Assembly (NCBI GenBank): GCA_029558315.1
Contig: JAKQFQ010000164.1
Coordinates: 1 to 36,091, forward strand
Source: Bacillota bacterium
GTDB lineage: Bacteria; Bacillota; Clostridia; Lachnospirales; Lachnospiraceae
Direction of reading: 5' to 3'
DNA length: 36,091 bases
Of this stretch, positions 1-36,091 are shown piece after piece (position 1 is the first letter of the stretch; each line of letters starts with the position of its first letter). Under the pieces are notes generated by a model. That model worked only from the letters and a program-made list of their open reading frames with translations. It did not search any database and was not told the origin of the DNA. Position numbers and translations under genes: made by a program.

Positions 1-1
1 G

Positions 2-967
2 GCGATTTCAGAGAATGAAGCGCAAGCAACAGATCCTGAGAATTTTAGTAATCTTGTAATTGCACAGGTTACCAATTATGTTAATGTCAGAGATATTCCA
101 AGCGAGGACGGAGAAGTCGTTGGCAAGTTGTATGATGATTCTGTCGGAAGCTTTCTTGAAGAAGAGAACGGCTGGTATAAAATAACATCCGGCAACGTTA
201 CAGGATATGTAAAAGCAGAATATTGTGTTACGGGTGATGCGGCCATTGCGCTTGCGAAAGAAGTGGGTGTTCGAATGGCAACAGTCAATACAACAACACT
301 GAAAGTCAGAACAGAACCCAGTACGGAATCAGAAGTATTAGGCTTGGTTCCAATCGAAGAAGATCTTAGTGTTTTGGAAGAAGTTGATGGATGGGTAAAG
401 GTATCCATTGAGGAAGGCGAAGGCTATATCTCAACGGACTATGTAATTCTTAGAACAGACTTTGTTACAGCAGAGTCCAAAGAGGAAGAAGAAGCAAGAC
501 TTGAAGCTGAAGAAGCTGCAAGAAGGGAAGCACAGGCAGCCGCAGCCGCACAGGCAGCAGCACAGCAGCAGAGCTCCGGAAGCAATTCTACTTATGTTGC
601 TCCAACCATCAGTGGAGATGGCATGGGAACCTCAGTTGCACAATATGCATGTCAGTTTGTTGGTAATCCTTATGTTTACGGAGGCTCCAGTCTAACCAAT
701 GGTACAGACTGCTCTGGATTTGTTATGAGTGTATATTCGGCATTTGGTGTATCATTGCCACATTCGTCATCTGCAGACAGAAGTCAGGGATACGCAGTAG
801 AAGGTGGTCTTGCCAATGCACAGCCGGGTGATATCGTATGTTATTCCGGGCATGTTGGAATTTACATCGGCGGAGGACAGATTGTTCACGCAAGTACCTC
901 AAGAACCGGTATTATTATTTCTAACGCAAGCTATCGTAGCGTTCTTGCGGTAAGAAGAATTTTCTAA
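2..967 (+). CDS. SH3-domain NlpC/P60 peptidoglycan hydrolase, 5' end cut off by the window
   Basis: The frame is open from base 2, so the gene starts outside the window; the ATG at 128 is internal. The readable part is 321 residues. It begins with a bacterial SH3 repeat (VNVRDIPSEDGEVVG), followed by a second one (LKVRTEPSTESEVLG). These usually bind the cell wall. A Glu/Ala/Gln-rich helical linker comes next, then a C-terminal NlpC/P60 domain. The catalytic Cys is in TDCSGFV and the His in GHVGIYIGGG. Such enzymes cut peptide stems of peptidoglycan outside the cell, so a signal peptide is expected upstream but cannot be seen. The gene ends at TAA 965-967, just before a strong terminator. The family call is sure. 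The exact role (cell separation or turnover) is inference. Confidence 0.93.
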   Translation, partial: AISENEAQATDPENFSNLVIAQVTNYVNVRDIPSEDGEVVGKLYDDSVGSFLEEENGWYKITSGNVTGYVKAEYCVTGDAAIALAKEVGVRMATVNTTTLKVRTEPSTESEVLGLVPIEEDLSVLEEVDGWVKVSIEEGEGYISTDYVILRTDFVTAESKEEEEARLEAEEAARREAQAAAAAQAAAQQQSSGSNSTYVAPTISGDGMGTSVAQYACQFVGNPYVYGGSSLTNGTDCSGFVMSVYSAFGVSLPHSSSADRSQGYAVEGGLANAQPGDIVCYSGHVGIYIGGGQIVHASTSRTGIIISNASYRSVLAVRRIF

Positions 968-984
968 TCATACAGACTTACAGG

Positions 985-1010
985 GCTGCAGCGCAAGCTG
1001 CAGCTTTTTT
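985..1010 (+). terminator. Intrinsic terminator of the NlpC/P60 gene
   Basis: An 8-bp perfect stem, GCTGCAGC (985-992 and 997-1004), closes a GCAA tetraloop and is followed directly by six T. It lies 17 bases after the stop codon. Its stem nearly matches that of the terminator behind hpf at 3677. Confidence 0.92.
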
Positions 1011-1109
1011 ATGTAATGGAAAAAAACGCAAAAAATGCCAGCAAGTAAATGGATATAGAGTCAGGTTTTTGCAGGAAGTATTGTTTCCGGAAATTCAAAA
1101 ATGGAATAA

Positions 1110-1139
1110 TTGACAGATTTTTGTTATGGAAGGTAAAAT
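1110..1139 (+). promoter_or_regulatory. Strong sigma-A promoter for a non-coding transcript
   Basis: The -35 box TTGACA (1110-1115) and -10 box TAAAAT (1134-1139) are 18 bases apart. Transcription should begin near 1146. No credible reading frame with a ribosome binding site follows for more than 300 bases, so the promoter appears to drive an RNA or a very long leader. Confidence 0.75.
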
Positions 1140-1145
1140 ATGCAT

Positions 1146-1345
1146 GAGTAGGAATTGTTTTGTATATACTGGATTTAGGGGGGGCAACTCATGCGAAGCT
1201 GTAGGAGTAGTCATAGGAAAACAACATAATGGAGCGTCCCGGTACCTGTTTGCCGTGGCACTCTTTTTTCGTATGAAAAGTTATGCGTGGAAGGTCTGCA
1301 AGATAGCAATCAATAGAGGAAGGACAAGCAAATGATAACACTGAA
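1146..1345 (+). ncRNA. Probable structured non-coding RNA, possibly the raiA motif
   Basis: This stretch follows a near-consensus promoter, is richer in G and C than the flanking DNA, and has no convincing reading frame. It contains a G-run (1178-1184), the self-complementary GGTACC (1241-1246), a TGCC/GGCA hairpin near 1251-1260 and a CGTAT/ATGCG hairpin near 1270-1287. Known background: the raiA RNA motif of Firmicutes is about 200 nt long and is often found upstream of the raiA/hpf gene, which lies at 3141 here. The segments around ATGCGAAGCTGTAGG and GCGTGGAAGGTCTG look like conserved RNA sequence, but I cannot run a covariance model. The ends are estimates. It could instead be the long 5' leader of the lipoprotein gene at 1479. 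Confidence 0.5.
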
Positions 1346-1382
1346 CCGAACTCAAATAAGAAATGTTATCCTAAGATAGGAT
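1334..1382 (+). promoter_or_regulatory. Two mutually exclusive hairpins downstream of the putative RNA
   Basis: GATAACA (1334-1340) can pair with TGTTATC (1364-1370). ATCCTA (1368-1373) can pair with TAGGAT (1377-1382). The two stems share bases 1368-1370, so only one can form fully. They lie between the putative RNA and the lipoprotein start. A switching or processing role is inference; there is no clear T-run for termination. Confidence 0.35.
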
Positions 1383-1478
1383 ACTCTTTATAATAGTATG
1401 GTGGCGCAAAGGGAAGAACAGGAAGCTTATGGCTATAATGATGTAGTGAGTTAACCCGGAGAGGAGAAAAGATTAGTA

Positions 1479-2686
1479 ATGAAAAAATGTGACAGGATAG
1501 TGATATCGTTGCTTAGCTTATTCGTATTTACAGCATGCGAATCGACAGAGAACATCAGTGCAAATGGAACTTCTGGTAATGCAGCTTCCTGTAATGTTGT
1601 ATCCACAAATGAAGTCAGCGCAAATATAGTCAGTGCAAACCTAACCTGTGAAAACTATGTCAGTGGAAATGCAGCGGTATTGGAACGGTGCAGTAATTAT
1701 TATGCTTTGGTGGATCAGAGATATGAAACCATTGCAGCAATGGGTGATGGAGAAGGCAGAACAGAATTTAGTGAGGATGACTGTCAACGTACCAACCTGG
1801 ATTACTTTGATAATGATAGTGATTTAGATACAGCCAATCTTGTCAGTGCTTATGACGAACGCTTGCAGGAGTATGTATATGGACAGTGGAGGTTTGTAGA
1901 GAGAATTGAGACTCGAACGACGGATGTAATACCGGAAGAAACACCGGAAGATTATATAATAGATGATTTCTCGGAACAGGCAGCGGACGAAATTAAGAAG
2001 AATTGTGTTCTCTATATAGGACCTGATATGGCATATATGATGGGCAATGTTCCATTCACTGATATTGAAGAAGAATTTAGGCGTCAAGTTGTAAGAATGT
2101 ATTATGGGGGAGGTGCCTTGGGGGTTCACTGGCTACCCCAGTATTATATTGCACCAATGGAACAGAATCTTGTCTTGGATTATAAAGAAACATCTTTTTC
2201 TGATTTAAGAGAAAGCGACTGCTTAGCTGAAATAGAAAATCTTCAACGAGTCAATATTGTTACGTCCGATTTTAGTCTTCTTGATCGCCATGAGGCAAAT
2301 TATGCAGTCTTTGATGCGCCACACTGGTCCGCAGAAAAGTTTTATTACAGTCCGTCCGAACCGGATGTTTTGTATATGGAATTTTGTGGAATCTGGAAAT
2401 TAGAGAGGGATTACACAGATTATATGATCCTCGTTATATTGAATGGGATCGGATCGATAACCAGAGATTATTTGTAAGTTTTTATGTTTATTCTAAAACA
2501 TATTTAAAAAACGGGGAAGAACTAACTGTAGCAGATATCGAACAAGAACATCCTGAACTGGAATTACCGGATTTATCTGAGATGTCGTGTGAACAGGTTC
2601 AGGAGTTCATAAATAAATTTGAAGACCCAACCTACGAGATTAATCTTGAACTGTTTGAAGTTACAGATAAGAAATTCTTATTTTGA
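1479..2686 (+). pseudogene. Lipoprotein gene with pentapeptide repeats, broken by a frameshift near 2420-2430
   Basis: The first frame starts at ATG 1479 behind GGAGAGGAG and runs 332 codons to TAA at 2477. The protein has a signal peptide ending in a lipobox (FTAC, Cys20), so it should be a lipid-anchored surface protein. Residues 25-64 are eight tandem five-residue units of pattern x-x-S-x-N. The rest is acidic, rich in Asp, Glu and Tyr, and I recognise no known domain. The natural continuation is in the next frame: GIWKLERDYTDY joins to YDPRYIEWDR if one base is restored near 2427, and that frame stays open to TGA at 2686 (about 400 residues in total). This fits a 1-base deletion, either a real mutation or a sequencing error. 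No slippery homopolymer is seen, so programmed frameshifting is unlikely. Function unknown. Confidence 0.72.
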
Positions 2687-2790
2687 AACAAGGCCATGAG
2701 CATATCACACAGCATTTGCAACGGCAAAAGATAGTCAGGAACCATAGGGAAGTTAAGCAAAACCAGCAAGGGAAAGGGGAGATGTAAAAG

Positions 2791-2862
2791 TTATCCACAT
2801 GTAATGTGAATGTAAAAGACTGAAATTATAAGTTATGAACCAACTTATCAACATTATCCACA
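2791..2862 (+). promoter_or_regulatory. Cluster of three DnaA boxes in the 454-base gap before hpf
   Basis: TTATCCACA, the consensus DnaA box, occurs at 2791-2799 and 2854-2862. TTATCAACA (one mismatch) lies at 2845-2853, directly abutting the last box. All three are on the same strand. The gap from 2687 to 3140 is otherwise AT-rich; apart from these boxes and the hpf promoter at 3003-3032 I see nothing in it, and its antisense frames lack ribosome binding sites. No dnaA, dnaN, rnpA or rpmH is in the window, so this is unlikely to be the main origin. Titration of DnaA, or DnaA control of the promoter, is inference. Confidence 0.65.
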
Positions 2863-3002
2863 AAGAATTATGTCGAAAAAGGTAGAAGCGGGAAGATAGA
2901 AAACAAACGGATGTTTTGTGAAAAAACAATAAAATATGGGAAAATAGCAGATAAAACAGAGAACTCATTGTAACAAAAGAAAAGAGAGCGGATTGCAAAA
3001 TG

Positions 3003-3032
3003 TTGCCAAGCGGTCTTGAGATATGATATAAT
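3003..3032 (+). promoter_or_regulatory. hpf promoter (sigma-A type)
   Basis: The -35 box TTGCCA (3003-3008) and a perfect -10 box TATAAT (3027-3032) are 18 bases apart. Transcription should start near 3039, leaving a leader of about 100 bases before the hpf start codon. The DnaA boxes lie 140-210 bases upstream of the -35 box. Confidence 0.75.
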
Positions 3033-3140
3033 AGAACAATCAGATAAGACTTGAAGATAGTTGGAATCTGTGTCAGGTATCGTTTTCTTATGCAGTATGG
3101 TAAGGGAAGATACCAAAAACCTATGAAAGGGATGATTGCT

Positions 3141-3668
3141 ATGAAGTTTGTAATTGTTGGAAAGAATATCGAGGTCACAGAAGGTTTAAGAAGCGCAGTT
3201 GAGGATAAGATTGGTAAGCTGGAGAAGTATTTTACCCCGGATACCGAAGTGCATGTAACATTAAATGTTGAAAAAGACAGACAGAAGATTGAGGTTACGA
3301 TTCCTGTGAAAGGAAATATTATCCGGTCAGAACAGGTCAGCAATGATATGTATGTATCGATTGATCTGGTGGAAGAGATTATCGAGAGACAGCTGAAGAA
3401 ATATAAGACAAAGCTTGTTGATCAAAAGCAGAACATTGAATTTTTCAAACAGGAGTATATCGATAAAGATTTCATGGATGAAGAAGATGTTAAAATTATT
3501 CGTACCAAGAAATTCGATATTAAGCCGATGTATCCGGAGGATGCCTGTGTACAGATGGAACTGCTGGGACATAACTTCTATGTATTCTGCAATGCAGAAA
3601 CCGAGCAGGTTAATGTTGTATATAAGAGAAAAGGCAATACATATGGTTTGATAGAACCGGAGATTTAG
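3141..3668 (+). CDS. hpf: Ribosome hibernation promoting factor, long form
   Basis: This 175-residue protein binds the decoding region of the 30S subunit and pairs ribosomes into inactive 100S dimers in resting or stressed cells. The N-terminal S30AE domain (about residues 1-100, MKFVIVGKNIEVTEGLR) binds the ribosome. The C-terminal domain (about 120-175, KFDIKPMYPEDACVQMELLGH) dimerises. Having both domains makes it the long form usual in Firmicutes. The frame is open further upstream to 3051, but ATG 3141 fits the family N-terminus and has AAAGG ten bases before it. The gene stands alone between its own promoter and a terminator. The family is also called RaiA or YvyD. Confidence 0.96.
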   Translation: MKFVIVGKNIEVTEGLRSAVEDKIGKLEKYFTPDTEVHVTLNVEKDRQKIEVTIPVKGNIIRSEQVSNDMYVSIDLVEEIIERQLKKYKTKLVDQKQNIEFFKQEYIDKDFMDEEDVKIIRTKKFDIKPMYPEDACVQMELLGHNFYVFCNAETEQVNVVYKRKGNTYGLIEPEI

Positions 3669-3676
3669 GATTTGAG

Positions 3677-3710
3677 GGCTGTAGCGAAAGCTGCAGCCTT
3701 TTTATTTTTG
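3677..3710 (+). terminator. Intrinsic terminator of hpf
   Basis: A 9-bp stem (GGCTGTAGC 3677-3685 with GCTGCAGCC 3690-3698, one G-U pair) closes a GAAA tetraloop and is followed by TTTTTATTTTT. It closely resembles the terminator at 985-1010. Confidence 0.92.
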
Positions 3711-3787
3711 GTCAATCTGTACAGAAAAATAAAATTATGTACTGAAATTAATACACCAGGAAATGGCAGAAATGCCTTAAAATTGCG

Positions 3788-3816
3788 TTGCAAAACAAGA
3801 ATCGCTATGTTAGAAT
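3788..3816 (+). promoter_or_regulatory. Promoter of the butyrate operon
   Basis: TTGCAA (3788-3793) and TAGAAT (3811-3816) are 17 bases apart, with an extended -10 TG at 3808-3809. Transcription should start near 3823, giving a leader of about 65 bases before thl. No other promoter as good is seen before the flavoprotein genes. Confidence 0.65.
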
Positions 3817-3888
3817 GGAAACGGTCGACGATGGCAGGAATAACAGCCGTTTCGTCAAAAGTTAATAAAATAATATGGAGGAAAAGAA

Positions 3889-5076
3889 ATGGCAAAGAAA
3901 ATAGTTTTAGCAGGAGCATGCCGTACCGCAATTGGAACAATGGGCGGAGCATTAAGCAAAACACCGGCTGCTGAATTAGGTGCAATTGTTATCAAAGAAG
4001 CTTTAAACAGAGCAGGAGTTGCTCCGGAAGCAGTTGATCAGGTATATATGGGTTGTGTAATCCAGGCAGGCCTTGGACAGAACGTAGCACGTCAGGCTTC
4101 TATTAAAGCAGGTCTTCCTATCGAAGTGCCGGCAGTTACCATGAATGTTGTATGTGGATCAGGTCTTAACTGTGTTAACCAGGCAGCACAGATGATCGCA
4201 GCAGGAGATGCTGATATCGTTGTTGCAGGTGGTATGGAGAATATGTCCATGGCTCCTTATGCTGTACCTCAGGCACGATTTGGATATAGAATGAACAATG
4301 GAACTCTAGTAGATTGTATGGTAAATGATGCTCTTTGGGATGCATTTAACAACTACCACATGATTACAACTGCTGATAATATTTGCCGTGAGTGGGGACT
4401 TACCCGTGAAGAACTTGATGAGTTTGCACTTGCAAGCCAGAAGAAGGCTTGTGCTGCACGTGAATCAGGTGCATTTGACAAGGAAATCGTTCCTGTTCCC
4501 GTTAAAGTAAAGAAAGAAACTGTTATGTTCGCTAAGGATGAAGGACCTCGTGATGGATCTACGATTGAAGGACTTGCAAAACTTCGCCCTATCAATCCGG
4601 ATGGATTTGTTACCGCTGGTAACGCTTCCGGTATCAACGATGGTGCAGCTGCCGTTGTTGTTATGACAGAAGAAAAAGCGAAAGAACTTGGTGTTACACC
4701 GATGGCTACCTTCGTAGCTGGTGCTCTTGCAGGTGTTCGTCCTGAAGTTATGGGAATCGGACCTGTTGCAGCAACAGAGAAAGTTATGAAGAAAACTGGC
4801 CTTACTATTGGTGATTTTGATATTATTGAAGCAAACGAAGCATTTGCAGCTCAGTCTGTAGCAGTTGGTAAGGATCTTGGAATCGATGTTGAGAAGCAGT
4901 TGAATCCTAAGGGTGGTGCCATTGCACTTGGACATCCTGTTGGAGCTTCCGGATGTCGTATCCTTGTTACTCTGCTTCATGAGATGCAGGAGACAGGTGC
5001 TAAGAGAGGTCTTGCTACTCTTTGTATCGGTGGCGGTATGGGATGTGCTACCGTTGTTGAGAAGTACGAAGCATAA
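3889..5076 (+). CDS. thlA: Acetyl-CoA C-acetyltransferase (thiolase)
   Basis: This 395-residue cytoplasmic enzyme condenses two acetyl-CoA into acetoacetyl-CoA, the first step of butyrate formation. The thiolase residues are all visible: the acyl-carrying Cys89 in NVVCGSG, His349 in GHPVGASG, and Cys379 in CIGGGMG. The length is typical. ATG 3889 follows GGAGG with a spacing of 7. It is the first gene of the butyrate block. A 117-base gap with a large hairpin separates it from crt. Confidence 0.97.
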
Positions 5077-5094
5077 TTTAATTAGGAAGAAACA

Positions 5095-5132
5095 ATGTGT
5101 ACGAGGGCTGCGTTAGCGGTGCTTGTACATGT
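5095..5132 (+). promoter_or_regulatory. Large hairpin between thl and crt
   Basis: Bases 5095-5111 pair with 5116-5132 around a GTTA loop. The stem has 17 positions with one mismatch and several G-U pairs. It is followed by a weak T-rich stretch (TTTCTGTTT). It may act as a partial terminator or an mRNA stabiliser that lets thiolase be made in a different amount from the rest of the operon; that role is inference. Confidence 0.6.
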
Positions 5133-5199
5133 TTCTGTTTGGGGTAACCTAAAATAATAACCGCCGGGGACAAACCCATGGTAGGAATGGAGGATGAAA

Positions 5200-5985
5200 A
5201 TGGATTACATTTTGTATGAACAGAAAAATGCAGTCGGTATAATTACCATCAACCGTGAGAAAGCATTAAATGCTTTAAACTCACAGGTTTTGGAGGAACT
5301 GAATGCTACATTGGATGCAGTGGATCAATCTAGTGTTAGATGTCTGATTTTAACCGGAGCAGGTGAGAAATCATTTGTTGCAGGTGCAGATATCGGAGAA
5401 ATGAGTACTCTGACAAAAGCAGAGGGCGAAGCATTTGGCAAGAAAGGTAATGACGTTTTCCGTAAATTAGAAACTTTCCCTATCCCTGTGATTGCAGCAG
5501 TTAACGGATTTGCGCTGGGTGGCGGATGCGAAATTTCCATGAGCTGTGATATCAGAATCTGTTCTGAGAATGCAGTATTCGGTCAGCCGGAGGTAGGACT
5601 TGGAATTACACCTGGTTTTGGTGGAACGCAGAGACTTGCAAGACTGGTTAGCCCTGGAATGGCCAAGCAGTTAATCTATACAGCAAGAAACATTAAAGCA
5701 GATGAAGCATATCGCATCGGCCTTGTTAATGCAGTATATCCGCTGGCTGAGCTTATGCCGGCAGCGGAGAAGATGGCAGCAGGAATTGCCAAGAATGCTC
5801 CGATTGCTGTTCGTAACTGCAAGAAAGCCATCAATGATGGACTTCAGGTCAACATGGATGAAGCAGTTGTAATCGAAGAAAAGCTCTTTGGCGATTGCTT
5901 TGAATCAGAAGACCAGAAGTACGGAATGGCATTTTTCCTTGACAAGAATAAGGAAAAGGTAAAAGAGCCGTTTAAGAACTGCTAA
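5200..5985 (+). CDS. crt: 3-hydroxybutyryl-CoA dehydratase (crotonase)
   Basis: This enoyl-CoA hydratase family protein removes water from 3-hydroxybutyryl-CoA to give crotonyl-CoA. Family marks are AGADIGEM (oxyanion-hole loop), ALGGGCEI, and PEVGLGITPGFGGTQRL with the catalytic region. The usual length is about 260. An in-frame ATG at 5194 exists, but the GGAGG at 5189-5193 would touch it. ATG 5200 has a proper spacing of 6 and gives the family-like MDYILYEQ start, so 261 residues is preferred. It lies in the order thl-crt-hbd. Confidence 0.96.
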   Translation: MDYILYEQKNAVGIITINREKALNALNSQVLEELNATLDAVDQSSVRCLILTGAGEKSFVAGADIGEMSTLTKAEGEAFGKKGNDVFRKLETFPIPVIAAVNGFALGGGCEISMSCDIRICSENAVFGQPEVGLGITPGFGGTQRLARLVSPGMAKQLIYTARNIKADEAYRIGLVNAVYPLAELMPAAEKMAAGIAKNAPIAVRNCKKAINDGLQVNMDEAVVIEEKLFGDCFESEDQKYGMAFFLDKNKEKVKEPFKNC

Positions 5986-6018
5986 TTAATTATTTATTAC
6001 ATTAAGGAGGAAGATAAA

Positions 6019-6858
6019 ATGAAGGTTGGCGTTATTGGCGCAGGAACCATGGGTTCCGGAATTGCACAGGCATTTGCAATGACAGATGGTTATGAAGTAT
6101 GTCTTTGTGACATAAAGGAAGAATATGCAGAAGGTGGCAAGGCAAAGATTCAGAAAAATATGAATTTCCTTGTATCCAAAGAAAAAATCACACAGGCTAA
6201 GGCTGATGAAATTATGAGCAAGATCACAACTGGTCTGAATGCAATCTGTACAGATTGTGACCTCGTTGTAGAAGTTGCACTTGAGAGATTAGATATTAAG
6301 CAGAGCATTTTCAAAGAATTAATGGGAATCGTTAAGAAGGATTGTATGTTTGCATCCAATACATCTTCCCTTTCTATTACCAAAATTGGCGAAGGCTTAG
6401 ACCGCCCGATGATTGGTATGCATTTCTTTAACCCTGCTGACAGAATGAAATTAGTCGAAGTTATCAAGGGCGAAAATACACCGCAGGAAATGGTAGATAA
6501 GATCAAAGCAATCGCTACCGAGATTGGCAAGACTCCTGTAGAAGTTAAGGAAGCTCCTGGCTTCGTTGTGAACAGAATCTTAATCCCGATGATCAATGAA
6601 GCAATCGGCGTATATGCAGCAGGTACTGCATCTGCAGAAGATATCGATGTTGCTATGCAGCTTGGTGCTTCTCATCCGATGGGGCCTCTTCATCTTGGCG
6701 ATCTGATTGGTCTTGACATTTGTCTTGCAATCATGGAAGTTCTCTACAATGAGACAAAAGATGAGAAATATGCTCCACAGCCGCTTCTTAAGAAGATGGT
6801 AGAAGAGAAGAAGCTTGGAAAGAAGACCGGTGTTGGTTTCTTCGATTATTCCAAATAA
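6019..6858 (+). CDS. hbd: 3-hydroxybutyryl-CoA dehydrogenase
   Basis: This 279-residue enzyme reduces acetoacetyl-CoA to 3-hydroxybutyryl-CoA with NAD(P)H. The Rossmann motif GVIGAGTMGSGIA is at the N-terminus. The catalytic His lies in GMHFFNPADRMKLVE, and the C-terminal dimerisation domain ends in KKTGVGFFDYSK, as in clostridial Hbd. ATG 6019 follows AAGGAGG with a spacing of 8, and 33 bases separate it from crt. Coenzyme preference cannot be judged safely by eye. Confidence 0.97.
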   Translation: MKVGVIGAGTMGSGIAQAFAMTDGYEVCLCDIKEEYAEGGKAKIQKNMNFLVSKEKITQAKADEIMSKITTGLNAICTDCDLVVEVALERLDIKQSIFKELMGIVKKDCMFASNTSSLSITKIGEGLDRPMIGMHFFNPADRMKLVEVIKGENTPQEMVDKIKAIATEIGKTPVEVKEAPGFVVNRILIPMINEAIGVYAAGTASAEDIDVAMQLGASHPMGPLHLGDLIGLDICLAIMEVLYNETKDEKYAPQPLLKKMVEEKKLGKKTGVGFFDYSK

Positions 6859-6880
6859 GCTGTTCTAACTATGTTTAATA

Positions 6881-6913
6881 TTCGGGTTGCGGCAGGAACT
6901 GTTGTAACCCGAA
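6881..6913 (+). promoter_or_regulatory. Hairpin between hbd and bcd
   Basis: TTCGGGTT (6881-6888) pairs perfectly with AACCCGAA (6906-6913). The inside continues with G-U-rich pairing (6889-6895 with 6899-6905) to a GAA loop, about 15 bp in all. No T-run follows, so it is not a standard terminator. A role in mRNA processing or stability within the 151-base gap is inference. A weaker pair AACCAA/TTGGTT (6924-6929, 6958-6963) follows. Confidence 0.55.
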
Positions 6914-7009
6914 AGATTAAAGCAACCAATCAGGCGATACGCACAATATTTTGACGGTTGGTTATAGAGATTTAATAAGTACAATATAAAATATGGAGGA
7001 ATGAAAATC

Positions 7010-8176
7010 ATGGATTTTGCATTGGCTAAAGAACATGAAATGGCGAGACAGCTTTTCAAGGATTTCGCTGAAAACGAAGTAAAGCCTCTTGCTCAGGAAG
7101 TTGATGAGACAGAACGCTTCCCAAGAGAGACAGTTGACAAAATGGCTAAATATGGCTTCTTAGGAATTCCTGTTCCGAAGGAGTACGGTGGACAGGGTGC
7201 TGACATTTTAACCTATGCTATGTGTGTAGAAGAACTTTCCAAAGTTTGTGGTACTACAGGTGTTATTGTATCTGCGCATACCTCTCTTTGTATCGATCCG
7301 ATTCTGACATTCGGTACCGAAGAGCAGAAACAGAAATATGTTGTTCCCCTTGCAAAAGGCGAGAAACTTGGTGCTTTTGGTTTAACTGAGCCCGGTGCTG
7401 GTACCGATGCACAGGGACAGCAGACAAAGGCTGTATTAGATGGTGACGAGTGGGTACTGAATGGATCAAAATGTTTCATTACCAATGGTAAGGAAGCTGA
7501 TGTTTACATCGTAATCGCTGTTACAGGCAAAATTGAAAAACGTGGTAAGACTCAGAAAGAAATTTCAGCATTTATCGTAGAAAAAGGTACTCCTGGATTT
7601 ACCTTTGGAACCAAAGAGAATAAGATGGGTATCCGTGGATCTTCTACCTATGAATTAATCTTTACAGACTGCCGTATCCCGAAGGACAACCTTCTTGGCG
7701 CTAAGGGCAAAGGATTTGGTATCGCAATGCATACTCTCGATGGTGGACGTATCGGTATCGCTGCACAGGCACTTGGTCTTGCAGAGGGTGCGTTAGAGAC
7801 AACCATCGCTTATGTAAAGGAAAGAAAGCAGTTCGGACGTGCAATCGGAGCATTCCAGAATACACAGTTCCAGCTTGCTGATATGGCAACAAAGGTAGAG
7901 GCTGCTAAGCTTTTGGTTTACAAGGCTGCCCTTAAGAAAGATGAATACATGAAGAACCCTAAGACTTCTTACTCATTTGAGGCTGCTCAGGCTAAGTTAT
8001 ATGCAGCAGAGGTTGCTATGGAAGTAACGACCAAGGCTGTTCAGTTACATGGTGGATACGGATATATCAGAGAGTACGATGTTGAGCGTATGATGCGTGA
8101 TGCTAAGATCACTGAAATCTATGAAGGTACTTCAGAAGTTCAGAGAATGGTTATTTCTGCTAGCTTGCTCAAATAA
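7010..8176 (+). CDS. bcd: Butyryl-CoA dehydrogenase
   Basis: This FAD enzyme of the acyl-CoA dehydrogenase family reduces crotonyl-CoA to butyryl-CoA. Together with EtfAB it is expected to bifurcate electrons from NADH to crotonyl-CoA and ferredoxin. Family signatures are GAFGLTEPGAGTDA (substrate/FAD loop), RGSSTYELIF, and a C-terminal QLHGGYGYIREYDVERMMRDAKITEIYEGTSEV stretch with the catalytic Glu. An ATG at 7001 directly abuts GGAGGA. ATG 7010 has a spacing of 9 and gives the usual MDFALAKEH start (388 residues), so it is preferred. etfB and etfA follow within 50 bases. Confidence 0.96.
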   Translation: MDFALAKEHEMARQLFKDFAENEVKPLAQEVDETERFPRETVDKMAKYGFLGIPVPKEYGGQGADILTYAMCVEELSKVCGTTGVIVSAHTSLCIDPILTFGTEEQKQKYVVPLAKGEKLGAFGLTEPGAGTDAQGQQTKAVLDGDEWVLNGSKCFITNGKEADVYIVIAVTGKIEKRGKTQKEISAFIVEKGTPGFTFGTKENKMGIRGSSTYELIFTDCRIPKDNLLGAKGKGFGIAMHTLDGGRIGIAAQALGLAEGALETTIAYVKERKQFGRAIGAFQNTQFQLADMATKVEAAKLLVYKAALKKDEYMKNPKTSYSFEAAQAKLYAAEVAMEVTTKAVQLHGGYGYIREYDVERMMRDAKITEIYEGTSEVQRMVISASLLK

Positions 8177-8222
8177 TTAGTATTTAGTCAATTAATAGAT
8201 TAATAGAAGGAGAGAAAATACA

Positions 8223-9008
8223 ATGAAAATTATCGTTTGTATTAAACAGGTACCGGATACTAAGGGCGGCGTTAAGTTCAATCCTGATGGAACATTGGAC
8301 AGAGGCGCTATGCTTGCTATTATGAATCCGGATGATAAGGCTGGTCTCGAGGCAGCACTTCGTTTAAAAGATCAGTACGGAGCAGAAGTTACAGTTCTTA
8401 CCATGGGACTTCCGAAGGCTACAGATGTTCTTCGTGAGGCTATGGCAATGGGCGCAGATAAAGGTGTATTGGTAACTGACCGTGTACTCGGTGGTGCTGA
8501 TACTTGGGCTACTTCAACAACAATTGCTGGTGCAATCAGAAATCTTGAGTATGATATGATCATTACAGGACGTCAGGCTATCGATGGTGATACCGCACAG
8601 GTTGGACCTCAGATCGCTGAGCATCTTGGAATTCCTGTAATTTCTTATGCACAGGATATCAAGGTAGATGGAAGCAAAGTTATTGTTCAGCGTCAGTATG
8701 ATGATAGATATCATGTACTTGAGGCACAGATGCCTTGCTTAATCACTGCACTTTCTGAATTAAATGATCCTCGTTATATGACTCCGGGTGGAATCTTTGA
8801 TGCTTGTAAAGCAGAAATCACCACATGGGGCAGAGCAGATCTTAAGGATGTTGAAGATTGTAACTTAGGTCTTAAGGGTTCACCGACCAAGATTGCAAAA
8901 GCATCTGATAAAGTTCGTAAAGGTGCTGGTGAGAAAGTCGCTCCGGAATCACCCGAAGAGGCAGTTGAATATATCGTAGGCAAGCTTCTTGAGAAGCATG
9001 TAATTTAA
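8223..9008 (+). CDS. etfB: Electron transfer flavoprotein beta subunit
   Basis: This 261-residue partner of EtfA forms the flavoprotein that serves Bcd. In clostridial bifurcating complexes this subunit's FAD receives electrons from NADH. The start MKIIVCIKQVPDT and the stretches GADKGVLVTDR and TGRQAIDGDTAQVGPQ are family typical. ATG 8223 has AAGGAGAG eight bases upstream. The gap to etfA is 14 bases. Confidence 0.96.
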   Translation: MKIIVCIKQVPDTKGGVKFNPDGTLDRGAMLAIMNPDDKAGLEAALRLKDQYGAEVTVLTMGLPKATDVLREAMAMGADKGVLVTDRVLGGADTWATSTTIAGAIRNLEYDMIITGRQAIDGDTAQVGPQIAEHLGIPVISYAQDIKVDGSKVIVQRQYDDRYHVLEAQMPCLITALSELNDPRYMTPGGIFDACKAEITTWGRADLKDVEDCNLGLKGSPTKIAKASDKVRKGAGEKVAPESPEEAVEYIVGKLLEKHVI

Positions 9009-9022
9009 GGAGGGTGAAGAAT

Positions 9023-10081
9023 ATGAACTTAGCAGAATATAAGGGCGTATATGTATTCGCCCAGCAGGTAGATAATGAAATTTGCGGTATCGCATTTGAA
9101 TTACTTGGCAAAGGTAAAGAACTTGCGAAGGATCTGGATACCGATGTAACCGCAGTATTGATTGGTTCTAATGTAAAGAACCTTGCAGATAAGCTTGCAG
9201 AGTATGGTGCAGATAAGGTTATCGTTGTTGATGATCCGGAATTAAAGGATTACAGAACAGAACCATACGCACATGCACTTTCATCTGTTATCAATCAGTA
9301 CAAGCCGGAAATTATGTTAGTTGGTGCTACTGCAATCGGTAGAGATTTAGGTCCTACAGTTTCAGCACGTGTTGCAACCGGTCTTACCGCTGACTGTACT
9401 GTACTTGAGATTGGTGATTTCCCTCTTGTTGCAATTCCGGGAAAAGAAGATGAGCAGCTTCATAAGCAGCTTCTTATGACTCGTCCTGCATTCGGTGGTA
9501 ACACGATTGCAACGATCGCTTGTCCGAACAACCGTCCTCAGATGGCAACGGTTCGTCCTGGTGTTATGCAGAAGATTGATCCGATTAAGGGTGCAAAGGC
9601 TGTTGTTGAAGAGTACAACCCTGGATTTACGCCTGACAACAAATATGTAACCATCAAAGAAGTTGTTAAGGCTGTAACGGATACCGTTGATATCATGGAC
9701 GCTAAGATTTTAGTATCCGGTGGACGTGGAGTCGGTAGTGCTGAGAACTTCAAAATCTTAGAGGATCTTGCAGAGGCTCTTGGCGGAACTGTCAGCTGCT
9801 CTCGTGCAGTTGTAGATTCCGGCTGGAAACCTAAGGATCTTCAGGTTGGTCAGACTGGTAAAACAGTTCGTCCTAACGTTTATTTTGCAATCGGTATTTC
9901 TGGAGCGATTCAGCATGTGGCTGGTATGGAAGAATCAGATATCATTGTTGCAATCAACAAAGATGAAGATGCTCCTATCTTTGATGTAGCTGATTATGGT
10001 ATTGTAGGAGATCTCAACATGATTGTTCCTGCATTAACTGCTCAGATCAAAGCAACCAATGCTGCAAAAGCAAATAACTAA
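9023..10081 (+). CDS. etfA: Electron transfer flavoprotein alpha subunit
   Basis: This 352-residue protein has an N-terminal ETF domain and a C-terminal FAD-binding domain with SGGRGVGSAENF, SRAVVDSGW, GQTGKTVRPNVYFAIGISGAIQH and the final DYGIVGD. The frame also allows GTG 9014, but the AAGGAGG at 9007-9013 would touch it; ATG 9023 (spacing 9) is preferred. It works with EtfB and Bcd. A terminator follows about 30 bases after its stop, so the main operon seems to end here. Confidence 0.96.
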   Translation: MNLAEYKGVYVFAQQVDNEICGIAFELLGKGKELAKDLDTDVTAVLIGSNVKNLADKLAEYGADKVIVVDDPELKDYRTEPYAHALSSVINQYKPEIMLVGATAIGRDLGPTVSARVATGLTADCTVLEIGDFPLVAIPGKEDEQLHKQLLMTRPAFGGNTIATIACPNNRPQMATVRPGVMQKIDPIKGAKAVVEEYNPGFTPDNKYVTIKEVVKAVTDTVDIMDAKILVSGGRGVGSAENFKILEDLAEALGGTVSCSRAVVDSGWKPKDLQVGQTGKTVRPNVYFAIGISGAIQHVAGMEESDIIVAINKDEDAPIFDVADYGIVGDLNMIVPALTAQIKATNAAKANN

Positions 10082-10110
10082 TCAGTAATAACCAAGCAGT
10101 AATAAATATA

Positions 10111-10148
10111 AAAGAAAGACTTGTGAATGCAGGTCTTTCTTTAGTTTA
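10111..10148 (+). terminator. Terminator of the thl-etfA operon
   Basis: AAAGAAAGAC (10111-10120) pairs with GTCTTTCTTT (10133-10142) over a 12-base loop, followed by TAGTTT. The stem is AT-rich and the T-run is interrupted, so termination may be partial. Confidence 0.7.
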
Positions 10149-10192
10149 ACCTGTTTCAGTTTATTGACGCATAACCTAAAACAGGTTAGTAT
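10147..10192 (+). promoter_or_regulatory. Promoter with overlapping inverted repeat (candidate operator)
   Basis: The -35 box TTGACG (10164-10169) and -10 box TAGTAT (10187-10192) are 17 bases apart. A perfect 10-bp inverted repeat, TAACCTGTTT (10147-10156) and AAACAGGTTA (10179-10188), flanks the -35 box, and its right arm runs into the -10 box. A protein bound there would block RNA polymerase. The identity of any regulator is unknown. Confidence 0.6.
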
Positions 10193-10241
10193 GTACAACG
10201 AAGATACGAATCTTCGGAATTTGAAATTGGAGGAAAATGGG

Positions 10242-11492
10242 ATGCGAAAGAGATTGTTTAGTATGATGCTGGCTTCTACGCTGGTATTTACATCCCTGAC
10301 AGGATGTGGAGAGGGAAATGCTGTTTCGGAAGATGTCGTTTCGGAAGATGCCGTTTCAGAAGAAAAGGTGGTATCTGAGGATGTGGCAGAAGAAGAAAAT
10401 TTGAGAGAAGTTGAGGAAACCGTAACAGAAGGCGATGTGGACAATCGAACTGGAGATAACGCAGAATATTATATGATGGATGTTCTCTTTAACCGACCGA
10501 ATTATTATTATGAATACTTCCCATATGGTAACAATGGAGGTGACGTAATTAACTTTTGCTCATATACCACGACAAAGACAGAATACATTGACATTACAGC
10601 ACAAGCGAATGATTCATCAAACCCGTTAGTCGTATATGAGAATGGAACTGATAAAGAAATCTTACATTTTGATGGGATTGAAATAGAAGTAAATGATAAT
10701 TATCAGTTGGAAACGCCTAATGGAACAGCAAATGTTGTATCCGGTTTTGAAGAGCAGGATTTTCTTGATTGTACAATATATTATGATTTTTGTTGGTTTG
10801 ACAGAGGATCGGGGTTAGTTGTAATCGAGAGATTTTCCTATTGTTATAGTGATGGGGATAAACCAGAGCCTTTTTCTGATATTCTAGATGAAATGTTTAC
10901 GCCTAAAGAAATCACGGATGATAGAGCTGCAGAAAACAATTATGAAGTGGCAACGACAGATCAGTATTTATTATATTCGCCTCTTCGTCTGGAAAATCCA
11001 ATATTAGGGTTTAATACAGACTTTTCGGTGGATGTAACAGGCGAGATTAATGATAAATCGACAGAATATAAGATTTACTCAGATGAGTGGAAGTCGGGAT
11101 ATGGTGATAATGAACTGCTTAACAGCTTTCAAATGACAATAGAAATTTCACCTGATATGATGAACTACAATTATCATATACTTCGCTATCAAGATACCGA
11201 GGAACTATTTCCGTATATATCCGACTATACGCTTATAAATACACCAACGTCATTGGAGTATAAAGAGTCGATTGAAACAAAGTATGGTACAGTTGATATC
11301 TTCTTTGAACAAGGAACTGTTGTTGCGGAAGATGAAAGCTATGGGACTCCTGCCAGTAATACATACGCAGTAGAGATTGGAGTTCTATATGTTAATAGTT
11401 CTTATGTTTATATACGCTGCGAAGCATGTGTTGGAGAAGGCGCAACATACCAAGGTTTTCTTGCAGAAACACTACCGGAAATAATGCAATAG
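10242..11492 (+). CDS. Lipoprotein of unknown function with VSED pentapeptide repeats
   Basis: This is a 416-residue protein with a signal peptide ending in a lipobox (LTGC, Cys22), so it should be anchored on the outer face of the membrane. Residues 27-52 are pentapeptide units of type x-V-S-E-D/E, coded by near-identical 15-bp DNA repeats. The remaining region is acidic and rich in Tyr, Asn and Asp; I recognise no catalytic motif or known family. The frame is open upstream to a TTG at 10164, but that TTG is the -35 box. ATG 10242 has GGAGG eight bases before it. The gene has its own promoter between the two halves of the butyrate pathway, and its link to butyrate metabolism is not shown. 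It resembles the broken lipoprotein at 1479 only in general design. Confidence 0.8.
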   Translation: MRKRLFSMMLASTLVFTSLTGCGEGNAVSEDVVSEDAVSEEKVVSEDVAEEENLREVEETVTEGDVDNRTGDNAEYYMMDVLFNRPNYYYEYFPYGNNGGDVINFCSYTTTKTEYIDITAQANDSSNPLVVYENGTDKEILHFDGIEIEVNDNYQLETPNGTANVVSGFEEQDFLDCTIYYDFCWFDRGSGLVVIERFSYCYSDGDKPEPFSDILDEMFTPKEITDDRAAENNYEVATTDQYLLYSPLRLENPILGFNTDFSVDVTGEINDKSTEYKIYSDEWKSGYGDNELLNSFQMTIEISPDMMNYNYHILRYQDTEELFPYISDYTLINTPTSLEYKESIETKYGTVDIFFEQGTVVAEDESYGTPASNTYAVEIGVLYVNSSYVYIRCEACVGEGATYQGFLAETLPEIMQ

Positions 11493-11540
11493 AAGTATGG
11501 AATCTCCTGCGGATTAAGGAAGGGCAAGTCAAATCCAATC

Positions 11541-11569
11541 TTGCGTTTTACCTTGTTTTATGCTATTAT
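11541..11569 (+). promoter_or_regulatory. ptb-buk promoter
   Basis: TTGCGT (11541-11546) and TATTAT (11564-11569) are 17 bases apart, with an extended -10 TG at 11561-11562. Transcription should start near 11576, about 50 bases before the ptb start codon. The final two butyrate genes can thus be expressed apart from the main operon. Confidence 0.72.
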
Positions 11570-11627
11570 TTTGGGCGTAGTTGTATTTAATCGAGATAAA
11601 CATATAGATAGCGAGAGGTGTAAACGA

Positions 11628-12545
11628 ATGAGTAAGAGTTTTGATGATTTACTTTCCAAAGTAAACAGCTGCAGCAAGAAAAAAGTTGCGGTTGCAGTTG
11701 CACAGGATGGACCTGTTTTGGAAGCAGTTGAAGTAGCAAGAACCAAAGGCATTGCAGATGCCATTTTAGTAGGTGATCTTTCAAAGATGAAAGAGATTGC
11801 CGCAGAGCTTAACATTGATCTTACAAATTATGAAATTATTGATGAAACCGATATGATTATGGCAGCACATAAGGCAGTTGAGCTGGTTCATAATGGTAAG
11901 GCAGATATGTATATGAAGGGCTTAATCGATACCAAATCCTTCTTAAAGAGTGTGTTGGATAAAGAAGTAGGTCTTCGTACCGGTAAGGCACTTTCCCATG
12001 TATGCGTATTTGAAATTAAAGGCCATGACGGACTTTTATTCTTAACTGACGTAGCATTTATGCCATATCCAACATTGGAAGATAAAGTAAGCATTATAGA
12101 AAACACAGTAGAAATTGTTCATGCCTGTGGCATTGCCAATCCGAAGGTTGCTCCTGTTGCAGCGGTTGAGGTTGTGAATCCGAAGATGCCTGTTACGGTA
12201 GAAGCGGCAGAACTCACCCAGATGTGCGAGGAAGGTAAGATTACCGGTTGCATCGTAGATGGACCTTTATCCTTAGACCTTGCGATTGACCGTGAAGCAG
12301 CAAAACATAAGGGAGCAGAAGGAAGAAAGATTGTTGGCGATGCGGATGTCATTCTTTTCCCGGATATTCATGCAGGTAATATCACATACAAGGCACTAAC
12401 GCATCTTTGTGGCTGCAAGAACGGTAATATCCTGACCGGTACGAAGGCACCGGTTATCCTGACATCCAGATCGGATTCTACAGAAGTTAAAGTGAACTCA
12501 CTTGCACTTGGTGCTGTTGTTGCTGAATCAATGAAGAACGCATAA
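11628..12545 (+). CDS. ptb: Phosphate butyryltransferase
   Basis: This 305-residue enzyme exchanges CoA of butyryl-CoA for phosphate, giving butyryl-phosphate for Buk. It belongs to the phosphate acetyl/butaryl transferase family: [58 protein letters not shown] and the C-terminal [16 protein letters not shown] are visible. The length matches clostridial Ptb (about 300) rather than the longer Pta. The frame is open to 11541, but that TTG is the -35 box. ATG 11628 has AGAGGTG before it and gives the typical start. It forms an operon with buk 29 bases on. Related acyl specificities (branched chains) cannot be excluded. Confidence 0.93.
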
Positions 12546-12574
12546 TTTGCATACCACAAAATGGAGGTAAGAAA

Positions 12575-13642
12575 ATGGCTTATAAAATGTTAATTATCAA
12601 TCCTGGCTCGACATCAACCAAGATTGGCGTATTTGAAGACGAGACCTTACTGTTTGAAGAGACCTTAAGACATACCACAGAAGAAATTGCACAGTATGCA
12701 ACCATTTTTGATCAGAAAGATTTCAGAAAGAAAATTATTACTGACTTTTTAGCATCCAAGAATGTTGCGATGACAGAATTTAATGTGATTGTTGGTCGCG
12801 GCGGTATGTTAAAGCCGATTCCCGGAGGTACCTATCCGGTATCTGATGCGCTGCTGGAAGATCTAAAGATTGGCAAGCAGGGACAGCATGCTTCTAACCT
12901 GGGTGGAATTTTAGCGAAAGAGCTTGGCGATGCCATCGGGGTTCCTTCCTTTATCGTGGATCCGGTCGTTGTTGATGAGTTACAGCCGGTTGCAAGATAT
13001 TCCGGAGTTCCGGAACTTCCAAGAACCAGTGTATTCCATGCATTAAATCAGAAGGCTGTTGCCAAGAGATATGCCAAAGAGATTGGCAAGTCCTATAACG
13101 AGTTGAATCTGATCGTTGTTCATATGGGCGGTGGTGTTTCTGTTGGCGCACACAAAGACGGTAAAGTTATTGATGTATTTAACGCATTGGATGGCGATGG
13201 CGCTTTCTCTCCGGAGCGTGCAGGCGCAGTTCCGGTTGGCTCTTTGGTTAAAATGTGTTTCTCCGGTAACTATACAGAGAAAGAAGTATATAAGAAATTA
13301 GTTGGTAACGGTGGCTTTAATGCTTATCTGAATACCAATGATGCCCGTGTCGTTGAAACGATGGTTAAAGAAGGCAATAAAGAGGCCGAACTGGTATATG
13401 AAGCATTCATTTATCAGGTATGTAATAATATTGGCTCTCAGGCTGCAGTTCTTGAAGGCAAGGTGGATCAGATTGTAGTAACCGGTGGTATTGCTTATTC
13501 CAAGCAGGTGATTGCCGAATTTACCAGAAGAATCGGCTGGATTGCACCGCTTACCGTATATCCTGGAGAAGATGAACTTCTTGCTCTTGCACAGGGCGCA
13601 CTTCGTGTCATGACAGGCGAAGAGAAGGCAATGGAATATTAG
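12575..13642 (+). CDS. buk: Butyrate kinase
   Basis: This 355-residue enzyme of the acetokinase fold moves phosphate from butyryl-phosphate to ADP, releasing butyrate and ATP. It has the N-terminal phosphate loop [14 protein letters not shown], the [16 protein letters not shown] stretch, [16 protein letters not shown] and [10 protein letters not shown]. The length is the same as known clostridial Buk. ATG 12575 follows GGAGG. Its presence beside ptb means this organism can finish butyrate by the kinase route; a butyryl-CoA:acetate CoA-transferase gene is not in the window. Confidence 0.95.
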
Positions 13643-13664
13643 ATTTGTAGCATGTAATACAAGG

Positions 13665-13696
13665 GGCTAGCACATGGAGTGTCAGCCTTTGATTTT
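13665..13696 (+). terminator. Probable terminator after buk
   Basis: GGCTAGCAC (13665-13673) pairs with GTGTCAGCC (13679-13687) with one mismatch over a 5-base loop. It is followed by TTTGATTTT. The tail is imperfect, so the strength is uncertain. Confidence 0.6.
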
Positions 13697-13742
13697 AAAA
13701 GAAAAAACGATGATGAGACAATACATCGTGGGGAGGTAAAAG

Positions 13743-15185
13743 GTGATTTCGCTACTTTTTGCAATTACTGTGATTTTGATTCTATTTCTGGATATCTGCA
13801 AAGTAATTGATTTTGCCAAGTGGAGTGGATTCCTGTTTTCGGGTATGCTGATTCCACATTTCATTCTTCTCTTTTATTTGGGAAGTGAAAATGGTTTTTT
13901 TATGCAAAACGTTATTTCAACAATTGTTGAAATAATTTTTGCTGTTATTCTGTCCGTCTATTGGTTTTGGAGAATGAATTTTTTTATTTTCCGTGGTAAG
14001 AGATGTTCGCTTACACGGGTAAATGTATTATATGGTGGACGTTGTCTGATTTATTTTTCAATCTATGCCTTACTTATTCAGACATTGATCTATCTGATTT
14101 TGTTACCAACAATTATCGAAAATTATGAGAAAATGGAAAATGTTTTTCTCTTTTGGCTAGATTTGGGTGTGTGTTTTGGCAGTTTATTTCTGCTTCTTAT
14201 GAATGGAGTATTACGCGTCCTGTGTACGAGCAGACAATTGGGAATTACTAAGAGAATTTTGGTAATTCTCCTCTTTTGGACACCTTTAGTGAATCTCTGG
14301 ATTTTGCATTATCTTTGTAAGAAAGCATCAGAAGAATATGATTATGAGATGTGTCGTTTTGAAACCAGAATGCAGAATGCAAAGAGCAATCTGTGTGCCA
14401 CAAAGTATCCAATTATTATGATTCATGGGGTTGGTTTCCGTGATCTAAGGTGGTTTAATTATTGGGGACGGATTCCCAAAGAACTGGTAGCCAATGGTGC
14501 TGTTGTATATTATGGACATCAAGAGGGGTGGGCAGTTCTTGAAGACAATGCAGAAGTCATTAAGGAGCGTATCAAACAGGTGATGCAGGAGAATCAATGT
14601 GACAAAGTGAATCTGATTGCCCATTCCAAAGGCGGGTTAGATGCACGTTATGCCATCAGTGCCCTTGGGATGTCAGAACATGTGGCCTCACTCACTACAA
14701 TATGTACGCCACATCATGGTTCACAGCTTGTATCAGTACTGCGTAAAATGCCGGAAGGCCTGTATCGATTTGTTTGTAATCGTATAGATCATGTTTTCAG
14801 GTTGTATGGTGACATTAGACCTGACATTTATCAGTCAGGATTACAACTTATGCCTGAGTTCTGTGAAGAATTCAATCGCAAATATCCCAATGCGCCCAAC
14901 GTATATTATCAAAGCTATGCTTCGGCAATGTCACATTGTTACAGCAATGACATCCTGTGTATTCCATATATGATTATGAGAAAAAGTGCAGGAGCCAATA
15001 ATGACGGATTGGTGGAAGAAAAATCTGCAATGTGGGGAGAATTTATGGGGACATTTCATACAAAGGGAATTCGTGGAATATCACATGGGGATATGATTGA
15101 CCTTCAAAGAGAAGATATCAAGGGCTTTAATGTGGTGGAAACATATGTCAAAATTGTACATGAATTAAAAGAAAAAGGATTTTGA
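13743..15185 (+). CDS. Membrane protein with C-terminal lipase-like alpha/beta-hydrolase domain
   Basis: This 480-residue protein starts at GTG 13743 behind GGGGAGG. The first 190 residues hold about six hydrophobic segments (near 2-18, 28-47, 57-77, 100-122, 134-158 and 171-190). The rest is an alpha/beta hydrolase of triacylglycerol-lipase type: the oxyanion segment MIHGVG (about 226-231), the nucleophile elbow AHSKGG with Ser295, then a probable Asp in NNDGLV and a late His in GISHGD. Known lipases with G/A-H-S-K/Q-G-G act on ester bonds; the substrate here is unknown, and membrane lipids are a reasonable guess. The gene lies between buk and secA with neither sharing its function. The domain join to a polytopic membrane part is unusual for secreted lipases. 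Confidence 0.8.
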   Translation: MISLLFAITVILILFLDICKVIDFAKWSGFLFSGMLIPHFILLFYLGSENGFFMQNVISTIVEIIFAVILSVYWFWRMNFFIFRGKRCSLTRVNVLYGGRCLIYFSIYALLIQTLIYLILLPTIIENYEKMENVFLFWLDLGVCFGSLFLLLMNGVLRVLCTSRQLGITKRILVILLFWTPLVNLWILHYLCKKASEEYDYEMCRFETRMQNAKSNLCATKYPIIMIHGVGFRDLRWFNYWGRIPKELVANGAVVYYGHQEGWAVLEDNAEVIKERIKQVMQENQCDKVNLIAHSKGGLDARYAISALGMSEHVASLTTICTPHHGSQLVSVLRKMPEGLYRFVCNRIDHVFRLYGDIRPDIYQSGLQLMPEFCEEFNRKYPNAPNVYYQSYASAMSHCYSNDILCIPYMIMRKSAGANNDGLVEEKSAMWGEFMGTFHTKGIRGISHGDMIDLQREDIKGFNVVETYVKIVHELKEKGF

Positions 15186-15233
15186 TGTCACAAAATATTA
15201 ACAATTTATTCCATAAGAGCGATCGGGCAAAGG

Positions 15234-15262
15234 TTGATAATATTGTGTTAATCTGTTAAAAT
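15234..15262 (+). promoter_or_regulatory. secA promoter
   Basis: TTGATA (15234-15239) and TAAAAT (15257-15262) are 17 bases apart, with an extended -10 TG at 15254-15255. The transcript start near 15269 leaves a leader of about 60 bases before secA. Confidence 0.72.
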
Positions 15263-15330
15263 GTAATTTGGTTTTCCATTGTCGGAATGAATTTCATTCT
15301 GAAATGAATGAAAGAGAGGAAATAGAACAA

Positions 15331-17895
15331 ATGTCAGTAATTGATAAAGTTTTTGGAACACACAGTGATCATGAATTGAAACGAATTGACCCACTTGTGA
15401 AGAAAATAGAAGCGTTAAGACCTACTATGCAGGCACTGACTGATGAGGAACTTCGCGCTAAGACAGCAGAATATAAAAAACGATTGGCTGAGGGCGAGAC
15501 TCTTGATGACCTCCTTCCGGAAGCATATGCAACGATTCGAGAAGCGGCGAAGCGAGTTCTGAATATGGAGCATTACCGGGTACAGTTAATTGGTGGTATT
15601 GTGCTGCACCAGGGACGTATTGCAGAGATGCGTACTGGTGAAGGAAAAACATTGGTTTCTACCTTGCCGGCATATTTGAATGCGCTGGAAGGAAAAGGCG
15701 TTCATATTGTAACGGTCAATGATTATCTGGCGAAGCGTGATGCTGAGTGGATGGGGCAGGTACATGAATTCCTTGGACTCAAAGTAGGTGTTATCCTAAA
15801 TACCATGAAGCCGGAAGAAAGACGAGAGGCCTATGCTTGTGATATTACCTATGTAACGAACAATGAACTTGGTTTTGATTACCTGCGTGATAACATGGTT
15901 ATTTATAAAGAACAATTGGTGTTAAGAGACCTTCATTATGCGATCATTGATGAAGTTGACTCTGTTTTAATTGATGAAGCAAGAACACCTTTGATTATTT
16001 CCGGTCAAAGTGGTAAATCAACAAAACTTTATGAAGTTTGTGATGTATTGGCCAGACAGTTGAAACGAGGCGAGGGCAATGGAGAGTTGTCCAAGATGGA
16101 TGCAATTATGGGCCTGGAGCAGGAAGAATCAGGAGACTTCATTGTCAACGAAAAGGACAAGGTAGTGAACCTGACAGCGGCAGGTATTGAAAAAGTTGAA
16201 AAGTTCTTCCAGATTGAGAACCTTGCAGATCCGGAAAACATAGAGATTCAAAACAATATTATATTAGCGCTTCGTGCACATAATCTGATGTTTAGAGATC
16301 AGGACTATGTTGTGAACGAGGATAAGGTTCTGATTGTTGATTCCTTTACGGGACGTATTATGCCGGGCAGAAGATTTTCCAATGGTCTGCATCAGGCAAT
16401 TGAAGCAAAAGAGCATGTTAAGGTTAAGAGAGAATCGAAGACTCTGGCAACCATTACATTCCAGAACTTCTTTAACAAATTTGAAAAGAAATCCGGTATG
16501 ACCGGTACGGCATTGACCGAAGAACGAGAATTTCGTGATATCTACGGTATGGATGTTATTGAGATTCCAACCAATCGACCGGTTGCCAGAATCGATCGCC
16601 AGGATTGTGTCTATAGAACTAAAAAAGAGAAACTTCATGAAATTGTAGAAGCTGTCAGAGTGGCACATGAGAAGGGGCAACCAGTTTTGGTTGGTACCAT
16701 CAATATTGATGCCTCAGAAGAAATAAGCAGACGATTAACGAAGGAAGGTATTACGCATAAAGTATTGAATGCGAAATTCCATGAGATGGAGGCAGAAATT
16801 GTTGCTGATGCAGGTGTTCACGGAGCTGTTACCATTGCAACCAATATGGCAGGACGTGGAACGGATATTAAGCTTGATGATGAATCAAAGGCCCTGGGAG
16901 GACTTCTGATCATTGGTACAGAGAGACATGAATCCCGCCGTATTGATAATCAGTTAAGAGGACGTTCCGGTCGTCAGGGTGATCCTGGTGAATCCGTATT
17001 CTTTATCTCGTTGGAAGATGATCTGATGAGACTCTTTGGATCAGAACGTCTGATTGGAGTTTTTAATGCCATGGGTATTCCTGAAAATCAGGTTATTGAA
17101 CATAAGGCATTATCCAGTGCAATTGAAAAGGCACAGAAGAAGATTGAGAATAATAACTACGGAATTCGTAAGAATCTACTGGAATATGATCAGGTGAATA
17201 ATGATCAGAGAGAAGTCATCTATTCTGAGAGAAAGCGTGTACTGAACGGTGAGAGTATGCGTGACGTTATTTATAAAATGATTACAGATATTACGGAAGG
17301 TGCTGTAGACACTTGCATCGGAGATGATACAACTCCGGAACAGTGGGATTTAAATGAGTTAAATGAATTACTTCTTCCGATTGTTCCATTACAGAGAATT
17401 ACTGCGGATCGTGTTGAGAAGAAGAAAAATGGACTAAAGCAGCAATTAAAAGAAGAAGCGGTGAAGTTATACGAAGCCAAAGAAGCAGAATTTCCAGAGG
17501 CAGAAGCAATCCGTGAAGTTGAGCGAGTCATATTGCTTAAGGTCATTGATCGAAAATGGATGGATCATATTGATGATATGGATCAGTTACGTCAGAGCGC
17601 CGGACTTGCAGCCTATGGTCAGAAGAACCCTGTTGTAGAGTATAAAATGAGCGGATATGAGATGTTTGACAGCATGGAGTCAGCAATAAAGGAAGATACC
17701 ATTCGTTTGCTCTTTAGAATTAAAGTAGAACAGAAGGTTGAGCGTGAGCAGGTAGCCAAGGTTACCGGAACGAATAAGGATGATTCGGCAGTGAAGGGAC
17801 CGGTTAAAAGAGAAAACGCCAAGATTTATCCCAATGATCCATGTCCTTGTGGAAGTGGAAAGAAGTATAAACAATGCTGTATGAATAAAATGTAA
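15331..17895 (+). CDS. secA: Preprotein translocase ATPase SecA
   Basis: This 854-residue motor drives secretory proteins through SecYEG using ATP. It has the typical start [12 protein letters not shown], Walker A MRTGEGKT (about 100-107), [14 protein letters not shown], the Walker B region [17 protein letters not shown], the second ATPase half with [10 protein letters not shown] and [13 protein letters not shown], and a C-terminal zinc finger [13 protein letters not shown] that binds SecB or ribosomes. The frame is open upstream to TTG 15268; ATG 15331 fits the family start and has GAGAGGA about 10 bases upstream. prfB follows 40 bases after the stop, as in many Firmicutes. Confidence 0.98.
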
Positions 17896-17935
17896 CTAGA
17901 CAGATTGGAACGTAAAATTAAAGGTGGTGAACGCA

Positions 17936-19067
17936 GTGGTAGAACTCGACCAAATGAAGACAGAGTTACTTTCTTATGAAAATCCATTAGCGGAAGCAAG
18001 GGATTCACTTTGACCTCGCTAATAAGAGGAAGAGGATAGAAGAACTTGACATGGAGATGGCGGAACCGGGCTTTTGGGACAATCCGGACAGATCCAATAA
18101 GTTAATGAAAGAATCAAAAAATCTTAAGGATGTTGTGGAACTGTGCGAAGAAATGCAAAATTCGTACGATGACATTCTGACCTTGATTGAAATTGGAAAT
18201 GAAGAAAATGATACTTCGTTAATAACAGAAGTAAGACAGGAACTGGATGCCCTTGTTACGCAGCTGGATGCAATTCGGCTAAGTACTTTGTTAACCGGTG
18301 AGTATGATAAGAACAATGCAATTCTAAAGATTAATGCCGGAGCAGGAGGAACAGAGAGCTGTGACTGGGCTAGTATGTTATATCGTATGTATTGCAGATG
18401 GGCAGAAAAGAAAGGATTTTCGGTAGAAGTTTTGGATATGCTTGACGGTGATGAAGCCGGAATTAAGTCAGTCTCTTTTCAGGTGAATGGTGATAACGCA
18501 TACGGATATTTACGTCCTGAACAAGGAGTTCACCGACTGGTAAGAATTTCTCCCTTTAATGCACAGGGAAAAAGACAGACTTCGTTTGTTTCACTTGATG
18601 TTGTACCTGAAATTGAAGGTGATGGTGGAATTGAGATTAAAGATGATGATATCCGAATCGATACTTATCGAAGTAGTGGTGCCGGAGGTCAGCATATCAA
18701 TAAGACATCCTCTGCTATTCGAATTACACATTTCCCAACAGGAGTAGTTGTCCAATGTCAGAATGAACGTTCGCAGCATATGAATAAAGACAAGGCGATG
18801 CAGATGTTACGTGGTAAATTGCTTGCTATAAAAGAAGCTGAAGATGAAGCCAAAATGCGTGGAATCCAAGGAGATTTGAAAGCAATTGGCTGGGGAAGTC
18901 AGATTAGGTCTTATGTATTACAACCATATCAGATGGTAAAGGATCACAGAACCGGAGAAGAATCCGGCAATTCAGATGCAGTTCTGGATGGTGATATTGA
19001 TCGATTTATCAATGCATATTTAAAGAAAAAGAGTCTTGGGACATTAGAAGAAACAGCAACAGAGTAA
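17936..19067 (+). CDS. prfB: Peptide chain release factor 2, with programmed +1 frameshift
   Basis: RF2 ends translation at UGA and UAA codons. A short first frame starts at GTG 17936 behind AAGGTGG, runs 25 codons (VELDQMKTELLSYE) and hits TGA at 18011-18013 in the context CTT TGA C. An AGGG element eight bases before CTT acts as the internal Shine-Dalgarno. Skipping one base (18011) continues as DLANKRKRIEELDME, so the product is joined from 17936-18010 and 18012-19067, 376 residues. The SPF recognition tripeptide (VRISPFN) and the catalytic GGQ (GAGGQHINKTSS) are visible. Low RF2 raises shifting and so its own synthesis. Confidence 0.97.
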
Positions 19068-19087
19068 AATCTGTTGCTGTTATTCTT
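19052..19087. terminator. Bidirectional terminator between prfB and the DUF975 gene
   Basis: A perfect 12-bp stem (19052-19063 with 19070-19081) overlaps the end of prfB and the last codon of the convergent minus-strand gene. T-rich sequence flanks it on both strands (TATTCTTT on plus, TCTTCTAAT on minus), so it could serve both. Confidence 0.7.
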
Positions 19088-19799
19088 TGGCCTTAGCACT
19101 GGCTAAATTGAGGTGAAAACAGGTATAGGTAGTGTTGAGATAGGGAGTTACCCACAAAAGCCCAACACCACAAGAAAGGATGCCTAAAAACATCAATGGG
19201 AGAAAGCTAAGCTGTAAACGAAAGAGACGTAATTTCTGCCCTTTCATCATCCAGCAGGATAGCTTCAGAATCTCTTTTAGTGGTTTGTCCGGAAAATCCA
19301 ATAGAAGAAAATAGGATTGGGACAGAGCCAGAGATAAAATGTAGTAAACGAATATGCCGATAAGAAAACTAATGATCGTAGCCGTTAAAAGGAAGGTATC
19401 CTTGCTGGCTGTATATAGAAATAAAAGAATATAGAATGGTAACATACTAAGATATTGAATGGATGTTAAAAGGACTGCGAGAAAAGTAGGACGCTGCGTT
19501 TTAACAAAGAAACCATAATACATATCTCTCACACTAAATCGATAACCGCAGCATAAATTCATATACATCCGATAGAGACCAAAACGAAGAATTTCGATAT
19601 TGCAGGTACAGATATAACTAATCACGAAAGAAATCACGACTGATACAATGGTAGCAGTGGGATCTGTGGCAGATAGCATGGACAATAATGCACTAAATGC
19701 AATAAAGAAAAGCTGCGCCAGAACAACCTGGGAATAATGACCGGAAAGGTATTTTCTGGCACTGGATTTTAATTGGGAAGAATTTTTTATGGAATTCAT
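19080..19799 (-). CDS. DUF975 family integral membrane protein
   Basis: This 239-residue protein has about five or six hydrophobic segments. The N-terminal KSSARKYLSGHYSQVV and the C-terminal MMKGQKLRLFRLQLSFLPLMFLGILSCGVGLLWVTPYLNTTYTCF follow the DUF975 pattern (MKGNK..F.L.LSF...G....G.G.LW..PY). Family function is unknown; members sit in the cytoplasmic membrane of many Clostridia. It is convergent with prfB. Its start at 19799 is 23 bases downstream of the zinc-protein gene on the same strand, so the three minus-strand genes may form one transcript. Confidence 0.85.
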   Translation of the reverse strand: MNSIKNSSQLKSSARKYLSGHYSQVVLAQLFFIAFSALLSMLSATDPTATIVSVVISFVISYICTCNIEILRFGLYRMYMNLCCGYRFSVRDMYYGFFVKTQRPTFLAVLLTSIQYLSMLPFYILLFLYTASKDTFLLTATIISFLIGIFVYYILSLALSQSYFLLLDFPDKPLKEILKLSCWMMKGQKLRLFRLQLSFLPLMFLGILSCGVGLLWVTPYLNTTYTCFHLNLASAKAKE

Positions 19800-19822
19800 G
19801 AAATACTCCTGTCTATCTCGTA

Positions 19823-20296
19823 TTAAATTGCTTTATCGAAATTGGAACCTACACAGGCATCTTTCTGGAAAGATTTCTGATTCTGAGAATAGGGACTGTT
19901 TTTCTGATAGGCAATTTTCGTTGTTGTTGTTCCGCCGGCAACATAGGAACGTCCGCACTCTGGACAAATAGCTGCTTTTAGTGCCACGCTGGCCTGCAGA
20001 ACTTTGCCGCCATTCATCCCGGCAGCTTTGGAGAATGCATTATTTACATGCTCCTGTTCATGAGCACGAACTTTTGTAGCAGACTGTTCGGGACTGATAT
20101 TGGTAGGAGACTTAAAAGAAACCATCTCATCGGAACCATCAACATATTTGCGATTTTTACAAGTCTGGCATTCTGCCGGCTTTCCTGTGCGGGCAATCGG
20201 ATCATCGATGCCGGTCTGTACATCCAAGGACTGGTTGATGCGTGGAGCGGTATCGACGGTCATTCTTGTACTAATTGGACTGATTCTACCAATCAT
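19823..20296 (-). CDS. SprA-related putative zinc metalloprotein
   Basis: This 157-residue protein has KVRAHEQEHVNNAF, a HExxH-like zinc-peptidase motif (HEQEH), with two CxxC pairs, ECQTCKNRKYVDGS before it and ICPECGRSYVAGG after it. The block between them (SFKSPTNISPEQSA) is, from memory, conserved in Lachnospiraceae proteins related to the SprA family of putative metallopeptidases. No signal peptide is seen. Activity has not been shown for the family as far as I know. The start ATG (20296-20294) overlaps the TGA of the upstream gene as ATGA, and AGGAGGTG lies 5 bases before it, which suggests translational coupling to the membrane protein. Confidence 0.75.
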   Translation of the reverse strand: MIGRISPISTRMTVDTAPRINQSLDVQTGIDDPIARTGKPAECQTCKNRKYVDGSDEMVSFKSPTNISPEQSATKVRAHEQEHVNNAFSKAAGMNGGKVLQASVALKAAICPECGRSYVAGGTTTTKIAYQKNSPYSQNQKSFQKDACVGSNFDKAI

Positions 20297-20817
20297 GGGG
20301 CACCTCCTGTTCCGGAATCACCAGGGATATTTTGGACATCTGCATTGCCATTGATATAATCTTCGAGCGAATGATAGTATTCTTCAAACGAAGGGGTACT
20401 GTCGGCGGGAAGCGGTGGCAATTCCTTATTTTCGTTAAGACCTTTCATAAGGTACCAATACTCATCAAAAGTAATCCCGTAAATCTGCTGAAAGTAATTA
20501 TTAAATTGATCGTGATATTCAGTATCGTTATTGATCAGATATAAAACAGTAACCATCATGAGAATCGCAATTACAATACTTGCAAGCGAAGCGATGGAAC
20601 CAATCTTTGCAGGGGAGGACATTTTACAATCCTCTGTTTTGGAAAGAACTGCAAAAATCACTGCGAGACTTCCAAAGAATATAGGGAAAATAACAGTTGT
20701 TATCGTTATGAGACTAATCACACCAAATAACAGGGCCAACATAGAAAAACGGTCCATTTTTAAGTCCATTGGTGAATTTGGTTGATTCCCTGGATTCCCA
20801 GTCTGCCAATCGTTCAT
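20293..20817 (-). CDS. Small two-helix membrane protein
   Basis: This 174-residue protein has two hydrophobic segments (about 28-58 and 73-97), spaced as in DUF4190-like proteins. Its N-terminus is rich in Asn and Pro, and the C-terminal half is acidic and soluble (YGITFDEYWYLMKGL and SFEEYYHSLEDY). AAGGAG precedes ATG 20817. It overlaps the SprA-like gene by 4 bases, so the two probably act together or are made in equal amounts. Function unknown. Confidence 0.75.
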   Translation of the reverse strand: MNDWQTGNPGNQPNSPMDLKMDRFSMLALLFGVISLITITTVIFPIFFGSLAVIFAVLSKTEDCKMSSPAKIGSIASLASIVIAILMMVTVLYLINNDTEYHDQFNNYFQQIYGITFDEYWYLMKGLNENKELPPLPADSTPSFEEYYHSLEDYINGNADVQNIPGDSGTGGAP

Positions 20818-20851
20818 GATTTGCGTTCTCCTTTTATTTATAGTTGTTTTT

Positions 20852-20879
20852 ATTTTATCACAAATCCCAGAATATACAA
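20852..20879 (-). promoter_or_regulatory. Promoter of the minus-strand membrane protein/zinc protein genes
   Basis: On the minus strand, TTGTAT (20879-20874) and TAAAAT (20857-20852) are 16 bases apart, with a TG before the -10 box. It is divergent from the tex promoter, with only 7 bases between the two -35 boxes. Confidence 0.6.
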
Positions 20880-20886
20880 ATGCATC

Positions 20887-20916
20887 TTGATTCGTGTACT
20901 GCTTTTCCTATATAAT
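20887..20916 (+). promoter_or_regulatory. tex promoter
   Basis: TTGATT (20887-20892) and a perfect TATAAT (20911-20916) are 18 bases apart. The start of transcription near 20923 leaves a leader of about 30 bases. Confidence 0.7.
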
Positions 20917-20954
20917 GAGAAAGGTTTAAATTAAGTATGAAATGGAGAGGAATT

Positions 20955-23255
20955 ATGGATATTAGTGCAGCAATTGCAGAGGAACTGAAAATTAGAAAGG
21001 AACAGGTAGATGCCACAATTAAGTTAGTAGATGAAGGCAATACCATACCCTTCATTGCAAGATATAGAAAAGAGGCTACAGGGTCTCTGAATGATGAGGT
21101 TTTACGTGATCTATATGAGAAACTGATTTATCTTCGTAATCTTGAAGAACGAAAGGCACAGGTTCTTGCAAGTATTGAGGAACAAGGCAAAATGACGGAG
21201 GAGTTAAAGAAAAAGATTACTGCAGCCAAGACAATGGTAGCTGTAGAAGATCTCTATCGTCCATACAAACCCAAGAGGAAAACAAGAGCCAGCATTGCAA
21301 GAGAGAAAGGTTTGGAAGGCCTGGCTACACTCATTATGGAACAGACGACAACAGTGCCGGTGATGGAATCCGCAGCAGAGTATATCAGTGAAGAGAAAGG
21401 TGTCAAGGATTCTGCAGAAGCCATCGAAGGGGCAAAGGATATTATTGCAGAAGAAACCTCGGACAATGCAGATTACAGAACCTATATCAGAAAAGTAACA
21501 TTTGACGAGGGGAAAGTAGTAAGCAATGCGAAGGATGAAAAGACAGAAAGCGTATATGAGATGTATTACTCTTTTGAAGAACCTGTGAATAAAATAGCAG
21601 GTCATCGCGTGCTTGCTTTAAATCGAGGAGAAAACGAAAAAATCCTTACTGTCAAAATTACAGCACCAGTTGCAAAAATAACAGATTACCTGGAGAAAAA
21701 GTTGATTAAAACAGCCAATCCGAATACAACAGATCTTTTGAAGGACGTGGCAAAGGACAGTTACGAGAGATTGATTGCACCGGCAATTGAGAGAGATATC
21801 AGAAATGAGCTTACAGAAAAAGCTGAGGATGGTGCAATCAGTGTATTTGGTAAGAACCTGGAACAATTGCTGATGCAGCAGCCAATTACTGATAAAGTAG
21901 TACTTGGTTGGGATCCCGCATTTAGAACCGGTTGCAAGCTGGCTGTTGTTGATGCGACAGGAAAAGTATTAGATACCAAGGTGATCTATCCAACAGCACC
22001 GCAGAATAAGGTGGCAGAAGCTAAGGCAGAATTGAAACGTCTAATTAAGAAGTATCATGTTAATTTGATTTCTTTGGGTAATGGTACTGCATCTAGAGAA
22101 TCGGAGCAGATTATTGTTGAATTAATTAAAGAACTGGATACTCCGGTTCAGTATGTAATTGTTAATGAGGCAGGTGCCTCGGTCTACTCTGCAAGCAAAC
22201 TGGCAACCGAAGAGTTCCCTAATTTTGATGTTGGACAGCGTAGCGCGGCATCGATTGCCAGAAGATTACAGGATCCTTTGGCAGAACTGGTCAAGATAGA
22301 TCCTCAGTCTATTGGTGTTGGACAATATCAGCACGACATGAATCAGAAGAAACTCGGAGAAGCACTGGGAGGTGTGGTAGAAGATAGTGTTAATAAAGTG
22401 GGGGTTGATCTTAATACAGCATCCGCATCTTTGCTGGAATATATTTCTGGTATTTCCAAGGTAATTGCAAAGAATATAGTTCAGTATCGTGAGGAAAATG
22501 GACAGTTTCAATCCAGAGCAGAATTGTTAAAAGTTGCCAAGTTAGGACCGAAAGCCTATGAACAATGCGCAGGATTTTTAAGAATCAGAGATGGAAAGAA
22601 TCCGTTGGATGCAACCAGTGTACACCCGGAATCTTATGCTGCCGTCAAGGAATTGATGAAAAAACTGAATTTTACGATGGAAGATGTGAAGGCGGCACAG
22701 AAGCAGAAAATGAAAGCGCAGGGAACCGGAGCAGAGAAAAAGACAGAAAAGAAAACTTTGGTTGTTCATAATGCGAACAATGTATTTGGAGCTGCTATAG
22801 CCAATGCATTTAAAACCGGAGACTCTACGATTACAAAGACAAGTACCGGTTCTGTTGGAACTTTGGAAGGAAAAATAAAAGATAAGAAGAAACTGGCTGA
22901 CGAACTTGGAATCGGTGTTATTACATTAACGGATATCCTAAAGGAGTTGGAGAAGCCTTCCAGAGATCCAAGAGAGAATATGCCGTCACCAATTCTTAGA
23001 AGTGATATTTTGGATATGAAGGATTTGAAAAAAGGAATGGTATTAAAGGGAACCGTTCGTAATGTAATTGATTTTGGTGTATTTGTTGATATCGGAGTGC
23101 ATCAGGACGGGCTGGTTCATATATCGGAGATTACAAGCCGATATATCAAACACCCACTGGAAGCAGTGAGTGTTGGGGATATTGTTGATGTACAGGTACT
23201 GGATGTTGATGTAGCTAAGAAGCGAATTGCTTTAACAATGAAGGTGAAACAATAA
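20955..23255 (+). CDS. tex: Tex family RNA-binding transcription accessory protein
   Basis: This protein of about 766 residues has the full Tex order: an N-terminal helical region (GNTIPFIARYRKEATGSLNDE), a YqgF/RNase H-like domain near residue 320 (VLGWDPAFRTGCKLAVVD), a helix-hairpin-helix region near 490-560 (DLNTASASLLEYISGISKVIA), and a C-terminal S1 domain (GTVRNVIDFGVFVDIGVHQDGLVHISEI). Tex binds nucleic acid and influences transcription; its exact bacterial role is not settled. ATG 20937 is also possible, but GGAGAGG precedes ATG 20955, which gives MDISAAIAEEL. Its stop is 7 bases from the convergent lysozyme gene. Confidence 0.95.
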   Translation: MDISAAIAEELKIRKEQVDATIKLVDEGNTIPFIARYRKEATGSLNDEVLRDLYEKLIYLRNLEERKAQVLASIEEQGKMTEELKKKITAAKTMVAVEDLYRPYKPKRKTRASIAREKGLEGLATLIMEQTTTVPVMESAAEYISEEKGVKDSAEAIEGAKDIIAEETSDNADYRTYIRKVTFDEGKVVSNAKDEKTESVYEMYYSFEEPVNKIAGHRVLALNRGENEKILTVKITAPVAKITDYLEKKLIKTANPNTTDLLKDVAKDSYERLIAPAIERDIRNELTEKAEDGAISVFGKNLEQLLMQQPITDKVVLGWDPAFRTGCKLAVVDATGKVLDTKVIYPTAPQNKVAEAKAELKRLIKKYHVNLISLGNGTASRESEQIIVELIKELDTPVQYVIVNEAGASVYSASKLATEEFPNFDVGQRSAASIARRLQDPLAELVKIDPQSIGVGQYQHDMNQKKLGEALGGVVEDSVNKVGVDLNTASASLLEYISGISKVIAKNIVQYREENGQFQSRAELLKVAKLGPKAYEQCAGFLRIRDGKNPLDATSVHPESYAAVKELMKKLNFTMEDVKAAQKQKMKAQGTGAEKKTEKKTLVVHNANNVFGAAIANAFKTGDSTITKTSTGSVGTLEGKIKDKKKLADELGIGVITLTDILKELEKPSRDPRENMPSPILRSDILDMKDLKKGMVLKGTVRNVIDFGVFVDIGVHQDGLVHISEITSRYIKHPLEAVSVGDIVDVQVLDVDVAKKRIALTMKVKQ

Positions 23256-23262
23256 AACGACT

Positions 23263-24399
23263 TTACTCGGGGAACCACAGGTTGAGATCGGCTGGGCCAT
23301 CGATACCGGGAATGGTTCCCTGTGCTGTATACTGCCAGCTGCGTAATGCATAAGGGTAATAAGGGTAATCATTATAAAAGGCATACCAGATAGGATAATC
23401 ACATAACTGTTCGATATCAACCATGGCGAAGAAAGAATAAGTATTTCCATAGAGCATTGGCTCATATCCGGCAGCGGTGATAGAATCGCAGAATGCTTTC
23501 ACAATAGAAGTTCTGTCAACAACTGACAATGACATTGCTCTGGCTTCACTATCTTCCGGCTTCTCAATATCAATAACAATGGGATAACTTAGCTGGTAGG
23601 GGGCGATAGCGTCCAAAACAAACTGTGCCTCCTCCTGTGCCTCAGCAATGGTAATCGCCTGTGTGAAGAAATAAACACCGACTTCTAAACCAGCGGCTCT
23701 TGCACTGGTGATATTGGCTTCAAAGCATTCATCTAAAACAAGCGCACCGGAGCCATATCCGCGGAAACCAACACGGATCATCGCATAATCTACGCCAGAA
23801 TCGGCAACGGCTTCCCAGTCAATTGCACCCTGATGTTGTGATACGTCAACACCTTTTAGAGCTTGCACGCCTTCGGTGGAAAGATAAGTAATCTCACCAC
23901 TCTCTAAGACACTTAACTGTTCTGTGTTAATCGTGTTAGGGGCTATCGAATCCAAAATGGAAACGAAATGGTATCCCTGAGAATCGTAATAAATAACAGA
24001 TTCAGGATACATTTGCCGCAAAATTTCGGATACATTACCTTCTGGTGATTCCAGCTGGGAACGAATGAATTCTTTGATCTGAGATTCCTGTTCGGCAGCA
24101 CCTTCGGCACGAGCTTCAAGCATCATTTGATCAAGCATTTCCTGTGTGTACAATACCGAGTTATCGGAGGCAACTACTTCGTTAGAAATAGCAGGAGTAT
24201 CGCTTTTTATACTTAATATATAGAAGCATAAACCAATCGATGCTAAGGTAGTAACGGCAAGAAGGATGGTAATAGCAGTTAGTGGATTACGTTTTTTCGC
24301 TAAAGAAGAAGCAGGTGGCGCATCAGAGATGGGTGGCTCTGGCAAGGATAAGGTATCACCCAAATCCAAATCTATAATTTCATCATCTGTGTTATGCAT
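23263..24399 (-). CDS. Membrane-anchored GH25 family lysozyme
   Basis: This 378-residue protein has a cytoplasmic acidic N-terminus, one membrane segment (about 40-63), an extracellular stretch of about 115 residues, and a GH25 domain from about residue 181. The GH25 marks are Asp185 in GVDVSQHQGAIDW and the acidic pair in PIVIDIEK (Asp277, Glu279). These enzymes cut the glycan strands of peptidoglycan. It lacks a cleavable signal and cell-wall binding repeats, so it should stay tethered to the membrane. AAAAGGAG precedes ATG 24399. Its 3' end nearly abuts tex on the other strand. Confidence 0.93.
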   Translation of the reverse strand: MHNTDDEIIDLDLGDTLSLPEPPISDAPPASSLAKKRNPLTAITILLAVTTLASIGLCFYILSIKSDTPAISNEVVASDNSVLYTQEMLDQMMLEARAEGAAEQESQIKEFIRSQLESPEGNVSEILRQMYPESVIYYDSQGYHFVSILDSIAPNTINTEQLSVLESGEITYLSTEGVQALKGVDVSQHQGAIDWEAVADSGVDYAMIRVGFRGYGSGALVLDECFEANITSARAAGLEVGVYFFTQAITIAEAQEEAQFVLDAIAPYQLSYPIVIDIEKPEDSEARAMSLSVVDRTSIVKAFCDSITAAGYEPMLYGNTYSFFAMVDIEQLCDYPIWYAFYNDYPYYPYALRSWQYTAQGTIPGIDGPADLNLWFPE

Positions 24400-24430
24400 A
24401 AATTCTCCTTTTCGACATACATTTTACTAT

Positions 24431-24459
24431 AGTTTAATCTGTGAAATGAATTTCGTCAA
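24431..24459 (-). promoter_or_regulatory. Promoter of the GH25 gene
   Basis: On the minus strand, TTGACG (24459-24454) and TAAACT (24436-24431) are 17 bases apart, about 30 bases upstream of the start codon. Confidence 0.5.
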
Positions 24460-24489
24460 TTCAGTATGGAGATTAATTACGATAATTGG

Positions 24490-24518
24490 TTGACAGACAT
24501 AGAAAAATGTAATATTCT
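24490..24518 (+). promoter_or_regulatory. Promoter of the riboswitch-ribU transcript
   Basis: TTGACA (24490-24495) and TATTCT (24513-24518) are 17 bases apart. The transcript would begin near 24526, just before the FMN aptamer. Confidence 0.7.
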
Positions 24519-24543
24519 GATGTTTGTTAATAATGAAATAAAG

Positions 24544-24672
24544 AATCTTCAGGGTCGGGTGTAATTCCCTACCGGTGGTGATGACAGGTAACTGTATGAG
24601 TCCACGACCTGCTTTGGCAGCTGATCCGGTTAGAATCCGGAACCGACAGTAAAGTCTGGATGGAAGAAGAAG
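24544..24672 (+). promoter_or_regulatory. FMN riboswitch (RFN element)
   Basis: The conserved blocks AGGGTCGGGTG, CCCTACCGGTGGTGATGACAG, GAGTCCACGACC, GATCCGGT...ATCCGGAACCGACAGT and AAAGTCTGGATGGAAGAAGA occur in order. The outer stem is TCTTC (about 24546) with GAAGA (about 24663). FMN binding should let the terminator at 24704 form and shut off ribU. Together with the terminator and promoter it fills most of the 376-base gap before ribU. Confidence 0.97.
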
Positions 24673-24703
24673 GATGGTTTTTTTGTGCTATCTAGGATAT
24701 CCG

Positions 24704-24732
24704 ACCCCGTTCCTTTGCGAATGGGGTTTTTT
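24704..24732 (+). terminator. Riboswitch-controlled terminator before ribU
   Basis: ACCCCGTTC (24704-24712) pairs with GAATGGGGT (24719-24727), followed by a run of T to 24732. It lies between the FMN aptamer and the ribU start, the usual place for transcription control. Confidence 0.9.
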
Positions 24733-24775
24733 ATGTAAGATCCTTCATTTCATAATAAAATTTTGGAGGTAGAAA

Positions 24776-25336
24776 ATGAAAATTACTAGATTAAAGAAAA
24801 TGACGATGATGGCAATGTTTTCCGCAATGGCATATGTGGTAATGTCTTATTGCAGAATACCAATGTTTGCAGACGCACCGTACTTACAGTATGATCCCAA
24901 AGATATCATTATAGTAATTGCTGCATTTATTGCAGGTCCGTTTGCCGGAATCCTGATATCAGTTGTAGTCAGCCTGGTTGAGATGCTGACAGTAAGTGAG
25001 ACAGGTCCGATTGGAATGATAATGAATGTGATTGCGACAGTATGTTTTGTCTGGCCGGCAGCAATGATTTATAAAAAGAAGAAAACATTCATTGCGGCAG
25101 TGATTGGTCTGGCAATCAGTGTGGTTGCAATGACAGCGGCGATGCTGCTGTGGAATTACCTGATTACTCCATTCTATCAGGGGGTTGACAGAGCGGTAAT
25201 CAAGCAGATGCTTATCCCGATATTTCTGCCCTTCAACCTGATTAAAGCAGGAATTAATATGGGAATTACCCTGGTCTTGTATAAACCGGTAATTCTTGCA
25301 TTGCGAAAATCAGGGTTGTTTACAGAACAGAATTAG
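24776..25336 (+). CDS. ribU: Riboflavin ECF transporter substrate-binding (S) component
   Basis: This 186-residue protein of about five or six membrane helices binds riboflavin and works with the energy module EcfA-EcfA'-EcfT, encoded elsewhere. The N-terminal stretch MAMFSAMAYVVMSYCRIPMF, the YDPKDI segment and IAGPFAGILISVVVSLVEML are family typical. The FMN riboswitch directly upstream confirms a flavin role. GGAGG lies before ATG 24776. It is followed by its own terminator, so it is a single-gene unit. Confidence 0.95.
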   Translation: MKITRLKKMTMMAMFSAMAYVVMSYCRIPMFADAPYLQYDPKDIIIVIAAFIAGPFAGILISVVVSLVEMLTVSETGPIGMIMNVIATVCFVWPAAMIYKKKKTFIAAVIGLAISVVAMTAAMLLWNYLITPFYQGVDRAVIKQMLIPIFLPFNLIKAGINMGITLVLYKPVILALRKSGLFTEQN

Positions 25337-25362
25337 AACAAAGGTACAGGTAAGAAAGCAGG

Positions 25363-25391
25363 AAAATGACGTCGTGAGGCGTCATTTTTTT
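25363..25391 (+). terminator. Terminator of ribU
   Basis: AAAATGACG (25363-25371) pairs with CGTCATTTT (25380-25388) over an 8-base loop. The T-run reaches 25391. Confidence 0.9.
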
Positions 25392-25428
25392 GCCTGAAAG
25401 GAAACGTGTAATATTAAATTTCATTATT

Positions 25429-25549
25429 TGATATCTTTATGTTGGACATATCAGGAAATAGTGCTTGACATGAAAAAAGCAAAAGACTATTATAGTGATA
25501 TCAAAACGATATCATTATGATGGACATTTTATCAGCTTATTCTGATATA
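25429..25549 (+). promoter_or_regulatory. Strong promoter with three inverted repeats built on TGATATC
   Basis: The promoter is TTGACA (25465-25470), a 17-base spacer and TATTAT (25488-25493). A perfect inverted repeat, TGATATC (25496-25502) AAAAC GATATCA (25508-25514), covers the expected transcription start. Upstream of the -35 box TGATATC (25429-25435) faces CATATCA (25447-25453). Downstream ATCAG (25531-25535) faces CTGAT (25542-25546), overlapping TGATATA (25543-25549). The layout suggests cooperative repressor binding, probably by the ribbon-helix-helix protein encoded next; this is inference. Confidence 0.68.
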
Positions 25550-25577
25550 AATAATTGGATGGGAGGAAACGGACAGA

Positions 25578-25931
25578 ATGCTGACAGATAGCAAAAACAG
25601 ATCTATAAAACTAGAGACTGCTGAGGATTTGATCAGCGCAGGAACAACATACGAGACAATAAAGACATCAGAAGAAGAGCAGAAACTTCTAACTCGTTTG
25701 AATCAGCTGGGGCAATTGGAACAGACTATTACCAAGAAAGAAAATGAGCTGAGAGAGCGGGAAAAACGTTGCAAGGATAGTGAAAAAGCAAAGAAACAGA
25801 TCCTATTACGTCTATCTCCCGGATTGTGGGAGGAACTGGCCAGGTGGGCAGAGGACGATTTTAGATCAATCAATGGCCAGATAGAGTATCTACTTGCAGA
25901 CTGCGTGAAAAAGCGTCAGGAAGAATCGTAA
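25578..25931 (+). CDS. Ribbon-helix-helix DNA-binding protein with a coiled-coil N-terminal part
   Basis: This is a 117-residue protein. Residues 73-110 (QILLRLSPGLWEELARWAEDD, then RSINGQIEYLLADCV) fit an Arc-type ribbon-helix-helix: a short strand with alternating residues, then two helices. Residues about 31-72 are charged and heptad-like (LEQTITKKENELREREKR), a likely coiled coil, which is unusual for Arc-like repressors. GGAGG lies 11 bases before ATG 25578. The promoter region carries several TGATATC inverted repeats, so autoregulation is likely. The ABC exporter genes start 84 bases after its stop and may also be regulated by it; both are inference. Confidence 0.72.
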   Translation: MLTDSKNRSIKLETAEDLISAGTTYETIKTSEEEQKLLTRLNQLGQLEQTITKKENELREREKRCKDSEKAKKQILLRLSPGLWEELARWAEDDFRSINGQIEYLLADCVKKRQEES

Positions 25932-25943
25932 TCAGTAACAGGA

Positions 25944-25974
25944 AAAGGTCTGAGCTGCGCACAGACTTTTGCAT
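25944..25974 (+). terminator. Weak terminator or attenuator between the regulator and ABC genes
   Basis: AAAGGTCTG (25944-25952) pairs with CAGACTTTT (25962-25970) with one G-U pair over a 9-base loop. Only four T follow within the stem edge, so some transcripts probably read through into the ABC genes. No convincing separate promoter is seen in the gap. Confidence 0.5.
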
Positions 25975-26015
25975 AATTGTAAAGAACTATATTTAGTCGC
26001 AGCAAAGGAGGAGAA

Positions 26016-26804
26016 ATGAGTCAACTCATAGAAATACGGGATATGTGTAAAATCTATAATCCCGGAGAAAATGAGGTCCGTGCGTTGGACGGCATTACAC
26101 TTTCCATTGACAATAACGAATTTGTTGCAATTATTGGTCAATCTGGCTCGGGTAAATCAACACTAATGAATATGCTGGGATGCCTTGATGTGCCGACAAG
26201 TGGTCAATACATATTAAATGGGGAGGATGTTTCGGGAATGTCAGATGATGAATTATCTGATATCCGAAATAGAGAGATTGGATTTATCTTTCAGGGATTT
26301 AATCTGATTGCAACATTGACAGCCTTGGAAAATGTTGAACTTCCGCTGATTTATCGTGGGGTTCCGGGCAAAGAAAGAGGAGAATTATCAGAGACAGCAC
26401 TCATTAAAGTGGGACTGGAGAATCGTATGGAACATAAACCTTCAGAAATGTCTGGAGGACAGCAACAGCGTGTTGCCATTGCAAGAGCGATTGCCCAGGC
26501 ACCGCCCATTATTCTGGCCGATGAGCCTACCGGTAATCTGGATTCGGCATCAAGTGCTGAAATTCTTAATATTTTACGACAGCTACATGCGGAAGGCAGG
26601 ACGGTTATTCTGATTACGCATGATAATGAGATTGCACAGAAGGCAGACCGTATTATTAAGATTAGAGATGGACGGATTGAACAGGATTACATAAGAAATG
26701 CAGCAGTACAGGAAGCAGTTGTACAGGAAGCAGCAGTACCGGAGATCAATATACAACAACCGATATTTGAGGAAAACGTAAATACGCAAGAAATTAATGC
26801 TTAG
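26016..26804 (+). CDS. MacB/LolD-type ABC transporter ATPase
   Basis: This 262-residue ATPase powers the exporter encoded by the next two genes. It has Walker [10 protein letters not shown] (41-49), a Q-loop in [21 protein letters not shown], the signature MSGGQQQR (145-152), Walker [13 protein letters not shown] (165-176) and the H-loop His202. The body of the family ends near residue 224. The tail carries 5-residue units ([15 protein letters not shown] and degenerate ones) coded by 15-bp repeats at 26703-26747. AAAGGAGG precedes ATG 26016. The family exports lipids, peptides or drugs or works in antimicrobial peptide defence; the cargo here is unknown. Confidence 0.93.
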
Positions 26805-26818
26805 AAGGAGATAGAATC

Positions 26819-28456
26819 ATGGCATCAAAGACAAAGAAGAAAAAAAAGAAAGTAGTTCGTTGGATTATTCTTGGTGTAATTGCAGTAGCTGTAATTGCGA
26901 TTATCATTATCAATTCATTATCTGCAAAGGATGCACCGGAGATTGTTGCAGCAGAGACTGTTTACCGTGGTGAGGTGGTATATACAATTGGAGCAAGTGG
27001 AACTGTAACCAGTGAAGAAAGTAAAACCTATTTTGCAGTCACCGGAGTTACGATTGATTCCATTAATGTTGAGGCTGGTGATGCAGTTTGTGCCGGAGAT
27101 CAGCTGATTAGTTATGACGAAGATGAAATCTTATTATCTATGTCAGAAAATGCATTATCTTTGGAATCTGACAATGCAGCATATCTGGCAAAACTTCAGG
27201 ATAACAATGAGAGAAATGCAGAGTATGCGCAGGCAGTTGCTGATGTAGATAGCTATGAAGCATTGATTGAGGCGCAGGAAGATTATATTCAGGGACTGAA
27301 GGATGGCATCGCGGATGAGAAGGAAGAACGATTAGAAGCAATTGCATATGAGATGGAGAGCCTGAGCATTCAGAATATCGAATACAATCGCCAGCTTGCC
27401 AAGCTGACACAGCATTTGGAAGATGATGAGATTGATTATTATAGAAAATTGATTGCATCTAATAATATGAGAATTACTCAGTTAGAGACGGAGCAGACAT
27501 TACTTAACAACTTTGAAGCATCTGAAAATAAAGATGAACTGCTTCGGATTGCAGAAGCAGATCTCACAGATCTGAATGCGAATCTGACTGCAGCAAAGGC
27601 AGACAGAGATTCTTCAGAAGCTGCTTTATTAAACAGCAATGAGCTTACCTCATTAGACGCAGGAAATGAACTTTTGCTGTTACAGGCAGCAGAGAAACAG
27701 GAAAAACTGGAAAGTGCTATGAATGGAGTTGTAGCAGACTTTGATGGTATTGTTACCAGTGTCTCTGTAATTGAGGGAGCAACGACACCAGAAGGTACCG
27801 CACTCATTGTTGTGGAATCTACAGAAAAGGTTATGGTTGAATTTGGTGCCAGTAAATACGATCTGGAAGATCTCCAGGTAGGACAATCAGCAGTCATTAC
27901 GATTTCGGGACATGAGTATGAAGGTACAGTCTCCAAGATTGATCGTATGGCAACTACAAATGATTCCGGTGCAGCTGTTGTTAATTGTCAAGTTGCAATT
28001 ATCAATCCTGATGACGGAATCTTCCTTGGAGTAGATGGTAAGATTACAATTACGGTAGCAACAGCAACGGATGCCTTAGTTGTACCGGTAGAAGCTGTTA
28101 ACACTGACCGTACCGGAGATTTCTGTTATGTAATCAAAGACGGCGTAGCTAAAAAACAGTATGTTACGACCGGAATCTCTTCTAATATTGAGATTGAAAT
28201 TCTGGAAGGTTTGGAGGAAGGCGATGAAGTAATTACCACAATTTCCTCTACACTCGAGGATGGATCAAGTGTATTTGTTATGGATCCGATTATGCTGGGA
28301 GAAACGGAGGAAACTTCTGAAATAGAAGCAACAACAGAACCGGCAGAGTCAGACGATGAGGCAGCAACACAGGAACCGGAATCTGAGGAAGAAGGAAATG
28401 CCTCGAATGAAGATGCGGCACTTCCAACTAGTACAGACGAAGAAACAGAAGAATAA
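26819..28456 (+). CDS. MacA/HlyD-like membrane fusion protein of the ABC exporter
   Basis: This 545-residue adaptor has a Lys-rich N-terminus, one membrane segment (about 15-35), a lipoyl/barrel-like half (GEVVYTIGASGTVTSEESKT), a long coiled-coil hairpin (about 100-300), the second half NGVVADFDGIVTSVSVIEGATTPEGT, and a beta-barrel region with KITITVATATDALVVPVEAV. This is the layout of RND/ABC adaptor proteins. The last 50 residues are a highly acidic Glu/Ser/Thr tail with no Gram-negative counterpart. In a one-membrane cell it should sit outside, joined to the permease. It starts 14 bases after the ATPase gene behind AAGGAG. Confidence 0.9.
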   Translation: MASKTKKKKKKVVRWIILGVIAVAVIAIIIINSLSAKDAPEIVAAETVYRGEVVYTIGASGTVTSEESKTYFAVTGVTIDSINVEAGDAVCAGDQLISYDEDEILLSMSENALSLESDNAAYLAKLQDNNERNAEYAQAVADVDSYEALIEAQEDYIQGLKDGIADEKEERLEAIAYEMESLSIQNIEYNRQLAKLTQHLEDDEIDYYRKLIASNNMRITQLETEQTLLNNFEASENKDELLRIAEADLTDLNANLTAAKADRDSSEAALLNSNELTSLDAGNELLLLQAAEKQEKLESAMNGVVADFDGIVTSVSVIEGATTPEGTALIVVESTEKVMVEFGASKYDLEDLQVGQSAVITISGHEYEGTVSKIDRMATTNDSGAAVVNCQVAIINPDDGIFLGVDGKITITVATATDALVVPVEAVNTDRTGDFCYVIKDGVAKKQYVTTGISSNIEIEILEGLEEGDEVITTISSTLEDGSSVFVMDPIMLGETEETSEIEATTEPAESDDEAATQEPESEEEGNASNEDAALPTSTDEETEE

Positions 28457-28494
28457 TGACAGCTTAGCCAATAGGCGAAAAATGGAGGCTTAAA

Positions 28495-29718
28495 ATGGCA
28501 CAATTACTAGAGTATGTGAAGCTGGCATTAATGAATATCAAGTCCAATAAAGTGCGAACTGCGTTAACGATGCTTGGTATCATTATCGGTGTTTCTTCAG
28601 TAATCCTGATTATTTCAGTGGGTAATGGAATTAAGGGAGAAATCAATGGAGCACTGAACAACATTGCCGGTGGACAGATTTATATTCAGTCAGTCAAGAA
28701 TTCGGAGGACAATGAATTCATAGAATTTACAACGGAGGACTTTGATGTTATCAAAGAGAAGGTAGAAGGCGTTACCGGAGTAACTCCAATGAGTGGTTTC
28801 AATGGAGAAGCATATAGCAACAAAGGGAGTTTTACGGCTTATACTTATGCCGGTACAGAAAGTATGGAAAAATATTTTCGTGACCCCTTGCTGTATGGAA
28901 GATATTTTACAAAAGAAGAGTATGATGCAGGTGCAAATGTCTGTATTGTACTTGAACAAAGTGCGGTGCACTTATTTGGAACCGCAGATGTTGTGGGTAT
29001 GACGGTGGAACTTACTTTTGGTGGTCAGGTAGAGGACTTTACGATTATCGGAGTAAGAAGTGATAATGAATCCGCGATGTACAATATGATGTATAACTAT
29101 GATGAGGTTGAGATGGAAATGCCTATGACGACATTTTACGGAATGATTGGTTATGATCAGGAACTCACCTTTGACGGATTCTATATCTTTAGTGATATGC
29201 TCTCAGATACAACACAGATTACCTCACAGGTAATTTCCATTTTGGAAGCAAGACATAACTGCAGGGGCGAGAACAGAATTGAAGTACAGGATTTCAATTC
29301 CTATATTTCAGAGGTGAATGGTATTTTGGATAAGGTCACACTGTTTGTTGTCTTTGTTGCCGGCATTTCTCTTCTGGTAGGAGGAATCGGTGTTATGACA
29401 ATCATGCTTGTTTCTGTAACAGAGCGAACCAGAGAGATTGGTATACGAAAAGCACTGGGAGCACGAACCGGCTCGATTATGTTCCAATTCTTATGTGAGT
29501 CGGCAATTATCACACTGATTGCTGGTATCATTGGAATTATCATTGGTGGAGCAGGGGCAATATTGGTTGGTAAATTAATTGGATTCGCCGCCTCTATATC
29601 ACCGGTAGTAATTCTTGGCGCGAGCCTGTTCTCGTCCTCGGTAGGTATTTTCTTTGGTATCTATCCGGCCAGACATGCAGCCAAAATGAGCCCAATAGAG
29701 GCATTGCGTCATGAGTAA
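28495..29718 (+). CDS. MacB-like FtsX-domain ABC transporter permease
   Basis: This 407-residue protein has a first membrane helix after KVRTALTMLGIIIGVSSVILII, a large extracytoplasmic domain (about 45-270) and three C-terminal helices. The FtsX signature VTERTREIGIRKALGARTGSIMFQFLCESAIIT is clear, and the end AAKMSPIEALRHE is family typical. MacB-type permeases use their outer domain to move substrates without a classic pore. It completes a three-gene exporter with the ATPase and adaptor. GGAGG precedes ATG 28495. Confidence 0.94.
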   Translation: MAQLLEYVKLALMNIKSNKVRTALTMLGIIIGVSSVILIISVGNGIKGEINGALNNIAGGQIYIQSVKNSEDNEFIEFTTEDFDVIKEKVEGVTGVTPMSGFNGEAYSNKGSFTAYTYAGTESMEKYFRDPLLYGRYFTKEEYDAGANVCIVLEQSAVHLFGTADVVGMTVELTFGGQVEDFTIIGVRSDNESAMYNMMYNYDEVEMEMPMTTFYGMIGYDQELTFDGFYIFSDMLSDTTQITSQVISILEARHNCRGENRIEVQDFNSYISEVNGILDKVTLFVVFVAGISLLVGGIGVMTIMLVSVTERTREIGIRKALGARTGSIMFQFLCESAIITLIAGIIGIIIGGAGAILVGKLIGFAASISPVVILGASLFSSSVGIFFGIYPARHAAKMSPIEALRHE

Positions 29719-29759
29719 ACAGTTATTTGTATAAGATAGATTACAATATTTATCCCAGG

Positions 29760-29795
29760 CAGGAATTGCGTTTCGGTGCAATTCCTGTTATTATA
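29760..29795 (+). terminator. Terminator of the ABC exporter operon
   Basis: CAGGAATTGC (29760-29769) pairs perfectly with GCAATTCCTG (29778-29787) over an 8-base loop. TTATTATATA follows, a weak T-tail. Confidence 0.75.
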
Positions 29796-29834
29796 TATGA
29801 GACTGTGTAATCAGTCCGGAAAGGAAAACATTTT

Positions 29835-30329
29835 ATGAGTGATACATCAAAAGAAATCAGTTTTACGGTTCATATGACTGCAGGTATTCTTTATGATTAT
29901 ATGATCAATCACGCATATTCTGGTGCTTCCGGAATTCTTGGAACCTGTTTTGGATTCCTTGGCATTATATTTTATTTAAAGACTAATTTTGTACTTTATC
30001 TTATTCTTGGAATCGTGCTGGTCTTATATCTTCCCATTAATCTGAAATACAAATCTTTTGTGCAAATGAAAATGACAGAAAGTTTTCAAAAGCCATTAGA
30101 GTATCGAATTAATCAGGATGGAATTACGGTAGCACAGGACGGACAGGAAGAAAGCGTGCCATGGAGTCAATGCTGTAAAGCTGTTTCAACGAAGCAAAGT
30201 ATTGTAGTGTATACAGGAAAACAAAATGCTTCTATTTTCCCGCGAAAAGATCTTGCAGATCATCTTCCTGCACTTGTAGCAACGATTGCAGAGAATATGG
30301 ATCCTAAGAAGATTAAAATTCGTAATTAA
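29835..30329 (+). CDS. YcxB-like membrane protein
   Basis: This 164-residue protein has two adjacent hydrophobic segments (about 32-50 and 52-68), followed by a soluble C-terminal domain of YcxB type (YRINQDGITVAQDGQEESVPWSQCCKAVSTKQSIVVY, then IFPRKDL). The family is widespread in Firmicutes and has no fixed role. GGAAAGGA precedes ATG 29835. tsaE starts 13 bases after its stop, so it is probably the first gene of the tsaE-ispD transcript. Confidence 0.75.
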   Translation: MSDTSKEISFTVHMTAGILYDYMINHAYSGASGILGTCFGFLGIIFYLKTNFVLYLILGIVLVLYLPINLKYKSFVQMKMTESFQKPLEYRINQDGITVAQDGQEESVPWSQCCKAVSTKQSIVVYTGKQNASIFPRKDLADHLPALVATIAENMDPKKIKIRN

Positions 30330-30342
30330 TCGAGGTTATAAC

Positions 30343-30771
30343 ATGGTCATAGAAACGAGAAATGTAAAAGAAACCCTGGAACTGGGAATCAAAATCGGTC
30401 AGGAGGCCAAGCCTGGATTAGTGATTGCGCTGGAGGGAGACCTTGGCGTGGGAAAGACTGTTCTTGCACAGGGGGTCGCAAAGGGACTGGGAGTTGAGGA
30501 AATGGTATGCTCACCGACCTTTACCATTGTTCAGGTTTATGAGGAAGGACGATATCCTTTCTATCATTTTGATGTATATCGATTGGAAGACCCGGATGAA
30601 ATGTATGAGGTTGGGTTTGAAGATTATTTTTACGGTGAAGGTGTCTGTATGGTAGAATGGGCAGAAATGATAAAAGAGATTCTGCCGTCTTCGTATTTGA
30701 AGATAGAGATTTCCAAGGACCCGCAGCAGGGGGTTGATTACAGGAAAATCACATTAACGCAAGTTGGTTAG
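30343..30771 (+). CDS. tsaE: tRNA t6A biosynthesis ATPase TsaE
   Basis: This 142-residue P-loop protein is needed with TsaB and TsaD to place threonylcarbamoyl on A37 of ANN-decoding tRNAs. It shows Walker A GDLGVGKT, the family stretch GVEEMVCSPTFTIVQVYEEGRYPFYHFDVYRL, and VCMVEWAEMI. The frame is open upstream to 30286, overlapping the previous gene; ATG 30343 with GAGGT six bases upstream gives the normal length. It lies close to tsaB (18 bases). Confidence 0.95.
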   Translation: MVIETRNVKETLELGIKIGQEAKPGLVIALEGDLGVGKTVLAQGVAKGLGVEEMVCSPTFTIVQVYEEGRYPFYHFDVYRLEDPDEMYEVGFEDYFYGEGVCMVEWAEMIKEILPSSYLKIEISKDPQQGVDYRKITLTQVG

Positions 30772-30789
30772 AAGAAAGGTATCATACCT

Positions 30790-31512
30790 ATGAAAATCAT
30801 TGCATTGGATAGTTCAGGACAGGTGGCAAGTGTGGCAACTGTTGTCGATGGAGTTCTGACAGGAGAATATTCGACAAATTACAAAAAAACACATTCTCAG
30901 ACGCTTTTGCCAATGTTGGACGAACTGCTTCAAATGACGGAACTGGAACTTGAAGAAGTGGATGCAGTTGCAATATCTGCAGGACCGGGATCTTTTACCG
31001 GATTAAGAATTGGTGCGGCAACTGCCAAAGGACTTGGACTGGCATTAAAAAAACCAATTGTAGCAGTTCCGACACTGGAAGCTTTGGCATATAATTTTTA
31101 TGGTTATAATCAGGTGATTTGTCCGATGATGGATGCAAGAAGAGAACAGGTGTATTCTGGTATTTATACCTTTGAACGAATCGGAAAACATCCATTTCAG
31201 TATGAGCTTCAAAAGAAGAAGGACGGTTGCGCGATAGATGTTCATGAATTACTTGAAAATATTAATCAGATTGGACAAGAAGTAATATTTCTTGGTGATG
31301 GAAGTGCAGTATACAAAGAGACGATTATGGCACAATGCAATGTCGCGTTTTCCTTCGCACCGTTCTCCATGAATGTACAGCGTGCGGCAAGTGTAGCCTT
31401 GCTTGCAGGACAAATGTTTGAAAAAGGACAGATTCAGACTGCTGCATTTCATGCACCGGAATATTTTAGAGTGTCACAGGCAGAACGGGAAAGGGAAGAG
31501 AAGAATACATAA
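30790..31512 (+). CDS. tsaB: tRNA t6A biosynthesis scaffold protein TsaB
   Basis: This 240-residue protein of the ASKHA/Kae1-like fold pairs with TsaD in the t6A machinery. The family marks are IIALDSSGQVASVA, KTHSQTLLPMLDELL, AISAGPGSFTGLRIG and CPMMDARREQVYSGIY. The C-terminal half is less conserved. AAAGG lies before ATG 30790. Its TAA shares one base with the rimI start (TAATG), showing tight coupling. Confidence 0.95.
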   Translation: MKIIALDSSGQVASVATVVDGVLTGEYSTNYKKTHSQTLLPMLDELLQMTELELEEVDAVAISAGPGSFTGLRIGAATAKGLGLALKKPIVAVPTLEALAYNFYGYNQVICPMMDARREQVYSGIYTFERIGKHPFQYELQKKKDGCAIDVHELLENINQIGQEVIFLGDGSAVYKETIMAQCNVAFSFAPFSMNVQRAASVALLAGQMFEKGQIQTAAFHAPEYFRVSQAEREREEKNT

Positions 31513-31943
31513 TGATTGTTAGAAAGATGGAAGAGAAGGATCTCGATCAGGTCTGTCAATTAGAGGCAGATACATTTTCCAGACCATGGAGACGCAAGGA
31601 TTTTGAAGATGCAATCCGTGAAAAGTATTATTGCTTCTATGTTGCAGCAGAAGACAACATAGTTCTGGCGACAGCAGGACTAATCTGTTCACACGACGAA
31701 GCCGACATAACAAATGTTGCAGTACTTCCGGCATATAGAAGACGGGGCATTGCACGTTCCTTATTACGACAGATGCTTGCAGAGGCTAAAACGAATGGAA
31801 TAAAGGCATTTACACTGGAAGTGAGAGCGGGTAACCTTGCAGCAATACAAATGTATGAAAGCCTTGGATTTGTGAGAGAAGGATTGAGAAAAGAATTTTA
31901 TGATCTTCCTTGTGAAGATGCAGTTATTATGTGGAAACGATAA
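31512..31943 (+). CDS. rimI: GNAT acetyltransferase RimI (ribosomal protein S18 N-terminal alanine acetyltransferase)
   Basis: This 143-residue GNAT protein has the acetyl-CoA loop ADITNVAVLPAYRRRGIARSLL and the C-terminal LEVRAGNLAAIQMYESLGFVREGLRKEFY typical of RimI. The family acetylates the N-terminus of ribosomal protein S18 in E. coli; the same substrate here is inference from the family and from its place among the tsa genes, where rimI is commonly found. It overlaps tsaB by one base. Confidence 0.92.
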   Translation: MIVRKMEEKDLDQVCQLEADTFSRPWRRKDFEDAIREKYYCFYVAAEDNIVLATAGLICSHDEADITNVAVLPAYRRRGIARSLLRQMLAEAKTNGIKAFTLEVRAGNLAAIQMYESLGFVREGLRKEFYDLPCEDAVIMWKR

Positions 31944-32042
31944 CATATATTACCGCTATGAGAAACCCACGAGAGTGACTATAATAGAAGAACTGCGATG
32001 CAATATCTGCAGTAAGGCAAATCAGAGACGTGGAGGACGAAT

Positions 32043-32288
32043 ATGCGAAAGTATAATGACAAAGAGAGTACAGAATTACTTGAGATTCAATGCAACTGTT
32101 GTGGGAAGCAGCTACTCGTAAAAAATGGAATTGTGCGGGAAGGCTGTATGATGTATCAGGATATCTTTGGATATTTCTCACATAAGGATGGGGAAATGCA
32201 CAGTTTTGATTTATGCGAGGATTGTTATGACCGTATAGTTCAATCCTTTAAAATCCCGGTTTCAATTGAAGAAAAGGAATTGCTATAG
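32043..32288 (+). CDS. Small zinc-ribbon-like protein
   Basis: This 81-residue protein has two Cys pairs, CNCCGKQL near residue 17 and LCEDCYD near 57, spaced to hold one zinc ion. Between them lies GCMMYQDIFGYFSHKDGEMHSFDL. No signal or membrane segment is present. GGAGG precedes ATG 32043. I recall similar short proteins in Lachnospiraceae but know of no function. It lies between rimI and rnz, 100 bases after the former, so it is likely part of the same transcript. Confidence 0.75.
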   Translation: MRKYNDKESTELLEIQCNCCGKQLLVKNGIVREGCMMYQDIFGYFSHKDGEMHSFDLCEDCYDRIVQSFKIPVSIEEKELL

Positions 32289-32304
32289 GAAAGGCAGACG
32301 GATT

Positions 32305-33216
32305 ATGTTGGATATATGTCTTTTGGGAACTGGTGGGATGATGCCTCTTCCTAAACGATGGCTTACGGCGATGATGGCCAGATATAACGGAAAAAGTATA
32401 TTGATTGATTGCGGAGAAGGTACACAGATTGCCATGAAGGAAAAGGGGTGGAGCCCCAATCCTATTGACATTATCTGTTTTACACATTATCATGCAGACC
32501 ATATAAGCGGATTGCCCGGAATGCTATTGACCATGGGCAATGCTGAACGTACGCAACCATTGCTGTTAATTGGTCCCAAAGGATTGGAACGTGTGGTTTC
32601 GGCTTTACGTATGATTGCACCGGAGTTGCCATTTGAGATTAATTATAAAGAATTGACGCAAAATGAAGAAAAGATTGATATGGATGGATTTTACATTCAG
32701 GCTTTTAGGGTGAATCATAATATTGTCTGTTATGGCTACAGCGTTGTCATTGAAAGAAAAGGCAAATTCGATGCCAATAGGGCACGCGAATGCGAAATCC
32801 CATTGAAATTTTGGAATAAACTGCAACACGGGGAGACTATCGTTGAGGGAGATGTTACGTATACACCCCAAATGGTGATGGGACCGGAACGAAAAGGATT
32901 AAAAGTGACTTACTGTACGGATACCAGACCAACGGATGGAATTGTAACACATGCCAGTGGTGCGGATTTATTTATCTGTGAAGGAATGTATGGAGAAGCA
33001 GATAAGATAGATAAAGCGAAAGCATATAAGCATATGACATTTTATGAAGCTGCCAAAATGGCTGCGCAGGCAAAGGTGAAAGAAATGTGGCTGACACATT
33101 ATAGCCCGTCATTACCTTGGCCGGAGCCATACATGGAGGATGTCAGGAAGATATTCCCCAATGCGAAGGCAGGGAAAGACGGCAAATCAGTTACATTGCT
33201 TTTTGAGGAAGACTAG
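32305..33216 (+). CDS. rnz: Ribonuclease Z (tRNA 3' processing endonuclease)
   Basis: This 303-residue metallo-beta-lactamase fold enzyme cuts the 3' trailer of tRNA precursors. The metal motif is FTHYHADHISGLPG (HxHxDH), with DCGEGTQIAMK before it, VNHN mid-protein, and CTDTRP plus LTHYSPS late. The N-terminal MLDICLLGTGGMMPLPKRWLT differs from the shorter B. subtilis type but fits a clostridial RNase Z group. ATG 32305 is chosen because the frame further upstream overlaps the previous gene. It ends 5 bases before the next start. Confidence 0.88.
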   Translation: MLDICLLGTGGMMPLPKRWLTAMMARYNGKSILIDCGEGTQIAMKEKGWSPNPIDIICFTHYHADHISGLPGMLLTMGNAERTQPLLLIGPKGLERVVSALRMIAPELPFEINYKELTQNEEKIDMDGFYIQAFRVNHNIVCYGYSVVIERKGKFDANRARECEIPLKFWNKLQHGETIVEGDVTYTPQMVMGPERKGLKVTYCTDTRPTDGIVTHASGADLFICEGMYGEADKIDKAKAYKHMTFYEAAKMAAQAKVKEMWLTHYSPSLPWPEPYMEDVRKIFPNAKAGKDGKSVTLLFEED

Positions 33217-33221
33217 GAATC

Positions 33222-33854
33222 ATGGAGGAGAAAGGGACGAACACGAAGGTACGTGCCAAGGGGACAAAAACAACCTTTATTATGTTAATCATGGTAGCAC
33301 TGGTGATGGGGTACTACTATTATTTGTCGTCCAAAAACAGCGAAGCAACATCACAGGAGAATATCGAAGCAACAGTGGAAGAAAGTATGACACCGGTACA
33401 GGAACTGCTGGCTCGTGTGCCCTATAGAGAATACCCAACGACACCGGTACAGGTACTAAAGTATTATAACGAAATCACAGCATGTTTCTATAATGAGACC
33501 TATTCGGATGAAGAACTCAGCGAACTTGCACATCTGGCGCAATCCCTCTATGATAACGAGCTTGTACTAAATCAGAGCCAGGATGAGTACTTAAGCAATT
33601 TAAGGGATGATATTGCTGTGTTCAAATCAGGAAATATAACAGTCTATTCAAGTGAAGTGACTCCTTCCACAGACGTAGAGTATTTTACATTTGAAGAGAG
33701 GGAATGTGCACGACTTTACTGTACCTATACATTGAAATCGGGCACAGTTTATCAGTCATCCCGAGAAGTCTATGTACTGAGAAAGGACGACGAAGGCCAT
33801 TGGAAAATCCTTGGCTTTGCTTTGGTGACGGAAGACGAGGAGGCGGGAGAGTAA
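33222..33854 (+). CDS. Single-pass membrane protein of unknown function
   Basis: This 210-residue protein has a Lys/Arg-rich N-terminus, one membrane segment (about 18-36), a Ser/Glu linker and an extracytoplasmic domain ([36 protein letters not shown], ending in [19 protein letters not shown]). I recall similar proteins in Lachnospiraceae, with no defined role. Its TAA overlaps the tsaD start by one base (TAATG), so the two are co-translated. Confidence 0.75.
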
Positions 33855-34876
33855 TGCAGGATACATTAATTTTATCTATAGAGAGTTCATGTGATGAAAC
33901 GGCAGCAGCTGTGGTAAAGAATGGAAGAGAAGTGCTGTCTAATGTTATCTATTCACAGATAGATATACATACACTATACGGTGGTGTTGTTCCTGAGATT
34001 GCATCCAGAAAGCATATAGAAAAAATCAACCAGGTTGTTGAGGAAGCATTAAGACAAGCACAATTATCCTTACAGGATATTACAGCTGTTGCGGTTACTT
34101 ACGGCCCAGGATTGGTTGGGGCATTGCTTGTCGGGGTGTCTGCGGCCAAGGCAATTGCATTTGCGGCCGGGAAACCCTTGGTTGGAGTGCATCATATCGA
34201 AGGACATATCTGCGCAAATTACATCGATCATCCGGAACTGAAACCGCCATTTCACTGTCTGGTAGTATCCGGTGGACATACGCATCTGGTATGCGTAAAG
34301 GATTACGGACAATATGAGATTTTGGGAAGAACCAGAGACGATGCAGCAGGTGAAGCATTTGATAAAGTGGCGCGTGCAATAGGATTAGGCTATCCGGGAG
34401 GTCCCAAGATTGATCGGATTTCCAACGAAGGTAATCCGGAAGCAATTGATTTCCCGAGAGCCAGAATAGAAGGCTCTGTTTATGACTTTTCTTTTAGCGG
34501 ACTAAAATCAGCAGTCTTAAATTATTTGAATTCCTGTGAGATGAAAGGGGTGGCAATTAATCGTGCTGATGTAGCAGCCTCATTTCAAAAGGCTGTAATT
34601 GATGTGCTGGTGGGACATTCCATGGAAGCAATGGAGCAAAGCGGTGAGAAGATTTTTGCAATTGCAGGTGGAGTTGCTTCTAATACACATCTTCGTGCAG
34701 CAATGGAACAGGCTTGTGAGAAGCGTGGAATTACGCTTTATCGTCCGGAACCGGTTTTTTGTACAGACAATGCGGCGATGATAGGTGTTGCGGGTTATTA
34801 TGAGTATAGGAACGGTGTGCGACACGGGTGGGACTTAAACGCAGTACCAAATCTTAGGTTAGGAGATCGAATCTGA
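33854..34876 (+). CDS. tsaD: tRNA t6A threonylcarbamoyltransferase TsaD
   Basis: This 340-residue ASKHA-fold enzyme moves the threonylcarbamoyl group to A37 of tRNA, working with TsaB and TsaE. It has [14 protein letters not shown], the metal-binding [55 protein letters not shown] and [10 protein letters not shown]. The frame is open back to 33704, but ATG 33854 gives the family start [12 protein letters not shown]. Its TGA overlaps the ispD start by one base (TGATG). Confidence 0.97.
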
Positions 34877-35577
34877 TGGATCATTGTATAGCAATCGTGC
34901 TTGCTGGTGGTAGCGGAAAACGCATGAAGTCTGATATTCCCAAACAGTATCTTCCATTGAAGGGCTTGCCCCTTCTTTTCTATTCTTTGAAAACATTTGA
35001 AGATAGCTTCATTGATGAAATTATTCTGGTGACAGCTGCCGGAGAAGAATCATATTGCAGAGAAAACATCGTAGAGGCTTATGGATTAAAAAAAGTAACT
35101 CATATTGTAGCTGGAGGAAAAGAAAGATATCATTCTGTAATGAAGGGCTTATCTGTAATTGATGAATGCGATTATGTCTTTATTCATGATGGGGCAAGAC
35201 CATTTGTCTCACAGGAAATACTAGAGCGTGCTTATCAAGCAGTGAAACAATATCGGGCCTGCGTAGTTGGAGTGCCGGTGAAAGACACAATAAAGATTAC
35301 GGATAAGAATGGATTTGTTGAGGCAACACCGGATCGTGAGAAGCTTTATCAGGTACAGACACCACAGGTGTTTTCTTATGATTTGATTCATGAAGCATAT
35401 GATCAACTGGCAAGATCGGAACAGGATTTATTAGAAAAGGGAATTCATATTACAGATGACTCGATGATAGTAGAACAGATTCTTCATCAAAAGGTTAAAA
35501 TGACAGATGGTTCATATGAGAATATTAAGATCACAACTTCTGAAGATTTATTAATCGCAGAAAATCTTGTAAAATAG
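34876..35577 (+). CDS. ispD: 2-C-methyl-D-erythritol 4-phosphate cytidylyltransferase
   Basis: This 233-residue enzyme joins CTP to methylerythritol phosphate in the non-mevalonate isoprenoid pathway. It has IVLAGGSGKRMKSDIPKQYLPL (nucleotide loop), HDGARPFVS, GVPVKDTIK, QTPQVFSYD and the C-terminal NIKITTSEDLLIAE. It is co-translated with tsaD through TGATG. It is the last gene of the cluster; a 21-base AT-rich palindrome centred on 35591 follows without a plus-strand T-tail. Confidence 0.96.
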   Translation: MDHCIAIVLAGGSGKRMKSDIPKQYLPLKGLPLLFYSLKTFEDSFIDEIILVTAAGEESYCRENIVEAYGLKKVTHIVAGGKERYHSVMKGLSVIDECDYVFIHDGARPFVSQEILERAYQAVKQYRACVVGVPVKDTIKITDKNGFVEATPDREKLYQVQTPQVFSYDLIHEAYDQLARSEQDLLEKGIHITDDSMIVEQILHQKVKMTDGSYENIKITTSEDLLIAENLVK

Positions 35578-35628
35578 AGCTTTTTTGAAGACTTCAAAAA
35601 AAAGAAGAAAAAAATTTGGAAAAAGTTG

Positions 35629-35657
35629 TTGACACAAGGTTGGTGTTTTGATATTAT
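35629..35657 (+). promoter_or_regulatory. Strong promoter of the tRNA genes
   Basis: A consensus TTGACA (35629-35634) and TATTAT (35652-35657) are exactly 17 bases apart. Transcription should start near 35664, about 27 bases before the first tRNA. It may also feed the rRNA operon that seems to follow. Confidence 0.8.
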
Positions 35658-35690
35658 AACACTTGCGCCGAATAAGTGGCGAACGTAAAC

Positions 35691-35776
35691 GGAGAGGTAT
35701 CGAAGTGGTCATAACGAGGCGGTCTTGAAAACCGTTTGCCTTTACGGGCACATGGGTTCGAATCCCATCCTCTCCG
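35691..35776 (+). tRNA. tRNA-Ser (anticodon TGA)
   Basis: The acceptor GGAGAGG (35691-35697) pairs with CCTCTCC (35769-35775) and the discriminator is G. The anticodon loop CTTGAAA holds TGA (35725-35727). A long variable arm (TGCC...GGCA) and the T-loop GGTTCGAATCC are present, as expected for a class II serine tRNA. No CCA is encoded. Confidence 0.96.
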
Positions 35777-35824
35777 CTTTGAATCTTCCCGCGGAAGTAT
35801 AAAAACTTATACGAACCAGTGTTT

Positions 35825-35914
35825 GGAGAAGTACCCAAGCTGGCCGAAGGGACACCCCTGGAAAGGGTGCAGGTCGTTAATAGCGGCGCGAGGGTTCAAA
35901 TCCCTCCTTCTCCG
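35825..35914 (+). tRNA. tRNA-Ser (anticodon GGA)
   Basis: The acceptor GGAGAAG (35825-35831) pairs with CTTCTCC (35907-35913), discriminator G. The anticodon stem CACCC/GGGTG frames the loop CTGGAAA with anticodon GGA. A long variable arm and GGTTCAAATCC T-loop are present. It is 48 bases after the first tRNA-Ser. No CCA is encoded. Confidence 0.96.
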
Positions 35915-36091
35915 TTGACAGTATGTACTGTCACATGAAGGTAACAATGTACCTTGATAACTACACAGTAATGCAACCCTGAAAATTTCAAAGAGAAAAA
36001 TTCAGAGAACAGGTTCGAAAGAACCAAGCAAAACCAAGTAAAAAAGGAAAAGCCAGTTATAAACTGGTCAGACCAAACGAACTAACAATTA
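35915..36091 (+). other. Probable rRNA operon leader, truncated by the window end
   Basis: After the tRNAs comes 177 bases without a gene. It contains hairpins GACAGTA/TACTGTC (35917-35932), AAGGTA/TACCTT (35939-35956), GGTTC-GAAA-GAACC (36012-36025) and CCAGTT/AACTGG (36053-36067), and the stretch CCTTGATAACTACACAGTAATG, which resembles spacer sequence before 16S genes. No mature 16S sequence (AGAGTTTGATC) is reached, so this is inference. Confidence 0.45.

Follow-up and report, generated by a model that had tools for sequence, protein, structure and literature searches.

The DNA between an NlpC/P60 gene and hpf on this Lachnospiraceae contig probably contains a stand-alone small RNA gene, which would consist of a vegetative-type promoter, an RNA of about 124 nucleotides and an intrinsic terminator (positions 1110-1269 of the window, i.e., of the entire 36,091-nucleotide stretch that was analysed). 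As judged from sequence, the best reading, and in our view a probable one, is that of a predicted small RNA that is lineage-specific, present in two copies, intrinsically terminated and trans-acting. The original prediction for this locus had proposed an independent and probably structured RNA of about 330 bases, whose place near hpf fitted the raiA RNA motif. The locus probably harbors a real, ordinary and hitherto undescribed small RNA gene of a known kind, rather than raiA. The features involved, all on the plus strand, are the following.

1-967, plus strand: NlpC/P60 gene, cut at the contig start (Pfam SH3_3 and NLPC_P60)
982-1007, plus strand: terminator of the NlpC/P60 gene, from a terminator scan
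1110-1139, plus strand: putative small RNA promoter, TTGACA (1110-1115), 18 bases, TAAAAT (1134-1139), matching 11 of 12 consensus positions
1146-1269, plus strand: predicted small RNA of about 124 nucleotides, delimited by homology between two genomic copies
1188-1238, plus strand: purine-rich core, the most conserved part, running into the 5' arm of the terminator
1231-1269, plus strand: predicted intrinsic terminator, with a stem of 12 pairs interrupted by two mismatches and a run of six T after it
1334-1340 with 1364-1370, and 1367-1373 with 1377-1383, plus strand: two overlapping short stems, read from the sequence
1479-2477, plus strand: orphan lipoprotein-like ORF downstream of the RNA, from the ORF list
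3141-3668, plus strand: hpf gene (Pfam Ribosomal_S30AE and its C-terminal domain)

The main support for the proposed independent RNA gene is a second copy in the same genome. A blastn search with window positions 1020-1478 as the query, in which the window's own genome was among the subjects, located this copy on contig C407 (positions 2213-2374, minus strand) with 78% identity and an E-value of 8.4e-27 (3.3e-27 in the search of the genus genomes). The local alignment of the two copies spans window positions 1109-1272 with a score of 139, whereas the best of 500 shuffled pairs scored 33. Homology begins at 1109, a single base ahead of the -35 box, and stops three bases beyond the T-run (1272), while the flanks appear unrelated, sharing 11 bases at most on the downstream side and scoring 19 on the upstream side, which is under the shuffle mean of 21. 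Since the limits of homology coincide with transcription signals and the flanks are unrelated, the unit that was kept would be that of promoter, RNA, and terminator. The predicted independence of the RNA is thereby supported by a discrete unit that recurs in its own genome. The same limits reduce the RNA from the 270-330 bases proposed earlier to about 124, because the terminator, which is kept in copy 2, closes the common unit. Copy 2 is located after a LOG-like gene (Pfam Lysine_decarbox). Downstream of it (positions 243-1333 of L012, minus strand), a membrane-looking ORF of 73 amino acids is similar to a portion of the ORF that follows it (33% over 66 columns, with an E-value of 1e-7 when only these two sequences are compared), as if the ORFs in this region were partly duplicated.

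The near-consensus promoter of the original prediction was recovered, and TTGACA recurs at the equivalent place in copy 2, where it is followed by 17 bases and a weaker, poor -10 box (TAGTAT). A promoter scan listed 9 promoter-like sites in 900-3300 versus 8.1 in shuffled sequence, so the promoter match by itself proves nothing. The 5' end of the RNA was modeled 7 bases past the -10 box and its 3' end at the T-run. The terminator hairpin (1231-1264, with the T-run at 1264-1269) starts about 85 bases past the likely transcription start and was not listed by a simple terminator scan, but its fold is more stable than that of shuffled sequences in the window (z -2.5) as well as in copy 2 (z -3.5), and all of its 24 paired cells are kept across both copies. 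The RNA would thus be transcribed from this promoter and end at this terminator. The GC content is 45% in 1142-1269, compared with 37% in 968-1109 and 38% in 1270-1478. Over the first 200 bases (1110-1310), which the original prediction described as more GC-rich than the flanks, it is 41% and equals that of the window as a whole.

According to the folding models, only the terminator is clearly structured in the predicted RNA, and the expectation of a structured RNA was not borne out by folding of the window sequence, which was no better than that of shuffles (z 0.71 for 1139-1480, 1.08 for 1139-1345, 0.08 for 1142-1269, and 0.69 for 1146-1269). Whole-RNA folds of copy 2 gave comparable outcomes (z -0.23 and 0.04). 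When folding starts at 1142, the core of the window copy pairs with the 3' arm of the terminator, which then does not form; when folding starts at the likely +1 (1146) the terminator forms, and likewise in copy 2. The alternative fold from 1142 makes an attenuator-like switch possible in the window copy. Comparison of the two copies by RNAalifold yielded 27 pairs, none of which was changed on both sides, and when all helices were enumerated, 3 contained a compensatory pair (n = 2 sequences), as against 4.2 on average after column shuffling, where 240 of 300 shuffles reached 3. The compensatory changes that a structured RNA might display are thus not above chance between the copies, a comparison that is weak with only two sequences. 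This outcome and the lack of a covariance hit are both among the refuting conditions named in the original prediction, and they speak against a conserved structured RNA. Two candidate helices were set aside: a conserved helix around the core, which contains one compensatory G-C to A-U pair (columns 22 and 88) in a count that shows no excess, and a 5' helix of 1142-1148 with 1188-1194, of which 2 of 7 pairs are broken in copy 2 and of which positions 1142-1145 are probably upstream of the transcription start. The two mutually exclusive hairpins that were noticed earlier do exist as overlapping stems (1334-1383), but folding of the region 1320-1400 does not surpass that of shuffled sequence (z 0.40), and the stems stand between the RNA and the lipoprotein-like ORF, beyond the terminator and outside the RNA unit.

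The claim that the RNA has no credible coding frame is supported by the present data. The longest plus-strand ORF over the RNA (1126-1335, 69 amino acids) was covered by the Pfam scan and gave no match, and the alignment of the copies contains single-base gaps at four sites, or, in another alignment, gaps of 1-2 bases at six. Such frame-breaking gaps argue against coding, although with only two sequences the tests of coding, like those of structure, are weak. A possible leader peptide, for which an AUG at 1229 is found 10 bases past an AGGA (11 in copy 2), was rejected, since by eye the frames part after six codons. In 1142-1268, 27 of 128 columns differ between the copies, and these differences are unevenly spread. 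In the 5' part (1142-1187) 15 of 46 columns differ (67% identical), whereas only 5 of 52 do so in the core (1188-1238; 90% identical), with a P-value of 0.0065 for so few that is optimistic because the core limits were picked after viewing the alignment. Within the terminator, the upper stem and loop (1239-1252) differ in 6 of 14 columns, and the 3' arm with the T-run (1253-1268) in 1 of 16.

Assignment to the raiA family was assessed by covariance searches. With Rfam 15 at the gathering score, cmscan of the whole window reported only an FMN riboswitch (24541-24675, 107.6 bits) and two tRNAs (35691-35914), adjacent genes at the contig end that have long variable arms. At E-values up to 10, positions 960-1500 yielded four chance-level matches and the sequence around copy 2 a single match to a human lncRNA family; raiA and 6S were absent from both. 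Likewise, no raiA was found in the window's own genome, and none of 35 genus genomes exceeded the cut-off, with weak matches in 8 of them (E 0.14 to 8.4). As none of 14 control genomes exceeded the cut-off either, the genome searches alone cannot prove the absence of raiA, and more weight belongs to the cmscan run directly on the region. The raiA RNA measures 210 nucleotides in Clostridium acetobutylicum and folds into eight helices and two pseudoknots (PMC11751092); it is preceded by comFC in 74% and followed by the raiA gene in 66% of cases (PMC11706538). The RNA described here is predicted at about 124 nucleotides versus about 210, its ends being predicted as well, and has an NlpC/P60 gene upstream and a lipoprotein-like ORF before hpf, where the usual neighbors are common but not obligatory. 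What remains of the raiA assignment is the position near hpf, which would also be compatible with a raiA (ModT) or 6S RNA that has diverged too far for Rfam; in view of the lack of a match at E up to 10 for either copy, the shorter length, the presence of two copies, and hpf not being the next gene, we consider this highly improbable.

The RNA appears to be confined to this genome within the sample of the family that was searched. No convincing third copy was detected by blastn in 35 genus and 200 family genomes, or by a covariance model (R1) in 35 genus and 397 family genomes. Among the family genomes, blastn reported 11 of 200 including the own genome, the other ten with matches of 23-48 bases and no E-value better than 5e-4; one extra short match came from the own genome (E 0.0077). 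In the genus search 6 of 35 genomes were reported, again including the own genome, with matches in the others of at most 40 bases and E 0.02 or worse. The covariance model was built from the two copies, which themselves score 167-171 bits; counting the own genome, it had hits in 5 of the 35 genomes of the genus (next-best score 26.4 bits) and in 18 of the 397 of the family (next-best score 32.6 bits). The 32.6-bit match has an E-value of 2.4e-4 per genome, which corresponds to about 0.1 over 397 genomes. Of 24 weak loci, 14 were re-scored and the alignments of 8 inspected, and none was judged related. Phages and plasmids contained no match to the small RNA. Pattern searches of viral contigs returned 2, 10, 0, 2, and 1 stretches; those for which the surrounding sequence was inspected (7 of 15) were judged coincidences, and the 12 stretches from the first two of these searches, compared by blastn, had at most 39 aligned bases in common. 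An exact pattern occurred in two stretches of genome contigs, from Chloroflexi and Pseudomonadota, which were taken as chance on the basis of these taxa. Small RNAs typically have a narrow range (PMC11706538), and a literature search by word rather than by sequence yielded no paper that was recognised as describing this RNA.

The genomic context of the window copy is similarly restricted. Of the 35 genus genomes, 34 gave a hit for hpf, and the hpf loci of 29 of the 33 relatives with hpf were compared. Window positions 1013-2784 were matched by none of these 29 loci at E 1e-4. The NlpC/P60 gene and hpf are both present in 12 of the 29 loci, about 0.2-0.9 kb apart versus 2.2 kb in the window, the intervening gap having been inspected in six of the 12 (L065-L070), and the lack of an NlpC/P60 match in the remaining 17 may reflect a short locus, a different neighbor, or divergence. 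From the shorter gaps it appears that the RNA and the lipoprotein gene fill about 1.8 kb that is absent from these relatives. The lipoprotein gene that the original prediction placed between the RNA and hpf is present as a lipoprotein-like ORF, which has no significant Pfam or NCBIfam match, is matched weakly and in part by one of the 34 other genomes of the genus and two of the 396 other genomes of the family, and has no relative in the viral contigs. An ORF in another frame (2384-2686) overlaps its end at 2477 and by eye looks like its continuation, which suggests that a mutation or an error in the assembly may have disrupted the lipoprotein frame near 2400-2440.

For the favored small RNA reading, we propose that the two diverged copies, of which the window copy lies in the accessory stretch from NlpC/P60 to hpf, would each be transcribed from their own promoter and ended at their terminator. 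That the diverged copies have the core in common, each with its own promoter and terminator and among unrelated neighbors, points to action in trans; less certain than transcription and termination, such action would be post-transcriptional and mediated by the purine-rich core. The most likely mechanism, which we put forward tentatively, is Hfq-independent base pairing of the core with pyrimidine-rich segments in other RNAs. A search for Hfq gave no hit in the own genome and was positive in 5 of 14 control genomes; as the assembly is 98.7% complete, Hfq may have been missed. A duplex-energy target search over 37 ORF starts (in the window and 8 kb of C407) gave long, patchy duplexes and no usable target; the best duplex score belonged to a stretch inside the NlpC/P60 gene, where an internal start had been taken. 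Binding of CsrA by the core is the next option, and a considerably less likely one than pairing.

Three other explanations bear on the same observations. The element could be a cis-acting leader, i.e., an attenuator or riboswitch of which the terminator is bypassed in some condition such that the lipoprotein gene is expressed. Both copies stand about 0.2 kb upstream, on the same strand, of genes that by eye encode secreted- or membrane-looking proteins, and the alternative fold from 1142 breaks the terminator; that fold is not predicted in copy 2 nor in the window from 1146, however, and neither copy has a riboswitch or leader match in Rfam. Moreover, neither the downstream genes nor their leaders show a convincing relationship between the two copies (a single weak protein match of 25% over 76 amino acids, E 0.013, in a tiny comparison). 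In addition, a TATAAT at 1389-1394 hints at a possible separate start for the lipoprotein gene, although no promoter was called there by the promoter scan. This TATAAT closely follows the palindrome 1367-1383, which could be an operator of such a lipoprotein gene promoter. On balance a cis-acting leader is unlikely. An alternative in which both copies are what is left of a duplicated or mobile element, devoid of RNA function, would be in line with the absence of the stretch from the hpf loci of relatives, with the presence of the LOG gene beside copy 2 in just 3 of 35 genus genomes (the own genome included), and with the partly duplicated ORFs there. Nevertheless, the limits of the unit coincide with transcription signals, the differences between the copies avoid the core, no inverted repeat of 12 or more bases occurs in 960-3140, and phages and plasmids gave no match, the viral contigs only judged coincidences, which makes this explanation very unlikely.

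The remaining explanation is that of a decoy RNA of which the repeated GGA motifs titrate CsrA. Each copy contains AGGA three times (P about 0.01 per copy versus shuffles) and GGA five times (P 0.04 and 0.01), and the core carries two of the three AGGA motifs common to both copies; the AGGA motif was tested after being noticed. The gene csrA was found in the own genome, beside a fliW-like and flagellar ORFs that were named by eye. CsrA decoy RNAs present repeated A(N)GGA sites in hairpin loops, whereas the GGA sites found here are not clearly in predicted loops and by eye one site alone fits A-N-GGA. Furthermore, the proximity of csrA to fliW would suit a CsrA that is controlled by a partner protein. 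A CsrA decoy is therefore quite unlikely, and the complete scenario, in which a two-copy small RNA from the accessory stretch near hpf titrates CsrA in a bacterium whose csrA neighbors flagellar genes, would be very unlikely; to our knowledge, it would place a Csr decoy outside the groups in which such RNAs are known. Similarity to decoys of the CsrB/RsmZ type consists of several GGA motifs, a short terminated RNA, and csrA in the genome, while the unclear loop position of the motifs and the lack of an Rfam match are points of difference.

Among known systems, the predicted RNA most resembles the intergenic, trans-acting small RNAs that end at an intrinsic terminator, with which it shares, as predicted from sequence, its own promoter and terminator, a noncoding nature, and a narrow distribution; it differs in having two diverged copies. 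The nearest described multicopy analogue that we met is LhrC of Listeria monocytogenes, a small RNA with five copies that acts through CU-rich sites and does not need Hfq for its stability or for binding to lapB mRNA (PMC4132741). LhrC and the present candidate have in common that they are multicopy bacterial small RNAs, and differ in that LhrC has CU-rich sites and five copies, whereas a purine-rich conserved part and two copies are found here. With raiA/ModT (Rfam RF03072) the likeness is that of an independent RNA near hpf, but here there is no covariance match, the RNA is shorter, no complex fold is supported, and the upstream neighbor is another one. The analysis thus removes the false lead of an unusually arranged raiA RNA before hpf, and provides a candidate small RNA gene without an Rfam family that was recognised from its paralogous copy alone. 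Should CsrA or genes of the cell envelope prove to be its targets, a little-studied group would gain a further regulator; as known from sequence, it takes its place among the many small RNAs of narrow range.

Further observations concern the immediate surroundings of hpf. Upstream of hpf, exact copies of TTATCCACA, which we take to be the DnaA box, occur twice in the window (at 2791-2862), where 0.4 would be expected in its 36 kb. The loci L065-L070 each have three, one of those in L070 being on the other strand, and none was found within 600 bases of hpf in 22 other genus loci, with L080 left out. Finally, the terminators after the NlpC/P60 gene (982-1012) and after hpf (3675-3705) are 90% identical over 31 bases.
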